A DNA stretch of 64,000 nt from Rhodospirillales bacterium URHD0017. GTDB taxonomy: Bacteria > Pseudomonadota > Alphaproteobacteria > Reyranellales > Reyranellaceae. A program made the position numbers and the translations under genes. Shown piece by piece: positions 1 to 64,000 of the stretch; within the stretch, counting starts at the first letter, position 1; the number at the start of each line of letters is the position of its first letter. The DNA lies in assembly GCA_900110395.1 (NCBI GenBank), contig FODP01000007.1, positions 248,001-312,000 of the forward strand, in the 5' to 3' direction. The notes beneath the pieces are model-generated. The model ran no database searches and was not told the DNA's origin. It saw only the letters and a program-made list of their open reading frames with translations.

Positions 1-761
1 GGGACACATGGTTGGTGGTGCCGGCGCTGCTGGTGCAGGGTCTCTTCATCAATTCGCTGTTCGGCGCCATGCACGAGTCGGTGCATTACGGCTCGTTCAA
101 GACGCGCTGGATGGCGGACGTGCTCGCCTTCTTCTCCGGTGCGGCGATCCTGAACAATGCCGGCTTCTATCGGCACTATCACATGGCGCATCATCGCTAC
201 ACGCAGGATCCCGCGCGTGATCCCGAGCTCGTGACCTCGGGCACACCGACGACGTGGGGCCAATACCTGTTCCGTGTCAGCTCGATCCCGTTCCTGATGC
301 TGCGCCTGCGCGACATCTTCCTGTTCCCGTTCGGCTATCGCGGCGACGTCGACTACATCCATCCCTCGGCGTGGCCCGAGGCGCGCCGGTGGGGTCGCTG
401 GCTGCTGGCGCTCTATGCCGTGCTGATCGTGGGTTCGATCGCGCTGCAGACGACGGTCGTGCTGTGGGTCTGGTTCTTCCCGCTGCTGGTCGGCCTGCCG
501 TTCCTGCGGCTTTATCTGTTGTGCGAGCACACGCTCTGCCCGAACTCCGACGACGGCTTCGCCAATACGCGCACGACGCTCAGCAATCCGATCGTGCGCT
601 TCCTGATGTGGAACCTGCCGTACCACGCCGAGCATCACCTGTTCCCCAACATCGCCTTCCATAATTTGCCCGAGGCGCATCGCCATCTGCGGCCGCACCT
701 GAAGTACGTCGCCAAGGGTTACATCCAGGTGCAGCGCGAGATCGTGCGTTCTCTGACGTGA
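1..761 (+). CDS. Fatty acid desaturase, 5' end cut off by the window
   Basis: Membrane di-iron desaturase of the fatty acid desaturase superfamily, which introduces double bonds into acyl chains or related lipids at the cytoplasmic membrane. The three histidine boxes are visible: HESVH near the start, HYHMAHH at about nt 174-194, and HAEHH at about nt 628-642. Hydrophobic segments lie between the boxes. The frame is already open at base 3 (codons read DTWL before the first possible TTG start at 12), so the true start lies upstream of the window and the visible part is the C-terminal 250 or so residues. A nested inverted repeat follows the stop. The exact substrate (fatty acid, beta-carotene or other) cannot be told from this piece. 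Confidence 0.85.
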   Translation, partial: DTWLVVPALLVQGLFINSLFGAMHESVHYGSFKTRWMADVLAFFSGAAILNNAGFYRHYHMAHHRYTQDPARDPELVTSGTPTTWGQYLFRVSSIPFLMLRLRDIFLFPFGYRGDVDYIHPSAWPEARRWGRWLLALYAVLIVGSIALQTTVVLWVWFFPLLVGLPFLRLYLLCEHTLCPNSDDGFANTRTTLSNPIVRFLMWNLPYHAEHHLFPNIAFHNLPEAHRHLRPHLKYVAKGYIQVQREIVRSLT

Positions 762-763
762 GC

Positions 764-842
764 GCTGGGGGCGCGCGACTCCAGTCGCGCGTCTTTGTTG
801 AAACAGCAGAAGATCGCGCCACTGGAGTGGCGCGCCCCCAGC
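764..842. repeat. Nested inverted repeat between desaturase and hydrolase genes
   Basis: Two 28-nt arms (764-791 and 815-842) are reverse complements except at two positions. Each arm is itself palindromic around an ACTCCAGT or ACTGGAGT core flanked by GCGCG. The two exceptions are compensatory within each arm (G..C in one, C..G in the other), so local hairpins are kept. It can act as a transcription terminator or be a dispersed palindromic repeat. A related core (GCGCCACGGAGTGGCGC) forms the outer arms of the element at 46501-46681. Confidence 0.7.
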
Positions 843-855
843 GAGGAGAGCTGAC

Positions 856-1842
856 GTGAGGACTAGCGAAGGCTCCTTCGAGTGCGGCGACCTCGCCCTG
901 CAGCGCGGCGGCACGCTCAAGGGCGCGCGCATCGTCTACAAGACCTTCGGCACGCTCTCGCCCAAGCGCGACAACGTCATCCTCTATCCGACGAGCTACT
1001 CGGCGCACCACACCGATATCGAATGGCTGGTGAAGGTCGAGCACTGCCTCGATCCCAGCCGCTATTTCATCGTCATTCCCAACATGTTCACCAACGGCCT
1101 GTCGTCCTCGCCGTCGAACACGCCCCAGGGCGCGGTGGGCGAATTCCCTGAGGTCACGACCTACGACAACGTCATGCAGCAGCGGCGGCTGCTGGCCGAG
1201 CTGTTCGGCGTCGACCGCGTGAAGATGGTCTACGGCTGGTCGATGGGCGCTCAGCAGGCCTATCACTGGGCGGCGCTGTTCGGCGAGGCGGTCGAGCGCA
1301 TCGTCGTCAATTGCGGTTCGGCCAAGACCGCGCCGCACAACTTCGTGTTCTTGGAAGGCGTGCGCACGGCTGTTCAGAACGCGCGCACGCCGCAGGACGG
1401 GCTGCGCGCCATGGGCCGCATCTATGCCGGCTGGGCGCTGAGCCAGACCTTCTATCGCCGCGAGATGTGGCGCGGGCTGGGCTTTGCCAGCCTGGAGGAT
1501 TTTCTGGTGCGGTCGTGGGAGGCCAACTTCCTGCGCCGCGACGCGCGCGACCTGATGGCCCAGCTCTGGACCTGGCAGAACGGCGACATTTCGGCCAACG
1601 ACCTTTACCGCGGCGATCTCCAGATGGCGCTGGCCGGCATCAAGGCCAAGGTGCTGCTGATGCCCTCGGCCACCGACCTCTATTTTCAGACCGACGACAA
1701 CCGGGCGGAACTGCCCCACCTGAAGTACGGCAGGCTGGTCGAAATCCCGTCGGTATGGGGCCATCGCGCCGGCAATCCCAACGCCAACCCCGAGGACGCG
1801 GCGTTCGTCGATAAGCAGGTCGAGGCTCTGCTGAACGAGTAG
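856..1842 (+). CDS. Alpha/beta hydrolase, homoserine O-acetyltransferase (MetX)-like
   Basis: 328-residue alpha/beta-hydrolase-fold protein related to the MetX/homoserine acyltransferase group. The nucleophile elbow reads GWSMGAQ with Ser129. A candidate acid is the Asp in SATDLY (near residue 275) and a candidate His lies in WGHRAG near residue 300. True MetX proteins usually have GGSMGG at the elbow, so methionine biosynthesis is not assured and a general acyltransferase or esterase is as likely. GTG is chosen as start because the purine-rich GAGGAGAG sits at 843-850. It lies 46 nt upstream of the thioredoxin-like/selenoprotein pair on the same strand and could be cotranscribed with it. Confidence 0.75.
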   Translation: MRTSEGSFECGDLALQRGGTLKGARIVYKTFGTLSPKRDNVILYPTSYSAHHTDIEWLVKVEHCLDPSRYFIVIPNMFTNGLSSSPSNTPQGAVGEFPEVTTYDNVMQQRRLLAELFGVDRVKMVYGWSMGAQQAYHWAALFGEAVERIVVNCGSAKTAPHNFVFLEGVRTAVQNARTPQDGLRAMGRIYAGWALSQTFYRREMWRGLGFASLEDFLVRSWEANFLRRDARDLMAQLWTWQNGDISANDLYRGDLQMALAGIKAKVLLMPSATDLYFQTDDNRAELPHLKYGRLVEIPSVWGHRAGNPNANPEDAAFVDKQVEALLNE

Positions 1843-1888
1843 GATTTACTGCTAAGGTAAGGCTGTTCTCGCTGAAGGATCGTGCGCC

Positions 1889-3343
1889 ATGCCAGACACC
1901 CTTCTCCCCCGCGACGGCCTGGTTATCGTCGCCAAACGTGATTGCCCGACCTGCGTGCTGGTCGAGCCGGTGATGCAGAGCCTCGACCGCGCCGGTCCGC
2001 TGGCCGTGGTCAGCCAGGACGATCCGACGTTTCCGTCGGGCGTACGCTCGGTGCTCTACGACGATGAGCTCGAACGCTCCTTCCGGCTCAACATCGAAGC
2101 CGTGCCGACCTTGATCCGCTTCAAGGACGGCCGCGAGGTCGAGCGCACCGTGGGCTGGGAGCGCAACGAATGGATGCGCCTCGCCGGCGACGCCGCCGAG
2201 GGCAAGGGCCTGCCGGCGTGGCAGCCGGGCTGCGGCTCCAAGAGCGTCGAGCCCGGCGTGCACGAGGCGCTGATCGCGCGTTATGGCGATCCCGGACTGA
2301 AGTCGCGCGAGATCGCCGTCGGCAACTGGGACGATCCGATGGAAGCCTGTTTCGAGCGCGGCTGGACCGATGGGCTCCCTGTCGTGCCGCCGACCGACGA
2401 GCGCATCCTGCGCATGCTGGGCGGCACCGAGCGCAAGCCCGACGAGGTGGTGGGCCTGATCCCGCCCAACCTCGCGCCCTGCACCGTCGAGAAGGTGGCG
2501 ATCAACGCCGTGATGGCGGGCTGCAAGCCCGAGTACTTGCCGGTGGTTCTGGGCGTGCTGGAAGCGGCGCTGGATCCGCTGTTCGTGATGCATGGGCTGC
2601 TCTGCACCACGCATTTCTCGGGGCCGCTGGTGATCATCAACGGACCGGCCGCCAAGGCGATCGGCATGAACAGCGGCGTCAATGCGCTGGGCCAGGGCAA
2701 CCGCGCCAACGCCACCATCGGCCGTACCTTGCAGCTCATCGTCAGGAACGTCGGCGGCGGCCTGCCCGGCGCCATCGATCGCGCGACCCTGGGCAATCCC
2801 GGCAAGTACACCTTCTGCTTCGCCGAGGACGAGTCCGATCCCGACTGGGAGCCACTGTCGGTCCGCCGCGGCATCGCGCCCGGCAAGAGCGCCGTCACCT
2901 TGTTCCATGGCGAGGGCGTGCACGGCTTCATCGACCAGAAGTCACGCACGCCGGAAGAGCTGGTGCGCTCGCTGGCCATGGGCCTGTTCGGCGTCGGCCA
3001 TCCCAAGCTCTGCGACGCCGGCAACGCGGTGCTGGTCCTGACGCCCGAGCACTACAAGATCTTCAAGGATGGCGGCTGGAACCGCCGCCGCATCGAGGAT
3101 GAGCTGTTCCAGGCGCTGAAGCGGCCGGGCCGCGACCTGGTCTGGGGCGCCCAGAACGTGGCCGAGGGCCTGCCGCCCAAGTATGCCGACCAGGTCGTCG
3201 ACAAGTTCCAACCCATGCCCGACGGCGTGCTGATCGTTCGCGCCGGCGGCGAGGCTGGGCTATTCTCCGCCATCATCGGCGGCTGGCCGGGCCAGCGCGT
3301 GCGCGAGGAATGTCAGTCGATAACCAGGGAGATTCGCCCATGA
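1889..3343 (+). CDS. Thioredoxin-like domain fused to a conserved domain; partner of the UGSC selenoprotein
   Basis: 484-residue two-part protein. Residues 1 to about 100 look like a thioredoxin fold: a beta strand, the redox motif C19-P-T-C22, and a cis-proline loop EAVPTLIRF with Pro73. The remaining 380 or so residues start with a GWTDGLPVVPPT segment and form a domain I recognise as a conserved bacterial family without a firm function. It contains several cysteines and long conserved Gly-rich stretches. No signal peptide is seen, so it is probably cytoplasmic. Its TGA stop overlaps the ATG of the selenoprotein gene (ATGA at 3340-3343), which implies translational coupling and a joint function. 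The CPTC site is a natural electron donor or acceptor for the U-G-S-C centre; that pairing is inference. Confidence 0.8.
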   Translation: MPDTLLPRDGLVIVAKRDCPTCVLVEPVMQSLDRAGPLAVVSQDDPTFPSGVRSVLYDDELERSFRLNIEAVPTLIRFKDGREVERTVGWERNEWMRLAGDAAEGKGLPAWQPGCGSKSVEPGVHEALIARYGDPGLKSREIAVGNWDDPMEACFERGWTDGLPVVPPTDERILRMLGGTERKPDEVVGLIPPNLAPCTVEKVAINAVMAGCKPEYLPVVLGVLEAALDPLFVMHGLLCTTHFSGPLVIINGPAAKAIGMNSGVNALGQGNRANATIGRTLQLIVRNVGGGLPGAIDRATLGNPGKYTFCFAEDESDPDWEPLSVRRGIAPGKSAVTLFHGEGVHGFIDQKSRTPEELVRSLAMGLFGVGHPKLCDAGNAVLVLTPEHYKIFKDGGWNRRRIEDELFQALKRPGRDLVWGAQNVAEGLPPKYADQVVDKFQPMPDGVLIVRAGGEAGLFSAIIGGWPGQRVREECQSITREIRP

Positions 3344-3861
3344 ATTCGCAACCGAAACTGCGCGATCCCACCGCCGAAAGCTCGCCGGTGCGGCGCGCCC
3401 GCCTCACGCCGCCACCATCGCTCGACGGCAAGACCGTGGCGCTGATGGATATCGGCAAGTCGCGCGGCGCGGAGTTCATCGACCGCCTCGAAGGGCACTT
3501 CAAGAAGGCCGGCGTGGCGACGCGGCGCTATGCCAAGCCGACCAACACCAAGGTGGCGCCGACGGCGCTGATGCAGCAGATCGCCGCCGAGAATCAGCTC
3601 GCGGTGATCGCCTTAAGCGATTGAGGCTCCTGCACATCGTGCAGTCTGCACGACATTCATAATCTCGATACCCGCGGCATCCCCGGCGTGAACATCGTCA
3701 CCACGGGCTTCGTCGACGGCGTGGCGGCACAAAGCGAATCGCTGGGCTTCGACCCGGCGGTGGTCTACGTCCCTCATCCCATCCAGAACCGCACCAAGGC
3801 CGAGATCGAAGCCATCGCCGACGACGCCTTCGCCAAGGTAATGGCGCTGCTGAAAAGCTAG
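3340..3861 (+). CDS. UGSC-type selenoprotein with in-frame UGA (Sec95)
   Basis: Read as one 173-residue protein in which the TGA at 3622-3624 encodes selenocysteine. Up to the TGA there are 94 residues. The frame stays open for 78 more sense codons to TAG at 3859-3861. The residues after the TGA are G-S-C-T-S-C, giving a U95-x-x-C98 centre (a Sec version of CxxC) with a further Cys101. The tail continues as an ordinary folded-protein sequence (HDIHNLDTRGIPGVNIVT, later VYVPHPI). This is the signature of the family known as UGSC (seleno)proteins, presumed redox proteins of unknown substrate. Start: ATG 3340 overlaps the upstream stop and has AGGGAG at 3326-3331; an in-frame ATG at 3310 is less likely. 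Ordinary gene callers would report a truncated ORF 3310-3624. Decoding needs selA, selB, selC and selD elsewhere in the genome. Confidence 0.88.
3622..3652 (+). promoter_or_regulatory. Candidate bacterial SECIS element (UGA plus downstream hairpin)
   Basis: The UGA at 3622-3624 is followed by a perfect 6-bp stem CGTGCA (3638-3643) with TGCACG (3647-3652), closing a 3-nt loop GUC at 3644-3646. The apical loop begins 20 nt after the UGA and has G as its first base. This matches what is known of bacterial SECIS elements: within the coding region, loop roughly 16-37 nt after the UGA, G among the first loop bases. A competing 5-bp hairpin can form at 3631-3643. SelB would bind the apical stem-loop. 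Confidence 0.7.
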
Positions 3862-3870
3862 CGGCTACCT

Positions 3871-3960
3871 GTCGTCCTGAGCGTAGCGAAGGACCTCATC
3901 GCCATCGAGGTAGGACTCTGTCGTCGATGGCATGAGATCCTTCGCTTCGCTCAGGATGAC
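3871..3960. repeat. Palindromic pair of dispersed repeats (copies A and B)
   Basis: Copy A at 3871-3903 reads GTCGTCCTGAGCGTAGCGAA and continues to ATCGCC. Copy B at 3930-3960 is its near reverse complement. Together they form a long imperfect hairpin just after the selenoprotein stop that may terminate transcription. Bases 3951-3960 of copy B are also the last codons and stop of the GIY-YIG gene. Copy C of the same repeat lies at 4252-4284. Confidence 0.8.
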
Positions 3961-4244
3961 TCGGGGGCGAGGTCAGCCCATGTAGGATTGGCAGCACGGA
4001 CGAGCTCGTTCTTGCGAATCCGCTTCCAGCCTTTGAGCTGTTTTTCGCGAGCGATCGCTTCGGTTGGATTTTCAAATTCCTCGACGTAGACAAGTCGGGT
4101 CACACGGTACTTCTTCGCAAACTCGCTGCCCTTGCCATTGCGATGCTCGAAAACGCGCCGCCCGATGTCGTTCGTCACGCCGATATACATCGTGCTGAGC
4201 GAGCTGCTCGTCATGATGTAGACGAAGTAACGGTGTTCACTCAT
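3951..4244 (-). CDS. GIY-YIG domain protein
   Basis: 97-residue stand-alone GIY-YIG nuclease-fold protein of the small UPF0213/YhbQ-like group. Visible motifs are VYIM and YIGVT (the GIY...YIG pair), the arginine-containing DIGRR, and the downstream glutamate helix NPTEAIAREKQLKGW. Cellular role is unknown for these small proteins. Base composition differs from its neighbours: a hand count of 4021-4140 gives 63 G+C in 120 (about 52%), well below the flanking genes. The stop codon TGA and the last residues (E-S-S) are encoded by the end of repeat copy B, and a second repeat copy in the same orientation lies 7 nt beyond its start. This suggests the gene moves or spreads together with the repeat. 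Confidence 0.85.
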   Translation of the reverse strand: MSEHRYFVYIMTSSSLSTMYIGVTNDIGRRVFEHRNGKGSEFAKKYRVTRLVYVEEFENPTEAIAREKQLKGWKRIRKNELVRAANPTWADLAPESS

Positions 4245-4251
4245 GGCTGGC

Positions 4252-4284
4252 GGCGATGAGATCCTTCGCTGCGCTCAGGATGAC
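4252..4284. repeat. Dispersed repeat, copy C
   Basis: 33-nt copy of the repeat at 3930-3960, in the same orientation, differing only at a few bases. It begins 8 nt beyond the GIY-YIG start codon, so the gene sits between two direct copies (3930 and 4252, unit about 322 bp). Confidence 0.8.
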
Positions 4285-4311
4285 GGCTTTTGCTTCATCG
4301 GCGACGGCCAC

Positions 4312-5361
4312 TCAGTCCTTCTCCGGCACGACGGACGGCTGCACCGTGATGTCGACCGGCGGCTCGGGCGGTGGCGCCGGCCGCGGTGCGATCGGCTTGA
4401 TGAAGGCGGCGACCGCGGCGGCGGTGGCCTTGGGATCCTCTTCCATCGGGTTGTGGCCGAGCCCCTCGAAGATCTCGAGCTCGGAGCGCTTGATGTCGTT
4501 CTGGAAGCGGAAGGCGTCGGCGATCGGCACCCAGCGGTCCGCGGCCCCCCAGATGATCAAGGTCGGCACGTCCAGCCGCTTGAGCGGCGCCGGATCGAGT
4601 GGCTCCTGGGTGCGGGCGCGCTGCAAGGTGGCCTCGCGGTTGCCGGGGAAGCGCTGCAGCTCGGCGTAGCGGCGGATACGCTCGGGAGTCACCATCGCCG
4701 GATCGGCATAGACCTCGGTGAGCGAGCGCCGCACGAGCCGCTCGGGCTTGAAGTAGATGCCGATGTCGCCGACCACCGGCATGCGCGCGAGCCGGATGGG
4801 CAATGGCGCCTCGCCGGTGCGCGGATAGCCCGCGGCATCGACCAGGATGAGCTGGCTGACGCGGTCGGGCCGCGTCGCGGCGAAGGTCCAGGCCACCGCG
4901 CCGCCCATCGAATGGCCGACCAGCACGAAGCGGTCGAGGTTCAACGTGTCGACCAGCACTTCCAGGAAATCGGCATAGGCCTCGATCGTGTATTCGTCGC
5001 GCGGCCACGCACCGGTGAGCCCATGCCCCGGCAGATCGACCGATATTAATCGCGCCTTGCCTGAGAGCTCGCGCACCCAGCCTTCCCACATGTGCAGCGA
5101 TCCCATCGAGCCGTGAATCAGCACGACGGGGATGCCGTCGGGATCGCCCTGCTCGCGCACATGGGCGCGCACCCCGCCGACGTCGACGAACTTCGAGCGG
5201 TCGTTGGCATAGCGCGCGATCAAGGTCTCGGCCGGCAGGCTGGGCGAGTAGGCCCACAGCGCCACGCCGGCCAGCACGCCCAGCACGAACAAGGCGATGA
5301 GCGGCCAGTGACGTCGGGAGCGCCGGCGCGGCGCCTCGTCCCTACGACGACGCGGGGGCAT
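4312..5361 (-). CDS. Membrane-anchored alpha/beta hydrolase
   Basis: 349 residues. An arginine-rich N-terminus is followed by one hydrophobic segment (PLIALFVLGVLAGVALWAY, about residues 20-38) that should act as a signal anchor, placing the catalytic domain outside the cytoplasm. The fold is clear: oxyanion-loop HGSMGS, nucleophile elbow GHSMGG at about residue 150, and GLGHNPMEEDP carrying the catalytic histidine near the end. The C-terminus is proline-rich. Substrate is unknown; esterase, epoxide hydrolase or lipase-like activity are all possible. Its start overlaps the 3' end of the upstream MscS gene by 20 nt, so the two form an operon. Confidence 0.8.
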   Translation of the reverse strand: MPPRRRRDEAPRRRSRRHWPLIALFVLGVLAGVALWAYSPSLPAETLIARYANDRSKFVDVGGVRAHVREQGDPDGIPVVLIHGSMGSLHMWEGWVRELSGKARLISVDLPGHGLTGAWPRDEYTIEAYADFLEVLVDTLNLDRFVLVGHSMGGAVAWTFAATRPDRVSQLILVDAAGYPRTGEAPLPIRLARMPVVGDIGIYFKPERLVRRSLTEVYADPAMVTPERIRRYAELQRFPGNREATLQRARTQEPLDPAPLKRLDVPTLIIWGAADRWVPIADAFRFQNDIKRSELEIFEGLGHNPMEEDPKATAAAVAAFIKPIAPRPAPPPEPPVDITVQPSVVPEKD

Positions 5362-7747
5362 GGCCGTCGCCTTGCGGTGGCTCCGCCAGGTATTGCTCGA
5401 CGCCGCGCAGCCGCAGCTCGGGCACCGGCTTGGGATCGATGATCTTGAGCTCGATCAGCTTGGCCAGGATCGCCTTGTTAAGATCGTTGCTCACCACCAG
5501 GCGATCCTCCAGCCGGGCCACGAACACGAACAGCTCGAAGTCGAGGCCACTGGTCGTGATCTGGATGAAGCGCACGATCGGCGCCGGCACGCGCAGCACG
5601 CGCGGATGGCCGAGCGCCGCCTCGCGCAGCAAGCCCTCCATGGCTGCGACGTCGGTGCCCAGCCCGACCGTGAGCTTGATCTCGACGCGGCTCGACGTGT
5701 CGGAATAGGTGCGGTTCACCACGGGGTTCTGCAGGAACAGGCTGTTGGGCACCAGCACGTGGGTGCGCTGGAAGGTCTCGACCTCGGTGGCGCGGATGTT
5801 GATGCGCCGCACAAAGCCCTCATGCCCGCTCACCGTTACCCAGTCGCCCGCCTTGATCGGCCGCTCGACCAGCAGGAAGACGCCGGAGATGACGTTGTTG
5901 GCGATGTTCTGCAGGCCGAGGCCAATGCCGACCGAGAGCGCGCCCAGCACGATCGCGAGGTTGGTGAAGTCGATGCCGAGCGCGCCGACGCCGATCAGGA
6001 TGGCGACGATCACGCCGATATAATTCAGACCTGCATCGATCGACTGGCGCAGCGGCATCGGCGCATCGACGGTCGGCAGCACGCGGTCGCGCACGATGCG
6101 GCGGATCAGGCGCGCCAGCAGGATGCAGACGACGAAGGCCAGGATCGCCATGCCGATATTGCCGAGCGAGATCGTGACACCGCCGACCTGCACGCCGCGG
6201 ATGAGCTGGCCGGCGCCGTTCAGGATGGCGTCGGTGTCGACGCCCCAGGAGGCCGGGATGAGGACGGCAAGCAGCGCCAACAGCACGAGGTCGACCACCA
6301 GCATCATCAGGTGCTGGCCGCGCAGGGTCGCGTCCGCCGGCAGGCCGACGCGACGGCGCACCCACCGGCCCGACGGCGTGTCGGGCGCCGCCGCTTCCTC
6401 GAGCAGGTCGCCGATCAGGCGATGCAGCAGCAGCGCCACGGCGATCAACAGGCAGGTGAAGTAGATCGCGTTGTGCAGTTGCGCCGCAAGCGTGGCGTAG
6501 CCGAACAGCGCGAACAGGATCGACGACAGCACGGCGACGCTGAGCAGCAGCCGGGCGACCGACCACCAGGCGCCGCCGATCATGAGCGAGCGTTCCTCGC
6601 CTTCGGGCTGGGCCGCGTGCCAGGCGCGATTGCCCAGTGCCGGCAGCGTGAACAACGAGATGACGGTGGCCAGCACCAGGGCGCCGACCGCCGATATCGC
6701 GTCGGTCTCGCTGCCGCTGTGTGTCAGGGCGACGTAGAAGAAGTCGACCGTGAGGCCGACCGCCATCAGCCGGCGCAGCGCCTGCGACAGCTCCTGTGCG
6801 CTTTGATTGGTGAAGGGCAGGATGCGCCACGCCGGGCGATGGGGCGACAGCGCCGTGGCGGTAAGGCCTACGACCAGCAGGAACGTGATCACCCGGTTCA
6901 TGAGCTCGGGCAGCAGGATGTCGATCGGTGATGGCGGCATGGTCGCCAACAGAAGCTTGCCGATCAGCCAGACCGCCAGGATCGGCACCAGCACCAGGCC
7001 GACACCGTCGATGGCGGCGGTGACGGTGCGGTCGCGCTGGCCGGGCTCGGTCGCCTCGCCGCGGCCGAAGCGGCGGCGCAGGAAGCGGCCGCCGGCCCAC
7101 AGCAGCACGGTGACGATGGCCCAGCCGCCCAGCGCGGCGAGGTCGCGCTCCTCGAACTGCGGGCCGGCACTCAGCCAAGCGCGGGTCGCCGCTGAGAGCG
7201 CCTGGAGCGAGGCGATGAGCTCGGGCCCGAGCTTGCTCCAGACGTTGCGCGACAGGGGCGAGGCGTCGCGCCGCAGCAGCGTGCGCAACATGACCTCGCC
7301 GCGCAGCTTGGTCAGGCGTTCGATGAGCTGGTCGGCGCGGGCGATCACCACCTCGCACTGCTTGACGCGGCCCTCGCTGACCGTGGCCTGCTCGGTCAGC
7401 CGATCGCGCTCGGCCTTCACGGCATCCGATTCGGGAACGGCATCGCTCGCCGGCTTGGCTTCCAGGGGTGCCAGGAGCTTGCGGGTGTCGGCGAGGTCGC
7501 CGCGCGCGAGGTTGGCGGCGGCGGCCGCGGCCGCCCGCACGTCCCCCGCCTGCTCGCGCAGGGTGTCGATTTCCACCGGCAGCAGGTTCGCCTGCTCGGC
7601 GCGGGTGGCGATGCGGTCGAGCTGGCGCATCCACAGCTCGACCAGCTGGCCGAACGGCCGCTGCGGTGGCGTCACCGTCTGGGCCAGCGCCGGGCCGGCT
7701 GCGACCAGCAGCAGGAGAAGCCACGCCAGGCGAATGGGAAAGCGCAC
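5342..7747 (-). CDS. Mechanosensitive ion channel, DUF3772-MscS type
   Basis: About 801 residues. I chose the GTG at 7747 because a signal peptide follows at once (hydrophobic LAWLLLLLVAAGPALA, cleavage after ALAQ); an open frame extends upstream to 7984 but lacks such a signal. The periplasmic N-terminal region of 230 or so residues with Arg/Glu-rich helices fits DUF3772. About ten hydrophobic helices follow, then the MscS domain with its Gly/Ala-rich pore helix (VLGALSVGIGLGLQNIANN) and the beta domain (GDWVTVSGHEGFVRRI, VLVPNS). It releases osmolytes on hypo-osmotic shock and sits in the inner membrane. It is divergent from the Ldh2-type gene. A second, unrelated-length MscS protein lies at 39731. 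Confidence 0.88.
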   Translation of the reverse strand: MRFPIRLAWLLLLLVAAGPALAQTVTPPQRPFGQLVELWMRQLDRIATRAEQANLLPVEIDTLREQAGDVRAAAAAAANLARGDLADTRKLLAPLEAKPASDAVPESDAVKAERDRLTEQATVSEGRVKQCEVVIARADQLIERLTKLRGEVMLRTLLRRDASPLSRNVWSKLGPELIASLQALSAATRAWLSAGPQFEERDLAALGGWAIVTVLLWAGGRFLRRRFGRGEATEPGQRDRTVTAAIDGVGLVLVPILAVWLIGKLLLATMPPSPIDILLPELMNRVITFLLVVGLTATALSPHRPAWRILPFTNQSAQELSQALRRLMAVGLTVDFFYVALTHSGSETDAISAVGALVLATVISLFTLPALGNRAWHAAQPEGEERSLMIGGAWWSVARLLLSVAVLSSILFALFGYATLAAQLHNAIYFTCLLIAVALLLHRLIGDLLEEAAAPDTPSGRWVRRRVGLPADATLRGQHLMMLVVDLVLLALLAVLIPASWGVDTDAILNGAGQLIRGVQVGGVTISLGNIGMAILAFVVCILLARLIRRIVRDRVLPTVDAPMPLRQSIDAGLNYIGVIVAILIGVGALGIDFTNLAIVLGALSVGIGLGLQNIANNVISGVFLLVERPIKAGDWVTVSGHEGFVRRINIRATEVETFQRTHVLVPNSLFLQNPVVNRTYSDTSSRVEIKLTVGLGTDVAAMEGLLREAALGHPRVLRVPAPIVRFIQITTSGLDFELFVFVARLEDRLVVSNDLNKAILAKLIELKIIDPKPVPELRLRGVEQYLAEPPQGDGHAPASS

Positions 7748-7842
7748 GCAGGCCTCGTTCTTCCGCCCCGGTTTACCACGGGGTCGGAGGCCCGTCTTGC
7801 CGCCCTCTGGGGGCGAAATTTGGGCGGATTCCTGCGGCTTTT

Positions 7843-7874
7843 CCGCGTCGGTTGACAGGCCAGCCCCGACGCGG
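7843..7874. promoter_or_regulatory. Inverted repeat around a TTGACA box upstream of the Ldh2-type gene
   Basis: CCGCGTCGG (7843-7851) and CCGACGCGG (7866-7874) are perfect 9-bp inverted arms bracketing TTGACA at 7852-7857. The -10 region 17 nt later (AACGTT) is poor. It could be an operator over a regulated promoter for the gene at 7917. Confidence 0.4.
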
Positions 7875-7916
7875 AACGTTGCGCGCCGAAAGCGAAATCC
7901 CGGAGGAGACAAGGGC

Positions 7917-9017
7917 ATGGCCGAGGGCAAGAGTTCAGTCGGTGAAGTCAGGGTCAAGCCCGATCGGTTGCATGCCTTCACCATGGCGATCTGCCGGGCC
8001 GACGGCAGCTCCGATCAGGAAGCGCGGCTGGTCGCCGACCATCTGGTGCTGGCCAACCTGTTCGGCCACGACAGCCACGGGGTCGGCATGATCCCGCACT
8101 ATATCCAGAACACCGGCGTCGGCGCCTGCGTCCGTAACAATCATGCAAAGATCATCCGCGACAACGGGGCCGTGATCGTGATCGACGGCGGCGCGGGTTA
8201 TGGCCAGGTCGTCGCCAAGGAAGCCATGGATATCGGCATCGAACGGGCGAAGAAGCACGGCGTGTGCGTCGTCGGCCTCACCAACGCGCACCATATCGGC
8301 CGCATCGGCCACTGGGGCGAGCAGTGCGCGCGCGCCGGCATGGTGAGCACGCACTGGGTGAATGTGCACGGCCACAAGTCGATGGTGGCGCCATTCGGCG
8401 GCGCCGAGCCGCGCTTCACCACCAATCCCTACTGCACGGCGGTGCCGCGCAAGGGCAAGGAGCCGATCGTGCTCGACTTCGCCACCAGCCAGGTGGCGGC
8501 GGGCAAGGTGCGCGTGGCCTTCAACAAGAAGGTGCAGATGGAGGACGGCCTGCTGATCGACGCGGCGGGCAAGCCCAGCACCGATCCGGGCGTGCTCTAC
8601 AATCCGCCGTTCGGCGCCATCCTGCCGTTCGGTTTGCACAAGGGTGGCGGACTCGCGGTGATCTGCGATCTTCTGGCCGGCGCGCTGACCGGCGGGCGTA
8701 CGCACAGCCCGCGCACCATCAAGCCCGGCACCGACATCATCAACAACATGCTGTCGATCATCATCGATCCGCAGTCGATGGGCGGCACCGAGTTCTTCGA
8801 GGACGAGGTCGAGACCTTCATCACCTGGGTGAAGTCGGCCAAGCCGCAGCCCGGCGTGCCCGAGGTCCTGACGCCCGGCGAGCCCGAGCGCGCCCGCAAG
8901 GTCGACCGCGAGAAGAACGGCGTGCCGATCGACGGCACGACCTGGCAGCAGCTTCTGGACGTGGCTCGCAAGGTGCGGCTGAACGACACCGAGATTCCGC
9001 AGATGGCCGCGGCCTGA
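7917..9017 (+). CDS. Ldh2 family malate/L-lactate/ureidoglycolate-type dehydrogenase
   Basis: 366-residue NAD(P)-dependent oxidoreductase of the Ldh2/malate-dehydrogenase (YlbC/YiaK/AllD) family. Recognisable features are the N-terminal FGHDSHGVGMIP motif, NAHHIGRIGHW, and the MVAPFGG and GGRTHSP segments near the cofactor site. Members reduce small 2-oxo acids such as pyruvate, oxaloacetate or oxamate-type compounds; the substrate here is not readable. ATG 7917 has GGAGGAG at 7902-7908 with good spacing. Followed after 21 nt by a GST-like gene and then a DUF985 cupin, all on the same strand. Confidence 0.88.
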   Translation: MAEGKSSVGEVRVKPDRLHAFTMAICRADGSSDQEARLVADHLVLANLFGHDSHGVGMIPHYIQNTGVGACVRNNHAKIIRDNGAVIVIDGGAGYGQVVAKEAMDIGIERAKKHGVCVVGLTNAHHIGRIGHWGEQCARAGMVSTHWVNVHGHKSMVAPFGGAEPRFTTNPYCTAVPRKGKEPIVLDFATSQVAAGKVRVAFNKKVQMEDGLLIDAAGKPSTDPGVLYNPPFGAILPFGLHKGGGLAVICDLLAGALTGGRTHSPRTIKPGTDIINNMLSIIIDPQSMGGTEFFEDEVETFITWVKSAKPQPGVPEVLTPGEPERARKVDREKNGVPIDGTTWQQLLDVARKVRLNDTEIPQMAAA

Positions 9018-9038
9018 AACAACAAGGGGAGAGCGACA

Positions 9039-9659
9039 ATGGCCAAGATGAGACTCTACTACTCGCCGTCGTCACCCTACGCCCGCAAGGTGAGGGTGCT
9101 GGCGCTCGAGACCAAGCTCGACAAGAAGATCGAGATGATCAACGTGGCGCTGACGCCTATCCAGCCCAACGCCGATGTCGACAAGCACAATCCGATCGGC
9201 AAGATCCCGGCGCTGTCGGTCAAGGGCATGGACCTCTTCGACTCGCCGGTGATCTGCGAGTACCTCGACCACCAGCACAAGGGTCGCAAGCTCCTGCCGC
9301 GCAAGGGCCGCGACCGCTGGGTGGCGCTGCGCCAGCAGGCGATGGGCGACGGCCTGCTCGATGCCGCGCTGCTGGCGCGCTACGAGGGCTTCCTGCGGCC
9401 CGAGGATCGGCGCTGGCCCGACTGGACCAAGGGCCAGATGAAGAAGATCGACGGCGTGCTCGACCAGCTCGAGGCCGAGGCCAAGTCGCTCAAGGGCAAG
9501 CCGACGCTCGGTACGATCACGATCGGCTGCGCGCTGGGCTATCTCGACTTCCGCTTCGGCAATCACGATTGGCGCGCCAAGCGGCCCAAGCTCGCCAAGT
9601 GGTTCACGACCTTCTCCAAGGTGCCGTCGATGAAGGCGACAGTGCCGCCGGCTTCATGA
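9039..9659 (+). CDS. Glutathione S-transferase family protein
   Basis: 206 residues with the two-domain GST layout. The N-terminal thioredoxin-like domain has SPSSPYARKVR at the active-site end of strand 1, then NPIGKIPAL with the cis-proline, and DSPVICEYLD, the glutathione gamma-glutamyl-binding DSxxIxxYL pattern. An all-helical C-terminal domain follows. Expected role is glutathione-dependent conjugation, dehalogenation or isomerisation; the substrate is unknown. Its TGA overlaps the next gene's ATG by 4 nt (ATGA at 9656-9659), so translation is coupled. Confidence 0.88.
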   Translation: MAKMRLYYSPSSPYARKVRVLALETKLDKKIEMINVALTPIQPNADVDKHNPIGKIPALSVKGMDLFDSPVICEYLDHQHKGRKLLPRKGRDRWVALRQQAMGDGLLDAALLARYEGFLRPEDRRWPDWTKGQMKKIDGVLDQLEAEAKSLKGKPTLGTITIGCALGYLDFRFGNHDWRAKRPKLAKWFTTFSKVPSMKATVPPAS

Positions 9660-10072
9660 CGGCCGACGAGATCATTGCCCGTCTCGGGATGAAGCCGCAT
9701 CCCGAGGGCGGGCACTATGTCGAGACCTTCCGCGCGCCGGGTGAAGGACGCAGCTCGGGCACGGCGATCTACTTTCTGCTGAAGGCCGGCCAGCGCTCGC
9801 ACTGGCACCGGGTCGATGCCGACGAGATCTGGCATCACTATGCCGGCGCGCCCCTCGAGCTTTCGATGAGCGATGACGGCAAGGCCGTGCGTCGCCTGAG
9901 GCTCGGCACCGACTTCGGCGTCGGCGAGCAGCCGCAGGCGGTGGTGCCGCGCCATGTCTGGCAGGCCGCTCGCTCGCTGGGCGCCTGGACGCTGGTCGGT
10001 TGCACGGTCTCGCCGGGTTTCGAGTTCAAGGGCTTCGAACTGGCGCCACCGGATTGGCAGCCGGGCTCCTGA
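9656..10072 (+). CDS. Cupin family DUF985 protein
   Basis: 138-residue single-domain protein of the DUF985 (cupin_5) family. It starts LGMKPHPEGGHYVETFR, followed by the core GTAIYFLLKAG and SHWHRVDADEIWHHYAGAP, whose histidines form the cupin metal site, and ends with the Gly-rich VSPGFEFKGFEL. Function of the family is not established. Last gene of the Ldh2-GST-cupin cluster; a strong hairpin follows the stop. Confidence 0.85.
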   Translation: MTADEIIARLGMKPHPEGGHYVETFRAPGEGRSSGTAIYFLLKAGQRSHWHRVDADEIWHHYAGAPLELSMSDDGKAVRRLRLGTDFGVGEQPQAVVPRHVWQAARSLGAWTLVGCTVSPGFEFKGFELAPPDWQPGS

Positions 10073-10099
10073 TCCCTCCCCCGTCATACGGGGGAGGGA
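10073..10099. terminator. Bidirectional terminator-like hairpin between convergent genes
   Basis: TCCCTCCCCC (10073-10082) pairs perfectly with GGGGGAGGGA (10090-10099); one more G-C pair leaves a 5-nt loop. It fills the whole space between the convergent cupin and EamA genes. There is no T tract. Confidence 0.6.
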
Positions 10100-10100
10100 G

Positions 10101-10985
10101 TCATGAGGAGCGCCACATCTCGCGTGACGCCAGCACGGCGCCGACGGTGACCAGCGCGGCCGCGATCAGCAGCGCACCGGTCGGTTCGGCGAGACCGCAG
10201 ACGATCAGCAGCGCCGTCGACAGGATGGGCGTCGCATAGGAGAGCGCGCCCAGCGCGCGAATGTCGCCGCGCTTGACGGCGTGGTCCCAGAGATAGAACG
10301 CGGGCCCCGCGGGGCCGAGGCCGATCGCCAGCACGGCGAGCCATGCCGTCGTGGTGGCGGGCCACACCGTGCGCTCGAACAAGAGATGGCAGCCAAGCGA
10401 CAGCAGGGCCGACGCCGCGCAGAAGGCGGCGACGGCGTCGGTCGGCGTCTCGCCGAAGCGCCGCGACAGCACCGAGTAGAGCGACCAGACGATGGCGCAG
10501 CCCAGCGCCAGCGCGTAGCCCACGGCGTGTGCGTCGGTGAAGCTCACGCCGCGGCCGAAGGCCAGCACGACGATGCCGGTAAAGCCGAGAAAGGCGCCGA
10601 GCAGATGCGGCCAGCCCAGGCGCTCGCCGGCGAGCGGTGCCGCCAGCAGCACGATCAGCAATGGCCACAGATAGTTCACCAGGTTGGCCTCGGCCGGCGG
10701 GGCAAGCTGGAGCGCCGCGAAGTAGAGGGCGTGGTAGCCGAACAGCCCGCCGATGCCGAGCAGCCAGATGCGCATCGGCCAGCCGAGAAGACCGCGCCAA
10801 CCGACGCCGCGTGCCAGCGCGCGCACGATGCCGATCGACGCCCCCACCGCGAACGTCATGGCAACCATTTGGAACGGCGGGATCGGCCCAGCCGTCACCG
10901 ACAACGCCGCCAGGGCACCCCACAGGGCGATGGCGGCGAGGCCGGCGGCCATTGCGCGGCGTCGGTCGGCGGCGGCAATTCTCAT
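10101..10985 (-). CDS. EamA/DMT family transporter
   Basis: 294 residues, almost entirely hydrophobic, with about ten transmembrane helices arranged as two five-helix EamA repeats. The first half holds AAIALWGALAALS and PPAEANLVNYLWPLLIVLLA (the typical start of helix 4). The second half holds ALALGCAIVWSLYSVLSR and ALGALSYATPILSTALL. Probably an inner-membrane exporter of amino acids or metabolites; substrate unknown. Convergent with the cupin gene and divergent from the DUF1499 gene, with a 78-nt shared upstream region. Confidence 0.88.
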   Translation of the reverse strand: MRIAAADRRRAMAAGLAAIALWGALAALSVTAGPIPPFQMVAMTFAVGASIGIVRALARGVGWRGLLGWPMRIWLLGIGGLFGYHALYFAALQLAPPAEANLVNYLWPLLIVLLAAPLAGERLGWPHLLGAFLGFTGIVVLAFGRGVSFTDAHAVGYALALGCAIVWSLYSVLSRRFGETPTDAVAAFCAASALLSLGCHLLFERTVWPATTTAWLAVLAIGLGPAGPAFYLWDHAVKRGDIRALGALSYATPILSTALLIVCGLAEPTGALLIAAALVTVGAVLASREMWRSS

Positions 10986-11063
10986 AGGCGGCGCATAGAG
11001 AGGGAAACTGCACTTGTCGAGCCGTGCGTGTCTGTTGTTTCGCGGCTACGATAAAGCAACGCC

Positions 11064-11822
11064 ATGTTCGTTCGTCCAACCAACCCGGTCAGTCACCGTC
11101 TGGCACGCATGGCCTTCATCATGGCGTGCGTCGCAGCGCTCATTGTCGCGTCCTCAGGACCGTTGCACCGCTACCTCGGGCTCGAGATCGAGCCGGCCTT
11201 CACGATCTTCCGTTACGGCTTCTATTTTGCGGTGGCTGGCACGGCGCTGGGCCTTGCCACCATCGTGCCGACGCGGCCTGGCGATCGCCGGCGGGGCTTC
11301 GTGGCGGCGCTGCTCGCCGTCGTGATCGGAGGCGCGGCCGCCTACACGCCGCTCACCTGGTTCCTGCGCGCCCAGCAGTCGCCCGAGCTGAACGACATCA
11401 CGACCGACACCAACAGCCCGCCGCCGCTGGTCGTCACGCTGCAACTGCGCCGCGGCGCCTCCAATCCGGCGACCTATCCCGGCGCCAACGCTGCCGTGCT
11501 GCAGCGCGCCGGCTATCCCGACATCGTGCCGGTGATCCTGCCCGAGCCGCCGGCCGAGGCCTTCAAGAAGGTCGATGCCGTGGCGATGGCGATGGGCTGG
11601 GATATCGTGGCCCGCGCTCCGGCCGAGGGCCGCATCGAGGCGGTGGCAACCAGCGCCTGGTTCGGCTTTCGCGACGACATCGTCATCCGCATCCGGCCCG
11701 ACGGCACGGGCAGCAAGGTCGACATCCGCTCCAAGAGCCGCGACGGCGAATCCGATCTCGGCGTCAACGCGCGCCGCATCCGCGAATTCATCGCGAAGCT
11801 CAAGGCGAGCTCATCGTCTTAA
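11064..11822 (+). CDS. DUF1499 family membrane protein
   Basis: 252 residues. The first 100 or so contain three hydrophobic helices (about residues 15-33, 47-67 and 80-100). The rest is the soluble DUF1499 domain: RGASNPATYPG, YPDIVPV, KKVDAVAMAMGWDIV, and a C-terminal basic strand-helix region ending in serines. Function of DUF1499 is unknown; the arrangement points to an inner-membrane protein with the domain on one face. Monocistronic; a palindromic repeat element follows. Confidence 0.78.
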   Translation: MFVRPTNPVSHRLARMAFIMACVAALIVASSGPLHRYLGLEIEPAFTIFRYGFYFAVAGTALGLATIVPTRPGDRRRGFVAALLAVVIGGAAAYTPLTWFLRAQQSPELNDITTDTNSPPPLVVTLQLRRGASNPATYPGANAAVLQRAGYPDIVPVILPEPPAEAFKKVDAVAMAMGWDIVARAPAEGRIEAVATSAWFGFRDDIVIRIRPDGTGSKVDIRSKSRDGESDLGVNARRIREFIAKLKASSSS

Positions 11823-11826
11823 GTGT

Positions 11827-11950
11827 CATGTTCCTCTCCCCCTAGCCACCTACGCTGCGGTGCAGCTTCGGTGGCTTTAGCGGCAAGCCCGATCCAGGTC
11901 CTCCGAAGCTCCGCAGGAGCGAAGGGGGACTAGCGGGGGAGAGGAGCATG
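11827..11950. repeat. Palindromic repeat element of the CTCTCCCCC family, expanded copy
   Basis: Outer arms 11827-11842 (CATGTTCCTCTCCCCC) and 11935-11950 pair with one mismatch. About 90 nt with smaller internal hairpins (for example CCACC at 11847-11851 with GGTGG downstream) separate them. Compact copies of the same palindrome lie at 19184-19221 and 27397-27420. It fills the space between the DUF1499 gene and the histidine kinase stop. Confidence 0.65.
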
Positions 11951-11999
11951 ATCATGAGCGGAACTGGAGGTGCGCTCCGGCAAGACATGAGTTCGTCTG

Positions 12000-13442
12000 T
12001 CACAGCGGTAGCGTGAAGCGGAACGTCGTGCCCTGCTTGCCGCTCTCGGTGATCGCGATGTCGCCGCCGTGCGCGCACACCAGGTCGCGGGCGATGGCGA
12101 GGCCGAGGCCGGCGCCGCCGGCGCGGCCGCCGGTGACGAACGGGCGGAAGACGCCGTCGACCAGCTCCTGCGGCACGCCGGGGCCGTTGTCGCAGACATC
12201 GACAGCCAGGTCGGCGCCGTTGGCGCGGGCGCGCACGGTCACTGCGGTCGCCCCGGCCTCGAAGGCGTTGCGGCCGAGATTGATGAACACGCGATAGAGC
12301 AGGTCGCGGTCGGCCCGCGCCGCCTGGTTGTGGGCAACCTCGTTGATCCAGTCGCGCACGATGTTGGGATTGCTGTCCTCGCCCTGCTCCTGCAGGGCGA
12401 CGCCCACTTCGTCCACGAGATCGGCGAGATCGATCGGGGCGAGCCGCGGCGTACGCTGGTCGCGTACGTATTCGATCGCGTCGCTGGCGAGCCTCGCCGC
12501 CCGGTCGATGGTGTTGAGGATGGTCGGCGCGAGCGCGCGCGTGCGCTCGTCTTCGCTGCGCGCCAGCCGGTCGGACAACAGCCGCGCCGTCGACAGCATG
12601 TTGCGCAGGTCGTGGTTGATCTTGTTGGTTGCAGCCCCCACCTCGGCCAGGCGCGACTTCTGGCGTAGCGACGCGCGCAGCTCGCGCTGCAGGTTCTGGA
12701 ACTCGCGGTCGACCACGCCGATCTCGTCGCGCCGTTTGGTCGGCGGGCGCTCGGTGCCTGGCTCCTCCGGTGCGCGGCGGAAGGCGATCATGTCGGCCGA
12801 CAGGTCCTGCAGCGGCAGGATCACCAGCCAGCGCAGCGCGAGGTAGAGCAGGAAGGCGGTGAACAGCGCGATGATGATCGACAGCACCAGGATGCGGCTG
12901 GCGTAGCCGTACATGGCGATGCGCATCGGCAGCTCGTCGGCCACGATCCACACCATGGCGTTGGGCAGCCGCATCGATTGGCCGCCGACCCGGATGTAGA
13001 GCGGACCGTCGTTGGTCATCGCTCGCAGCGCGTCCCAGATCAACATCAGCGCGCCTTCCTCCTTGAGGTTGAAGGCCGGCATGCTGGGCTTGGGCTCGAT
13101 GTTCATCAGGGCCCGCTTCGACTTGTTGGGCTCGATCAGCACCACGGCGTCGACCCGGGCATGGTCGAGCAGGGTGCGCTTCACCTCCTCGGTCACCATG
13201 TTGTCGGGCGTGGCGTCGAGCGCCAGCGCGGCCAGAGTGCCGCTTTCGATGAGCTGGTTGAGATATTCCGAGCGGAAGCGGGCGATCGAGGGCAGGAAGA
13301 TCGCGATCTCGGCCGTCATCACCGCCGCCACGACCAGCGCGAGGATGCGCCACGACAGCCCGAAGGTGGGGCTGCGCCGGCGCACCGCCTGGGAGGCCCC
13401 CTTTTGGGCTGATTGCGCCTGGATGGTGACGTCGGCGGCCAT
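12000..13442 (-). CDS. Sensor histidine kinase
   Basis: 480-residue membrane-bound histidine kinase. Transmembrane helices near residues 31-50 and 181-206 enclose a periplasmic sensor of about 125 residues; a HAMP-like linker follows. The phospho-accepting His277 lies in NKINHDLRNML. ATPase motifs are the N box NLGRNAFEA (388-396), G1 DNGPGVP (418-424) and G2 GGAGLGLAI (442-450). The H box is an NHDLRN type rather than the common SHELRTP. No response regulator lies next to it, so it is an orphan within the window. The ligand is unknown. Confidence 0.9.
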   Translation of the reverse strand: MAADVTIQAQSAQKGASQAVRRRSPTFGLSWRILALVVAAVMTAEIAIFLPSIARFRSEYLNQLIESGTLAALALDATPDNMVTEEVKRTLLDHARVDAVVLIEPNKSKRALMNIEPKPSMPAFNLKEEGALMLIWDALRAMTNDGPLYIRVGGQSMRLPNAMVWIVADELPMRIAMYGYASRILVLSIIIALFTAFLLYLALRWLVILPLQDLSADMIAFRRAPEEPGTERPPTKRRDEIGVVDREFQNLQRELRASLRQKSRLAEVGAATNKINHDLRNMLSTARLLSDRLARSEDERTRALAPTILNTIDRAARLASDAIEYVRDQRTPRLAPIDLADLVDEVGVALQEQGEDSNPNIVRDWINEVAHNQAARADRDLLYRVFINLGRNAFEAGATAVTVRARANGADLAVDVCDNGPGVPQELVDGVFRPFVTGGRAGGAGLGLAIARDLVCAHGGDIAITESGKQGTTFRFTLPL

Positions 13443-13497
13443 TGGGCCGACTCTAGCGAAGTCGCCACCCCACTCCTAGGTGGCGCCCGTTCAACTC

Positions 13498-14175
13498 TTA
13501 GGGGGCCGTGACGACCCGATAATAGACGCCATTGGCGCCGTAGGCCGGCATGAACCACAGGCCATCGGTGCAGCCGTAGTAGGCTTGGGCGCCGACCGGC
13601 TTGTAAGTGCATCCGGCCGGCAATGACCCGTAGAGCGTGCCCGGCGGATTGGCCGCGACGGTGGCCGAGGCCGCGCCGGCCTGGACCCCTGCCGCGTAAG
13701 CTTGGTTGTTGGCGCTCGACGCTGCCGCGGCGCCGACCGCCGCGCCGGCCACCATGCCGGCCGCGATCGCGCCGCCGGTGTTCCAGCCGCCGCAGTTGTA
13801 GCAGTTGGCGCCATAGGCATTGACCACGGTCGGCGCGTTGTAGGCGCCGTAATAGCCGCCGTGATAGTAGTCCGGGCCGCCATAATAGTGATTGCCGTTG
13901 GTGCCGGTCGCCGACCACGCGCCGCCGCCGCCGCTCGCCGTGCCGCCGCGATAGCCCGTCGCGTTCCACGATCCGCCGCCGCCGCTGGCGGTGCCGCCAC
14001 GGTAGCCGGTGGCGCTCCACGATCCGTCGCCACCCGAAGCGGTGCCGCCGCGCCAGCTATGCGCCGACCACGACGAGCGATCGCCGCTCCAGCCACCGGC
14101 ATGGAAGTAGGCGGCCGCCGGGGCGAGGGGCGCTGCGATGGCGATGGCAGCGAGAAGAAGCAGGGTCCTGTTCAT
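13498..14175 (-). CDS. Secreted glycine/tyrosine-rich protein with 17-residue repeats
   Basis: 225 residues from ATG 14175, chosen because a good signal peptide follows (LLLLAAIAIAAPLAPAAAY). The mature N-terminus holds about three tandem 17-residue units of the type RGGTASGGGGSWSATGY (51-nt repeats in the DNA). Next comes a His/Tyr/Gly stretch (NHYYGGPDYYHGGYYG), an Ala/Gly-rich helix that could be a membrane-associated or glycine-zipper segment (GGAIAAGMVAGAAVGAAAASS), and a C-terminal domain with paired cysteines (GCTYKP, YYGCTDGLWFMP). Resembles a recurrent family of alphaproteobacterial secreted or envelope proteins of unknown function. Lies 16 nt downstream of the DUF2092-like gene on the same strand. 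Confidence 0.75.
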   Translation of the reverse strand: MNRTLLLLAAIAIAAPLAPAAAYFHAGGWSGDRSSWSAHSWRGGTASGGDGSWSATGYRGGTASGGGGSWNATGYRGGTASGGGGAWSATGTNGNHYYGGPDYYHGGYYGAYNAPTVVNAYGANCYNCGGWNTGGAIAAGMVAGAAVGAAAASSANNQAYAAGVQAGAASATVAANPPGTLYGSLPAGCTYKPVGAQAYYGCTDGLWFMPAYGANGVYYRVVTAP

Positions 14176-14191
14176 CGTGCTCTCCAAAATC

Positions 14192-14989
14192 TCACTTGCC
14201 CTTTTCCGTCGCGCCCGGCGGCGCGAACGGGATGCGGATCGTGCCAGCCGGGGCGGTGAAGGCGAAGGCATCGGCCGCCAGCGTCGGATCGATCTTCCAG
14301 TCCGAGAACATCACGGTATGGCGGTAGCGCGCCGGGTCCTCGAGGAAGATGGCGCGGGCCATGCGCGGCAGCTTGTCGTCGCTGCCGATCCACAGCTGGA
14401 CATGGGCGAACTTGCCGATCAGCACGACGATGTCGGTGCTCACACCGCCGACCACGGTCGACGTGCCGACGACGAAGGCGACGCGCAGGTTCTCGGCAAT
14501 CGCCTTCATCGGATCGCTGACGACCAGGTCGGTGAAGGGAAAATAGATCGCCGCCCGCTGGAAGGCCGCGCGCAGCATGGCGTCGATCGTATCGGGCGCA
14601 TCGACCGTCGCCACCAGCTTGGCCGCCGGCTCGTAGGCGTTGACGGTCTTGCCGTCGTAGTAGAACTCCGTGCGCGGCCCGTCGCCCGGCGAGATGACTT
14701 TCAGCTTGTTCGGACGCTGCACGGTCACCTGGCTCAGCGTGGTGTAGGCCAGCGGCAGGCCGGTGCGGTCGGGACTCTCGAAGATCGTGAACGCCGTGAA
14801 GCTCATCGACTTGGCGGCGGCGAGCCTGTCGGACATCGCCTTTACCAGCGCCATGGCTGCCGGCTCCATCTCGACCTTCAGGCCGAGATCGGGCGGCGAG
14901 GCGGGCGCCTGCGTCGCCGGCTGCTGGGCGAGCGCCATCGACATCGACAATGCCGTCACGGCGACGCTGGCAAGGAATGCGATCTTCAT
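14192..14989 (-). CDS. Periplasmic DUF2092-like protein
   Basis: 265 residues from ATG 14989. The start is placed there because a signal peptide follows (KIAFLASVAVTALSMSMALAQ) and the frame upstream lacks one. The body matches the DUF2092 pattern: a long helix (LVKAMSDRLAAAKSMSFTAF), strands with VQRPNKLKV, EFYYDGKTVNAY, and a C-terminal SDWKIDPTLAADAF-FTAPAG, which resembles the LolA/LolB beta-sheet fold that binds lipid tails. Role unknown, probably periplasmic. Forms a two-gene unit with the glycine-rich secreted protein. Confidence 0.75.
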   Translation of the reverse strand: MKIAFLASVAVTALSMSMALAQQPATQAPASPPDLGLKVEMEPAAMALVKAMSDRLAAAKSMSFTAFTIFESPDRTGLPLAYTTLSQVTVQRPNKLKVISPGDGPRTEFYYDGKTVNAYEPAAKLVATVDAPDTIDAMLRAAFQRAAIYFPFTDLVVSDPMKAIAENLRVAFVVGTSTVVGGVSTDIVVLIGKFAHVQLWIGSDDKLPRMARAIFLEDPARYRHTVMFSDWKIDPTLAADAFAFTAPAGTIRIPFAPPGATEKGK

Positions 14990-15045
14990 TCGGTACTCTC
15001 TCCAGGGACTGCCGGGATGATCGACATTTTCGGTGACGGACGCAA

Positions 15046-16296
15046 TCAGTGCGAGTCCGGTCCGGTGATCAGGCGCACGCCCGACTGGAAAGTTGCATAG
15101 GACCACAGCCAGTCGAACAGCACGACGAAGCGGTTACGAAAGCCGATCAGGAACGTGATGTGGATCATGCCCCACAGCAGCCACGCCAGGGTGCCGTCGA
15201 CTTTCAGCCAGCCGAAGTCGGCCACCGCCGCGCGCCGGCCGATCGTCGCCATGGCGCCATAGTCGCGATAGCGGAAAGGGCCGGGTGCGGTCCGGCCGGC
15301 GATCCGTGCCCGCAACAGGCGCGCAACATAGGCGCCCTGCTGCTTGGCCACCGGCGCCAGGCCGGGCAGCGGCTGGCCGTTCGGGCCCAGAGCATGCGCG
15401 GTATCGCCGATCACGAAGATTTCCGGATGGCCGGGTACGGTGAGATCCGGACCGACGACGACCCGGCCAACGCGATCCTTCTCGACGCCCAGCCACTTCG
15501 AGGCCGACGAGGAAGCGACTCCGGCCGCCCAGACGATGGTCGCGGCCTCCAGGCGTTCGTCGTCGATGGTGACGCCCCTCTCGTCGCACTCGGACACGGG
15601 CTTGCCCAGGCGAACCTCGACATGCAGGCGTTTCAGCGAGCGCAGCGCCGATTCGCTCAGTTGCGGCGGGAAGGCGGCCAGCACGCGTGGGCCCCCTTCG
15701 ACCAGCACGATGCGCGCGTCGCGCGGATTGATGGCGCGGAAATCGTACCGAAGTGCCACGTGGGCGAGCTCGGCGATGGCGCCCGCCATCTCCACGCCCG
15801 TCGGGCCGGCGCCGATCACCACGAAGGTGAGAAAGCGCCGTCGCGCCTCGGGATCGTCGGTCTGCTCGGCCTGCTCGAAAGCCGACAGGATGCGGCGCCG
15901 GATGCCGGTGGCGTCGTCGATATTCTTCAGCGCCGGCGCCACGCTCTCCCATTCGTCATGGCCGAAATAGGCGTGCCGCGCGCCGGTGGCCAGCACCAGC
16001 GTGTCGTAGGCGATCTCGCGATCCTCGAGCTTCACAATGCGACGCTGGCGGTCGACGCCCGTCACGCGGCCCATGACCACGCGCACGTTCGAGGCCTTGC
16101 GCAGGATCGAGCGGATCGGCTGGGCGATCTGCGCCGGCGACAGGCCGGCCGTGGCCACCTGATAGAGCAGCGGCTGGAAGAGGTGGTAGTTGCGCCGGTC
16201 GATCACCGTGACGTCGGCAGCGGCACCGGCGAGGCTGTGCGCGGCGCTCAGGCCGCCGAAGCCGGCGCCGACGATGACGATATGGGGGCGGGACAT
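15046..16296 (-). CDS. Type II NADH dehydrogenase-like FAD oxidoreductase
   Basis: 416 residues with two dinucleotide-binding motifs: GAGFGG at residues 10-15 for FAD, and VIGAGPTGVEMAG near residue 165 for NAD(P)H. The ATG (VLATGARHAYFG) and GD (FVIGDTAHAL) FAD motifs are present. The C-terminus has hydrophobic amphipathic helices (WLLWGMIHITFLIGF) typical of NDH-2 membrane attachment. It oxidises NADH and passes electrons to quinone without proton pumping. The start ATG 16296 is 5 nt after the stop of the upstream flavoprotein gene, in a three-gene operon with it and the TVP38 protein. Confidence 0.88.
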   Translation of the reverse strand: MSRPHIVIVGAGFGGLSAAHSLAGAAADVTVIDRRNYHLFQPLLYQVATAGLSPAQIAQPIRSILRKASNVRVVMGRVTGVDRQRRIVKLEDREIAYDTLVLATGARHAYFGHDEWESVAPALKNIDDATGIRRRILSAFEQAEQTDDPEARRRFLTFVVIGAGPTGVEMAGAIAELAHVALRYDFRAINPRDARIVLVEGGPRVLAAFPPQLSESALRSLKRLHVEVRLGKPVSECDERGVTIDDERLEAATIVWAAGVASSSASKWLGVEKDRVGRVVVGPDLTVPGHPEIFVIGDTAHALGPNGQPLPGLAPVAKQQGAYVARLLRARIAGRTAPGPFRYRDYGAMATIGRRAAVADFGWLKVDGTLAWLLWGMIHITFLIGFRNRFVVLFDWLWSYATFQSGVRLITGPDSH

Positions 16297-16301
16297 CGTC
16301 G

Positions 16302-17723
16302 TCACCAGACAGGCAGGCGCGACAACAGTCGCACCAGCCAGCGCGTGCGCGGGCCGAACAGTGCCTCGGTGAAGGCACTGCCGGCTGCCCGCTTGCTCGC
16401 CTCGCCCAAGGTCGGATAGGGAGGCACGAAGCCCGCCAGCGCCGAGATCTTCAGGCGTTTGTAAATCGCCAGGCACCAAGGCTGGATCAGCTCGCCGGCG
16501 TGCGGTGCCACGATCGAGGTTCCGAGGATGCGGCCGTGCCGGTCGGTGATCGCCTTGACCATTCCCTCGGTCGCACGCTCGGTCTGGGCGCGGTCGTTCT
16601 CGCTGAGCTTCCAGCGCAGGATCTTTACGGCGTCGCCATGCTTCTCGCGTGCCTGGCGTTCGCTCAGGCCGACCTGCGCCAGCTCGGGATCGGTATAGGT
16701 CGCCCACGGCACGATCGCGGCGTCGAGCCTGGCCGGGGCGCGGAACAGGGCGCCGCGGATGAACAGCGAGGCCTCGTAGCCCGCCATGTGCGTGAAGGCA
16801 TAGAGGCCATTGCAGTCGCCGATCGCCCAGACGTTGCGGTTGGAGGTTCGCAACGAGGCGTCGACGGTGACGCCCTTGGCGGTGTGGGCGACACCCGCCT
16901 TGTCGAGATCGAGGCTCTCGACGACAGGCGCGCGGCCGGCGGCAACCAGCAGGTGCGATCCATCAAGTCGCTCGCCGTTCTCCAGGGTTGCCGCGACGCC
17001 TGACGGCGTCCGCTCGACGCGCGCGATCTTCGTGGCGGCGCGCAGATCGACGCCTTCGCTCTTCAGGCGGGCGACGACGATGGCGGCAAGCTCGGGATCG
17101 TCCTTGGCAAGGAAATCGGCGACTTCCAGAACCGTGACCCGCGATCCCAGCCGGCGATGGGCCTGCGCCATCTCGAGCCCGATCGGCCCGCCGCCGATCA
17201 CGATCAGGTGGCTGGGCAGGATGCGGTTGGCGAAGATCGTCTCGTTGGTGAGATAGCCGGCATCGGCCAGGCCGGGGATCGGCGGCGCCGTCGGTCGCGA
17301 ACCGGTTGCCAGAACGATGCGTCGGCTCTTGATGCGATGCGGACCGGCCTGCAATTCGCTGCGGCCGGTGAAGCGCGCCTCCTCCTTGAGGACGCGCACC
17401 CCGAGCCTCTCGAAGCGTTCGACCGAATCGTTGGGGGCGATGGCGGCGATCACCTGGTGCACGTGATCCATGACGCGGCCGAAATCGACCTTGGGCTCGA
17501 CCGGCGCGATGCCGAAGGCCGCGCCGTCGCGCTGCGCCTGCGCCATCCTGGCCGCGGCGATCAGCGCCTTGGACGGCACGCAGCCCTGGTTGAGGCAATC
17601 GCCGCCCATCTCGGCGCGTTCGATCAGCACCACGTCGAGGCCGAGCAGCGCGGCGCCGGCGGCTGCGACCAGGCCGGCCGAGCCCGCGCCGACGATGCAG
17701 ACGTCAGGAGCGAGCGTTGTCAT
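16302..17723 (-). CDS. Mercuric reductase-like pyridine nucleotide-disulfide oxidoreductase
   Basis: 473 residues of the class I pyridine nucleotide-disulfide family. N-terminal FAD motif GAGSAG, redox pair C43-x4-C48 in GGDCLNQGCVPSK, NAD motif VIGGGPIGLEMA, and the second FAD motif AIGDCNG. At the C-terminus the usual catalytic HPT of lipoamide dehydrogenase is YPT (PPYPTLGEASK), as in MerA-like paralogs, and there is no metal-binding N-terminal domain or C-terminal Cys pair, so mercury reduction is unlikely. The last 20 residues are basic-hydrophobic. The gene overlaps the TVP38 gene by 20 nt. The TVP38-flavoprotein-NDH set suggests membrane redox work. Confidence 0.87.
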   Translation of the reverse strand: MTTLAPDVCIVGAGSAGLVAAAGAALLGLDVVLIERAEMGGDCLNQGCVPSKALIAAARMAQAQRDGAAFGIAPVEPKVDFGRVMDHVHQVIAAIAPNDSVERFERLGVRVLKEEARFTGRSELQAGPHRIKSRRIVLATGSRPTAPPIPGLADAGYLTNETIFANRILPSHLIVIGGGPIGLEMAQAHRRLGSRVTVLEVADFLAKDDPELAAIVVARLKSEGVDLRAATKIARVERTPSGVAATLENGERLDGSHLLVAAGRAPVVESLDLDKAGVAHTAKGVTVDASLRTSNRNVWAIGDCNGLYAFTHMAGYEASLFIRGALFRAPARLDAAIVPWATYTDPELAQVGLSERQAREKHGDAVKILRWKLSENDRAQTERATEGMVKAITDRHGRILGTSIVAPHAGELIQPWCLAIYKRLKISALAGFVPPYPTLGEASKRAAGSAFTEALFGPRTRWLVRLLSRLPVW

Positions 17724-18420
17724 TGCCGCCACGCAAATGCGTGTAGAGCACCGGCACCAGCGCCAGCGCCGCCAGGCCGAGCAGAGGCAGCAGGAAGCGC
17801 CATTCGAAGATGATGGCGAAATCGGGCGCCTCGCCGCGCTCGAACAGCGCGCCGAAACTGGCGCCGACGCTGGCATAGACGAAGGCTGCCGGGATGATGC
17901 CGATCAACGTCGCCACCGTGTAGGGACCGAGCTTCATGCCGAGCAGGGCCGGCACGATATTGACCAGCCAGAACGGGAAGATCGGCACCAGCCGCAGGAA
18001 CAGGAGATAGCTGAAGCTGTCGCGGCGGAAACCGTCCTCGAAGCGCGCCAGTGCAGCACCAGCGCGGGCATGGAAGAGATCGTAGAAGGCGGTGCGCGCG
18101 GCCAGGAACACCGCGACCGAGCCCAGGGTGGCGCCGACGACCGACAGGATGGCGCCGAGCCAGACGCCGAACAGGAAGCCGCCCAGCGGCGTGATGATGA
18201 TGGCGATGGGCAGGGAGAAGGCCACGACCAGCGCATAGGCCAGCACGAACAGCACGACCGCGAGCATGAAGTTGTCGGCCACCCAGGCCGCGAGCGCGGC
18301 GTGGTGGCGGCTCAACATCTCGAAGGAGAAGTAGCGTTCGAGGCCGAACAGCAGGAACAGCGCCAGTCCCAGCAGCAGGATCGCCGCGGGCGCAAGCCGG
18401 CGCCACATCTGGGAGGTCAT
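17704..18420 (-). CDS. TVP38/TMEM64 (VTT domain) family membrane protein
   Basis: 238 residues, five to six hydrophobic helices. The VTT/DedA core is recognisable: LPIAIIITPLGGFLFGVWLG with its re-entrant Gly-rich segment, and FLRLVPIFPFWLVNIVPALLGM, the conserved F-x-R-x-x-P-x-x-P/F pattern. The family is now thought to contain lipid scramblases or flippases; substrate here unknown. First gene of the operon that continues into the two flavoproteins. Confidence 0.88.
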   Translation of the reverse strand: MTSQMWRRLAPAAILLLGLALFLLFGLERYFSFEMLSRHHAALAAWVADNFMLAVVLFVLAYALVVAFSLPIAIIITPLGGFLFGVWLGAILSVVGATLGSVAVFLAARTAFYDLFHARAGAALARFEDGFRRDSFSYLLFLRLVPIFPFWLVNIVPALLGMKLGPYTVATLIGIIPAAFVYASVGASFGALFERGEAPDFAIIFEWRFLLPLLGLAALALVPVLYTHLRGGNDNARS

Positions 18421-18486
18421 GTCGCCCTTCGCGTGGCTTCACGATCGATATTGGCCCGGCAGCCTCAGGTCTCAAAGCAAATGCGC

Positions 18487-19140
18487 TCACGCCTTGGTGA
18501 CGCGATCGGCTGGAGGCAGGCCCGGATCGGTCGCGGCGACGCTCGCGCGCTGCCTGAGCTTGCCCCACCAGGCAGCAAGCCGGGGATACGTGCCCAGCAT
18601 CGCGGCCCCTTCAGGCGCGAGCGTGAAGTAGGCAACCATCGCGCCGACGTGCAGATCGGCGAGAGAGAGCTCGGGCCCCGTGAGAAAGGGCTCGGATGCC
18701 AGCGCCTCGAGGGCGGCCAGGACCTTGGCCGCGCCGATCAGGCCTTGCGCGACCTCCGCCTCGTCGACCGGCCGGCCGGCCGCGGACCGGAAGACGCGAT
18801 GGGAGAAGACCTGCCGGACCATCGGCCAGTAGCCGTAGGAATCGATGACGCCGATCAACTGGTCCATGCGGGCGAGCGCGCGTGGCGCGCCGGGCTGCAG
18901 CGCCGGGCCGGTGAATGTGCGGTCGATATAGCGCGTGATGGCGCCGGTCTCGTAGAGCACGAAGCCGTCATGGACCAGGGCCGGCACGCGGCCGAAGGGA
19001 TGCAGGGCCAGGTATTCGGGCGGGGTGTCGGCGAACGGGTTCACCTCGACCCGGTCGTAGGCGACCCCCTTCTCGGCCAGGGCGAGGCGGGCAATGCGGT
19101 TATAGACGCTGAAGTGGTAGCCATGCAGGACGAGGGACAT
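18487..19140 (-). CDS. Glutathione S-transferase family protein
   Basis: 217 residues. N-terminal thioredoxin fold: the active-site region HGYHFSVYNRIARLAL, NPFADTPPEYLALHPFGRVPAL with the cis-proline, and LYETGAITRYID binding the glutathione. A C-terminal helical domain carries PELSLADLHVGAM with the conserved Asp N-cap. Closest in style to phi/theta-type GSTs. Not closely similar to the GST at 9039. Stands alone; the palindrome at 19184 lies beyond its start codon. Confidence 0.88.
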   Translation of the reverse strand: MSLVLHGYHFSVYNRIARLALAEKGVAYDRVEVNPFADTPPEYLALHPFGRVPALVHDGFVLYETGAITRYIDRTFTGPALQPGAPRALARMDQLIGVIDSYGYWPMVRQVFSHRVFRSAAGRPVDEAEVAQGLIGAAKVLAALEALASEPFLTGPELSLADLHVGAMVAYFTLAPEGAAMLGTYPRLAAWWGKLRQRASVAATDPGLPPADRVTKA

Positions 19141-19183
19141 GGCGGCATCTTGCCGGACCGCGGGCCTTCCGGCCCGCTCATGT

Positions 19184-19221
19184 TCATGCTCCTCTCCCCC
19201 TAGCAGGGGAGAGGAACATGA
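19184..19221. repeat. Compact palindromic repeat of the CTCTCCCC family
   Basis: CCTCTCCCC (19191-19199) pairs with GGGGAGAGG (19206-19214), and the pairing extends outwards to TCATG/CATGA ends at 19184 and 19221 with one mismatch. It lies between the GST gene start and the rpmH promoter. Confidence 0.75.
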
Positions 19222-19243
19222 CGAAGAGCATGAGCAGGCCTCG

Positions 19244-19272
19244 TTGACTCAAGGCCTTTGCCCGCTTATTAC
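19244..19272 (+). promoter_or_regulatory. Sigma-70-type promoter of rpmH-rnpA
   Basis: TTGACT at 19244-19249 and TATTAC at 19267-19272 are separated by exactly 17 nt. It is the best housekeeping promoter match seen in the window and lies 64 nt upstream of the rpmH start, as expected for a ribosomal protein operon. Confidence 0.6.
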
Positions 19273-19289
19273 CCTCGCCCACAGAAATT

Positions 19290-19313
19290 GCCCCCGCCGT
19301 AACCTGCGGGGGC
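19290..19313 (+). promoter_or_regulatory. Leader hairpin upstream of rpmH
   Basis: GCCCCCGC (19290-19297) and GCGGGGGC (19306-19313) form a perfect 8-bp stem with an 8-nt loop, followed by CTTGTGTTT. It has a terminator-like shape in the 5' leader of rpmH, so it could be an attenuator or a 5' stabiliser. Confidence 0.5.
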
Positions 19314-19336
19314 CTTGTGTTTAAAGGAGTTGCGTG

Positions 19337-19471
19337 ATGAAACGCACCTATCAGCCGAGCAAGCTGGTGCGCAAGCGCCGGCACGGCTTCCGGTCACGGA
19401 TGGCGACGGTGGGCGGCCGCAAGGTCATCGCCAGCCGCCGCAGGTCGGGCCGCAAGCGCCTCTCGGCCTAA
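19337..19471 (+). CDS. rpmH: 50S ribosomal protein L34
   Basis: 44 residues beginning [19 protein letters not shown] and ending [12 protein letters not shown], the standard full-length L34, a highly basic protein of the large ribosomal subunit. AAAGGAG at 19323-19329 precedes the ATG. First gene of the conserved rpmH-rnpA-yidD-yidC-engB cluster that lies near the replication origin in many bacteria. Confidence 0.98.
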
Positions 19472-19485
19472 GCGGCCCAGCAAAA

Positions 19486-19890
19486 TTGGCCTCGGCGCGC
19501 CTCGGGCGGCTGCCGAACCGCCGCGATTTTCTGCGCGTCCAAGCCGGCCGCCGCGTCGCCATGCCGGGCTTTGTCCTGCAGGTCGCCCCAGTACCCGCGG
19601 ATCTGCTACCCGCGGATCTGCCTGCCGGCCTCGCCCTGCCCGCCATCCGTGTCGGATTCACTGTCAGCCGCAAGGTCGGCAATGCCGTCGTGCGCAATCG
19701 GGTCCGCCGCCGGTTGCGCGAGGCCGCCCGCCTGGTGATCCCGGGCCAGGCCAGCCCCGATCTCGACTACGTCCTGGTCGGGCGCCAGGCCGCCATCGCC
19801 CGCGATTTCGGCGCCCTGCGCCAGGAGCTGGTCGAGGCCCTCAAGCGGCTGAAAGCATTGGCTCCCACGTCGTCCCTCGCGACGCCATGA
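19486..19890 (+). CDS. rnpA: Ribonuclease P protein component
   Basis: 134 residues from TTG 19486; this start puts the conserved [16 protein letters not shown] right at the N-terminus as in other RnpA proteins. The hallmark RNR region reads [13 protein letters not shown], preceded by [14 protein letters not shown]. It binds the RNA subunit of RNase P and helps mature tRNA 5' ends. The TTG start is inferred from homology and lies 14 nt after the rpmH stop. The 3' end overlaps yidD by 4 nt (ATGA). Confidence 0.93.
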
Positions 19891-20216
19891 CCTGCCACGG
19901 ACGCCTTGCGCATGCCCCGGCAAATCGCCAGTTTCCGGGCCGCATGACCTTCAGCCTGATGACTGGCCGCCTGATGACCGGCGCGCTCCGCGGCGCGATC
20001 CGCTTCTATCAGCTGACGCTGGCCTATTTCTTCGTCGGCGCTTGCCGCTATGAGCCGTCCTGCTCGGCCTATGCAGCCGAAGCGGTGGCGCGCCATGGCG
20101 CGCTGCGCGGCAGCTGGCTGGCGGCCCATCGCCTGTGCCGCTGCGGGCCATGGGGTGGTGCGGGCTTCGATCCCGTGCCGCCGAAACTTTCCTGTCAATC
20201 CGCCGAGCGCGCGTAG
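19887..20216 (+). CDS. yidD: Membrane protein insertion efficiency factor
   Basis: 109 residues from the overlapping ATG at 19887; an in-frame ATG at 19944 ([11 protein letters not shown]) is an alternative that would shorten a non-conserved N-terminus. The YidD core is plain: [34 protein letters not shown], then [22 protein letters not shown], with the conserved cysteines. A small inner-membrane-associated protein that assists YidC/Sec insertion. Lies between rnpA and yidC, its normal position. Confidence 0.93.
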
Positions 20217-20228
20217 AAGTCTGAGCAC

Positions 20229-22079
20229 ATGGACCAGAAGAATTTCATTGTCGCTATCGTGCTCTCGGTGCTGATCATCATGGGCTGGCAGTACGCCTTC
20301 CCGCCGGCGAAGCCGCCGGCAGACAAAGCCCAGCAGCAGACCGCCTCGACCCAGACCGGCACGCCGCAGGCGCCGAGCGGCGCCCCGGGCGCGCCCGGCA
20401 CCCAGGGCACGGCGCAGCCCGGTTCGCCGGCCGCGCAGCCGGCGCAGATCGTGAGCCGCACCGAGGCGCTCGCCCGTTCGCCGCGCATCACCTTCGATAC
20501 GCCCGAGCTGGTCGGCTCGATCGCGCTCAAGGGCGCGCGCATCGACGATGTGCGGCTGGTCAAGTATCGCGAGACTGTCGATCCCAAGAGCCCGCCCGTG
20601 CCGGTGCTGTCGCCGGTCGGCGGCGATCATCCCTACTACGCCGAGTTCGGCTGGTCGCCGGCCGATCCGTCGATCAAGGTGCCGGGCCCCGATACGGTAT
20701 GGACCGCCAGTGCGACGACGGTGGCGCCGGGCAAGCCGGTGCGGCTCACCTGGGACAACGGCGAGGGCCTGATCTTCGCGCTCGACATCTCGCTCGACGA
20801 ATTCTTCATGTTCGACGTCAAGCAGAGCGTCGAGAACAAGACCGACAAGCCGGTGACGCTCTATCCCTGGAGCCTGATCGTCCGCTACGGCGAGCCCAAG
20901 GCCGAGGGCATCTACATCCTGCATGAAGGCCCCTACGGCGTCTTCAACAGCAGCCTGAAGGAGTGGGGCTACTCCGACTTCAAGGACAACAAGCAGCAGA
21001 AGATCAGCACCACCGGCGGCTGGGTCGGCATCACCGACAAGTACTGGATGGCGACGCTGGTCCCCGACCAGAAGCAGAAGGTCGACGTCACCATCAAGCA
21101 GACCGGGTCGGGACCCGAGCTGAAGTACCAGGTGGACTACGTCGCCCCCGGCCAGGTGATCGCGCCTGGTGCCACCGCCACGACCGACGCCAGGCTGTTC
21201 GCCGGCGCCAAGATCGTGCGCATCATCTCGGACTACGAGGCGAAGTACGGCATCGACAAGTTCGACCTCACCATCGACTGGGGCTGGTTCTGGTTCTTCA
21301 CCAAGCCGCTGTTCTGGCTGCTCGAGTGGCTCTACGTCCATCTCGGCAACTTCGGCCTGTCGATCCTGATTCTCACGGTGATCGTCAAGGCGGTGTTCTT
21401 CCCGCTGGCCAACAAGTCCTATGCGGCGATGAGCAAGATGAAGGCGCTGCAGCCGGAGATGGAGAAGCTCAAGGAGCGCTACGGCGAGGATCGCCAGCGC
21501 ATGAACCAGGAGCTGATGCAGCTCTATCGCCGCGAGAAGGTCAATCCGGCGGCGGGCTGCCTGCCCATCGTCGTGCAGATCCCGGTGTTCTTCGCGCTCT
21601 ACAAGGTGCTCTACACCACCATCGAGATGCGTCATCAGCCGTTCTTCGGCTGGATCAAGGATCTGAGCGCGCCCGATCCGCTGACCATCCTGACCGGCTT
21701 CGGCCTGTTCCACTGGCAGGTGCCGGAGTTCCTGCATTTCTTCAACATCGGCATCTGGCCCCTCATCATGGGCGTGACGATGTACATGCAGCAGAAGCTG
21801 AATCCGGCGCCGACCGATCCGGTGCAGGCCAAGGTGTTCCAGTTCCTGCCGATCCTGTTCACCTTCATGCTGGCGCCGTTCGCCGCCGGCCTGGTGATCT
21901 ATTGGGCGTGGAGCAACACGCTGTCGATCGCCCAGCAGTACACGATCATGCGCCGCCACGGCACGCCGATCGGCGGCGGCAAGGGCAAGCCCGCCGTGGC
22001 CGCCGCCCTCCCGGCAGCCGCGCCTGCGCCCGCCGAAGGTGGTGGCGGCAAGAAGGGCGGCAAGGCCAAGAAGCGCTGA
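20229..22079 (+). CDS. yidC: Membrane protein insertase YidC
   Basis: 616 residues. N-terminal transmembrane anchor (residues about 5-22), a Pro/Gln/Ala-rich linker, a large periplasmic P1 beta domain (about 80-350), then the five-helix insertase core starting near WLYVHLGNFGLSILILTVIVK. The core includes the cytoplasmic coiled hairpin (KMKALQPEMEKLKERYGEDR) and NPAAGCLPIVVQIPVFFALYKVL. The C-terminal tail is Gly/Lys-rich. Inserts membrane proteins with or without SecYEG. The stop TGA overlaps the ATG of engB. Confidence 0.97.
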   Translation: MDQKNFIVAIVLSVLIIMGWQYAFPPAKPPADKAQQQTASTQTGTPQAPSGAPGAPGTQGTAQPGSPAAQPAQIVSRTEALARSPRITFDTPELVGSIALKGARIDDVRLVKYRETVDPKSPPVPVLSPVGGDHPYYAEFGWSPADPSIKVPGPDTVWTASATTVAPGKPVRLTWDNGEGLIFALDISLDEFFMFDVKQSVENKTDKPVTLYPWSLIVRYGEPKAEGIYILHEGPYGVFNSSLKEWGYSDFKDNKQQKISTTGGWVGITDKYWMATLVPDQKQKVDVTIKQTGSGPELKYQVDYVAPGQVIAPGATATTDARLFAGAKIVRIISDYEAKYGIDKFDLTIDWGWFWFFTKPLFWLLEWLYVHLGNFGLSILILTVIVKAVFFPLANKSYAAMSKMKALQPEMEKLKERYGEDRQRMNQELMQLYRREKVNPAAGCLPIVVQIPVFFALYKVLYTTIEMRHQPFFGWIKDLSAPDPLTILTGFGLFHWQVPEFLHFFNIGIWPLIMGVTMYMQQKLNPAPTDPVQAKVFQFLPILFTFMLAPFAAGLVIYWAWSNTLSIAQQYTIMRRHGTPIGGGKGKPAVAAALPAAAPAPAEGGGGKKGGKAKKR

Positions 22080-22729
22080 TGCCAGATCAAGGGCAAGAGG
22101 GCCGCGCGCCGGAAGAGATCGAGGCGGCGCGCAAGCTCTTCGCCGGCCCGTGCGAGTTCGTGGCCGGCGCCTCCTCGCCCCAGTCGATGCTTGCGATCTC
22201 GCTGCCCGAGGTCGCCTTTGCCGGCCGTTCCAACGTCGGCAAGTCGAGCCTGGTCAATGCGCTGACTGGCCGGCGCACGCTCGCGCGCACGTCGTCCAAC
22301 CCTGGCCACACGCGGCAGATCAACTTCTTCGACCTGGCCGGCCGGCTCTTCCTGGTCGACCTGCCGGGCTACGGCTTCGCCCAGGTCTCGCGCTCGATGA
22401 AGGAGGCGTGGCAGGACCTGGCGTCGGCCTATCTGCGCGGCCGGCCGACGCTGAAGCGCGTCTGCCTGCTGATCGATTCGCGGCATGGCGTGAAGGACAC
22501 CGACCGCGAGACCATGAAGAACCTCGACAAGGCCGCGGTGTCCTACCAGCTCGTGCTGACCAAGTGCGACCAGCTCAGGGCGGCCGACGTGCCGCGCGCC
22601 GTAGCGGCGGCCGAGGCGGTTGCCCGCAAGCACGGCGCCGCACATCCCGAGGTGCTGCCGACCAGCAGCGAGACAGGGTTCGGGATTGCGGAACTCAGGG
22701 CGGAGATTGCCGCGGTTGCGCTCGGCTAA
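22079..22729 (+). CDS. engB: Ribosome biogenesis GTP-binding protein EngB/YsxC
   Basis: 216 residues, TRAFAC-class GTPase. G1 GRSNVGKSS, switch I with NPGHTRQINFF, G3 DLPGYGFAQ, G4 TKCD and G5 TSSETG are all present. Required for assembly of the large ribosomal subunit. Start ATG shares its A with the yidC stop, so the two are translationally coupled. Last gene of the rpmH cluster; convergent with the EF-hand gene. Confidence 0.96.
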   Translation: MPDQGQEGRAPEEIEAARKLFAGPCEFVAGASSPQSMLAISLPEVAFAGRSNVGKSSLVNALTGRRTLARTSSNPGHTRQINFFDLAGRLFLVDLPGYGFAQVSRSMKEAWQDLASAYLRGRPTLKRVCLLIDSRHGVKDTDRETMKNLDKAAVSYQLVLTKCDQLRAADVPRAVAAAEAVARKHGAAHPEVLPTSSETGFGIAELRAEIAAVALG

Positions 22730-22766
22730 GCGACACCTGTCATCCCGAGCGCAGACCTGACAACAC

Positions 22767-23774
22767 CTACCGCGTCTGCTGCGGCAGTCCGGGCGCCGGG
22801 CCGGACGGTGCCGGCGCGGGCTGCGGCGCGCGCTGCTGCGGCGCAGGGCGCGGCTGGGCCGGTGCCGGCATCAGCTTGGGAATGAGGTCGCGCGTCTTGG
22901 TTGCCTCGGCTTCCTGGAACTTCTTGATCTCCTCCTGGTCGAGGAAACGATCCTTGTTGAGATCGGTCTCGAGAAATTCCTTCAGCGCATAGGCGGTCAG
23001 CTCGGGCCGGTCGATGATGCCGTCCTTGTTGGTGTCGATCTCCTGGAACTTGATCATGACGAGCTTCTTGCGGACCTCGTAAGGCAGCTGCCCTTGAGTC
23101 TGCGGGCCATCGGCGGGGCCGGCGGCCAGGAGATATTCCTGCTGGCTGATCTTGCCGTCGTTGTTCTTGTCGAGCTTGTCGGCGTCACGCATCTGCATGT
23201 CGATGAGATCGTTCAGCGCCATCAGCCCCTTGCGGCGCTCGGCCTCCACCTGCTGGCGCTCGGCCGCCTGCCGCTGAGCCAGGCGTTGCATGATCGCCCG
23301 GATCTCCGGCTCGGTGATCTTGTTGTCGCGGTCGGTGTCGTACTGATTGAACTCGCCCTGGATCGGCGCCTCCGCCTCGCCGCGCTCGATGAAGCCGCTG
23401 GCGTCGAGGTCGAGATTCTGGAAGGCGGCCCGGATGCGGTTGCGCCGGTCCTCGAGGCTCGGCCCGCCCGGCACATCGGTCGAGTACGGCGGCTCGGCCA
23501 GCTTGAGGAATTCCTCGAGCGAGACCTTGCCGTCCTTGTTGGTGTCGAGCTCGTCGAACGACTTCATGCGGTACTTCAGGAAGTCGGCGCGCGAGACCTC
23601 GCCCTTCTTGGCGGTGTCGATCTCGATGAACCAGGGCGGCAACGGCACCGCGGCCGGGGCGGCAGACTGGCTGGGGAGTTGGCCGCTCGGTTGGGCGGGG
23701 GGCTGGCCGGTGGTCTGGGCCTTTGCGATCGCTGGCAGCACCAGCAGGCCCAGCAGAATTATCCTTCTCATCAC
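22767..23774 (-). CDS. Secreted protein with seven EF-hand loops
   Basis: 335 residues with a signal peptide (IILLGLLVLPAIAKAQ, cleavage about residue 20). Six 12-residue calcium loops match DxNxDGxI/VxxxE well or moderately: residues 77-88 (DTNKDGKVSLEE), 122-133, 146-157, 202-213, 247-258 (DTNKDGIIDRPE) and 271-282. A seventh at 53-64 (DTAKKGEVSRAD) is degenerate. A Glu/Arg/Gln-rich helix (162-190) separates loops 4 and 5. The C-terminus is a Pro/Gln/Ala tail. Probably a periplasmic or extracellular calcium sensor or buffer; no partner is obvious nearby. Confidence 0.82.
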   Translation of the reverse strand: MMRRIILLGLLVLPAIAKAQTTGQPPAQPSGQLPSQSAAPAAVPLPPWFIEIDTAKKGEVSRADFLKYRMKSFDELDTNKDGKVSLEEFLKLAEPPYSTDVPGGPSLEDRRNRIRAAFQNLDLDASGFIERGEAEAPIQGEFNQYDTDRDNKITEPEIRAIMQRLAQRQAAERQQVEAERRKGLMALNDLIDMQMRDADKLDKNNDGKISQQEYLLAAGPADGPQTQGQLPYEVRKKLVMIKFQEIDTNKDGIIDRPELTAYALKEFLETDLNKDRFLDQEEIKKFQEAEATKTRDLIPKLMPAPAQPRPAPQQRAPQPAPAPSGPAPGLPQQTR

Positions 23775-23909
23775 CCTTCCTCAGCTTCCCGGCGCATTCG
23801 TAGGAAAAGACCGTAGGTTGCGCCACCTACTACCGGTGGAAAAGCGGCGACCGGTCGTCTACCGTGCCGATTGTTGCGTCGTTTTACGCCCGTAGTGTAG
23901 TGGACGAGC

Positions 23910-24377
23910 ATGCCGATCTACATGGAGATATCGCCGCTGCACCGGCTGGTGACGATCGTGGCCCGGGGCACTGTCAGTGGCGATGAAGTGCGCGGCACGG
24001 CGCAAAAGCTGGCAGAGGCCAAGGTGCGCCGGTTCGCCAAGATCCTCGAGGTGGCCAGCGCCAGCTTCGTTTTCGAGCCGGCGGACATTGTCGGCTTGGC
24101 GCAGACGATGCGCGCCGACGTCGACGGCCGCGGGCCGATCGCCTTCGTCGTGCGCGACATGAACCAGCCGTTTCCCCGCATGTTCGCCACCCAGACCGCC
24201 CATGAGGGGCCGGTCGACCTGTTCAAGAGCCTGCACGAGGCTCGCACCTGGATCGCCAGGATGCAGAACGCCCCCAAGCGTCCGCCGGGCGAGGCGTGGG
24301 CCGATCCCGACCGTCAGGGAACCGTGATTCGCGGCGCGCGCACGCGCGAATTCACGGCCCGCGAGCTGGTGCACTAG
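23910..24377 (+). CDS. Conserved hypothetical protein, possibly STAS/SpoIIAA-like
   Basis: 155 residues, soluble, no signal peptide. It starts MPIYMEISPLHRLVTIVARGTVSGDEV, and its alternating strands and helices (KILEVASASFVFEPADIVGLAQTMR, IAFVVRDM) resemble the SpoIIAA-like/STAS single-domain family by pattern only. The last 40 residues are basic and probably disordered. Stands alone, convergent with the 2OG oxygenase gene. Function unknown. Confidence 0.65.
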   Translation: MPIYMEISPLHRLVTIVARGTVSGDEVRGTAQKLAEAKVRRFAKILEVASASFVFEPADIVGLAQTMRADVDGRGPIAFVVRDMNQPFPRMFATQTAHEGPVDLFKSLHEARTWIARMQNAPKRPPGEAWADPDRQGTVIRGARTREFTARELVH

Positions 24378-24384
24378 GCCAGCC

Positions 24385-25056
24385 TTACGCCGCGTCGTGG
24401 AAGATGATGCCGAGGGTGAAGCGCTCGCCCGCGTGCAGGCTCGACACGCCGTGGCGCATGGCGGTGCGATAGAAGCCGCGGGTTCCCTTCACCGGCCGTT
24501 CGTTGACCGCGAAGATCACGGCATCGCCCTGGCGGAGCGGCACGACCTCGCCGCGCGACTGCATGCGCGGGCGCTGTTCGACCAGCATGAATTCGCCACC
24601 GTTGAAATCCTTGGCCGGATCGCTCAGCAGCACCGTCGCCTGCAGCGGGAACACCAGCTCGCCGTAGAGGTCGCGGTGCAGGCAGTTGTAGTCGCCCGGC
24701 CCGTAGCGCAGCAGCAGCGGCGTCGGCCGCTTCTGGCCGCCGGCGTGGCACTGCTTCAACCAGGCCTGCAGGCTGGTCGGGAAGCGCTTGGCGATCCCGA
24801 GCTCCTCGTTCCAGCGGTTGGCCACGGCCGCCAGCTCGGGATAGAGCGCCTGGCGCAGCGCCTCGATCCGCTCGGGCAACGGATAGGCGAAATACTGGTA
24901 TTCGCCTTGGCCAAAGCCATGCCGCTGCATGACGACGTGGCTGCGGAAATTGGGCTTTTCGGGCCACAGGCTGGCCAGCGCCCGGCACTCGGCGGGGCCG
25001 ATCAGGCCGGGCGCCACGACGAAGCCGCGGGAGGCCAAAGTGTCGCTGTCGATCAT
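24385..25056 (-). CDS. 2-oxoglutarate/Fe(II)-dependent oxygenase
   Basis: 223 residues from ATG 25056. Double-stranded beta-helix Fe(II)/2OG oxygenase of the prolyl-hydroxylase-like type: iron ligands H127 and D129 in LHRDLYGE, distal H202 in MRHGVSS, and R212 (ERFTLGIIF) to bind 2-oxoglutarate; the [13 protein letters not shown] segment is typical. It probably hydroxylates a protein or small molecule; the substrate is unknown. It is divergent from argB, with a 119-nt region between them. Confidence 0.85.
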
Positions 25057-25123
25057 CTGGATATCCTTGCGCAGGCCGCCCACTTCTTCTATCCGCAGTC
25101 CGCTTGATATATGATGCCGTCTT

Positions 25124-25153
25124 AGCCCTCTCCCGGCCCGGGAGGGGGCTTTT
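25124..25153 (+). promoter_or_regulatory. GC-rich leader hairpin with T tail upstream of argB
   Basis: A 13-nt arm at 25124-25136 pairs with 25138-25150 (one G-U wobble; the innermost pairs must open to form a loop), followed by TTTTG. This is terminator-shaped and lies just after a possible -10 box TATGAT at 25110-25115 and 23 nt before the argB start. It could be an attenuator, or a terminator for transcripts entering from the left. Confidence 0.45.
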
Positions 25154-25175
25154 GCCAACTCGGGGTAACGCAGAA

Positions 25176-26096
25176 ATGGCCGAGCCCGTTCAGGTCCAGA
25201 CCGACAAGGAGCAACGGCGGCTCATCCGCATGGCGGAGACCATCTCCAAGGCGCTGCCCTACATGCGCCGGCACAACGACGCCACCTTCGTCGTGAAGTA
25301 CGGCGGCCATGCCATGACCGATCCCAAGCTCGGCGACCTCGTCGCGCGCGACGTCGTGCTGATGAAGCAGGTCGGCATGAACCCGATCGTGGTCCATGGC
25401 GGCGGCCCGCAGATCAACAAGATGCTGGAGCGCGTCGGGCTGAAGAGCAGCTTCGTGAACGGGCTGCGCGTCACCGACGCCGCGACCATGGAGATCGTCG
25501 AGATGGTCCTGGCCGGCTCGATCAACAAGGCGATCGTGGCCGACATCAACGAATGCGGCGGCATCGCCGTCGGCATCTGCGGCAAGGACGGCAACCTGAT
25601 CCTGGCGCGCAAGGTCACCGAGATGCGCGACCCCAAGACCGGTGAGCTGCTCAAGGTCGACCTCAAGCAGGTCGGCGAGCCCGCCAAGATCAACGTCATG
25701 GTGCTCGAGCAGCTGCGCCGCGCCGACGTCATCCCGGTGGTGGCGCCGATCGGCTTCGGCGTCGACGACGAGCTCACCTACAACATCAATGCCGACACCT
25801 CGGCCGGCGCCATCGCCGGCGCCATGCGCGCCAAGCGGCTGCTGTTCCTGACCGACGTGCCGGGCGTCCTCGACAAGGACGGCCAGCTCATTTCGGAGAT
25901 GTCGGTCGAGCGGGCGCGGGCGTTGATTGCCGACGGCACCATCTCGGGCGGCATGATCCCCAAGGTCGAGAACTGCATCGACGCGGTGAACTCAGGCGTC
26001 GAGGCCGCCACCATCCTGGACGGCCGCGTGCCCCATGCGCTGCTGCTGGAGGTCTTCACCGAGACCGGCCTCGGCACCATGGTCAGGCGCAACTGA
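25176..26096 (+). CDS. argB: Acetylglutamate kinase
   Basis: 306 residues from ATG 25176. Amino-acid kinase fold with [10 protein letters not shown] at the phosphate-binding strand, [10 protein letters not shown], the [15 protein letters not shown] region and [10 protein letters not shown] near the end. Phosphorylates N-acetyl-L-glutamate with ATP, the second step of arginine biosynthesis. Position after engB is usual in alphaproteobacteria, although here two genes intervene. An N-terminal extension (about residues 1-25) is typical of arginine-sensitive enzymes; feedback control is inference. Confidence 0.96.
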
Positions 26097-26136
26097 CGGC
26101 CTTGAATCGCCTGATTTAGCTGCATATTTAGGCACC

Positions 26137-26709
26137 ATGGCTCTCCTGCCCATCCTCACGGCGCCCGATCCGCGTCTCAAGAAGAAGTCAAGGCCGGTCG
26201 AGACGGTCGACGCCGACGTGCGCCGTCTGATGGACGACATGCTGGAGACGATGTACGCCGCGCCCGGCATCGGGCTGGCGGCGCCGCAGGTCGGCGAGCT
26301 CCGGCGCGTCATCGTGCTCGACATCGACCGCGAGGAGGTCAAGACCGGCCCCCTCTTCATGGCCAACCCCGAGATCGTCGAGGCCTCGGACGAGGATGTG
26401 AGCTACGAGGAAGGCTGCCTGTCGGTGCCCGACCACTATTCCGACGTGGTGCGCCCGGCCAAGGTGACGGTCCGCTACCTCGACCGCGACGGCAAGCAGC
26501 AGGACATGACCTGCGAGGGACTTCTGGCGACCTGCGTGCAGCACGAGATCGACCATCTCGACGGCATCCTGTTCATCGACCACATCTCCGCGCTCAAGCG
26601 CAACATGATCCTGCGCAAGCTCCTCAAGACCCGGAAGGAGAAGGAGCGCGACGAGGCCGAGGGCAAGCCGGCCAACAAGACGGCCAAGGATCCGGAGCAC
26701 GCGCTCTAG
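26137..26709 (+). CDS. def: Peptide deformylase
   Basis: 190 residues with the three deformylase motifs in order: GIGLAAPQVG, EGCLSVP with the metal-binding Cys, and QHEIDHLDG with the two metal-binding His and catalytic Glu. Removes the formyl group from nascent protein N-termini. The last 20 residues are charged (EKERDEAEGKPANK), longer than the minimal enzyme. ATG 26137 is placed where MALLPILTAPDPRLK begins, 40 nt after argB. The 240 nt that follow hold nothing I can assign. Confidence 0.96.
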   Translation: MALLPILTAPDPRLKKKSRPVETVDADVRRLMDDMLETMYAAPGIGLAAPQVGELRRVIVLDIDREEVKTGPLFMANPEIVEASDEDVSYEEGCLSVPDHYSDVVRPAKVTVRYLDRDGKQQDMTCEGLLATCVQHEIDHLDGILFIDHISALKRNMILRKLLKTRKEKERDEAEGKPANKTAKDPEHAL

Positions 26710-26949
26710 TCACGGCGCGGACTTGCGGCGCCCATAACCGCATCCCTGTTCTGGTTTATCGCTTCGGCTGGCTCGCGAAAGCCAGCGGCGGTCGCGCCTC
26801 GTCGGAGCCGCCCCGGAATCTCAAGGAAATGACCAGCCTCTCCTCAGGAAGCCTGCAAGCGTAAGGCGCGTTCCGCGGCCTAGGATCACGCCAACTGCCG
26901 GGCCGGCTACCCCGACCCGCGATCCGATGACCTCCAGGAGACCCCGCCG

Positions 26950-27348
26950 ATGACACCGCAACAGATCGATCTCGTCCAATCCAGCTTCAAGAAGGTCGTG
27001 CCGATCGCCGGCACCGCCGCCGACCTGTTCTACGACCGCCTGTTCGAGATCGCACCCGACGTGCGGCCTCTCTTCCCGCAGGATCTCGGCGAGCAGAAGA
27101 AGAAGCTGATGGCCATGCTCAGCACGGCCGTCAGCAATCTGCACAAGCTCGACACGATCCTTCCGGCGGTGAAGGATCTTGGTAACCGCCACAAAGGCTA
27201 CGGCGTGACCGCGGCGCACTACGCACCGGTCGGCACCGCGCTGCTGTGGACTCTGGAGAAGGGCCTCGGCGCCGATTTCACGCCGGAGGTGAGAGCGGCG
27301 TGGACCGATACCTACACGGCGTTGGCCGGGGTGATGACGGGAGCCTAG
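26950..27348 (+). CDS. Single-domain bacterial globin
   Basis: 132 residues, full-length for a Vitreoscilla-type single-domain haemoglobin without a reductase domain. Proximal haem ligand His90 lies in HYAPVGTALLWTL; H81 precedes it in RHKGYGV; Tyr28 in LFYDRLF is at the B10 position and Phe42 at CD1. Such globins bind O2 or detoxify NO. No NsrR or FNR box was recognised upstream. Monocistronic; a palindromic repeat follows. Confidence 0.9.
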   Translation: MTPQQIDLVQSSFKKVVPIAGTAADLFYDRLFEIAPDVRPLFPQDLGEQKKKLMAMLSTAVSNLHKLDTILPAVKDLGNRHKGYGVTAAHYAPVGTALLWTLEKGLGADFTPEVRAAWTDTYTALAGVMTGA

Positions 27349-27396
27349 CCGAGGCTCATGCTCTTCCTCTTCGCGCGTCGAAGCCCCCTCACCCAG

Positions 27397-27420
27397 CCTC
27401 TCCCCCTAGCGGGGGAGAGG
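27397..27420. repeat. Palindromic repeat/terminator of the CTCTCCCCC family
   Basis: CCTCTCCCCC and GGGGGAGAGG form a perfect 10-bp stem with loop TAGC, between the convergent globin and dehydrogenase genes. Flanking CATGCTC (27358 region) and GAGCATG (27419-27425) extend the similarity to the copies at 11827 and 19184. Confidence 0.75.
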
Positions 27421-27434
27421 AGCATGAACGGACC

Positions 27435-28799
27435 CTACTGAGCCGCGATCTTCGACGCGGCCGGGGCGAAGGCTTGTTCCATCTCGCGGCGGAGCTTCAC
27501 GGCCGTCAGCGATTCGTCCATCACCACGTCGGCGTAGGTCAGCGACTGGCCGGCCTTGATCGGCTTCAGGAGCTTGACGTTGTGCGCCAGGCCGAGCGGC
27601 AGGCTGCCGAGACCGGTCGACTTCTCGGCCGGGAACAGCTTGCCGTAGACCGTGTAGCCGCCCTCGCCGTCGAGAATCTCGCCGGGCTTGAGGTCGCGCT
27701 TGGCTGTGGCGATGACGTCGGCATGGAAGCCGATGGCGCAACCGGTCGGCTCCTTGCGCAAGCCGATCGAGGCGACGGACATGCCGACCTCCAGGCCGAT
27801 CAAGTGCCAGCGCTTGTACATGACGGAGTAGCGGCCCGACGGATCGGTCTGCAGCATGTACTCCTCGAAGCAGTTCTTCTGGTATTCGGTCGCCGCCTCG
27901 AACACGACCCACACGCCCTTGCGGATCTCGTAGGGAATGGCGCGGCCGTCGCGCTCCAGCGAGCTTGCAACCTCGACCTGGCCCTTGTGATGCAGATGGC
28001 CGCCCTCGGACGCCGGCCGCATGACGAAGGGCAGGTCCTCGACCGAGCAGGGCGGGAAGGCGAGACCGTCCGGCGCCGGCGTCAGCCCCGTGGCGTTGGC
28101 CACCGCGGTGCTCTCGATGGCGGGTTTCGAGCCGTCGAGGAAGGAGTTGAACATCTTGGGGTTCAGCCCGCCACGCTTGGCCTGCTCCTCGTTGAGGCCC
28201 CAGTACTTCCACACCGTCTCCGGCGTCGATTGCGCGTAGTGCGGCAGCCACTTGTGGCCGCGGCCGGCCGCCGTCACCTCGAAGCCCGAGGTGCGAGCCC
28301 AGTCGACCAGTTCGCAGATCAGCGCCGGCTGGTCGCCGTAGGCCAGGCTGTAGATCACGCCGGCCGCCGCGGCGCGCTTGGCCAGCAACGGCCCGCAGAA
28401 GGCGTCGGCCTCGACCGTGACCATGACCACGCTCTTGCCGTTGCGGAAGGCTTCCAGCGCGTGCTCGACGGCGGCGATGGGATCGCCGGTCGATTCGACC
28501 ACGATGTCGATCTCGGGGTGGCTGACCAGCGCGCGCCAGTCGTCGGTGAGGAAGGTGTTGCCATTGCGCCGCGCCTCGGCGAACGAGCCGGCCGCCGTGA
28601 CCTCGGGCTTCCAGCCCAGCCGCGCCAGGTTCTCTTTGGCCCGGATGGGCGAGAGGTCGGCGATGCCTAAAAGATGGATGCCGGGCGTGGTCGGGATCTG
28701 TGACAGGTACATGGCGCCGAACTTGCCGGCGCCGATGAGGCCGATGCGCAGCGGCTTGTTCTCGGCCGCGCGCGCCATGAGCATGCGATGGAGACTCAT
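27435..28799 (-). CDS. NAD(P)-binding dehydrogenase with C-terminal SAF-like domain
   Basis: 454 residues. Rossmann motif GLIGAGKFGAM at about residues 20-30, then a homoserine-dehydrogenase-like NAD-binding domain (DIVVESTGDP, GKSVVMVTVEADAF). The C-terminal 80 or so residues (AKRDLKPGEILDGEGGYTVYGK, LKPIKAGQSLTYADV) look like an SAF domain, which in altronate-type proteins binds sugar acids. The middle part (GRGHKWLPHYAQSTPETVW) is characteristic of a family of predicted dehydrogenases of unassigned substrate. Probably oxidises or reduces a sugar-acid or amino-acid-like metabolite. No catabolic partner is adjacent except the PhyH/GntR group upstream. Confidence 0.75.
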   Translation of the reverse strand: MSLHRMLMARAAENKPLRIGLIGAGKFGAMYLSQIPTTPGIHLLGIADLSPIRAKENLARLGWKPEVTAAGSFAEARRNGNTFLTDDWRALVSHPEIDIVVESTGDPIAAVEHALEAFRNGKSVVMVTVEADAFCGPLLAKRAAAAGVIYSLAYGDQPALICELVDWARTSGFEVTAAGRGHKWLPHYAQSTPETVWKYWGLNEEQAKRGGLNPKMFNSFLDGSKPAIESTAVANATGLTPAPDGLAFPPCSVEDLPFVMRPASEGGHLHHKGQVEVASSLERDGRAIPYEIRKGVWVVFEAATEYQKNCFEEYMLQTDPSGRYSVMYKRWHLIGLEVGMSVASIGLRKEPTGCAIGFHADVIATAKRDLKPGEILDGEGGYTVYGKLFPAEKSTGLGSLPLGLAHNVKLLKPIKAGQSLTYADVVMDESLTAVKLRREMEQAFAPAASKIAAQ

Positions 28800-28814
28800 A
28801 GGTTCCTCTTCTAT

Positions 28815-29207
28815 TTACGACTTCTGTTGATTATCGCGTTCGACAGCCTCGAGCGCTCGCTTCGCTGCGGCGTCGAGGCCGCGTGCTCGAATCAGAAAAT
28901 AGACTGTTGCCGCGACTAGCAAGGACGCCCAAGCAATGATCGAGATCCAGTGAGCCACTGAGGCTGAATACCATTGACCAAGCCACTGAAAAACAAACCC
29001 AAGGATGGTTAAAGCTAAGCCAAATTGCACATCTCGGCGCTGTTGGAACAGTGCTCGATAGACCGTCAAGCTGATGTCCCAAGCGGACCGCGACTGCAGT
29101 CTCAGTTCGCGGTCGCTGGCCCAGAACACACCCCAAGCAAGAATCGAGACGCCGACTACATCGTACGCAAGGCCGATCGACGAAAGCGTGTCGAACAGCT
29201 TGTGCAC
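28815..29207 (-). CDS. Hypothetical membrane protein, AT-richer than neighbours
   Basis: 130 residues from GTG 29207, which lies 5 nt after the PhyH stop. Three or four hydrophobic segments (SSIGLAYDVVGVSILAWGVF, FGLALTILGFVFQWLGQWY, ISIIAWASLLVAATVYFLI) and a charged C-terminus. I do not recognise a family. A hand count over 28921-29100 gives 93 G+C of 180 (52%), against 38 of 60 in the PhyH gene at 29281-29340, so it may be recently acquired. The start is weakly supported. Confidence 0.55.
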   Translation of the reverse strand: MHKLFDTLSSIGLAYDVVGVSILAWGVFWASDRELRLQSRSAWDISLTVYRALFQQRRDVQFGLALTILGFVFQWLGQWYSASVAHWISIIAWASLLVAATVYFLIRARGLDAAAKRALEAVERDNQQKS

Positions 29208-29212
29208 TTGGT

Positions 29213-30013
29213 CTATTCCGCGGCGGCCTTGCGCTGCGCGGCGCGCGTCACGGCGTCGTCCTCCCAGGCATCGATCGGCGTGAAGTCGCGATGGGCGATG
29301 TATTCCGGCCGCTTGAAGCGGCGGATGGCGTTGCTGACCGCGTTGTAGGTCACGTAGATGATCTGGCGGTCCCACGGCGACATGTTGGGCGGGCTGCCAT
29401 GCACGAGCGTGCCGTGGAAGAAGATCGCCGAGCCGGGCCCGCCCTTGGGCGCCACGATGCCGCCCTGCTCCACGAGCTTGACGATGGTGTCGTTGTCGAT
29501 CACCCACAGCGGGTACGACGTCGTGGTGAGGTCGTGCTTGGCCTCGATCGCCCCCCGCTTGTGGCTGCGCGGGATGAACCACAGCGGGCCGTTGAACTCG
29601 TTCACCTCGTCCATGAACACCGCGAGGTTCATGGCGCGCGCCTCGGGCATGTCGTCGTCGGCCTTCCAGGTGCCGTAGTCCTGGTGCCACTGCCAGACGT
29701 CGCCGTCGAAGGCGGCCTTTCCGTTGATCTTGAACTGATGGATGTAGGTCTTGTCCTTCAACAGCTGCTCGGCCGGCTCGACGAAGCGCGGATGATGGAT
29801 CAGCGCCTCGAACACCGGATGATAGGTGTGCACGGCGAAGGCGGTGCGCACCACGTCGCCGGTCTTCTCGCGCACGTTCTCGACGCGGCGCTGGGCGAAG
29901 ACCTCGGGCACCGAGGCTTTCAGGATCGCGGTCTCGTCCGCCGAGAAGTAGTTGGGAAAGAACAGGTAGCCCTGCTCGTCGAAGCGCTTCAGTTGCTCAG
30001 AGGTGAGCTTCAT
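29213..30013 (-). CDS. Phytanoyl-CoA dioxygenase (PhyH) family protein
   Basis: 266-residue Fe(II)/2-oxoglutarate oxygenase. Iron ligands H110 and D112 in WHQDYGTW, distal H205 in LVHGSPPN, and R216 for 2-oxoglutarate. The MNLAVFMDEVNEFNGPLWFIPRSHK stretch is typical of PhyH/ectoine-hydroxylase relatives. Substrate unknown; the GntR-type regulator 32 nt upstream on the same strand probably responds to it or its product. Confidence 0.88.
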   Translation of the reverse strand: MKLTSEQLKRFDEQGYLFFPNYFSADETAILKASVPEVFAQRRVENVREKTGDVVRTAFAVHTYHPVFEALIHHPRFVEPAEQLLKDKTYIHQFKINGKAAFDGDVWQWHQDYGTWKADDDMPEARAMNLAVFMDEVNEFNGPLWFIPRSHKRGAIEAKHDLTTTSYPLWVIDNDTIVKLVEQGGIVAPKGGPGSAIFFHGTLVHGSPPNMSPWDRQIIYVTYNAVSNAIRRFKRPEYIAHRDFTPIDAWEDDAVTRAAQRKAAAE

Positions 30014-30045
30014 GGCGTTCCTCCTGGCTTGTCGTGTCGCGACGA

Positions 30046-30717
30046 TCAGGCCGCGCGGGAAATAACGGCTTTCAGGCGTCCAGTGAGGATGTCGGCCATC
30101 TGCTCGGCATGGCCGCGGCAGAGCTCCTCGGCCTCGCGCACGCAGCCGGCTTCGAGCGCGCGCAATATCCCTTCATGCTCGTCCCACACGCTGACACGCA
30201 GGTCGCTTTCGCTGAGGGCGGCCGCCATGACGCGGCGCAGGTGCTGCCAGTGCGGCTGGGCGGTCTCGCCGATCAGCGGATTGCCCGAAGCCTCATAGAC
30301 GAAGAGATGGAAATCGATGTCGGCCTCGATGACCGACGGCACGTAGCCGCTGGCGACGGCGCGCCGTCCGACTTCGAGAAGACTGCGGCCGCGCTGCGCC
30401 AGGTGTGGCGTGTAGTTGGCCGCAGCCAGCCGCGCCGCCGCGCCGTCGAGCGCGCCGCGCACGACGTAGAGATTGCGCGCCTGCTGCACGTCGAGCGGCG
30501 CCACGCACACGCCCTTGCGCCCGGCATCGATCAGGAAGCCCTCGCGCCTGAGCAGCATCATGGCCTGCAAGACCGGCTGGCGGCTGACGCCGAACTGGTT
30601 GGCCAGTTCTTCCTGGGTGATGCGGGCGCCGGATTTCAGTTCACCGGAGCAGATGGCGTCCAGAACGGCGTCGTGGACACGTTCGCTGAGATCGGGTTCG
30701 GGCAAAAATGGGCGCAT
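30046..30717 (-). CDS. GntR family transcriptional regulator, FCD subfamily
   Basis: About 223 residues from ATG 30717 (MRPFLPEPDLSERV); an in-frame ATG at 30735 would place the start upstream of the palindrome described next. N-terminal winged helix: ERVHDAVLDAICSGELKSGARITQEELANQFGVSRQPVLQAMM. C-terminal all-helical FCD ligand domain with metal-site histidines (FHLFVYEASGN, HEGILRALE). It probably regulates itself and the PhyH gene downstream. Confidence 0.9.
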   Translation of the reverse strand: MRPFLPEPDLSERVHDAVLDAICSGELKSGARITQEELANQFGVSRQPVLQAMMLLRREGFLIDAGRKGVCVAPLDVQQARNLYVVRGALDGAAARLAAANYTPHLAQRGRSLLEVGRRAVASGYVPSVIEADIDFHLFVYEASGNPLIGETAQPHWQHLRRVMAAALSESDLRVSVWDEHEGILRALEAGCVREAEELCRGHAEQMADILTGRLKAVISRAA

Positions 30718-30720
30718 GAT

Positions 30721-30730
30721 CTGTATACAG
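30721..30730. promoter_or_regulatory. Perfect palindrome CTGTATACAG, candidate GntR operator
   Basis: 10-bp perfect palindrome located 3 nt upstream of the chosen start of the GntR-family gene. Short GT...AC palindromes are usual FCD-type GntR operators. Position fits autorepression. Confidence 0.5.
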
Positions 30731-30756
30731 AACACAGACCTTGGCGAGTCAACCGC

Positions 30757-31782
30757 CTAGCGAGACTTCAGACCTTTGGTCGCAAGGATCGGCTTCGCCC
30801 GGTCCGGATAGTCGGTGATCAGGCCATCGACGCCAAGATCGATGAGCTGGGCCATGTCGGCCGGATTGTTCACCGTCCAGGGCACCACCTTCAGGCCAAG
30901 TGCCTGAGCTTCCTTCACATTCTCGGGCGAAACATTGCGCCAGAACGGCGACCACACGGCACAGCCCGCGGCCTTGGCGAGCTTCGGCACCGACCCGCCA
31001 TGGGCCTCGAGGTCGAGCCCGCCAAGCCAGGGCGAGGGCTGGGCGGCGGCCCGGCCGACCGTGTCGAAGTTGTTGCTCTCGATCGACAGACACCCGGTGG
31101 CGATCTCGGGCGCCAGCCGGCGCGCGGCGGTCAGGCCGCGCCAGTCGAACGACTGGATCGTGCTGCGCGGCCCGGCCCTGCCCTTGCGGATCGCCTCGAC
31201 GGTGAGCTGGGCGAAGCGATCGGGGTCGGGCGCGAGGTCGGGCCTGGTCGGATTGGTCTTGATCTCGATGTTGAAGCGCACGTCCGGCCCGGCCGCCGCG
31301 AAGAACTCCTCGATGGTCGGGAAGCGTTCGCCGTCGGCCGGCTTCTGGTCGGCGAATTGCTGGCCGTACTTGCTGTTGGGATTGGTGCGGCCGATGTCGT
31401 AGCGCTTGAGGTCGGCCAGCGTCAGCGACTGGATGGTGGGGCCGGTTGCGATCCATTGCCCGTCGAGCCGCGTCAGGTCGGGATTGAGAAACGGGTCGTG
31501 GCTGATGACCAGGACGCCGTCCTTGGTGACGGCGAGGTCGGTCTCGAGCGTCGTCACGCCGAGGTCGAGCGCGGTGCGGAAGGCCGCCAGCGTGTTCTCG
31601 GGTGCCAGGCCTCGCGCGCCGCGATGGCCTTGCAGGTCGAACGCATGGGCGGGAAGGCTAAGCGCCCAGATTGCGCAGGCGAGCGATGCGATCTTCGATG
31701 TCGGGATGCGTGGCCAGCAGCGCCGAGCTTTTGGCCGTGAAGGTCTGCACCGGGTTGACGATGAAGAGATGCTGCGTGGCAC
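30757..31782 (-). CDS. Glycerophosphodiester phosphodiesterase
   Basis: GDPD-family TIM barrel: QGHRGARGLAPENT supplies the catalytic His and metal-binding Glu; ETDLAVTKDGVLVISHDP supplies further ligands; the tail is DGLITDYPDRA. Hydrolyses glycerophosphodiesters to glycerol-3-phosphate and an alcohol. A signal peptide (IASLACAIWALSLPAHAF) immediately precedes the catalytic domain, so it should be periplasmic. The only ATG in frame is 31782, inside the upstream protease gene (125-nt overlap), which gives an odd Ser/Arg-rich leader; no ATG, GTG or TTG lies between it and the signal core. The start is uncertain. Confidence 0.87.
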   Translation of the reverse strand: MPRSISSSSTRCRPSRPKARRCWPRIPTSKIASLACAIWALSLPAHAFDLQGHRGARGLAPENTLAAFRTALDLGVTTLETDLAVTKDGVLVISHDPFLNPDLTRLDGQWIATGPTIQSLTLADLKRYDIGRTNPNSKYGQQFADQKPADGERFPTIEEFFAAAGPDVRFNIEIKTNPTRPDLAPDPDRFAQLTVEAIRKGRAGPRSTIQSFDWRGLTAARRLAPEIATGCLSIESNNFDTVGRAAAQPSPWLGGLDLEAHGGSVPKLAKAAGCAVWSPFWRNVSPENVKEAQALGLKVVPWTVNNPADMAQLIDLGVDGLITDYPDRAKPILATKGLKSR

Positions 31783-32611
31783 GACTCACTCCGGGAAAGG
31801 GCTCGGCCTTCTCGGCGAGCTTGCCCAGCGCCGATATGAGTCCATTGGGATTGCGCGTGAACTGCACCGACGTGGCGTCGGCAAGATACTCGCGCTGGCG
31901 CGACACCGCCATCTGCACGAACTTGGCGGCGATCGGCGCCAGGATGGCGACGACGATCAGCAGGATGATCAGGAGGGCCGCCCCACCGCCCTTCTTGTCG
32001 CGGCTCGAGCTGCGATTGCCGCGGCCCCAGGCCAGGCTGCGCAGCAGCATGTCGCAGACCAGCGCGATCAGGCCGACGGTGACGCCGACCACCACCATGT
32101 AGCGCGTGTCGAGGTTGGCGAGATGGGACATCTCGTGCGCGACCACGCCCTGCAGCTCGTCGCGATTGAGCGAGTTCAGCAGCCCGCGCGTCACCGCAAT
32201 GGTGCCGTTGCCCGGCTTGTTGCCGGTGGCGAAGGCGTTGAGCGCATCGGTCTCGAGCACCATGACCTTGGGCATGGGCACGCCGGCCGCGATCGCCATC
32301 TCCTCGACGACGTTGTAGAGCTGCGGCGCGTCGGCCTTGTCGATCTGCTTGGCGTTGGCCATGGCCAGCACCATCTTGTCGCCGAAGGCGAGCGAGATGG
32401 TGCTCCAGCCGACGCTGACCGCGGCCATCAGCGCGGCCACCGCCACGCCGCCCTTGCTCAAGAGCGGCACGGTGTCCGACGCCTCGGTTTCCAGCACCCA
32501 GCCGATCAGGTAGCCGAGCAGCGCGGCCAGCGCCGTCAGCGCGGCCAGCAGCACCATCGTGTTGCGCCGGTTGACTTTCTGCGCGCTGACGAAGTCGGTG
32601 GTAGCAGCCAT
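31658..32611 (-). CDS. HtpX-like M48 family metalloprotease
   Basis: 317-residue inner-membrane zinc protease. Two N-terminal helices (VLLAALTALAALLGYLIGW; GGVAVAALMAAVSVGWSTI), the zinc motif HEMSH, two further helices after it (VVVGVTVGLIALVCDML; ALLIILLIVVAILAPIAA) and the third-ligand region REYLADATSVQFT. C-terminal THPDIEDRIARLR is conserved. Degrades misfolded membrane proteins. Three nucleotides after the LemA gene, an association seen often. Confidence 0.92.
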   Translation of the reverse strand: MAATTDFVSAQKVNRRNTMVLLAALTALAALLGYLIGWVLETEASDTVPLLSKGGVAVAALMAAVSVGWSTISLAFGDKMVLAMANAKQIDKADAPQLYNVVEEMAIAAGVPMPKVMVLETDALNAFATGNKPGNGTIAVTRGLLNSLNRDELQGVVAHEMSHLANLDTRYMVVVGVTVGLIALVCDMLLRSLAWGRGNRSSSRDKKGGGAALLIILLIVVAILAPIAAKFVQMAVSRQREYLADATSVQFTRNPNGLISALGKLAEKAEPFPGVSRATQHLFIVNPVQTFTAKSSALLATHPDIEDRIARLRNLGA

Positions 32612-32614
32612 CGA

Positions 32615-33169
32615 TCAGCGCAGCGCGACCTTGGGCACCTCGCGCTCGGTCTCGGGCATGCTGAAGAGTTCTATGGGGCCGAAGCCCAGCGACGCTGCCG
32701 CCAGCACCGCTGGGAAGCTTTGCCGCCGGTTGTTATAGGCGTTGACCGAATCGTTGTAGAACTGGCGCGAGAAAGCGATCTTGTTCTCGGTCGTCGTCAG
32801 CTCTTCCTGCAGCTGCTTGATATTGTCGTTGGCCTTGAGCTGCGGATAGCTCTCGACCAGGGCGAACAGTCCGCGCGTCGCCTGTGTCAGCAACGCCTCG
32901 GCCGGTCCCGCCTGCGCCGGACTGCCGCTGGCGGCGACGGCGGCGTTGCGCGCCTGGACGACCTTGGTGAGCGTCTCCTGCTCGTAGCCCATGGCGTCCT
33001 TCACCACCTGCACCAGGTTGGGGATCAGGTCGTGCCGGCGCTTGAGCTGCACGTCGATCTGGCTCCACGCGGTCTGCGCCTGGTTGCGGCCGCTCACCAG
33101 CCCGTTGTAGACGGCGATCGCCCACAGCCCGATCACCACGAGAACGCCGACGACAATCCAGAAACTCAT
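32615..33169 (-). CDS. LemA family protein
   Basis: 184 residues from ATG 33169, which has GGAGG 7 nt upstream. N-terminal transmembrane helix (WIVVGVLVVIGLWAIAVY), then the LemA helical region: YNGLVSGRNQAQTAWSQIDV, KRRHDLIPNLV, and C-terminal AYNNRRQSFPAVLAAASLGF. Role not firmly known. Its partner, an HtpX-like protease, follows directly. Confidence 0.92.
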   Translation of the reverse strand: MSFWIVVGVLVVIGLWAIAVYNGLVSGRNQAQTAWSQIDVQLKRRHDLIPNLVQVVKDAMGYEQETLTKVVQARNAAVAASGSPAQAGPAEALLTQATRGLFALVESYPQLKANDNIKQLQEELTTTENKIAFSRQFYNDSVNAYNNRRQSFPAVLAAASLGFGPIELFSMPETEREVPKVALR

Positions 33170-33234
33170 TTTTAGGCCTCCTTGCCGCAATCTGCAGTTT
33201 AGTCATGATTGCGGCGACATCGGGAGGACTAATC

Positions 33235-33702
33235 ATGGACGCGACAGCCCTACTGAAGGAATTCTGCTCGGCCGTCGAACGCCGCGACGGCAAGGCCTTC
33301 GCCAGCCTGTTCACCGAGGACGGCGTCTATCACGATGTGTTCTACGGCGACTTCAAGGGCCGTCAGAAGATCGCCGAGATGATCGACGATTGGTTCCATC
33401 GCACCGCCCGCGACTTCCGCTGGGACATGCACCGGCCGGTGAGCGACGGCCGCATGCTCTACGCCTACTACACGTTCAGCTACGTCTCGTTGCTGCCCGA
33501 GGCCAGCGGCAAGCGGGTCGGCTTCGAGGGCGTGTCGATGATGAAGCTTCTGGACGGCAAGATCGCCGACTACAGCGAAGTCGCCAATGTCGGTCCGGCT
33601 TTCGTCGACCTGGGATTTGCACCCGAGCGCACTGCAAAAATCCTGGCCAAGGAAGGCGCTCACCTGAAGAAACAACCCGACTTCAAGCGACACGTCGGCT
33701 GA
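33235..33702 (+). CDS. SnoaL-like nuclear transport factor 2 family protein
   Basis: 155 residues from ATG 33235 (GGGAGGA at 33222-33228). NTF2-like alpha+beta cone: LLKEFCSAVERRDGKAFASLFTEDGVYHD, FKGRQKIAEMIDDWF, and a beta sheet with GKRVGFEGVSMMKL-DGKIADYSEV. Members are small enzymes such as isomerases or hydratases, or ligand-binding proteins; the function here is unknown. Divergent from LemA with 65 nt between starts. Confidence 0.82.
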   Translation: MDATALLKEFCSAVERRDGKAFASLFTEDGVYHDVFYGDFKGRQKIAEMIDDWFHRTARDFRWDMHRPVSDGRMLYAYYTFSYVSLLPEASGKRVGFEGVSMMKLLDGKIADYSEVANVGPAFVDLGFAPERTAKILAKEGAHLKKQPDFKRHVG

Positions 33703-33787
33703 CCGTTCTTCTTTCGGTCTGCCGGAAAACGCCGGCTAGGTCTGCAAAACTGTCGGCGTCTTCGCCTTGGACGGGTGGGACTTCCAT

Positions 33788-33803
33788 GCTTGCATATGCA
33801 AGC
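33788..33803. promoter_or_regulatory. 16-bp perfect palindrome GCTTGCATATGCAAGC
   Basis: Perfect palindrome 37 nt upstream of the gene at 33841. It is made of two abutting GCTTGCAT half-sites. The same half-site occurs twice, spaced apart and inverted, at 53779-53786 and 53832-53839 in the divergent amidase/ABC intergenic region. Possible operator for a shared regulator. Confidence 0.5.
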
Positions 33804-33840
33804 GGGAGTGGTGCCATTCGGTTTCTCGGGGGAGGAGCCA

Positions 33841-35079
33841 ATGAAGAGTATTGCGTTGTGGACCGCCGCCTTGGCTCTGGTGGGCGCGGCGTCCGCCGGA
33901 TTCGCCCCTGACTCCATGACATACGCCACGCCCTACGCCACGCCGGTGGTCGAAAAGCCGAGCGCTGCAGACGCCGGCACATTCCACGGCTTGCTGAGCC
34001 TGGCCGAGTCCTTGCCACCATCGTCCTCGTTGAAGGTGCTGTGGACCCACGGCATGTGCACTCACCCCTCCAGCTGGGTTGACGACCGGATGAGGCGGCT
34101 GGTCGCCTCGATCGGCGGAACGGCTCAAACGCTGAGCGTGAGGCCCGTTGGCAGCCATGGAGCGGCGCTGCGCACCGATCGGGTCACGCTCCAGTCGACG
34201 ACGATAGACGTCACGTTCCTGACCTGGTCGGCGCTGACGGCGCCATACAAGGCGGCCTTGACCTACGATCACTCGAAGCGCCACGGAGGCGACTTCCCCT
34301 ATGCCCGGGCAACGCTGAACGGAGAGCTGAAGCGCGGGCTGATCAACGATTGCATGACCGACGTGGTGGTCTATGGCGGCCCCAATGGCGTGAACATCCG
34401 TCACGCCGCGCAAGAGGCGGTATGCGACGCCATGGGTGGCCGCGTCGAGGCCATGACCTGCAAGTTTCCTCCCGGCGGCTCACCTGCCGCGCTCGCCTTG
34501 GTCACGGAGAGCCTGGGCAGCAAGCTGATCTTCGATGCCATCCTGGAAGTCTGGACGGCGGCGGAGAAAAGCGCCGACAGGACCGCGGTCGGCCGGGTGG
34601 CGACCGGCCTCGCCGCCACCAGGATGATGTACATGGTGGCCAACCAGTTGCCGCTGCTCGACGCCGCCGGCACGGAGACGGCCGGCGCCCTCTGGGACGC
34701 CTCGCCGCGACAGCCGGCGACGCGCAGCAACACCAGGGACGTCTTCGACCTCTTCTCGCGCGCTCGCCGGACGGCAGCCCGCACGATCGAGCCGGTGACC
34801 GTGGTCGCCTTCTCCGATCCGAACGATCTTCTGAGCTACCGGATCGTTCCCGGCCATTTCGACGGGAACCTGAAGGACTTCCGGGTCGTCAACGTGATGG
34901 TGTCGAACGACAAGACCTACTTCGATTACGTCGAACGTCCCGACACGGCGCACTGCGGCTACACGTGGAATCCCCATGTGTTCGGCATGTTGGCGAAGGG
35001 CTATGACGCCGACAAAGCCTTGCCATCGGTGTCCGGTCTCCCGGATGACGGTTGCCCCAGCTTTGCCGCTCTGCACTGA
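33841..35079 (+). CDS. Secreted protein, possible alpha/beta hydrolase
   Basis: 412 residues with a signal peptide (SIALWTAALALVGAASAGF). GGGGGAGGA ends just before the ATG. The sequence LKVLWTHGMCTHPSSW looks like the oxyanion strand and loop of alpha/beta hydrolases, and LVTESLGSKLIFDAI like a nucleophile elbow (E-S-L-G-S). A late histidine lies in WNPHVFGML. The rest does not match a family I can name. Probably a periplasmic or exported lipase/esterase-like protein; moderate confidence only in the fold. Confidence 0.6.
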   Translation: MKSIALWTAALALVGAASAGFAPDSMTYATPYATPVVEKPSAADAGTFHGLLSLAESLPPSSSLKVLWTHGMCTHPSSWVDDRMRRLVASIGGTAQTLSVRPVGSHGAALRTDRVTLQSTTIDVTFLTWSALTAPYKAALTYDHSKRHGGDFPYARATLNGELKRGLINDCMTDVVVYGGPNGVNIRHAAQEAVCDAMGGRVEAMTCKFPPGGSPAALALVTESLGSKLIFDAILEVWTAAEKSADRTAVGRVATGLAATRMMYMVANQLPLLDAAGTETAGALWDASPRQPATRSNTRDVFDLFSRARRTAARTIEPVTVVAFSDPNDLLSYRIVPGHFDGNLKDFRVVNVMVSNDKTYFDYVERPDTAHCGYTWNPHVFGMLAKGYDADKALPSVSGLPDDGCPSFAALH

Positions 35080-35082
35080 CGA

Positions 35083-36042
35083 TCAGCCGTTGTAGGCGCG
35101 GCTCCCCGAATCGCGCAGCCACAGGCGCACCAGCAGTCGCTTTCGGTCGTCGTCGGGCCAGTCGCGGAACGCCGTGCGCTTGTGGCCAAGGGCGCGATTG
35201 TCGATGAGCTGCATCTGGCCCGGCTGGAACTGGAAGCGCGCCGACATGCCGGGTTCGTTCAGGATCGCCTCGAAGGCTTCCAGCGCCGCCGCGCCCTCGT
35301 TATCGAGTGGCACACCGGCGAGCTTCTGGCCGTTCTTCACCTGGAAATGCGACAGCCGGGCGATCAGTCGGCCATCCTTGGCCTCGAGCATCGGATGGTG
35401 CGTGGTCATGACGTCACCAGGCGCGTGCTCGCGCTGGCGGTCGAAGTAGAACGGCCGATAGAGCCGCGCCAGCAGGTCGGGATGGCGTCGCTGCATCTCC
35501 TCGTGCGCCGTGGCGAAGCTCACGATGCCGCTGACGCCGCCTGCCATCGCCGTGCGCAGGCACATCAGGCCGACATAGTGCGGCGGCACATGGTTATAGC
35601 TGTTGTCGGTATGGAAGTTCTGCTCGGCGTTGGTGACGTCGGGCCGCACGCCGTTGCCGGGCGGGCGCCCGAGATCGGTGACGTCGTAGATCGAGGTGCC
35701 GTCCCACTTCTGCGCCACCGGACGCGCCACCAGCGAGGCGAGCAGCCACCACACCGCCCGGGCGCTGTCGGCCGACCATCGTTCGACCGGCAGGCGATCG
35801 ACGATGGCGAAGCCTGGCCCGTCGTCGATGGTGCTCTTGACCTTGCGCATGAAGGCACGCGAGGCGTCGAGCGCGAAGTCGTTCGGCCGCAACAGCAATA
35901 GGGGTAGCGGTTCGCGATCGAGGGAGGCTGCGACGCCGTCCAGCTCCTTCTCGACAGCATCGGGCAGCGCGATGCGCCCGGCGCCCTCGGACAGGGTATC
36001 GCCGCGCCAGAGCAACCGTTGCGGAAGCGCCTGGCCCAGCAT
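35083..36042 (-). CDS. TauD/TfdA family 2-oxoglutarate oxygenase
   Basis: 319 residues. Fe(II) ligands H144 and D146 in NFHTDNSYNHVP, distal His in LGHKRTAFRDW near residue 292, then Arg residues (KRLLVRLWLRD) for 2-oxoglutarate. The family includes taurine and 2,4-D dioxygenases and gamma-butyrobetaine hydroxylase-like enzymes. Substrate unknown. It starts 4 nt after the dapD stop and is convergent, 3 nt apart, with the secreted protein gene. Confidence 0.85.
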   Translation of the reverse strand: MLGQALPQRLLWRGDTLSEGAGRIALPDAVEKELDGVAASLDREPLPLLLLRPNDFALDASRAFMRKVKSTIDDGPGFAIVDRLPVERWSADSARAVWWLLASLVARPVAQKWDGTSIYDVTDLGRPPGNGVRPDVTNAEQNFHTDNSYNHVPPHYVGLMCLRTAMAGGVSGIVSFATAHEEMQRRHPDLLARLYRPFYFDRQREHAPGDVMTTHHPMLEAKDGRLIARLSHFQVKNGQKLAGVPLDNEGAAALEAFEAILNEPGMSARFQFQPGQMQLIDNRALGHKRTAFRDWPDDDRKRLLVRLWLRDSGSRAYNG

Positions 36043-36046
36043 CGGC

Positions 36047-36886
36047 TCAGTCGCGCAGCAGTTCGTTGATCGAGGTCTTCGAGCGCGTGCGCTCGTCGAC
36101 CGTCTTGGTGATGATCACGCAGTACCGGGCTGGCCGATCGGGGCCGCCACCCATGGTCCCGGGATGGACCACGGAATAAGGCGGCACCTTGCCGATATGG
36201 ATCTGGCCTGTCTCGCGATCGACGATCCGGGTGTTGGCCGAGATGAAGACGCCCATCGACAGCACCGACCCGGTGCCGACGATCACGCCCTCGACCACTT
36301 CCGAACGCGCGCCGATGAAGCAGTTGTCCTCGACGATCACCGGGTTGGCCTGCAACGGCTCGAGCACGCCGCCGATCCCCACGCCGCCCGACAGGTGGCA
36401 GTTCTTGCCGATCTGGGCGCACGAGCCGACCGTCGCCCAGGTGTCGACCATGGTGCCGGTGTCGACATAGGCGCCGAGGTTGACGAAGGACGGCATGACC
36501 ACGACTGACGGCGCCACGTAGGAGCCGCGGCGGATCACCGAGCCCGGCACCGAGCGGAAGCCGGCCTTGGCGAAACGCTTGGCGTCCCAGCCGGTGGTCT
36601 TGAGCGGCACCTTGTCGAACCACGGTGCCGCGCCCATGCCCGGGAACGACGCACCGCCATCCATCGGCACAGAATCATAAAGGCGGAAGGAGAGCAGCAC
36701 GGCCTTCTTCAGCCACTGGTGCACGACCCATTCGCCGCCGATCTTCTCCGCCGTGCGGAAGCTACCATCGTCGAGGCCCGCGATTGCGGCCTCGACGGCG
36801 TCGCGCACCTCGCCCTTGGTGGCGCTGTTGATGCCGTCGCGCTTCTCCCACGCCGCATCGACAGCGGCCTCAAGCTGCTTGCTCAT
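36047..36886 (-). CDS. dapD: 2,3,4,5-tetrahydropyridine-2,6-dicarboxylate N-succinyltransferase
   Basis: 279 residues, full-length DapD. An N-terminal helical domain is followed by a left-handed beta-helix of hexapeptide repeats ([51 protein letters not shown]). Transfers succinyl from succinyl-CoA to tetrahydrodipicolinate in the lysine/diaminopimelate pathway, showing that the succinylase branch is used. dapB, the preceding pathway enzyme, lies 8.5 kb away at 45375. Confidence 0.96.
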
Positions 36887-36986
36887 CGTTCCCCTCGAAA
36901 ATGCCGCCGGACCATAGCGTCGGGAGGCAGGGAGTCAATGTTCCGGCTGGTCGCCGGAATCACGGGCGCTTGCTGCGGGCCCGCTT

Positions 36987-37052
36987 TCATCCCGAGCGAA
37001 GCGAGGGACCTTTCCTGCGGCTTCAAAGGCCCCTCGCTTCGCTCGGGGTGAC
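36987..37052. repeat. Dispersed palindromic repeat (TCATCCCGAGCG family)
   Basis: Arms 36987-37013 (TCATCCCGAGCGAAGCGAGG...) and 37025-37052 form a long hairpin with an 11-nt loop between divergent dapD and nudB. A near-identical copy is at 42384-42452, a fragment at 22737-22750, and the core resembles the repeats around the GIY-YIG gene. Confidence 0.8.
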
Positions 37053-37093
37053 AGCCGTGACTCATCCATGCCAAAGCGCTCTATGCTGGGGGC

Positions 37094-37552
37094 ATGGCCT
37101 ATAAGATCCCCGAATCGGTGCTGGTGGTGGTCCATACGCGACAGCTCGAGGTGTTGCTGCTGCAGCGCGCCGACGGCGGCTCGTGGGGCGAAGGGGGCGC
37201 GTGGCAGTCGGTGACCGGTTCGCGCGAGCCCGACGATCCTGACCTCGAAGCCACGGCGCGGCGCGAGCTTCTGGAGGAGACCGGCCTCGCGGTCGGCACG
37301 CTGACCGACTGGGGCCACGTCAACCGCTACGAGATCTGGCCGCAATGGCGCGCCAGGTACGCGCCCGACGTCACGCACAACACCGAGCACGTGTTCGGCT
37401 TCCTGGTCGACAGCGCGACCGTCGCCACTCTCGATCCGGCCGAGCATGTCGCCCAGCTCTGGCTGCCCTGGCAGGAGGCCATGGAACGGACCTTTTCGCC
37501 GACCAATCGTGAAGCGATCAGTCAGCTGCCGAAGAGAACCGCCCGGCTTTGA
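37094..37552 (+). CDS. nudB: Dihydroneopterin triphosphate diphosphatase (Nudix)
   Basis: 152 residues. Nudix box with the ATARRELLEETGL core; SVLVVVHTRQLEVLLLQRADGG at the N-terminus and WQSVTGSREPDD are characteristic of NudB, as is HNTEHVFGF. Removes pyrophosphate from dihydroneopterin triphosphate in folate synthesis. Followed by a palindrome and the toxin-antitoxin pair. Confidence 0.9.
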   Translation: MAYKIPESVLVVVHTRQLEVLLLQRADGGSWGEGGAWQSVTGSREPDDPDLEATARRELLEETGLAVGTLTDWGHVNRYEIWPQWRARYAPDVTHNTEHVFGFLVDSATVATLDPAEHVAQLWLPWQEAMERTFSPTNREAISQLPKRTARL

Positions 37553-37567
37553 CATGTGCTGCACATG
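37553..37567. promoter_or_regulatory. Inverted repeat CATGTGC-T-GCACATG, candidate VapBC operator
   Basis: Perfect 7-bp arms around a single T, 16 nt upstream of the antitoxin start. A further CACATG half-site overlaps that start at 37581-37586. Such repeats are the usual autoregulatory sites of RHH antitoxins. Confidence 0.55.
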
Positions 37568-37583
37568 CAATTATCATTTTCAC

Positions 37584-37814
37584 ATGTCGACGATGATCCA
37601 GATCCGTAACGTGCCCGATGCGCTGCATCGCAAGCTGAAGTCGCGTGCGGCTCTGGCCGGCCTGTCGCTGTCCGACTACCTGCTGCAGCAGATCCGCACC
37701 GTCGCCGAACAGCCGACGATCGAGGAGATGAGGGCTCGTTTGGCGCGCCGGTCGCCTGTCACGCTATCCGTCGACACCGCCGATGCTGTGCGCGCGGAAC
37801 GCGATAGCCGGTGA
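37584..37814 (+). CDS. FitA/VapB-like ribbon-helix-helix antitoxin
   Basis: 76 residues from ATG 37584. N-terminal RHH pattern MIQIRNVPDALHRKLKSRAALAGLSLSDYLLQQI, C-terminal toxin-binding region with EEMRARLARRSP. Neutralises the PIN toxin encoded next and represses the operon. Its stop overlaps the GTG start of the toxin (GTGA at 37811-37814). Confidence 0.9.
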   Translation: MSTMIQIRNVPDALHRKLKSRAALAGLSLSDYLLQQIRTVAEQPTIEEMRARLARRSPVTLSVDTADAVRAERDSR

Positions 37815-38203
37815 TCGTCGTCGATGCCTCGGCTTTGCTCGAGGTCCTTTTGCATACGCCTCGGGGCGAGGCCATCGAGGCGCGGCTGTTCGATGGCCTC
37901 GAATCGCTTCATTCGCCCCATCTTCTCGATGTCGAGGTCGCTCAGGTGATTCGCCGATTCGAGATAGCCGGGGAGATCGAAGTCGAGCGCGCGCAGGCGG
38001 CTCTCGACGATTTCATGGATCTTCCCATCCAGCGCCATCCGCATGGTTTCCTGTTGAAGAGGGTATGGTCTCTGCGCGCCAGCATGACGGCCTACGACGC
38101 CGTGTATGTTGCGTTGGCGGAGATCATGGAGGCGACATTCGTTACCCATGACCGCCGTCTTGCCGCCGCTGCGCGGCGGCACGTGACCGTCGAGCTCGTA
38201 TGA
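37811..38203 (+). CDS. VapC-like PIN domain toxin ribonuclease
   Basis: 130 residues. PIN acidic residues are present: Asp in IVVDASALLEVLL, Glu in LDVEVAQVI, Asp in TAYDAVYVALAE and Asp in VTHDRRLAAAA. Mg-dependent RNase toxin inhibited by the preceding RHH antitoxin. Its TGA overlaps an ATG of the MFS gene (38200-38203), so the transporter may be read through from the toxin-antitoxin promoter. Confidence 0.92.
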   Translation: MIVVDASALLEVLLHTPRGEAIEARLFDGLESLHSPHLLDVEVAQVIRRFEIAGEIEVERAQAALDDFMDLPIQRHPHGFLLKRVWSLRASMTAYDAVYVALAEIMEATFVTHDRRLAAAARRHVTVELV

Positions 38204-39591
38204 AACACCAGCACATGAACACCTCGTCCCGCAAGGAAGCATCGAAGCTCGGCCAGGTGAGCTGGGCCCTGTTCGACTGGGCCAACCAGCCCTTCTTCAC
38301 CATCATCACCACCTTCATCTTCGCGCCCTACTTCGCCAACGTCATGGTCGGCGATCCGGTGCAGGGCCAGGCGGCCTGGGCCTTCACGCAATCGAGCTCG
38401 GGCATCCTGATCGCGCTCATGAGCCCCTTTCTCGGCGCCATGGCCGACGCCGGCGGTCGGCGCAAACCCTACATCTTCACCTTCCAGCTCCTGCTCGTGC
38501 TGGGCTGCATTTCCTTGTGGTGGGCCTATCCCGGCCGGCCCGACCTCATTGCGCCGATCAGCGCCGCCGTGGTGGTCGCCACCGTCGGCGCCGAGATGTC
38601 GATCGTCTTCAACAACGCGCAGCTTCCCAACATCGTGCGGCCCGAGCGCATGGGCTGGCTGAGCGGCTTCGGCTGGGGCCTGGGCTATTGCGGCGGGCTG
38701 GTCGCGCTGTTTGCCGTGCTGCTGGTCAGTCGCCCCGAGCTGTTCGGCCTGCCCGAGCGCATCGACCAGCCGTTGTTCGGCCTCGACGCCAAGACGCATC
38801 AGCTTGAGCGCCTGATGGGGCCCGCCTCGGCGCTGTGGCTCGTGGTGTTCGTGATCCCGATGTTCCTGTTCACGCCGGACGGCGCCAAGAGCAATGTCCC
38901 GCTGCTGCTGGCGGCCCGGCGGGGCGGCTCGTCGCTGATCCATACGGTGCGACGCATGGGTCGCTTCGGGAACGCGCTGCGCTATCTGATCGCCTTCATG
39001 CTCTACAACGATGGGCTCGCCGCCATCATCGCCTTCGGCGGCGTCTATGCCGCCGCGACCTTCGGCTGGAGCACCGTGACGCTCGGCATCTTCGGCATCA
39101 TCCTGACGGTGTTCGCCATTCCCGGCGCGTTCCTGGGCGGCCGGCTCGACGACAAGCTGGGCAGCAAGCGCGTCGTGCAGGCAGCCATCGTCGGCGTCAT
39201 CGTTGCTGCCGTGGGCATCGTCGGCGTCAGCGCCGACCGGGTGTTGTTCTTCATCCCGGCGGCCGAACTGGCGCCGGGGCGCGACCTGTTCGGCTCGCTG
39301 CAGGAGAGGGTGTTCATGGGCTTCGCCCTGCTGCTGGGCATCTGCATGGGGCCGATGCAGGCGGCAAGCCGCACCATGATTGGCCGGCTGGCGCCGCCCG
39401 GCATGACCGGCGAGTTCTTCGGCCTGTTCGCGCTCTCCGGCCGGGCGACGGCGTGGATGGCGCCGCTCGCCATCGGCATCATCACCGAGGCGACCGGTTC
39501 GAACCGGCTGGGCGTGGCCTGCGTGCTGATCTTCCTGGTGATCGGCTTCGCCTTGCTGTGGCACGTCCGCGAGGAGCGCGCCCAGGCCTGA
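38200..39591 (+). CDS. MFS transporter, UMF1/Atg22-like
   Basis: 463 residues (or 458 from ATG 38215). About 12 transmembrane helices; WALFDWANQPFFTIITTFIF at the N-terminus and SPFLGAMADAGGRRKP (the MFS signature loop) are characteristic of the UMF1/Atg22-like family, as is TMIGRLAPPGMTGEFFGLF. Members export amino acids or unknown solutes. Unusually it overlaps the VapC stop by 4 nt. Confidence 0.88.
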   Translation: MKHQHMNTSSRKEASKLGQVSWALFDWANQPFFTIITTFIFAPYFANVMVGDPVQGQAAWAFTQSSSGILIALMSPFLGAMADAGGRRKPYIFTFQLLLVLGCISLWWAYPGRPDLIAPISAAVVVATVGAEMSIVFNNAQLPNIVRPERMGWLSGFGWGLGYCGGLVALFAVLLVSRPELFGLPERIDQPLFGLDAKTHQLERLMGPASALWLVVFVIPMFLFTPDGAKSNVPLLLAARRGGSSLIHTVRRMGRFGNALRYLIAFMLYNDGLAAIIAFGGVYAAATFGWSTVTLGIFGIILTVFAIPGAFLGGRLDDKLGSKRVVQAAIVGVIVAAVGIVGVSADRVLFFIPAAELAPGRDLFGSLQERVFMGFALLLGICMGPMQAASRTMIGRLAPPGMTGEFFGLFALSGRATAWMAPLAIGIITEATGSNRLGVACVLIFLVIGFALLWHVREERAQA

Positions 39592-39730
39592 AAACGCCAA
39601 GGCGGTTAATTTTTGCACTTGAAGTTCAATTTCCCTTGGCCGATACAATTTTGTCATAACTGCTCGACACGGCCGGCGTAGACCGATGCCTTGCCGTACT
39701 CTTGCAAGCGTATCGGTGAGGGAGAGTGCA

Positions 39731-42013
39731 ATGCCCACTTTCATGCGAGCCATCGGCGCAGCCGCATTGGCGCTTATCCTTGGACTCGGCGCGGCAGGCG
39801 CCGGCGCCCAGACAGCAGCGACGCCACCAGCGACGCCACCGGCCGGCATGACGCAGGACCAGTTCAACGCGCTGGTCGACGCCATCAGCAATTCCGTCAC
39901 TGAGAAGCTCAAGGCCGAAGGCGCGCATGCCCCGGCGGCGGCGCCACCGGCAGCAGCGCCCGCCGAATCCTCGAGCTCCAAGTCCAAAGGCAAGGGGGCG
40001 CCGCCGCCCTCCATCGTGCGCACGCCGATCCCTGAAGGGCCTGGCCCGTTCGCGGTCTTCATCGACCATGCCGGCAACGTGGTCCGCGCCGTGCCGGCGC
40101 TCGGCGCCAAGCTCGCTTCAATTCCCGGCCTGCTCGACCAGAGCGCCGCGGGTGGGCGCAGCACCTCGATCTTCCTGCTGCTGCTGGGCCTCGTTGCCGT
40201 GGCAGCGCTTGCGGCCGAGGCGGTGTTGCGGGCCTTCATGACCCGGTTTCGCCATCGGCTTGCCGGCAACGCCGTCCCCGAGCAGGGCCTGCGGTCGCTG
40301 ATGAACCTGGCGGCACTGGCGGTGCTCGACGGGCTCGGTGTCATCGTAGTCTGGCTGATCTGCAATGCCGCCATCGGCGCCTGGTTCACCGGCGCAACCG
40401 GCCAGGACAAGCTCGCCGCCGCCATCCTCGATGGCATCTTCTACTGGCGTCTCTACGTGCTGCTGTTCCTGATCATCCTGCGGCCGGCGTTGCCGCAGGC
40501 CAGGCTCTGCGACGTCACCGACCATGATGCGCGCGCCATGTACGCCCGCATCGAGCTGGTGATGCTGCTGATCATCGTGGGTCGCATCCTGGGCCAGGTG
40601 CTGGTGGCCATCCAGACGCCGGTGGCCGCCCTCGGCGCCTATCAGGTGCTCGTCACCGTGATCTATGTCTCGACCTTCGTCTGGCTGGTCAGGAGCTCGC
40701 GCGCCGCCGCCGAGCAGTGGCTGGGCGGCCTCGGCAAGGTCGCGCCGCTGGCCGGCATCATCAGCCGCAACTGGGTACCGGTCGCCACCACGTTCTTCCT
40801 GGTTCTCGGCCTCACCCAGGTCTACGGCGCCGTCTCGGGGCTCATGCATGTCGGAAGGGCCATGCTGCTCACCCTCATCCTCGTGGTCGGCGTGCTGATG
40901 TTCGAGACCCTGATGCAGGCCTTCGTGCGTCGCCTCGATTCGCAGCTGCTCGGCGCCACGCCGGCCAGCGACTCCGCCAAGCTGCCCGACGTCGTGGCGC
41001 GTTGCGTGCGCGTCGCCGTGCTGATCGGCGTCACCGTCACGATCGCCGAAAGCTGGGTCGTCCAGGTCCTGGCGCTGGTCGACGAGACCGAATGGGACGT
41101 GATCACACGCTCGTCGCGCACGGCCGGCTTCACGCTGTTCGTGGCCTACGTCGTGTGGGAGCTCTTCAAGTACCAGACCGATCCCTACATGGCGCGCAAG
41201 AACAAGAGCGCCGCCGATGCGATCGCCGATGGCGACGCCACGGCGCCGCCGGCCTCGCGCATCAGCACCATGATGCCGCTCCTGCGGGGGACGGCGGCGG
41301 TCCTGATCACCATCGTCGCCGTGATGATCGCGCTCGAATCGTTCGGCGTGAACATCACGCCGCTGATCGCCGGCGCCTCGGTGTTCGGCATCGCGATCTC
41401 GTTCGGCAGCCAGACGCTGGTGAAGGACATCGTCTCGGGCATCTTCTACCTGTCCGACGATGCGTTCCGCGTCGGCGAATACATCGATTGCGGCAAGGCC
41501 AAGGGCACGGTCGAGGGCTTCACCTTGCGCTCGATCAAGCTGCGCCACCAGAACGGCCAGGTGCACACCATCCCGTTCGGCCAGCTCGGCCAGATCACCA
41601 ACTTCAGCCGCGACTGGATCACGGTGAAGTTCAACCTGCGCTTCGCCCGCGACACCGACATCGAGAAGTTGCGCAAGGCGGCGAAGAAGATCGGCGCCGA
41701 CATGATGGAGATGCCGGCGATCAAGGCCGAAGTCCTGGCGCCCTTCAAGATGCAGGGCGTGGCCGACATCGCCGACAACGCCCTGCTGGTCCGCTTCAAG
41801 TTCACCGCCAAGCCCGGCAACCCCGCCGCCATCCAGCGCGAGGCGGTGAAGCGCATGTTCACCGTCTTCCCGGCGATGGGCATCGAATTCGCCAAGGAAG
41901 GGGCCGCCGTCGTCGTCCATGCGGCACCCACCTCGCTGGACCGGCCGCCGACGGCGGCTGCGCCGGCCGCCGCCGAACCCAAGGGAACGCCGGCACTGGC
42001 GGCGGCAAGCTGA
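39731..42013 (+). CDS. Mechanosensitive ion channel family protein (MscS), long form
   Basis: 760 residues from ATG 39731, preceded by GAGGGAGAG. Signal peptide (IGAAALALILGLGAAGAGAQ), a low-complexity Ala/Pro/Ser/Lys linker, about ten hydrophobic helices, then the MscS core: pore helix with ASVFGIAISFGSQTLVKDIV, beta domain GEYIDCGKAKGTVEGFTLRS, HTIPFGQLGQITNFS, and an alpha/beta C-terminal domain. Ends with an Ala/Pro-rich tail. Inner-membrane osmotic valve. Not a close copy of the MscS gene at 5342. Confidence 0.9.
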   Translation: MPTFMRAIGAAALALILGLGAAGAGAQTAATPPATPPAGMTQDQFNALVDAISNSVTEKLKAEGAHAPAAAPPAAAPAESSSSKSKGKGAPPPSIVRTPIPEGPGPFAVFIDHAGNVVRAVPALGAKLASIPGLLDQSAAGGRSTSIFLLLLGLVAVAALAAEAVLRAFMTRFRHRLAGNAVPEQGLRSLMNLAALAVLDGLGVIVVWLICNAAIGAWFTGATGQDKLAAAILDGIFYWRLYVLLFLIILRPALPQARLCDVTDHDARAMYARIELVMLLIIVGRILGQVLVAIQTPVAALGAYQVLVTVIYVSTFVWLVRSSRAAAEQWLGGLGKVAPLAGIISRNWVPVATTFFLVLGLTQVYGAVSGLMHVGRAMLLTLILVVGVLMFETLMQAFVRRLDSQLLGATPASDSAKLPDVVARCVRVAVLIGVTVTIAESWVVQVLALVDETEWDVITRSSRTAGFTLFVAYVVWELFKYQTDPYMARKNKSAADAIADGDATAPPASRISTMMPLLRGTAAVLITIVAVMIALESFGVNITPLIAGASVFGIAISFGSQTLVKDIVSGIFYLSDDAFRVGEYIDCGKAKGTVEGFTLRSIKLRHQNGQVHTIPFGQLGQITNFSRDWITVKFNLRFARDTDIEKLRKAAKKIGADMMEMPAIKAEVLAPFKMQGVADIADNALLVRFKFTAKPGNPAAIQREAVKRMFTVFPAMGIEFAKEGAAVVVHAAPTSLDRPPTAAAPAAAEPKGTPALAAAS

Positions 42014-42056
42014 ACCTCGTTATCCTGCGGGTCCGTAAACCTTTGGGAGAAGCCGC

Positions 42057-42374
42057 ATGATCACCGCCATCGTGAACTTCAAGCTTCCCGCCGACGTCGA
42101 CGCCAGGAAGGCTGCCGAGCTGTTCAAAGGCTCGGCGCCCAAGTACCGCGGCATGAAGGGCCTGGTGCGCAAGTACTACCTGTTCGACGACAAGAGCCGC
42201 ATCGGCGGCGGCGTCTATCTCTGGAAGAGCCGGGCCGACGCCGAGGCGGTCTACACGCCGCAATGGCAGGCCTACATCGCCGAGCGCTACGGCGCGCCGC
42301 CCGATATCCGCTACTTCGAGACGGCGGTCGTGGTCGACAACGAGAGCGACAAGATCCTGGCCGACGCGGCTTGA
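42057..42374 (+). CDS. YdhR/antibiotic-biosynthesis-monooxygenase-like small protein
   Basis: 105 residues, ferredoxin-like dimeric alpha+beta barrel type: MITAIVNFKLPADVDARKAAELF, YRGMKGLVRKYYLFDD, GGGVYLWKSRADAEAVYT. Matches the YdhR-like monooxygenase group by pattern. Function not known. AAACCTTTGGGAGAAG precedes the ATG, giving a good ribosome site. Confidence 0.82.
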   Translation: MITAIVNFKLPADVDARKAAELFKGSAPKYRGMKGLVRKYYLFDDKSRIGGGVYLWKSRADAEAVYTPQWQAYIAERYGAPPDIRYFETAVVVDNESDKILADAA

Positions 42375-42383
42375 CGCGAAGAC

Positions 42384-42452
42384 TGTCATCCCGAGCGTAG
42401 CGAGGGACCTTTCCTGTTGCCTGAAAGGCCCCTCGCTTCGCTCGGGGTGACA
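42384..42452. repeat. Dispersed palindromic repeat (TCATCCCGAGCG family)
   Basis: Arms 42384-42413 and 42423-42452 pair almost perfectly (one bulge-like difference around GTAGC/GAAGC), with a 9-nt loop. Lies between convergent genes, so it may also terminate both. Near copy of 36987-37052. Confidence 0.8.
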
Positions 42453-42465
42453 GAGAGCTGCGTCC

Positions 42466-43488
42466 CTATTGTTTGACGATCTCGACCCGCCGGTTCTTGG
42501 CTCGTCCGGCCTCGTCGTCGTTCGACGCGACCGGGGCGATCATGCCGGCGCCGGCCGGCCTTAGCCGATCCGGCGCGATGCCGTATTTCTGGACGAGCTG
42601 GTCGACCACCGATTTGGCGCGGCGCTGCGAGAGGCTCACGTTGTAGTCGAAGATGCCGACATTGTCGGTGTGTCCGACGATATAGACCTTGAGCCCGGGC
42701 TCCGCCTTCAGCAGCTTGCCGATCTCCGCGAGCGACGGCGCCGATTCCGGCTTGAGGTCGGCCTTGTCGGTGTCGAAGTACAGCCCGTAGAGCGCGACCC
42801 GCCCGGTCGCCGCGATGTCCTTGGCCATCTTCGCGGCGTCGACCGTCACCATCTTCGCCTCCATGGGCTTGTCCTCGACGACGTCGAGCAGGACGGCAAC
42901 GCGATCCTTGGTTTCCGGAAAGGCGGTGCTGCGATCCACGGCAACATACAGCGAGACCGCAACCGGACCTTCGGCGCGCGCCAGGGTCGCGGAAAGGTAG
43001 TGCGGCTCCGCCGGGACGTTGAGGGCGACCTTGGACAGGTCGTTGTTCTGCAGGGCGTTGGTCGGCGGGTAGAGAACCCGGTAGAGCTCCGCCCCGACCG
43101 ACTCGCACTGCTCCTCGCCGGAGCACTTGAACAGGACGGTGAAGCCTTTTGCCAAAAGCTCGTTCTCATAGTTGCGGAACACTTCGAGCGAACTGCGGCC
43201 CTGTGGTGCGAGGTAGAGCAGCCTCGTGTGCCGGCCTTCCAGTTGTCGTACCGAGTCCGGCGCAGGCTGTCCGTTGTCGCCCAACGTCAGCTTGCCGACG
43301 ATCAGCTTGGCCGTATCGAACGGGCGGCTTTCGTAGCCGATGAGCCGAGATCCTTCGTAGCGCTTGATGAGGGGGAAGTCCTTGGCGCCCGAGACTTCCT
43401 GCTGGGCCACCGCGCCCGCCGACCACAGCAGCGTTGCAGCGAGGGCGATGGTCCGGCAGCCGCGAAGCGCGTTCTCAGCAGGGGACAT
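42466..43488 (-). CDS. OmpA family protein
   Basis: 340 residues from ATG 43488 (GGAGG upstream at 43494-43498). Signal peptide ALAATLLWSAGAVAQ. A central domain of about 190 residues with a Cys pair (FKCSGEEQCESVG) is of the DUF4892-like kind seen with OmpA domains. The C-terminal OmpA/MotB peptidoglycan-binding domain reads LYFDTDKADLKPES, VYIVGHTDNVG, LSQRRAKSVV and KNRRVEIV. Periplasmic or outer-membrane protein tethered to the cell wall. Confidence 0.88.
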   Translation of the reverse strand: MSPAENALRGCRTIALAATLLWSAGAVAQQEVSGAKDFPLIKRYEGSRLIGYESRPFDTAKLIVGKLTLGDNGQPAPDSVRQLEGRHTRLLYLAPQGRSSLEVFRNYENELLAKGFTVLFKCSGEEQCESVGAELYRVLYPPTNALQNNDLSKVALNVPAEPHYLSATLARAEGPVAVSLYVAVDRSTAFPETKDRVAVLLDVVEDKPMEAKMVTVDAAKMAKDIAATGRVALYGLYFDTDKADLKPESAPSLAEIGKLLKAEPGLKVYIVGHTDNVGIFDYNVSLSQRRAKSVVDQLVQKYGIAPDRLRPAGAGMIAPVASNDDEAGRAKNRRVEIVKQ

Positions 43489-43658
43489 GCAATCCTCCAG
43501 GGTCGATGCGGTGCGACTAAGCAGGATCACACGCTCGACGTCGAACAGTTGTGGCAAATATCACAGCAACCGGCCCCACAAGTGCGCTAATGCGGCCTTC
43601 TCGATGCCGAATTCCGGAGAGAGACCTCTCCTGTCCTCCCCCGTGGAGATGTCGTCCG

Positions 43659-44003
43659 ATGCACCGTGCGCTTGTATTGCTCTTGCTGCTGGTCACCGCC
43701 TGTGAAGGAAGCTTCGTCCGCCCCGAGGATCTCGGCCGCAAGGTCGCGATCAACAAGAGCTACGAGGCGCGGGACACCTGCCTGAAGCACAAGGCCGCCG
43801 ATGCAATGGCCAGCGCCGATCCGGCCGAGCTGGCGTCCACCGCCGCGCTCGCCTGCCAGAGCGAAACCGACCGGCTGATCACGGCGGCAAACCCCGACGG
43901 CGACAGCAAGGTGACGGCATCGATCCGGCACGACACCGAGTTCCGCGCCTTGAAGTATGTCCTGCAGGCCCGCGGGCAGGTGGCCCCCGCAAACGGCGAA
44001 TGA
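43659..44003 (+). CDS. Small putative lipoprotein
   Basis: 114 residues from ATG 43659. Signal peptide with lipobox LVTAC, lipidated Cys15. The mature part is hydrophilic, with cysteines in DTCLKHKAAD and ALACQSETDRL that could form a disulfide. No family recognised. Convergent with nth (2 nt between). Confidence 0.65.
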   Translation: MHRALVLLLLLVTACEGSFVRPEDLGRKVAINKSYEARDTCLKHKAADAMASADPAELASTAALACQSETDRLITAANPDGDSKVTASIRHDTEFRALKYVLQARGQVAPANGE

Positions 44004-44005
44004 CG

Positions 44006-44665
44006 TCAGGTGCGACGCCCAACCCCATCGGCCAACGTCGTCTTTCCCTTGAACAGGCAGAGGTCGTTGACCACGCACTTGGGGCACTCCGGCGTGCGTG
44101 CCTTGCAGGTGTAGCGGCCGTGCAGGATCAGCCAGTGGTGCGCGTGCAGGCGGTACTCCTCGGGCACGCGCTTCAATAGCCTGAGCTCGACCTCGAGCGG
44201 GTTCTTGCCCGGGGCCAGTCCGGTGCGGTTGCCGACGCGGAAGATGTGGGTGTCGACGGCGATGGTGGCCTCGCCGAAGGCCACGTTCATCACCACGTTG
44301 GCGGTCTTGCGGCCGACCCCGGGCAGGGCCTGCAGCTCCTCATGGGTGTGCGGCACCTCGCCGCCGTGGCGCTCGATCAGCAGCTGCGAGAGCGCGATCA
44401 CGTTCTTGGCCTTCATGCGGAAGAGGCCGATGGTCTTGATGTAGCCGATCAGCTTCTTCTCGCCCAATGCGACCATCTCGGCCGGCGTCTTGATGATCTT
44501 GAACAAGGGCGTGGTGGCGCGGTTGACGCCGACGTCGGTCGCCTGGGCCGACAGGACGACGGCGACCAGCAGGTGATAGACGTTGTCGTATTCCAGCTCG
44601 GTCTCGGGTTCCGGGATCGCCTTCTTGAGGCGGGCGAAGAATTCCGGGATGACGGCTTGCTTCAT
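44006..44665 (-). CDS. nth: Endonuclease III
   Basis: 219 residues from ATG 44665 (ATGs at 44674 and 44689 are also in frame). Helix-hairpin-helix LPGVGRKTANVV with the catalytic Lys, catalytic Asp in VDTHIFRVGNR, and the [4Fe-4S] cluster pattern C-x6-C-x2-C-x5-C (CKARTPECPKCVVNDLC). DNA glycosylase/AP lyase for oxidised pyrimidines. No ribosome site precedes any of the three ATGs, and a TATATG box ends 6 nt upstream of 44665, consistent with a leaderless transcript. Confidence 0.95.
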   Translation of the reverse strand: MKQAVIPEFFARLKKAIPEPETELEYDNVYHLLVAVVLSAQATDVGVNRATTPLFKIIKTPAEMVALGEKKLIGYIKTIGLFRMKAKNVIALSQLLIERHGGEVPHTHEELQALPGVGRKTANVVMNVAFGEATIAVDTHIFRVGNRTGLAPGKNPLEVELRLLKRVPEEYRLHAHHWLILHGRYTCKARTPECPKCVVNDLCLFKGKTTLADGVGRRT

Positions 44666-44687
44666 CAGGGCCATATAGGTTTTTAGC

Positions 44688-45203
44688 ATGACCGAGCAGC
44701 CTGTCCCGGCTGGGGACGTCCCGGCCGTCCATTTCGCGACCTCGCTGGTGCCGCATCGCAGCCTGTCGCCGGCGGGTTTCCGCTGGCTGATCCGTGCCGC
44801 CATCGCCGCCAACCTGGCGATCGGGCTGCCCATGCTGGTCTTCGGCGCCTGGCCGGTTCTGGGCTTCATGGGCCTCGACATCTGGCTGCTGTGGTTCCTC
44901 TTCAAGCGCAGCTATCTCGATGCAAAGCGCAGCGAAACCCTGCTGCTGACCGACCGCGAGCTGATCATCGATCGCGTGGCACCCGACGGCGAGCGCGAGC
45001 AGCACCGGCTCGATGCCTACTGGCTGCGCGTCGAGCTTTTGGGCGACGCCGAGCGGCTGGTCGTGGCCTCGCGCGGCAATCGCGCCGTGATCGGCCGCTT
45101 CCTCGCGCCGGCCGAGCGCGAGCGCGTCGCCGGGCAGCTCAAGGCCGCCCTGGCCGAGATGCGCGCGCCACGCTACCGGCACGAATGGGACGACCGGCCG
45201 TAG
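44688..45203 (+). CDS. DUF2244 family membrane protein
   Basis: 171 residues. N-terminal PHRSLSPAGFRWLI, two transmembrane helices (AAIAANLAIGLPMLVFGAWPV; LGFMGLDIWLLWFLF), then FKRSYLDAKRSETLLLT and a soluble beta domain (VELLGDAERLVVASRG). DUF2244 proteins are integral inner-membrane proteins of unknown role, often beside nth, as here. No Shine-Dalgarno is seen; its start codon lies only 22 nt from the nth start on the other strand. Confidence 0.85.
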   Translation: MTEQPVPAGDVPAVHFATSLVPHRSLSPAGFRWLIRAAIAANLAIGLPMLVFGAWPVLGFMGLDIWLLWFLFKRSYLDAKRSETLLLTDRELIIDRVAPDGEREQHRLDAYWLRVELLGDAERLVVASRGNRAVIGRFLAPAERERVAGQLKAALAEMRAPRYRHEWDDRP

Positions 45204-45222
45204 CTCATAACGATGGTTGCGG

Positions 45223-45240
45223 ACATAACGAGAGTTATGT
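45223..45240. promoter_or_regulatory. Inverted repeat ACATAAC-GAGA-GTTATGT
   Basis: Perfect 7-bp arms with a 4-nt spacer in the otherwise featureless 171-nt stretch between DUF2244 and dapB. Could be a small operator or terminator-like element; no gene is obviously served by it because both neighbours end here. Confidence 0.3.
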
Positions 45241-45374
45241 TATGCTCTTTTGAGCGTTGCCGGTGGCCCCAACCTGTAGGGGCGTCACTTCCTGTGCCAC
45301 GCTAGACGCTCTGCCGGAAATACCGGGAATGCCGGAAAGTCGCAAAACTGACGGCAGTGCATGCACCCGCGGCT

Positions 45375-46172
45375 CTAGAGGCCGAGCACGTCCTTCATGC
45401 CGTAGAGCCCGGGCTTCTTGCCGGCGAGCCACTGGGCGGCGTGCACGGCGCCCGCGGCATAGGTCTCGCGGCTGAACGCGCGATGGCTGAGCTCGAGCCG
45501 CTCGCCGGCGGCGGCGAACATCACGGTGTGCACGCCGACCTCTTCGCCGCCGCGCAGGGTGGCAAAGCCGATCTCGCCCGACGGGCGGGCGCCGGTGTGG
45601 CCGTCGCGGGCCTTGCGCCAGACATCCTCAAGCTTGACCTGGCGGCCGGCCGCGGCGGCGCGGCCCAGCGCCAGCGCCGTGCCGGATGGCGCATCGATCT
45701 TGTGGCGGTGATGCATCTCCAGCACTTCGATGTCGTAGCCGGGATCGAGCATCGAAGCGGTCTTCTCGACCAGCGCCAACAGGATGTTGACGCCCAACGC
45801 CATGTTGGCCGCCCACATGATCGGCACCTTCCTGGCCGCCTCGTGGATCAGCGCGGTCTGCGCGGGATCGAGCCCGGTCGTGCCGATCACCATGGCGACG
45901 CCCTTCTCGGCCGCGATCCTGGCATGGGCGACGGTGGCGGCCGGCACGGTGAAGTCGATGACCGTGTTGGCGGCGGCGATGGCCGCGGCACTGTCCTTGC
46001 CGATCTTGACGCCGCAGGCTTCCAGGCCCGCGACCTCGCCGGCATCGCGGCCGATGGCGTTGCTGTTGGGCGATTCGCTGGCCCCGCCCAGGGTCATGCC
46101 TTCGGTGGCTGCGATGCGGCGTACCAGCATCTGGCCCATGCGCCCGGCGGCGCCGACAACGGCGATCTTCAT
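45375..46172 (-). CDS. dapB: 4-hydroxy-tetrahydrodipicolinate reductase
   Basis: 265 residues from ATG 46172, preceded by GGAGGGA. Nucleotide motif VVGAAGRMG, catalytic HHRHKIDAPSGTAL with the His pair and Lys, and GEIGFATLRGG. Reduces hydroxy-tetrahydrodipicolinate with NAD(P)H in lysine and diaminopimelate synthesis. In many alphaproteobacteria dapB follows dnaJ; here it is separate, 14 kb from dnaJ. Confidence 0.96.
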   Translation of the reverse strand: MKIAVVGAAGRMGQMLVRRIAATEGMTLGGASESPNSNAIGRDAGEVAGLEACGVKIGKDSAAAIAAANTVIDFTVPAATVAHARIAAEKGVAMVIGTTGLDPAQTALIHEAARKVPIMWAANMALGVNILLALVEKTASMLDPGYDIEVLEMHHRHKIDAPSGTALALGRAAAAGRQVKLEDVWRKARDGHTGARPSGEIGFATLRGGEEVGVHTVMFAAAGERLELSHRAFSRETYAAGAVHAAQWLAGKKPGLYGMKDVLGL

Positions 46173-46226
46173 GTCGTTCCCTCCGACTGACATGGCCTAA
46201 GCTTAGCAATTCGAAGGGGGTCGAAC

Positions 46227-46499
46227 ATGCTCTTCATGGTTATAGAAACGTTCAGGAACCAGAATGGAAAGGCGGTCTACCGCAAGCTGCGCGACGCCGG
46301 CCGCGGCCTGCCCGACGGCCTGAAGTTCGTCGCGAGCTACGTCAGCGCCGACCTCGGCCGCTGCTTCCAGCTCATGGAGACCGACGACATCACCCTGTTC
46401 CAGCGCTGGATCGCCGACTGGCAGGACGTCGTCGAGTTCGAGGTCGTGCCGGTGGTCGAGGGCAAGACCACGCGCGAGGCGCTGACGCCGCTGCTCTAG
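46227..46499 (+). CDS. DUF3303 family small protein
   Basis: 90 residues: MLFMVIETFRNQNGKAVYRKLRDAGRGLP at the start, CFQLMETDDITLFQRWIADWQDVVEFEVVPV in the middle. Matches the DUF3303/YCII-like small alpha+beta pattern. Function unknown. Divergent from dapB; followed by a complex repeat. Confidence 0.82.
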   Translation: MLFMVIETFRNQNGKAVYRKLRDAGRGLPDGLKFVASYVSADLGRCFQLMETDDITLFQRWIADWQDVVEFEVVPVVEGKTTREALTPLL

Positions 46500-46500
46500 C

Positions 46501-46681
46501 TGGGAGCGCCCCACTCCGTGGCGCATCCTCCTCACGCAACGCGTGGGGAGGTGTCCGCGAAGCGGACGGAGGGGTCGGAGGGCAACAACGATGCTGTGGC
46601 CCATGACCCCTCTGTCGGCGTAAGACGCCGACACCTCCCCAACTTCGTTGGGGAGGAAGCGCCACGGAGTGGCGCGCTCCC
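46501..46681. repeat. Complex palindromic repeat element with five nested hairpins
   Basis: Outer arms 46501-46524 and 46659-46681 (GCGCCACGGAGTGGCGC core) enclose further hairpins: GTCCGC-GAA-GCGGAC at 46552-46566, GTCGGCG...CGCCGAC at 46614-46632, CCTCCCCAAC-TTC-GTTGGGGAGG at 46634-46656, a weaker match at about 46527-46551, and GAGGGGTC paired with GACCCCTC. A cruciform-like 180-bp intergenic element between convergent genes, of a style common in GC-rich alphaproteobacterial genomes. Its outer arms relate to the repeat at 764-842. Confidence 0.8.
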
Positions 46682-46689
46682 GGCAAAGA

Positions 46690-48150
46690 CTACTTCCACG
46701 GATCGGCCGTCTTCGGCCAGAACGGCGTCGTGCGCTTGGTGTAGGGCCAGCGCGTGACGTCGGGGTCGGCGGCACCCGGCGAGGCGACGTAGAGGATCTC
46801 CTTCGCCAGCCCGACGAAGCCGTTATAGAAGTGCTGCGCCGATTTCACGACGACGACGCGATAGTCGGCCGGATCGGCGCCGACCGCCTTGAAGGCGTCG
46901 GCATGGAAGGTCTGGGTGCGGATCGTGCAGATCGCCACGTCGACATGCTCCGACGACAAGAGCGCCATGTCGCCCAACGGCACCATCACCGGTCCGTAGG
47001 GCTGGCGCACGCCGCGGGCGATCTTCTTCACCGTGACGTCGAGATCGACGGGATCGCCGCTCACCGCGCCCGACTTGCCGCCCAGCCGCATGCGGATCTT
47101 CGCGCCCTCGCCCGCCTCCTCGGCGATGCGGAAGGCCATGGGATCCCACATCACGCCGAACAGCGCCGGGCCGATCTGCCGGTCGACCAGGGCGCGCAAC
47201 ACGAAGGTCGAATCGCCCGGCGCGCCCGAGCCCGGATTGTCGGCGCGGTCGGCCAGCACCAGCGGTCCCTGGTTGTGCGAGGCCGCGCGCTCCATGGCTT
47301 CGGGGATGGACAGGTACTTGGTGGCGTAGCGCTCGCGGTTGTCCCACAGCTCCTGGCCGAGCTGCCTGGCAAGCTTCTCGGCTTTGGCCTTGTCGCCGTC
47401 GGCGACCACCAGGGTGCGCGTGCCGACATCCTCGACGTCGGCGAACGAGAAGCCGTGGCTCAGCGACACCGACAGGATGCCGTCCTTGCCCTCGAGCGAC
47501 TTCATGCGGGTGACGAACTCGCTGATCGGCGGCACCGACGTCCGGTACTGCGCGATCATGCGGCAGTCGTGGCGCGCCATCACCGGCTTCACCTTGCCTT
47601 CGACCGTGTCGGCGATGATGGCGAACAGCTCGGCCGCGCGCTCCATCGTGTCGGTGTGCGGGTATTCTTTGTAGCCGATCAGCACGTCGGCGCTGTCCAG
47701 CATCAGGGCGCTGAGATGGCAGTGCAGGTCGAACTCCGCGCCGATCGCCACCGTCGGGCCGACGATGGCGCGCACCCTGGCCAAAAGGTCTCCTTCGCAG
47801 TCGTCGTAGCCGTCGGCCACCATGGCGCCGTGCACGTTGATCAGCACGGCATCGAGCGGCAGCGCCGCCTTGATGCCGGCCAGGATCTCGTCGCGAAAGC
47901 CTTCGTAGACGGAACGCACCGTGGTGCCCGAGGGCGCGGCGAAGGTCGCCAGGCCCTCGATCACCGTCCAGCCGCGCTTCTCCGTCTCCTTGCGCCAGAC
48001 ATGCAGCGGCGCGGTGAAGTTGGTGGGCTCGTGCCGGGTGGCGTCGCCGCGCCACACGCCGTGCTCCTCGTAGCCGCGCCGGCCGGTCGGGAAGGGAACG
48101 AACTGGTTGGTCTCGGTGCCGAGGGCGGCGATGAAGATACGCTTGGTCAC
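46690..48150 (-). CDS. M81 family metallopeptidase (MlrC-like)
   Basis: 486 residues from GTG 48150, where TKRIFIAALGTETNQFVP matches the family N-terminus. The M81/MlrC N-terminal domain holds likely metal ligands in FDLHCHLSALML and GYKEYPHTDT; the C-terminal MlrC domain has NPGSGAPGDSTFVLRAL and FNGFVGLAKEILY-like segments. The named relative is microcystinase MlrC, but most members have other, unknown amide substrates. It starts 2 nt after the tag stop. No transporter is adjacent on the same strand. Confidence 0.88.
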   Translation of the reverse strand: MTKRIFIAALGTETNQFVPFPTGRRGYEEHGVWRGDATRHEPTNFTAPLHVWRKETEKRGWTVIEGLATFAAPSGTTVRSVYEGFRDEILAGIKAALPLDAVLINVHGAMVADGYDDCEGDLLARVRAIVGPTVAIGAEFDLHCHLSALMLDSADVLIGYKEYPHTDTMERAAELFAIIADTVEGKVKPVMARHDCRMIAQYRTSVPPISEFVTRMKSLEGKDGILSVSLSHGFSFADVEDVGTRTLVVADGDKAKAEKLARQLGQELWDNRERYATKYLSIPEAMERAASHNQGPLVLADRADNPGSGAPGDSTFVLRALVDRQIGPALFGVMWDPMAFRIAEEAGEGAKIRMRLGGKSGAVSGDPVDLDVTVKKIARGVRQPYGPVMVPLGDMALLSSEHVDVAICTIRTQTFHADAFKAVGADPADYRVVVVKSAQHFYNGFVGLAKEILYVASPGAADPDVTRWPYTKRTTPFWPKTADPWK

Positions 48151-48152
48151 GA

Positions 48153-48746
48153 TCAATCCCGATGGCGGTGGCAGCCCACGACATGGTCGTCGACCATGCC
48201 CGAGGCCTGCATGAAGGCGTAGCAGATGGTGGAGCCGACGAACTTGAAACCGGCCTTCTGCAGCGCCTTGGACATGGCGTCGCTCTCGGGTGACTTGCTG
48301 GGCACATCCTTCAGGCTCTTGCGCATGGGCTTCAGCGGTTTGCCGCCGACGAAGCTCCACAGGAACCTGGCGAACGAGCCCTCGCGTTCGACGATGGCAA
48401 GATAGGCCTTTGCGTTGCTCACGCTCGCCTCGATCTTGCCCCTGTGCCGGATGAGTCCGGGGTCGGCCAGAAGCTTGGCGACCTTAGCCGGCGTGTATCT
48501 GGCGATCTTCGCCGGATCGAAGCCGGCGTAGGCCTTGCGATAGTTCTCGCGCTTGCGCAGCACGGTGATCCAGGAGAGCCCGGCCTGGCAGCCCTCCAGC
48601 GTCAGCAGTTCGAACAGGGCGTGGTCGTCCCTGAGCGGGCGGCCCCATTCGCGATCGTGATACTTCTCATAAAGCGGATCGGCGGACGCCCAGCCGCATC
48701 GCGGCTTCCCGTCCGTGCCTTTTACCGTGCTGGGTCTGGTGGCCAT
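48153..48746 (-). CDS. tag: DNA-3-methyladenine glycosylase I
   Basis: 197 residues. Conserved RCGWASADPLYEKYHDREWG holds two of the zinc ligands (Cys and His) and the substrate-pocket residues; GCQAGLSWITVLRKRENYR and the C-terminal CHRH complete the pattern. Removes 3-methyladenine from alkylated DNA. Divergent from the haloacid dehalogenase gene with 61 nt between starts. Confidence 0.95.
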   Translation of the reverse strand: MATRPSTVKGTDGKPRCGWASADPLYEKYHDREWGRPLRDDHALFELLTLEGCQAGLSWITVLRKRENYRKAYAGFDPAKIARYTPAKVAKLLADPGLIRHRGKIEASVSNAKAYLAIVEREGSFARFLWSFVGGKPLKPMRKSLKDVPSKSPESDAMSKALQKAGFKFVGSTICYAFMQASGMVDDHVVGCHRHRD

Positions 48747-48807
48747 GCGCGGACCCTACCCAAGCGCATCGTCAGACGCCACACTGAGGGCAACGGAGGA
48801 AACACCC

Positions 48808-49527
48808 ATGGCGCAAGTACCTTCCGACCTCAGGGTCTGCATCTTCGACGTGTTCGGCACGGTGGTCGACTGGCGTGGCAGCCTGATCCAGGACCTGCCC
48901 GGCCTCGGCAAGAAATACGGCATGGACACCGACTGGACGAGCTTCGCCGACGACTGGCGCGGCCTTTACCAGCCGCAGATGCACCGCGTCCGCAAGGGCG
49001 AGCTGCCGTGGACCAACATCGACGAGCTGCACAAGGAAGCCTTCGAGATGCTTCTGACGAAGCGCGGCCTGAAGCATCCCGGCGAGGAAGGGTCGTGGGA
49101 ATTCACCCGCCTGTGGCACAAGCTCCGGCCGTGGCCCGATTCGGTCGAAGGCATCGGCATGATGAAGAAGAAGTACATCGTGGCCACGCTCAGCAACGGT
49201 AACGTCGCGCTCCTGATCAACATGGCGAAGAATGGCGGCATCCCCTGGGACCACTGCTTCTCGGGCGAGACGTTCAGGCACTACAAGCCCGATCCCGAAT
49301 CGTATCTCGGCGTGGTCAAGACCATGTACCTGCAGCCGCACCAGGTGATGCTGTGTGCGGCCCACAACGGCGACCTCAAGGCGGCGCAGAAGTGCGGGCT
49401 GTCGACCGGCTTCATCCTCCGGCCCAAGGAGCACGGTCCGAACCAGAAGACCGACCTCAAGGCCGACGGTGACTGGAATGCCGTGGGTGACACGGTGATC
49501 GAATTGGCGAAGAAGCTGGGTTGCTGA
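48808..49527 (+). CDS. Haloacid dehalogenase type II
   Basis: 239-residue HAD-superfamily hydrolase. Nucleophile Asp in CIFDVFGTVVDWRGS, motif II Ser/Asn in VATLSNGN, motif III Lys in FRHYKPDPESY, and CAAHNGDLKAAQKCGL, which replaces the usual DD motif in L-2-haloacid dehalogenases. Expected to hydrolyse 2-haloalkanoic acids to hydroxy acids, although the natural substrate may be different. ATG preceded by CGGAGGA. Stop overlaps the TTG start of the next gene. Confidence 0.88.
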   Translation: MAQVPSDLRVCIFDVFGTVVDWRGSLIQDLPGLGKKYGMDTDWTSFADDWRGLYQPQMHRVRKGELPWTNIDELHKEAFEMLLTKRGLKHPGEEGSWEFTRLWHKLRPWPDSVEGIGMMKKKYIVATLSNGNVALLINMAKNGGIPWDHCFSGETFRHYKPDPESYLGVVKTMYLQPHQVMLCAAHNGDLKAAQKCGLSTGFILRPKEHGPNQKTDLKADGDWNAVGDTVIELAKKLGC

Positions 49528-50534
49528 ACGACCCGCTCGATCTCCTGCCGCAGGATCGCCGCGAGCAGGCCGAGAGGGGGCTCGCGGCGGCATTCGGCCG
49601 CTCGTCCATCACGGCGCTGACCGCCATCACCACGGGTGCATCGGCGCAGAGTTATCGTGTCGACGTCGCCGGACGACCATATCTGCTGCGCCTGGAATCT
49701 CCACGGCGAGACCCGCTTCGCGCCTATGCCTGCATGCGATTGGCGGTCGAAGCCGGGATCGCGCCGGCCGCACACCATGCCGATCCCGGATCGGGCGTGG
49801 CGATCACCGACTTCGTGGTGCACCGACCGCTGGCCGACTATGCGGGCGGCGGCGCGGCGCTACGACGCGCCCTTGGCGCGCTGATCGCCCGGCTGCAGGC
49901 AAGTCCGCTCTTCCCACCGTTCCTCGCCTATCCGGACGTGGTCGGCCAGTTGTTCACCTCGCTTCTGGACTCAGGGATGTACGCGCCCGGCCTGCTCGAG
50001 GCGCATCGCCAGGGCTTCGAGCGCATTCGCGAGGCTTATTCCTGGGACAGCAGCGCGCTGGTTTCCAGCCACAACGATCTCAATCCGCACAACGTCCTGT
50101 ACGACGGCGAACGGCTGTGGCTGATCGACTGGGAGACGGCCTACGCCAACGATCCGCTGGTCGATGTCGCGACCCTGCTGCTGTTCTTCGCCGATGCCCC
50201 GGGACAGGACACCGACGTCCTGCAGTCCTGGCTCGGCCGCGAGCTGGATCGGCGGGAGCGCGCCCGGCTCGTGCTGGCGGGCCTGCTGGTAAGGCTCTTC
50301 TACGGTTGCGCCGCCAGCCTCAACGCCGCCCACGGCCAGAAGCCAGTGATGGCGGAAACCAATCTTGTGGCGCCGACGCGCGAGCAGTTCTTCGCCCTTC
50401 TGGAGCAGAAGCAATGGGGCGCGGGCTCACCCGAAGCCCAGCGCCTCGTCGGCAAGATGGCGCTCGGCGGCTTCATGGGTGGGCTGACCTCGTCGGAGTT
50501 CGAGGAGGCCCTGGCCATCTGCCGGCGCGGCTAG
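49521..50534 (+). CDS. Aminoglycoside-phosphotransferase/choline-kinase-like protein
   Basis: 337 residues, TTG start at 49521 overlapping the dehalogenase stop by 7 nt. The APH fold is recognisable: catalytic loop SSHNDLNPHNVLYDG with the Asp and Asn, then WLIDWETAYANDPLVDVA with the metal-binding Asp. Likely phosphorylates a small alcohol such as choline or another hydroxyl metabolite, not necessarily an antibiotic. Convergent with the binding-protein gene at 50531 (overlap of the last 4 nt). Confidence 0.85.
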   Translation: MLNDPLDLLPQDRREQAERGLAAAFGRSSITALTAITTGASAQSYRVDVAGRPYLLRLESPRRDPLRAYACMRLAVEAGIAPAAHHADPGSGVAITDFVVHRPLADYAGGGAALRRALGALIARLQASPLFPPFLAYPDVVGQLFTSLLDSGMYAPGLLEAHRQGFERIREAYSWDSSALVSSHNDLNPHNVLYDGERLWLIDWETAYANDPLVDVATLLLFFADAPGQDTDVLQSWLGRELDRRERARLVLAGLLVRLFYGCAASLNAAHGQKPVMAETNLVAPTREQFFALLEQKQWGAGSPEAQRLVGKMALGGFMGGLTSSEFEEALAICRRG

Positions 50535-52150
50535 ACTCCGATCGTCGTCAGGTCCTGGAACCAGTGCTGCGCCTGGACGTACGACTTGATCTTGGGCGAC
50601 AGCGCATGGGGGTTGGTGTCGTGCACTACCCAGATCAGCACGGCGTCGTCGACCACCTTCTCGTGCACCTTGGCCAGCAGGGCGTCCTGCTTGGCGGCGT
50701 CGAAGGTCGTCAGCACCTCGTTGATCAGTTTGTCGATCTCGGGATTGGAGTAGTAGCTCCAGTTCACGCCGACCGGTGCCGCCTGGTTGGACGCGAAGAA
50801 GCGCGTGATGGCGTAGACCGGATCGGACGTCACGTAGGCGATGTTGTTGGCCGTCACGTCCTTGTTCATGTCGGCCTTGGCGCCGGCGCGCCACGCCGTG
50901 TAGAGCGCTTCGAGCTCGACGACCTTGAATTCGAGGTCGATGTAGATGTCCTTGAACATCTCCTGGATCGCCTCGTTCATGGGCAGCGACAGCATCTGGC
51001 CGGTGCCGCCCGAGGCCACCACGAACTTGGTCTTGAGCGGCTGGCTCTTGCTGAAGCCCGCCTCGCTCATCAGCTTGCGCGCCTCGTCGGGCGCGTACTT
51101 CAGCACGAAGCTGGGCTTACCGAACCACGGGCTGCTGGGATCGACCTGGCCCAGCGCCGGCTTGGCGAGGCCGCCCAAGAGCTTGACGATGGCGTCGCGG
51201 TCGATCGCAAGGTTGGCCGCCTTGCGCAGCCGGATGTCGGTCCACGGCGAGCCCGGCAGCATGGACGGATGATAGTTCCAGACGTGCGGCGTCACGTTCT
51301 GCTCGATGCGCATGCCCGACTGCTTCAGCCTTGCCACCGCATCGGGCGGCGGCGTCTCGATCATGTCGACCGAGTTCGAGAGCAGCGCCGCGGTGCGGCT
51401 GGAATCCTCGGGCGCGCAGACCAGGACCAGCTTGTCGGTCCTGGCCATGCGCTTGGGGTTGAAATAGCCTTCGTTCTTCACCAGCTCGGCACGCTCGCGC
51501 GGCACCAGGCGGGCGAGCTTGAACGGGCCGGTGCCCGACGGCTCCGACGCCACCTTGTTCCAGTCCTTGCCCTGCTTCTCCCAGTTGGCCGGGCTCGCGA
51601 CCAGGAACCACAGCATCTGATAGGGAAAGAGCGCATCGACGGCCTTGGTCTTGATCTCGACCGTCATGTCGTCGAGCTTCTTGAAGCTCGCGATCGACGG
51701 CAGGCGCGGCCGGACCTGCGAGGCCTGGCGCTGGTCGAACTGCGGCGCATCCTTGTTGAACACCTTCTCGAGGTTCCAGACGACGGCATCGGCGTTGAAG
51801 GCCGAGCCGTCGTGGAACGTCACACCGGGCCTGAGCTTGAAGACCCACAGCGTCTTGTCGGCGTCATCGACCTTCCATTCGGTGGCGAGGCCGGGGATCA
51901 GCTTGCCCGGCCGGTCAGAAACATCCATCTCCCAGGCGACCAGCGGATCGTAGATCGTGTAGCCGGTGAACTGGTAGGCGCCGGCCCCGCGATCGGGCTG
52001 GCCGCTGGTGAGCGGAATATCCGCCATCGAGATGCCGTAGCGGACCAGCTTCTCCTGGGCCGCGGCCGGCACAACAAGACCCGCTGGCAACGCGATGGCG
52101 CTGGCGCCGGCCAACAGGGAACGGCGCGAGAGGCAGGTCTTGCCGGGCAT
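50531..52150 (-). CDS. ABC transporter substrate-binding protein, family 5, Tat-type signal
   Basis: 539 residues from ATG 52150. N-terminus SRRSLLAGASAIALPAGLVVPAAAQ has the twin-arginine and hydrophobic region of a Tat signal, so the protein may be exported folded. SBP_bac_5 features: LATEWKVDDADKTLWVFKLRPGVTFHDG, ADAVVWNLEKVF, and RKAANLAIDRDAIVKLL. Clearly paralogous to the protein at 53889 along its length (shared TSGQPD/TTGQPD, FHDGS-F-AD, VQAQ-WFQDLT). No permease follows it, so it may feed the transporter encoded at 55506-59376. Confidence 0.9.
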   Translation of the reverse strand: MPGKTCLSRRSLLAGASAIALPAGLVVPAAAQEKLVRYGISMADIPLTSGQPDRGAGAYQFTGYTIYDPLVAWEMDVSDRPGKLIPGLATEWKVDDADKTLWVFKLRPGVTFHDGSAFNADAVVWNLEKVFNKDAPQFDQRQASQVRPRLPSIASFKKLDDMTVEIKTKAVDALFPYQMLWFLVASPANWEKQGKDWNKVASEPSGTGPFKLARLVPRERAELVKNEGYFNPKRMARTDKLVLVCAPEDSSRTAALLSNSVDMIETPPPDAVARLKQSGMRIEQNVTPHVWNYHPSMLPGSPWTDIRLRKAANLAIDRDAIVKLLGGLAKPALGQVDPSSPWFGKPSFVLKYAPDEARKLMSEAGFSKSQPLKTKFVVASGGTGQMLSLPMNEAIQEMFKDIYIDLEFKVVELEALYTAWRAGAKADMNKDVTANNIAYVTSDPVYAITRFFASNQAAPVGVNWSYYSNPEIDKLINEVLTTFDAAKQDALLAKVHEKVVDDAVLIWVVHDTNPHALSPKIKSYVQAQHWFQDLTTIGV

Positions 52151-52164
52151 GAAGTCTCCTGGAG

Positions 52165-53568
52165 TTAGAGCGTTGGTCGTCGAAGGCGCCACGGCGTGGC
52201 GCGTTCGTAGGCCGCACCGGCGGCGAAGACGCTGGCTTCGTCGAACGGCCGTCCGGCGAGCTGGAAGGCGAGCGGAAAGCCGTCGCTGCCGAAGCCGCAG
52301 CACACCGTCATCGCCGGCTGGCCGGTGACGTTGAACGGCATGCTGAGCGAGGCCTTGCCGAAGAAGTGGAAGATCGCCTGCGGCTCCTCGAATTTCTCCG
52401 GCTGGCCCCATTGGTTGGGCGCCACGACGAGGTCGTAGCCGCGCATGGCCGCGCGCGTGTCGACCTGCAGCTTGCGCCGGAAGCGCAAGGCGGAGAGGTA
52501 CTGCTCCGCCGTCAGGAATGCGCCGAGCTGGAAGCGGCGGCGCGTCGTGTAGCCGAACTTCTCCGGCGTCTCGATCACCTCTTGCCGATGGATGGCGTGC
52601 GCCTCGACAGTGATCACGACGCGCCCGCAGATGTGATAGTCCCAGATGTCGGGGAACACGACTTCCTCGACGACGGCGCCCTGCTCACGCAGCACGCGCA
52701 CGGCCTCGTCCATGCCCTTGGCCATGTCGGCCGTCAGGTTGCCCTCGTACCAGGTGCGGGCGAGCGCAATGCGCATGCCTTTGATCGAGCGCTGCGTGGC
52801 CGCGCCATAGTCGACCTTGGTTGCCTCGGCCGACGCCTGGTCGTTGGGATCGTGGCCCGCCAGCACGTCGAGCATCAGCGCGTTGTCCTCGACCGTCCAG
52901 GCGAGCGGGCCCGCGGTGTCGAAGCTGAACGACAACGGGAAGATGCCGCAGCGGCTGACCAGGCCATAGGTCGGCTTGATGCCGGCGGTGCCGCAGAAGC
53001 CCGCCGGGTTGCGGATCGAGCCGCCGGTGTCGGAGCCCATGGCGCCCATGCACAGCGCGGCGGCGACGGCCGCGCCCGAGCCGCTCGACGAGCCGCCGGG
53101 CTGGTAGTCGGTGTTCCAGGGATTGCGCGCCGCCGGAAAGGGCTGGTCGGGCGTCATCGCGCCGTTGGCGAACTCGTGCGTGGCAAGCTTGCCCAGGATG
53201 ACCGCGCCACCCGCCTTCAGGCGCCGCACCGTCTCGGCGTCGACCGCGGGCACGTAGTCGGCACGCAGGTGCGAGTGGCCCGTCGTCAGCACGCCCTCGG
53301 TCTCGTAGATGTCCTTCAGCGCGATCGGAATGCCGTGCAGGGGGCCGCGATTGAGGCCCTGGCTCAGCTCCATGTCGGCCTGCTTGGCGGCGATCCGCGC
53401 GCGGTCGGCGGTCACGGTGATGTAGCTCGCGATCTTGTGATCGACGGCGTCGATGCGGGCGAGGAAAGCCTCGGTGAGCGCAGTCGAGGTGATCTCGCCG
53501 CGCGTCAGAAGGTTGCCGGCTTGGGCGATGCTGAGCGTCGTCAGCTCGGCGGGGGCGGGCTTACTCAT
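52165..53568 (-). CDS. Amidase signature family hydrolase
   Basis: 467 residues from ATG 53568. Catalytic triad of the amidase signature family: Lys85 in PIALKDIYET, cis-Ser at residues 160-162 in QPGGSSSGSGAAVA, nucleophile Ser184 in SDTGGSIRNPA. Closest in style to AtzE/GatA-like hydrolases, with substrate unknown. Its start overlaps the small DUF4089-like gene by 8 nt, and the binding protein gene follows after 14 nt. This suggests a pathway that imports and hydrolyses an amide, biuret or peptide-like compound (inference). Confidence 0.9.
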   Translation of the reverse strand: MSKPAPAELTTLSIAQAGNLLTRGEITSTALTEAFLARIDAVDHKIASYITVTADRARIAAKQADMELSQGLNRGPLHGIPIALKDIYETEGVLTTGHSHLRADYVPAVDAETVRRLKAGGAVILGKLATHEFANGAMTPDQPFPAARNPWNTDYQPGGSSSGSGAAVAAALCMGAMGSDTGGSIRNPAGFCGTAGIKPTYGLVSRCGIFPLSFSFDTAGPLAWTVEDNALMLDVLAGHDPNDQASAEATKVDYGAATQRSIKGMRIALARTWYEGNLTADMAKGMDEAVRVLREQGAVVEEVVFPDIWDYHICGRVVITVEAHAIHRQEVIETPEKFGYTTRRRFQLGAFLTAEQYLSALRFRRKLQVDTRAAMRGYDLVVAPNQWGQPEKFEEPQAIFHFFGKASLSMPFNVTGQPAMTVCCGFGSDGFPLAFQLAGRPFDEASVFAAGAAYERATPWRLRRPTL

Positions 53569-53755
53569 CGGCGCGGAACACATGCGGCGGTTCGGCGGCC
53601 CAGGCCCAATGGCTGGGGATGCGCTCCATCAATTTCAGCAATCCGACATAGCCCTTGTGCAGATGCTCGATGTCCTCGGCCGTGAGCGGCAGGCCGGTCA
53701 GGGCCGCGCGCACGCGAAATTCCTCGATCGTTGGTGGGGCCTTGTCTTCCGTCAT
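53561..53755 (-). CDS. Small AtzG-like (DUF4089-type) amidase partner
   Basis: 64 residues from ATG 53755 (GGAAG just upstream). The core reads EEFRVRAALTGLPLTAEDIEHLHKGYVGL, two amphipathic helices like the AtzG/DUF4089 small subunit that stabilises the amidase AtzE. It overlaps the amidase start, as AtzG-AtzE pairs do. Assignment rests on helix pattern, size and position. Confidence 0.7.
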   Translation of the reverse strand: MTEDKAPPTIEEFRVRAALTGLPLTAEDIEHLHKGYVGLLKLMERIPSHWAWAAEPPHVFRADE

Positions 53756-53775
53756 GTCGCTTCCTTCCAATCGAA

Positions 53776-53842
53776 GTCATGCAAGCGACATGCCGCCTCA
53801 TTCACCGCGACGGTGCAAGCCTTGGCTTGGGGCTTGCATGAC
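53776..53842. promoter_or_regulatory. 11-bp inverted repeat in divergent amidase/ABC promoter region
   Basis: GTCATGCAAGC (53776-53786) and GCTTGCATGAC (53832-53842) are perfect reverse complements with centres 56 bp apart, in the 133-nt region between two divergent starts. Spacing fits a regulator binding two half-sites or a looped pair. The half-site is shared with the palindrome at 33788. Confidence 0.55.
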
Positions 53843-53888
53843 GTCGGCCCGAGCGCCTGCCTGCGGGCGCCCAACAGTGGAGCACCGG

Positions 53889-55493
53889 ATGTTCAAGCGC
53901 CTTCGCATTGCCGCCCTGGGCCTCGGCCTTGTCACGGCGACTGCAATGCCTGCCTTCTCCCAAGGCACTCTGCGCATCGGCATGACAGCTGCCGACATTC
54001 CGCAGACCACCGGCCAGCCCGACCAGGGTTTCGAAGGCTTCCGCTTCGCCGGCTACACCATTTACGACGCACTGGTGAACTGGGACCTGTCGAAGGCTGA
54101 CACCATCGCCGACATCCGCCCGGGCCTGGCCACCGAATGGTCGGCGGTCGAGGGTGAGCCCACCAAGTGGATCTTCAAGCTGCGCCAGGGCGTGAAGTTC
54201 CACGACGGCTCGGACTTCGACGCCGACGTCGTGGTGTGGAACCTCGAGAAGATCCTGAACGACAAGTCGCCGCAGTTCGATCCCAAGCAGGCCGCCCAGG
54301 CGCGGGCGCGTGTGCCGACGCTGGTCGGCTGGAAGGCGGTCGACAAGTACACGGTCGAGCTCACCACGCGCGTGGTGAACGCGCTGTTCCCCTACGACAT
54401 GTCCTACATCTTCTATTCCAGCCCGACGAACTGGGAGAAGCAGAGCAAGGACTGGGTCAAGGTGGCCCTGCAGCCCTCCGGCACCGGCCCGTTCAAGGTC
54501 GACCGCGTCGTGCCGCGCGAGCGCATGGAGCTGTCGCGTAACGCCGACTACTGGGAGAAGACGCGCGTTCCCAAGCTCGACAAGGTGCTGCTGTTCCCCA
54601 TGCCGGAGGCGGCGACCCGCACTGCCGCGCTGCTGGCGGGTCAGGTCGACTGGATCGAGGTGCCCGCGCCCGACGCCATCCCGCGCCTGAAACAGGGCGG
54701 CATGAACATCGTCACCAACAAGTACCCGCACAACTGGGCCTATCAGCCCAGCATGGTCGAGGGCTCGGCGTGGGCGGATATCCGCGTGCGCAAGGCGGCC
54801 AACCTCGCGGTCGATCGCGCCGGCCTCACCAAGCTGCTGGGCGGCATGATGATCGAATCCAAGGGCGTGGTTTACCCCGGCCATCCCTGGTTCGGCTCGC
54901 CGACCTTCGACATCAAGTACGACCCGGAGGCGGCCAAGAAGCTTTTGGCCGAAGCCGGCTACAGCGCCACCAAGAAGCCCAAGATCAAGATCGCGATCTC
55001 GACCTCGGGCTCGGGCCAGATGCTGCCCTTGCCGATGAACGAGTACGTGCAGGAGAACCTGAACGCGGTGGGCTTCGACACCCAGTTCGAGGTCATGGAA
55101 TGGAACGCGCTGGTGACCTTCTCCTTCCAGCCCGTCACCGGCGAGGCCTCGACCAAAGCGGGCGTCAACGGCATCAACATCAGCCGCGCCACGGTCGATC
55201 CCTACTCAGCCTTCATGCGCCTCTATCACAGCGACTACGTACCCCCGAAGGGCGCCAACTGGGGCATCCTGAAGGACGCCAAGCTCGATGAGCTGATCAA
55301 CAAGGCCCACACCTCGTTCGATCGTGCGGCGCAGACCAAGGCTCTGGCCGACGTCCATACCTACATCGTCGACCAGTCCTACTGGGTCTATATCGCCCAC
55401 GACCTCAACCCGCGCGCCATGAGCCCCAAGGTGACGGGCTTCGTGCAGGCCCAGAGCTGGTTCCAGGACCTCACGCCCATCACCATGAAGTAG
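53889..55493 (+). CDS. ABC transporter substrate-binding protein, family 5
   Basis: 534 residues with an ordinary Sec signal (RIAALGLGLVTATAMPAFSQ). SBP_bac_5 fold: LATEWSAVEGEPTKWIFKLRQGVKFHDGSDF, ADVVVWNLEKIL, VRKAANLAVDRAGLTKLLGG. First gene of a complete dipeptide-type ABC operon (binding protein, two permeases, two ATPases). Paralog of the divergent Tat-type binding protein at 50531. Confidence 0.92.
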   Translation: MFKRLRIAALGLGLVTATAMPAFSQGTLRIGMTAADIPQTTGQPDQGFEGFRFAGYTIYDALVNWDLSKADTIADIRPGLATEWSAVEGEPTKWIFKLRQGVKFHDGSDFDADVVVWNLEKILNDKSPQFDPKQAAQARARVPTLVGWKAVDKYTVELTTRVVNALFPYDMSYIFYSSPTNWEKQSKDWVKVALQPSGTGPFKVDRVVPRERMELSRNADYWEKTRVPKLDKVLLFPMPEAATRTAALLAGQVDWIEVPAPDAIPRLKQGGMNIVTNKYPHNWAYQPSMVEGSAWADIRVRKAANLAVDRAGLTKLLGGMMIESKGVVYPGHPWFGSPTFDIKYDPEAAKKLLAEAGYSATKKPKIKIAISTSGSGQMLPLPMNEYVQENLNAVGFDTQFEVMEWNALVTFSFQPVTGEASTKAGVNGINISRATVDPYSAFMRLYHSDYVPPKGANWGILKDAKLDELINKAHTSFDRAAQTKALADVHTYIVDQSYWVYIAHDLNPRAMSPKVTGFVQAQSWFQDLTPITMK

Positions 55494-55505
55494 CGGGGCG
55501 GCGCA

Positions 55506-56459
55506 ATGCTCCTCTATGCCCTGAGGCGGCTGATCTACCTGGTGCCGGTCGCCTTCGGCGTGTCGCTGCTGGTGTTCGGGCTGGTGCATCTCGCGCCGGG
55601 CGATCCGATCTCGGCCATCGTGCCGCCGGATGCGCCCAAGGAAGTGATCGACAAGCTCAAGGAGTATTACGGCTTCGACAAGCCGTTGCCGGTGCAGTAC
55701 CTGCGCTGGCTGGGCGTGACCTTGACCGGCGACTTCGGCACTTCGATCGGCACCGGCCGTCCGGTGGCGAGCGAAGTCGCCTCGGCGTTCGGCAACACCA
55801 TCATCCTCGCCATCGCCGCCACGACGCTCGCCTTCACGCTGGCCGTCATCCTCGGCACCGCGGCGGCCTACGCCAAGTCGCGCATCGTCGACCGGCTGGT
55901 CACCCTGATCTCGCTGGTCGGCGTCAGCGTGCCTCACTTCTGGCTGGCGATCGTGCTGGTGATCATCTTTGCCGTCGAACTCGGCGCCTTGCCGCCCATG
56001 GGCATGGGGCCGGAGAACTCGACGGGCTGGCGCTTCGACCGCGCCCATCTCGCCCACATGGTGCTGCCGACCATCGCGCTCTCGGTGATCCCGCTCGGCG
56101 TCGTCACGCGTACCGTGCGCTCGACGATCAAGGAAACGCTCAGCATGGAGTTCGTCACCGCCCTGCAGGCCAAGGGCATGAACGACAGCCAGATCCTGCG
56201 CCACGTGCTGAAGAACGCCGCGCCGACCTGCCTCGCCGTGATGGGCCTGCAGGCCGGCAACCTGATCGGCGGCTCGATCCTGATCGAGACGGTGTTCGCC
56301 TGGCCGGGCACCGGCTTCCTGCTGAACAGCGCCATCTTCCGCCGCGACCTGCCGATCCTGCAGGGCACGACCCTGGTGCTGGCCGGCTTCTTCATGTTGC
56401 TCAACCTCACCGTGGACGTGATCCAGACCATGGTCGATCCACGCATCAAGCGAGGCTGA
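55506..56459 (+). CDS. ABC transporter permease, DppB type
   Basis: 317 residues, six transmembrane helices. N-terminal LRRLIYLVPVAFGVSLLVFGLVHLAPGDP is the standard DppB/OppB start; the cytoplasmic EAA loop reads EFVTALQAKGMNDSQILRHVLKNAAPT. Forms the channel with the DppC-type protein encoded 4 nt downstream. Confidence 0.95.
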   Translation: MLLYALRRLIYLVPVAFGVSLLVFGLVHLAPGDPISAIVPPDAPKEVIDKLKEYYGFDKPLPVQYLRWLGVTLTGDFGTSIGTGRPVASEVASAFGNTIILAIAATTLAFTLAVILGTAAAYAKSRIVDRLVTLISLVGVSVPHFWLAIVLVIIFAVELGALPPMGMGPENSTGWRFDRAHLAHMVLPTIALSVIPLGVVTRTVRSTIKETLSMEFVTALQAKGMNDSQILRHVLKNAAPTCLAVMGLQAGNLIGGSILIETVFAWPGTGFLLNSAIFRRDLPILQGTTLVLAGFFMLLNLTVDVIQTMVDPRIKRG

Positions 56460-56463
56460 CGCC

Positions 56464-57369
56464 ATGGCGATCCAGACCCCCTCGCTCGAGCTTGGCGCCC
56501 CTCTGGTGCAAGCGACCGCAGCCGCCGCGGGACGCGGCTACTGGAAGTCGGTCGCCCGTCGCCTGCGCCGCGATCCGGTGACCGTGATCTGCGCCGCCGT
56601 GCTGCTCCTGCTCGTTGCCTCCGCCCTGGCGGCGCCGTGGCTGGGCCTGGCTGATCCCTACAAGACCTCGATGTTGCGCCGCCTCTATCCGCTGGGCTCG
56701 CCCAATCACATTCTTGGCACCGACGAACTCGGCCGCGACATGCTCGCGCGCCTGATCTATGGCGGCCGCCTGTCGCTGTTCATGGGCGTGACGCCGGTGG
56801 TCTGCGCCCTGCTGATCGGCGGCCTTCTCGGCATCACGGCGGGCTTCGTTGGCGGTCGCACCAACATGGCGATCATGCGCGTCATGGACGTGTTCTATGC
56901 CTTCCCGTCGGTGCTGCTGGCGATCTCGCTGTCGGGCGCCATGGGCGCGGGCACCGAAAACACCTTGCTCTCGCTCACCCTGGTCTTCATCCCGCCGGTC
57001 TGTCGCGTCTCGGAAAGCGTGACGACGCAGGTGCGCGGCTTCGATTTCGTCGATGCCGCGCGGGCGAGCGGTGCAAGCGCCCTCACCATCGTGCGCGTGC
57101 ACGTGCTCGGTAACGTGCTGGGGCCGATCCTGGTCTATGCCACCTCGCTGATCAGCGTGGCCATCATCCTGGCCGCCGGCCTGAGCTTCCTGGGCCTCGG
57201 CGTGAAGCCGCCCGAGCCGGAATGGGGCCTGATGCTGAACACGCTGCGCCAGGCGATCTACGTCAACCCGGTCCTGGCGGCCCTGCCCGGCGTCATGATC
57301 TTCATCACCTCGATCTGCTTCAACATGATGAGCGACGGGCTGCGCGCCGCCATGGATGTGAAGGCCTGA
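56464..57369 (+). CDS. ABC transporter permease, DppC type
   Basis: 301 residues, six transmembrane helices and a cytoplasmic N-terminus (RRLRRDPVTVICAAVLLLLV). DppC signatures HILGTDELGRDMLARLIYGGRLSL and the EAA loop DAARASGASALTIVRVHVLGNVLGP are present. Second membrane subunit of the importer. Confidence 0.95.
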   Translation: MAIQTPSLELGAPLVQATAAAAGRGYWKSVARRLRRDPVTVICAAVLLLLVASALAAPWLGLADPYKTSMLRRLYPLGSPNHILGTDELGRDMLARLIYGGRLSLFMGVTPVVCALLIGGLLGITAGFVGGRTNMAIMRVMDVFYAFPSVLLAISLSGAMGAGTENTLLSLTLVFIPPVCRVSESVTTQVRGFDFVDAARASGASALTIVRVHVLGNVLGPILVYATSLISVAIILAAGLSFLGLGVKPPEPEWGLMLNTLRQAIYVNPVLAALPGVMIFITSICFNMMSDGLRAAMDVKA

Positions 57370-57370
57370 C

Positions 57371-58402
57371 ATGGACACGATGATCCCTGTCGATCGCGGG
57401 GGCCCGGCCCAGCCCCTGTTGCTGGCCAGCGGCCTGCGCAAGCACTTCCCGGTGGGCGGCGGCCTTTTAGGTCGCGGTCGCAAGGTGGTGCGCGCGGTCG
57501 ACGATCTCACCTTGTCGGTGGCCAAGGGCGAGACGCTGGGCGTGGTGGGCGAATCGGGCTGCGGCAAGTCGACGGTGGCGCGGCTCCTGATCAGGCTGAT
57601 CAAGCCGGACCGTGGCACCATGGTGCTGGACGGCGATCCTGTCGACGAGCCGCACGGCATCACGGTGAACGAGCTGCGCCGCCAGGTGCAGATGGTGTTC
57701 CAGGATTCCTACGCCTCGCTCAACCCCCGGCTCACCATCGCCGAGACGCTGGCCTTCGCGCCCAAGGCGCACGGCCTGCCGGCGGCCCAGGCGCGCGAGC
57801 GCGTGCGCGACCTTTTGAGCAAGGTCGGGCTCGATCCCAACAACTACGCCGAACGCTATCCGCACGAGCTGTCGGGCGGCCAGCGCCAGCGCGTCAACAT
57901 CGCCCGGGCGCTGGCGCTCCGGCCGCGGCTGGTGATCCTCGACGAGGCGGTGTCGGCGCTCGACAAGTCGGTCGAGGCCCAGGTCCTGAACATGCTGGTC
58001 GACCTCAAGAGCGAGCTTGGCCTCACCTACCTCTTCATCAGCCACGACCTCAACGTCGTGCAGTATCTCTCGGACCGCGTGCTGGTGATGTATCTCGGCA
58101 AGATCGTCGAGCTTGGCCCCGTCGAGGCGATCTACGGCAATCCGCAACACCCCTACACGCGGGCGCTGCTCTCGGCGCGGCCGTCGATGGATCCGCGCAA
58201 GCGCACCAAGGAAGCACCCATCCAGGGCGATCCGCCCAACCCCATCGATCCACCGTCGGGCTGCCGCTTCCGCACCCGCTGCCCCTTCGCCGAGGAGGTC
58301 TGCGCCAAGCTCGAGCCGGCGCTGGCCGAGACCGGCCGCCAGGCGGTGGCCTGCCACATGAGCGTTGCCGGCTCCGGCCATTCCAAGGCAGTCGCAGCAT
58401 GA
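57371..58402 (+). CDS. ABC transporter ATP-binding protein, DppF/OppF type
   Basis: 343 residues. Walker A GESGCGKST, Q-loop MVFQDSYASLNPR, signature LSGGQRQR, Walker B LVILDEAVSALD, and the C-terminal oligopeptide-type Cys cluster (CRFRTRCPFAEEVC) that can bind an Fe-S cluster in relatives. Its stop overlaps the next ATPase gene by 4 nt. Confidence 0.95.
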   Translation: MDTMIPVDRGGPAQPLLLASGLRKHFPVGGGLLGRGRKVVRAVDDLTLSVAKGETLGVVGESGCGKSTVARLLIRLIKPDRGTMVLDGDPVDEPHGITVNELRRQVQMVFQDSYASLNPRLTIAETLAFAPKAHGLPAAQARERVRDLLSKVGLDPNNYAERYPHELSGGQRQRVNIARALALRPRLVILDEAVSALDKSVEAQVLNMLVDLKSELGLTYLFISHDLNVVQYLSDRVLVMYLGKIVELGPVEAIYGNPQHPYTRALLSARPSMDPRKRTKEAPIQGDPPNPIDPPSGCRFRTRCPFAEEVCAKLEPALAETGRQAVACHMSVAGSGHSKAVAA

Positions 58403-59376
58403 GCGATCTCCTGCAAGTCCGCGACCTGCACGTCACCTTCAAGACGCCGGATCGCACCGTCCACGCCGTGAACGGCGTCAGCTTCGACCTCAAGCGCGGC
58501 GAGACCTTGGGCATCCTGGGCGAATCGGGCTCGGGCAAGAGCGTCACCCTGCGCTCGATCCTGCGGCTCCATCCCGAGCATCGCACGCGCTGGTCGGGCA
58601 GCATCCGCATGGAGGGCGACGAGGTTTTGGACATGGGCTCGCGCGCTCTAGGCGACCTGCGCGGCCGTCGCGTGGCCATGATCTTCCAGGAGCCGGCGAC
58701 GGCCTTCGATCCGGTCTTCACCGTCGGCCATCAGATCGCCGAGACCATCCGGCGTCACACCGGCAAGAGCGAGAGCGACGCCTGGAAGCGGGCGAAGGAG
58801 CTGCTCGAGCTGGTGCGCATTCCTTCGCCGGCGCAGCGCCTAAAGGCTTATCCGTTCGAGATGTCGGGCGGCATGCGCCAGCGCGCCATGATCGCGCTGG
58901 CGCTGTCGTGCAATCCCAGCCTGCTGCTGGCCGACGAGCCGACGACGGCGCTCGACGCCACCGTGCAGATCCAGGTCCTGCTGCTGATCCGCGAATTGCA
59001 GCGCGAGTTCGACCTCGGCGTGATCTTCGTCACCCACGACATCGGGGTGGCGGTCGAGGTCTCCGACCGCATCGGCGTGATGTATGCCGGCAAGATCGTC
59101 GAGCTGGCGCCGGTCGAGAAGATGGTCGACGCGCCGCAGCATCCCTACAGCCGCGGCCTGCTCGCCTCGACGGTGCATGACGGCATGCGCGGCCAGCGGC
59201 TGGAGGCGATCCCGGGCGCGCCGCCCGACCTCGCCGAAGTGCCGACCGGCTGCAGCTTCGCGCCGCGCTGCAAGTTCGTGCGTCCGGATTGCACGACGGC
59301 GCCACCCAACCTGCGGGCGACCGGCGACAGCCACCTCGTGCGCTGCGTGCTCGCCGAGACTGCCGTCGCGGCCTAG
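58399..59376 (+). CDS. ABC transporter ATP-binding protein, DppD/OppD type
   Basis: 325 residues. Walker A GESGSGKSV, Q-loop MIFQEPATAFDPVF, signature MSGGMRQR, Walker B LLLADEPTTALD, and C-terminal CSFAPRCKFVRPDC. Second ATPase of the heterodimer. Gene order (OppF type before OppD type) is reversed relative to the classical dpp operon. Convergent with the DUF4239 gene. Confidence 0.95.
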   Translation: MSDLLQVRDLHVTFKTPDRTVHAVNGVSFDLKRGETLGILGESGSGKSVTLRSILRLHPEHRTRWSGSIRMEGDEVLDMGSRALGDLRGRRVAMIFQEPATAFDPVFTVGHQIAETIRRHTGKSESDAWKRAKELLELVRIPSPAQRLKAYPFEMSGGMRQRAMIALALSCNPSLLLADEPTTALDATVQIQVLLLIRELQREFDLGVIFVTHDIGVAVEVSDRIGVMYAGKIVELAPVEKMVDAPQHPYSRGLLASTVHDGMRGQRLEAIPGAPPDLAEVPTGCSFAPRCKFVRPDCTTAPPNLRATGDSHLVRCVLAETAVAA

Positions 59377-60128
59377 AGAGACTTCAGGACCGCTCCCAGC
59401 GAGGCGGCTGGCTCATCGAACAGGATCCTGTCGAATGGCGTGTCGAAAATCGAAACGACGATCAGGCAGGCGCTGAAGGTCACCGTGAACAGCCCGACGA
59501 CCACGCGCATGTGCTGGCGCTGGCCGACATGGACGAGCATCAGCGCGATCTGCGTCAAGGCACCGAAGACCACGATCGACAACCACTTGATCGGCACGGT
59601 GCGGTCGGCCGCGAGATAGAACCGGTCGTCGTGAGCCCGCTTCAGGTCGCTCACGCCCTTGACCAGGGCTGGGCGTGACGCATCGGCGAGCGGCGTGCGC
59701 AGGACGACGGCTAAAAGTTCCTCGTAGGCCTTCTCGGTCACGGCACGCGCCGCCTCGGCGGCCGGCGTGTAGTGCTTCTCCTTGCTGGAGGCCTCGAGAT
59801 AGGCCTTGAGCTTCGGCACCACCTGGCCATCGATCCCCGCGGCGCGCGAGAATTGGGCGATGACGCGGGCCGCGTCGACCTCGTCACCGAGAATGCGCCT
59901 CGCCAGGGTGTCCTTCTGCCAGGCATCGCTGGCGAGCAGGGCGGCGAACAGGCCGAAGACGACGGCGACTGCGGGAACGTAGGCGGGCACCAGGCCTTTG
60001 CAGGCCTGTATCGGGGCGGCCAGCGGACCGCGCTGCTCGGCCAGCAGGATGAGGATCGCGAGAACCGCCGGGATGATGGCCGACAGTGCGAGTTCCCATG
60101 CCGGGCTGAGCCATCCGCCGCCGATCAC
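59373..60128 (-). CDS. DUF4239-like membrane protein
   Basis: 251 residues from GTG 60128, which overlaps the dnaJ stop (GTGA). Two N-terminal helices ([39 protein letters not shown]), a helical soluble region with many charged residues (about 75-180), then two C-terminal helices ([39 protein letters not shown]). Pattern of DUF4239 proteins, which are of unknown role. Coupling to dnaJ suggests expression with the chaperone operon. Confidence 0.75.
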
Positions 60129-61252
60129 CCGCCGAACATCTCCTTCACCTTGCTGAAGAAGCCTTCGGATTCGGGGCTGGTCTTGCCGGCTTTCTCGAAT
60201 TCCTTGAGCAGTTCCTTCTGCTTGGCCGTGAGATTGGTCGGCGTCTCGACGTTGATCTCGATGTACATGTCGCCGCGCTGCGCCGAGCGCACGATCGGCA
60301 TGCCCTTGCCGCGCAGGCGGAACTGGTGGCCGCCCTGGGCGCCCGATGGGATGTTGATCCGCGCCATCTTGCCGTCGAGCGTCGGCACCTCGATGTTGCC
60401 GCCGAGCGTGGCCTGCACCATCGATATCGGCACGCGGCAATGCACGTCGGCGCCCTCGCGCTCGAACAGCTGGTGGCGGCGCACCGACAAAAAGACGTAG
60501 AGATCGCCGGCCGGTCCGCCGCGCGCCCCGGCCTCGCCCTCGCCCGAGAGGCGGATGCGGGTGCCGTCCTCGACACCGGCCGGGATGTTGACCTTGAGCG
60601 TCTTGTCCTTGCGCGTACGGCCCTGGCCGGCACAGGCGCGGCAGGGCTTGTCGATCACCTGGCCGGCGCCATGGCAGGCGTGGCAGGTGCGCTCGACGGT
60701 GAAGAAGCCCTGCTGGGCGCGCAGGCGGCCGCGGCCATGGCATGTCGGGCACTGCTGCGGCTTGGAGCCGGGCTCGGCGCCGCTGCCCTTGCAGGTCTCA
60801 CAGGCGATCGAGGTCGGCACGCGCACCGTGGCTTCGGTGCCGCCGTAGGCCTGCTCCAGCGTGATCTCGAGATTGAAGCGCAGGTCCTGGCCGCGCATGT
60901 CGGCGCGCCCGCCGCGGCCGCGCTGGCCGGCACCGAACATGTCCTCGAAGATGTCGCCGAACACCGAGCCGAAATCGAAGCCCTGGGCGCCGCCGAACGG
61001 ACCGCCCGGCCCGCCGGGTCCCATGCCGCCCTCGAAGGCGGCCGGTCCGTAGCGGTCATAGGCCGCGCGCTTGTCGGGATCCTTCAGGATGTCGTAGGCG
61101 TGATTGAGGTCCTTGAACTTCTTCTCGGCGTCCTTGTTGCCATCATTGCGATCCGGGTGATGCTGCATGGCGAGCTTGCGGAACGCCTTCTTGATGTCAT
61201 CGGCGCTCGCCGTTCGGCTGACTCCGAGCAGCTCATAATAGTCCTGCGACAT
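60125..61252 (-). CDS. dnaJ: Chaperone protein DnaJ
   Basis: 375 residues, type I J-protein. J domain with HPD in [11 protein letters not shown], Gly/Phe region ([14 protein letters not shown]), four CxxCxGxG zinc motifs ([32 protein letters not shown]), and the C-terminal client-binding domains. Stimulates DnaK ATPase. Lies 85 nt downstream of dnaK with a hairpin between, and its stop overlaps the DUF4239-like gene. Confidence 0.98.
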
Positions 61253-61291
61253 GCGCCCTACGCAGCCCCCACTTGCCGCCGCCTAAAGTTA

Positions 61292-61315
61292 GGCCTCCCG
61301 CTCGCGCGGGAGGCC
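61292..61315 (-). terminator. Hairpin between dnaK and dnaJ
   Basis: GGCCTCCCGC and GCGGGAGGCC pair perfectly over 10 bp with a 4-nt loop. On the dnaK-dnaJ strand only a short T run follows. It probably acts as a partial terminator or mRNA processing or stability element that lowers dnaJ relative to dnaK. Confidence 0.6.
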
Positions 61316-61337
61316 CTGTTCCTTGCCTTGCTCCGGA

Positions 61338-63290
<1,953 letters not shown>

Positions 63291-63389
63291 GACTGCTCTC
63301 TCTTCCTTGGCAGATCGTCTCGGCCCCTAAGGCACCCAGCCGACCCCCTGATATGTTACCTGCCGGAAAAACCGGGTCAGGACAGGGGC

Positions 63390-63417
63390 TATATAGGTCC
63401 TATCGGCTGGGCTGCAA
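63390..63417 (-). promoter_or_regulatory. Candidate dnaK promoter
   Basis: On the minus strand TTGCAG (63417-63412) and TATATA (63395-63390) are 16 nt apart, about 100 nt upstream of dnaK. The -10 context CCTATATAG also resembles alphaproteobacterial heat-shock (RpoH) -10 boxes, so it may be used by both sigma factors. No CIRCE element was seen. Confidence 0.4.
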
Positions 63418-63483
63418 TGACCTCGACGACCGAAAAGTGACGAATCTGATGCGTTTTAGGGCCTTTTGGCGCCTGAACACCGA

Positions 63484-64000
63484 TTAGTTCTCGTTGCTGG
63501 CCGGCCGGACCGAGGGCCCGCCCTTGGACACCGCCACCATGGCCGCTCGAAGCAGGCGGCCGGCGATCAGGTAGCCCGGAATCAGCTCCTGCACGACCGT
63601 TCCGGCCGGCACCGAGGGATCCTGGACCTCCATCATCGCCTGGTGGAATTCGGCGTTGAACGGCTTGCCCAGCGCCTCGATGCGGGTGACGCCGTGGCGC
63701 TCCAGCACCGACTGCAGTTCGCGCTCGGTGGCCTGGACACCGACGATCACGTTCTTCAGCGCTGGATCGACGGCGTCGGCGTCGCCGGGCAGCGCCGAGA
63801 GGGCGCGGCCGAGATTGTCGGCGACCGACAGCACGTCCTTGGCGAACCGCTCGATGCCGAACTTGCGCTCGCGCTCGACATCCTGCTGGCCGCGCCGGCG
63901 CACGTTCTGCGTCTCGGCGAGCGCGCGCAGGAGCTTGTCCTGCAGCTCGGCTTTCTCGGCCTTGAGCTGGTCGAGTTCGTTGTCCGGCTTGGCCGGGATG
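63484..64000 (-). CDS. grpE: Nucleotide exchange factor GrpE, 5' end beyond window
   Basis: The frame is open to the window edge; the visible part encodes about 171 C-terminal residues. N-terminal coiled coil (ELDQLKAEKAELQDKLLRALAE) leads into TQNVRRRGQQDVERERKFGIERFAKDVL, then the GrpE beta domain LGKPFNAEFHQAMMEV, VVQELIPGYLIAGRLLRAAMVAVSKG. Exchanges ADP on DnaK. 193 nt separate it from dnaK, which has its own promoter candidate. Confidence 0.97.
   Translation of the reverse strand, partial: IPAKPDNELDQLKAEKAELQDKLLRALAETQNVRRRGQQDVERERKFGIERFAKDVLSVADNLGRALSALPGDADAVDPALKNVIVGVQATERELQSVLERHGVTRIEALGKPFNAEFHQAMMEVQDPSVPAGTVVQELIPGYLIAGRLLRAAMVAVSKGGPSVRPASNEN

What the first reader, a model, noticed from the sequence alone, without database searches (positions are those of the whole stretch)
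3340..3861. A selenoprotein hidden by a UGA codon: U-G-S-C motif read through at 3622
The ORF would normally be annotated as a short protein ending at TGA 3622-3624. In the same frame the next 78 codons are open, coding-like and end at TAG 3859. The residues straddling the TGA spell U-G-S-C, the signature of the UGSC (seleno)protein family, and the downstream part has no start or ribosome site of its own. The combined protein is 173 residues with a UxxC redox centre at 95-98. It would place this organism among selenocysteine-using alphaproteobacteria.
Basis: partly seen in the sequence, partly recalled or inferred. Interest (0 to 1): 0.92.

Follow-up and report, generated by a model that had tools for sequence, protein, structure and literature searches.

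The report
UGSC-family selenoprotein with conserved partner
A stop-like TGA codon in this bacterial gene is really read as selenocysteine, giving a full-length protein of a known but unexplained family that travels with the same neighbouring gene and is probably recharged by thioredoxin.

Summary
Confirmed. Window 3340-3861 encodes one 173-residue protein with an in-frame TGA at 3622-3624 (residue 95, U-G-S-C). It scores 116 bits against Pfam UGSC (PF24696), and each half matches alone. The genome has selA, selB and tRNA-Sec(TCA) together, selD elsewhere, and five UGSC genes, each with one TGA. In 387 genomes of the class, all 38 with TGA-type UGSC have a strong SelA (66 of 387 overall). In a Blastococcus homologue the codon is TAG and the tRNA-Sec anticodon is CTA, so codon and tRNA change together. 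A bSECIS-like hairpin is conserved across homologues. What I add: the gene directly upstream (1889-3343) is a constant partner. In 80 of 80 named loci found by the partner, UGSC follows it; some lineages fuse them. The partner carries a thioredoxin domain (CPTC) plus ~330 residues without a recognised family; other paralogues lie near a thioredoxin-reductase-like gene. Best reading: a TrxR/Trx-recycled two-part selenoreductase, laid out like GrdB/PrdB; substrate unknown. The modelled UGSC fold is Rossmann/flavodoxin-like, not thioredoxin-like as guessed in 2008.

The parts
3340..3861 (+). UGSC-family selenoprotein gene, 173 aa, start ATG 3340 (ATGA overlap with the upstream stop), stop TAG 3859-3861
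3622..3624 (+). in-frame TGA read as selenocysteine (residue 95, motif UGSCTSC)
   Evidence: TGA in 80 and TGC in 2 of 82 aligned UGSC genes; TAG in L100
3637..3653 (+). bSECIS-like hairpin: apical stem-loop TCGTGC-AGTCT-GCACGA after a 12-nt spacer from the TGA, conserved G in the loop
1889..3343 (+). partner gene, 484 aa: N-terminal thioredoxin-like domain with CPTC (residues 19-22) plus a ~330-aa domain without a recognised family; followed by UGSC in 80 of 80 named loci

Best explanation
Shown by sequence: 3340-3861 is a true selenoprotein gene of the UGSC family. UGA 3622 is read as selenocysteine through the organism's own SelA/SelB/tRNA-Sec/SelD, helped by a bSECIS-like hairpin just downstream; the product has a U-x-x-C redox centre (U95, C98) with a further conserved C101. 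Shown by comparative genomics: the gene follows, mostly with overlapping stop and start, and in some lineages is fused to, one partner family. The window's partner carries its own thioredoxin domain (CPTC), and two other paralogous systems in the same genome lie beside a thioredoxin-reductase-like gene with CxxC. Inferred: UGSC and partner form one enzyme. The partner's large domain holds the substrate, the Sec selenolate attacks it and is released as a U-C98 selenyl-sulphide, and electrons from NADPH via TrxR and Trx (fused domain here) restore it. This is the working plan, as I recall it, of GrdB/PrdB-type seleno-reductases. The substrate is unknown; five diverged systems in one genome suggest several substrates.
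For: Sec: family, both halves; selA, selB, selC, selD; five UGSC genes, each 1 TGA; 38 of 38 genomes with TGA-type UGSC have SelA at E 1e-77 or better; 66 of 387 overall; hairpin. Codon and tRNA change together: L100 has TAG at the Sec codon and its genome's tRNA-Sec (RF01852, 64.2 bits) has anticodon CTA. selA and/or selB lie downstream of the UGSC pair in the fetched flank in 11 of 80 named loci (7 proteins from 4 of these loci confirmed by HMM). Partner: 80 of 80 named loci, 4-base overlap in 46 of 76, 5 of 5 own loci, fusion in L024, 40 of 40 further loci of two other paralogue types. Electron supply: Trx domain, both CPTC cysteines in the 70 members (of 76) that have the domain, TrxR-like gene in 26 of 40 loci. 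GrdB resemblance: weak GrdB-model hits in 38 of 82 UGSC proteins.
Against: No reaction or substrate is shown. The GrdB resemblance is local and weak: hhalign probability 31% over 39 columns around the motif; the window protein scores 16 to 23 bits against GrdB-type models with cut-offs of 65 to 800; none of 82 UGSC proteins hits Pfam GRDB. The partner shows no GrdE/PrdA-like family in Pfam or NCBIfam (76 members). Beside the window's own pair no TrxR gene was seen, and 14 of 40 other loci lack it. The hairpin in the window alone is not significant (z -1.27, 18 of 200 shuffles as stable; synonymous p 0.15), pairs outside the six inner ones hold in only 50 and 4 of 80, and one of the two Cys homologues, L076, still folds fairly well there (-7.0 kcal/mol against -8.8 in the window; L036 -3.9). 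The NF041046 score is just under its cut-off.
Confidence: 0.6

Rival explanations
1. UGSC is a thioredoxin-dependent antioxidant enzyme (peroxidase or thiol-disulphide reductase) of the kind usually assumed for uncharacterised UxxC selenoproteins, and the partner's large domain is a regulatory or delivery module.
For: UxxC motif and a Trx-domain partner or TrxR neighbour; reviews assume redox or antioxidant roles for such families (PMC9312934, passages; PMC2398784, passages).
Against: The modelled fold looks Rossmann/flavodoxin-like rather than thioredoxin- or peroxiredoxin-like. A plain antioxidant would hardly need a constant, conserved ~330-aa partner domain with invariant D161, R279, N287, E313, nor transporter genes beside one paralogue; both points are inference.
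Confidence: 0.2
2. UGSC is not the catalyst but a selenol-based repair or activation factor for the partner, which is the enzyme (its large domain has a faint class I fumarase-like match).
For: Foldseek best hit of the partner is a two-subunit fumarase chain, E 7.7e-4, but TM only 0.23 (query) and 0.33 (target); near-invariant C212 (74 of 76) and C310 (75 of 76) in the partner.
Against: The match is weak and did not appear in the VIA list, which was filled by the thioredoxin domain. Sec or Cys with the redox motif is kept in 82 of 82 aligned UGSC proteins, as a catalyst would need too.
Confidence: 0.17
3. The TGA is an ordinary stop or a recent mutation: a 94-aa product, with the rest a pseudogene.
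For: A mechanical ORF list ends the frame at 3624; the window hairpin alone is not significant.
Against: TGA or TGC at this codon in 82 of 82 aligned homologues, conservation on both sides, Sec machinery present, SelA in 38 of 38 genomes with TGA-type UGSC, and TAG with a CTA-anticodon tRNA-Sec in L100's genome.
Confidence: 0.01

Closest known systems
UGSC family (seleno)protein, NF041046 / PF24696
   Same: Near full-length match, UGSC motif at the same place, Sec at the TGA.
   Different: Diverged member (19 to 30% identical to the other four copies in its own genome); just under the NCBIfam cut-off; five copies in one genome.
GOS 'UGSC-containing protein' and its 'Unknown_1' fusion domain (PMC2398784)
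   Same: Same Sec family; that paper reports UGSC fused to an unknown domain, as in L024 here (passages).
   Different: That paper guessed a thioredoxin-like fold and, in the passages I saw, did not describe a constant separate partner gene. I could not see its Figure S1, so identity of Unknown_1 with my partner is inferred.
UAG-encoded UGSC selenoproteins of Geodermatophilaceae (PMC5330540, passages, citing earlier work)
   Same: Same family; L100 (titled Candidatus Blastococcus massiliensis) shows exactly this, with the partner gene upstream.
   Different: The window's organism uses UGA and a TCA-anticodon tRNA-Sec.
Glycine/betaine/sarcosine reductase GrdB and D-proline reductase PrdB (PF07355, TIGR01917/01918, TIGR04483)
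   Same: UxxC or CxxC in a similar stretch; small Sec subunit with a larger partner and thioredoxin-type electron supply (pathway facts recalled).
   Different: No significant family-level match; partner not GrdE/PrdA-like by Pfam or NCBIfam.

Membership tests
UGSC family (seleno)protein (PF24696 / NF041046) | Full-length profile match | tested here: met
   PF24696 116.4 bits, cut-off 25, profile 2-171/172. NF041046 121.3 bits, profile 1-146/147, but cut-off 125, so just below NCBI's own naming threshold
UGSC family (seleno)protein (PF24696 / NF041046) | [U/C]GSC motif at the conserved position | tested here: met
   U95-G96-S97-C98; 82 of 82 aligned homologues keep [U/C]GSC
Bacterial selenoprotein gene | selA, selB, selC, selD in the genome | tested here: met
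   selA TIGR00474 565 bits, selB TIGR00475 431 bits, selD TIGR00476 377 bits; tRNA-Sec RF01852 71.5 bits, ARAGORN anticodon TCA
Bacterial selenoprotein gene | bSECIS stem-loop just downstream of UGA with a conserved G in the apical loop | tested here: met
   Window alone weak. Across 80 TGA-type sequences mean synonymous z -2.11, 91% below -1, against 7 to 27% at four control positions in 74 or 75 of these genes; six inner stem pairs kept in 76 to 80 of 80, next outer pair in 50 of 80, loop G in 79 of 80. Coding constraint and kinship contribute; Cys homologue L076 keeps a fair hairpin
Bacterial selenoprotein gene | Selenium in the full-length protein | not testable with these tools
   needs 75Se labelling or mass spectrometry
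GrdB/PrdB reductase selenoprotein (PF07355) | Family-level sequence match | tested here: not met
   No PF07355 hit in 82 UGSC proteins at E 0.01; NCBIfam GrdB-type models 16 to 23 bits for the window protein against cut-offs 65 to 800; hhalign 31% over 39 columns against three GRDB-like sequences
GrdB/PrdB reductase selenoprotein (PF07355) | GrdE/PrdA-type proprotein partner | tested here: not met
   No such family among the matches of 76 partner proteins in Pfam or NCBIfam at E 0.01
Thioredoxin-fold selenoproteins (fold guessed for UGSC in PMC2398784) | Thioredoxin fold in UGSC | tested here: inconclusive
   Model pLDDT 91.9 shows alternating strand-helix order and its listed matches are flavodoxin-, TIR-, PurE- and receiver-like folds; absence of a family from those lists does not exclude it

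The most novel reading that the evidence does not exclude
UGSC selenoproteins are the Sec-bearing subunits of an undescribed class of two-part, thioredoxin-recycled seleno-reductases: UGSC plus a partner family absent from Pfam and NCBIfam, sometimes fused, fed by TrxR/Trx modules, spread over many phyla and radiated into five or more parallel systems per genome for different substrates.
Probability: 0.4. Interest if true: 0.65.

Novelty: new member of a known kind. Interest (0 to 1): 0.4.

Why it matters
The gene itself is one more member of a catalogued selenoprotein family that a standard reading would cut to 94 residues. The larger point is that the family, one of the commoner selenoproteins in aquatic metagenomes (255 sequences in PMC2398784, passages) with no known function, has a constant genetic partner and a recognisable electron supply. 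That makes its function directly testable: co-express UGSC, partner and Trx/TrxR and look for the substrate. It also shows a genus in which all 37 genomes searched carry two to five UGSC genes, so selenium is likely to matter to its physiology.

Tried and rejected
Ordinary stop or pseudogene: rejected on conservation on both sides of the TGA, Sec machinery, SelA co-occurrence and the TAG/CTA case.

Filing UGSC under GrdB/PrdB: rejected for lack of a family-level match, kept as a working analogy.

Class I fumarase fold for the partner's large domain: Foldseek E 7.7e-4 with TM 0.23 and 0.33, absent from the VIA list, which the thioredoxin domain filled. Not claimed.

UGSC to chain H of the MCR activation complex, Z 12.4, rmsd 2.8, 129 aligned, 12% identity: the best row, but not far above many unrelated rows; not used.

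Gene neighbours as a clue to substrate: in 85 loci (80 named, five own) clustered by blastp, the pair recurs widely (clusters in 76 and 57 loci by my own gene caller, which does not read through TGA); next are selA (10 loci), an SDR-like cluster, selB and a thiolase-like cluster (9 each; the two 'like' names are by eye). TRAP-like transporter genes were sought only beside L022- and L024-type copies. No substrate could be named.

An early idea that L100 (Blastococcus) held a decaying UGSC copy was wrong: on rechecking, its two fragments meet at a TAG that its tRNA-Sec can read.

Recall only: the likeness of the hairpin's position and loop to the E. coli fdhF element, and the Grd/Prd chemistry, are from memory and were not tested.

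Papers: passages only of PMC2398784, PMC13188914, PMC9312934, PMC5029168, PMC7539508, PMC5330540; search listings. I found no paper naming the partner or a UGSC function in those searches; most subscription papers and Figure S1 of PMC2398784 were not seen.

Full report
Observation. The frame from ATG 3340 runs through a TGA at 3622-3624 and on to TAG 3859-3861; read with TGA as Sec it is 173 residues with U95-G-S-C98. Pfam's UGSC model covers it nearly end to end (116.4 bits, cut-off 25), and the parts before and after the TGA match on their own at adjoining profile positions, 2-92 and 94-171. NCBIfam's NF041046 scores 121.3 bits against a cut-off of 125. An in-frame ATG at 3310 exists, but ATG 3340 overlaps the upstream stop as ATGA, and a 4-base overlap is the commonest arrangement in homologous loci (46 of 76; four of the 80 named loci were left out because no UGSC hit there scored over 120 bits; for each locus the start codon nearest the partner's stop was taken).

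Selenocysteine machinery. The genome holding the window (G000, 8.18 Mb, 99.64% complete) has selA, selB and tRNA-Sec on one strand of contig C21: SelA TIGR00474 565 bits, SelB TIGR00475 431 bits, tRNA-Sec RF01852 71.5 bits with anticodon TCA about 30 bases past the selB stop. selD is on contig C29 (377 bits). The formate-dehydrogenase helper fdhE lies near selA. Of eight RF01852 matches only the C21 one is a tRNA-Sec by ARAGORN; the others are tRNA-Ser, Cys, Gly or Tyr.

Homologues. The genome has five UGSC genes, each with exactly one in-frame TGA. All 37 genomes of the genus that were searched (own included) carry two to five UGSC matches, nearly all with one TGA; exceptions are one match without a TGA in G002 and one with three in G032. 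Of the 24 other relatives in that call one (G048) has UGSC. In a class-wide sample of 387 genomes at least 90% complete, 41 have UGSC; 38 have at least one TGA-type copy, and all 38 have a strong SelA. I counted as strong the 66 genomes with PF03841 at E 1.1e-77 or better, leaving out 30 of 96 with only weaker matches (E 4.5e-18 or worse). Fisher p is about 5e-35, not corrected for kinship. The other three genomes have only UGSC without TGA; one of them has SelA (G431), two do not (G495, G522). In 82 aligned UGSC proteins the Sec position is TGA in 80 and TGC in two (L036, L076), with G96, S97, C98 and F124 invariant. The genus is read as Reyranella from the nearest named loci: L026, a Reyranella MAG, partner 96% identical; L033, Reyranella aquatilis KCTC 52223, 86%.

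A natural control. In L100 (record title Candidatus Blastococcus massiliensis) the UGSC frame is broken by TAG, not TGA, at exactly the Sec codon. Its genome has a tRNA-Sec (RF01852, 64.2 bits) that ARAGORN labels tRNA-Pyl because its anticodon is CTA. Codon and tRNA have changed together, as reported for Geodermatophilaceae, UGSC proteins included (PMC5330540, passages). This supports strongly that the codon is read by tRNA-Sec.

Hairpin. The window's stretch after the TGA folds into an apical stem of seven pairs, but that alone is unremarkable (z -1.27; 18 of 200 shuffles as stable; synonymous-codon p 0.15). Over 80 TGA-type sequences the picture is clearer: with amino acids held fixed and codons redrawn (300 draws), the real segment is more stable (mean z -2.11; 91% below -1; 55% with p 0.05 or less), while four control positions in 74 or 75 of the same genes (60 draws) give mean z between -0.36 and 0.31 and 7 to 27% below -1. 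The six inner stem pairs hold in 76, 80, 80, 79, 79 and 80 of 80 sequences; one of them varies as GU, GC, AU and CG; the next outer pairs hold in 50 and 4 of 80; the loop G is kept in 79 of 80. Against this, one of the two Cys homologues still has a fair hairpin (L076 -7.0, L036 -3.9, window -8.8 kcal/mol). Most sequences are related and the codons encode conserved residues, so this supports a bSECIS but is not independent proof.

The partner. The upstream gene (1889-3343, 484 aa) ends inside the UGSC start. Record titles span Alpha-, Gamma- and Deltaproteobacteria, Burkholderiales, Myxococcota, Gemmatimonadota, Chloroflexi, Acidobacteria, Actinomycetota and others. These 80 are the nearest relatives of the window's partner, so they say little about how often the wider partner family occurs without UGSC. 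In the own genome all five UGSC genes have a partner homologue beside them, and in L024 the UGSC C-terminal half and the partner form one reading frame. The partner's first ~100 residues are a thioredoxin fold (Z up to 10.0, rmsd 2.5, 101 aligned; TIGR01068 hits in 29 of 76 members) with both CPTC cysteines in the 70 members of 76 that have the domain. At E 0.01 the only Pfam matches among 76 members are TraF (10), Thioredoxin_2 (5), TXD17-like (2) and, in the fused one, UGSC; TraF I take to be the same thioredoxin-like part, though positions were not printed. The remaining ~330 residues are thus unnamed. D161, R279, N287 and E313 are invariant in 76; C212 is Cys in 74 and Ala in 2.

Electron supply. 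Two of the five own loci have a TrxR-like flavoprotein with a CxxC centre next to the pair (TIGR01292 172 and 217 bits, below its naming cut-off of 343). In 40 further loci of these two paralogue types, which I picked from the match lists, a partner is present in 40 and a TrxR-like gene in 26 (12 of 20 fused type, in L157 on the other strand; 14 of 20 L022 type); many are from one genus and so not independent, and the CxxC was checked only in the two own proteins. In 11 of 80 named loci selA and/or selB lie downstream of the UGSC pair within the fetched flank, a lower bound because some contigs end early (7 proteins from four of these loci confirmed by HMM).

Fold and mechanism. The UGSC model (pLDDT 91.9) is an alternating strand-helix sheet, with residue 95 between strand 87-93 and helix 96-111; its listed matches are flavodoxin-, TIR-, PurE- and receiver-like. 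That speaks against the thioredoxin-like fold proposed in 2008 (PMC2398784, passages), without excluding it. GRDB-like proteins have a similar stretch around C/U-x-x-C; 38 of 82 UGSC proteins hit the GrdB model TIGR01917 weakly (best E 2.6e-5); profile comparison gives only 31% probability over 39 columns. I therefore read UGSC as working like a GrdB/PrdB Sec subunit without filing it there. Steps shown: Sec coding, partner linkage, Trx and TrxR linkage. Steps inferred: complex, electron path, substrate attack by the selenolate. My odds: Sec read-through about 0.98; two-part Trx-recycled enzyme about 0.6; GrdB/PrdB-type attack chemistry about 0.3.

Place in the literature. UGSC-containing selenoproteins were described in metagenomes (255 selenoproteins, 21 Cys homologues; PMC2398784, passages), appear in a 2016 table with the numbers 26 and 33 (column heads not seen; PMC5029168, passages) and are listed among families of largely uncharacterised function in a 2026 review (PMC13188914, passages). 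The 2008 paper reports a UGSC/Unknown_1 fusion; I infer but could not check that Unknown_1 is the partner domain. No paper found was seen to name the partner, a function, or Reyranella selenoproteins.

Verdict. The finding is real and correctly interpreted, but it is a member of a known family. The constant partner, the thioredoxin link and the five copies raise it somewhat above an ordinary family hit.

Noticed in passing
L136 1273-2000 (own genome, contig C15): A PrdB/GrdB-like protein (TIGR04483 105 bits, below its cut-off of 300) also has an in-frame TGA, giving U-P-A-C: probably a second selenoprotein family in this genome.
   Followed up: partly
window 3871-4284: A GIY-YIG nuclease gene (3951-4244, minus strand, PF01541) sits between 33-base inverted repeats (91% complementary) right after UGSC. 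None of ten nearest loci (L026-L035) has a GIY-YIG hit, and in L026 the next gene follows UGSC by about 60 bases, so this looks like an insertion; L031 and L034 carry a pair of repeat copies there without the gene.
   Followed up: partly
L100 7407-7901 and L178 1501-1592: A Blastococcus UGSC gene uses TAG as the Sec codon, and its genome's tRNA-Sec has anticodon CTA (ARAGORN calls it tRNA-Pyl). Already reported for this family of bacteria (PMC5330540, passages).
   Followed up: yes
L024 8960-11799: TRAP-transporter-like genes (by eye) lie beside the fused UGSC copy and recur in L139, L141, L142, L154 and L157: a possible clue to that paralogue's substrate.
   Followed up: partly
L051 7485-8517: Two UGSC genes in tandem, both with TGA, after one partner gene.
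   Followed up: no
L078 7501-8002: UGSC lies in two overlapping pieces in different frames, a frameshift or sequencing error; the TGA motif is in the second piece.
   Followed up: no
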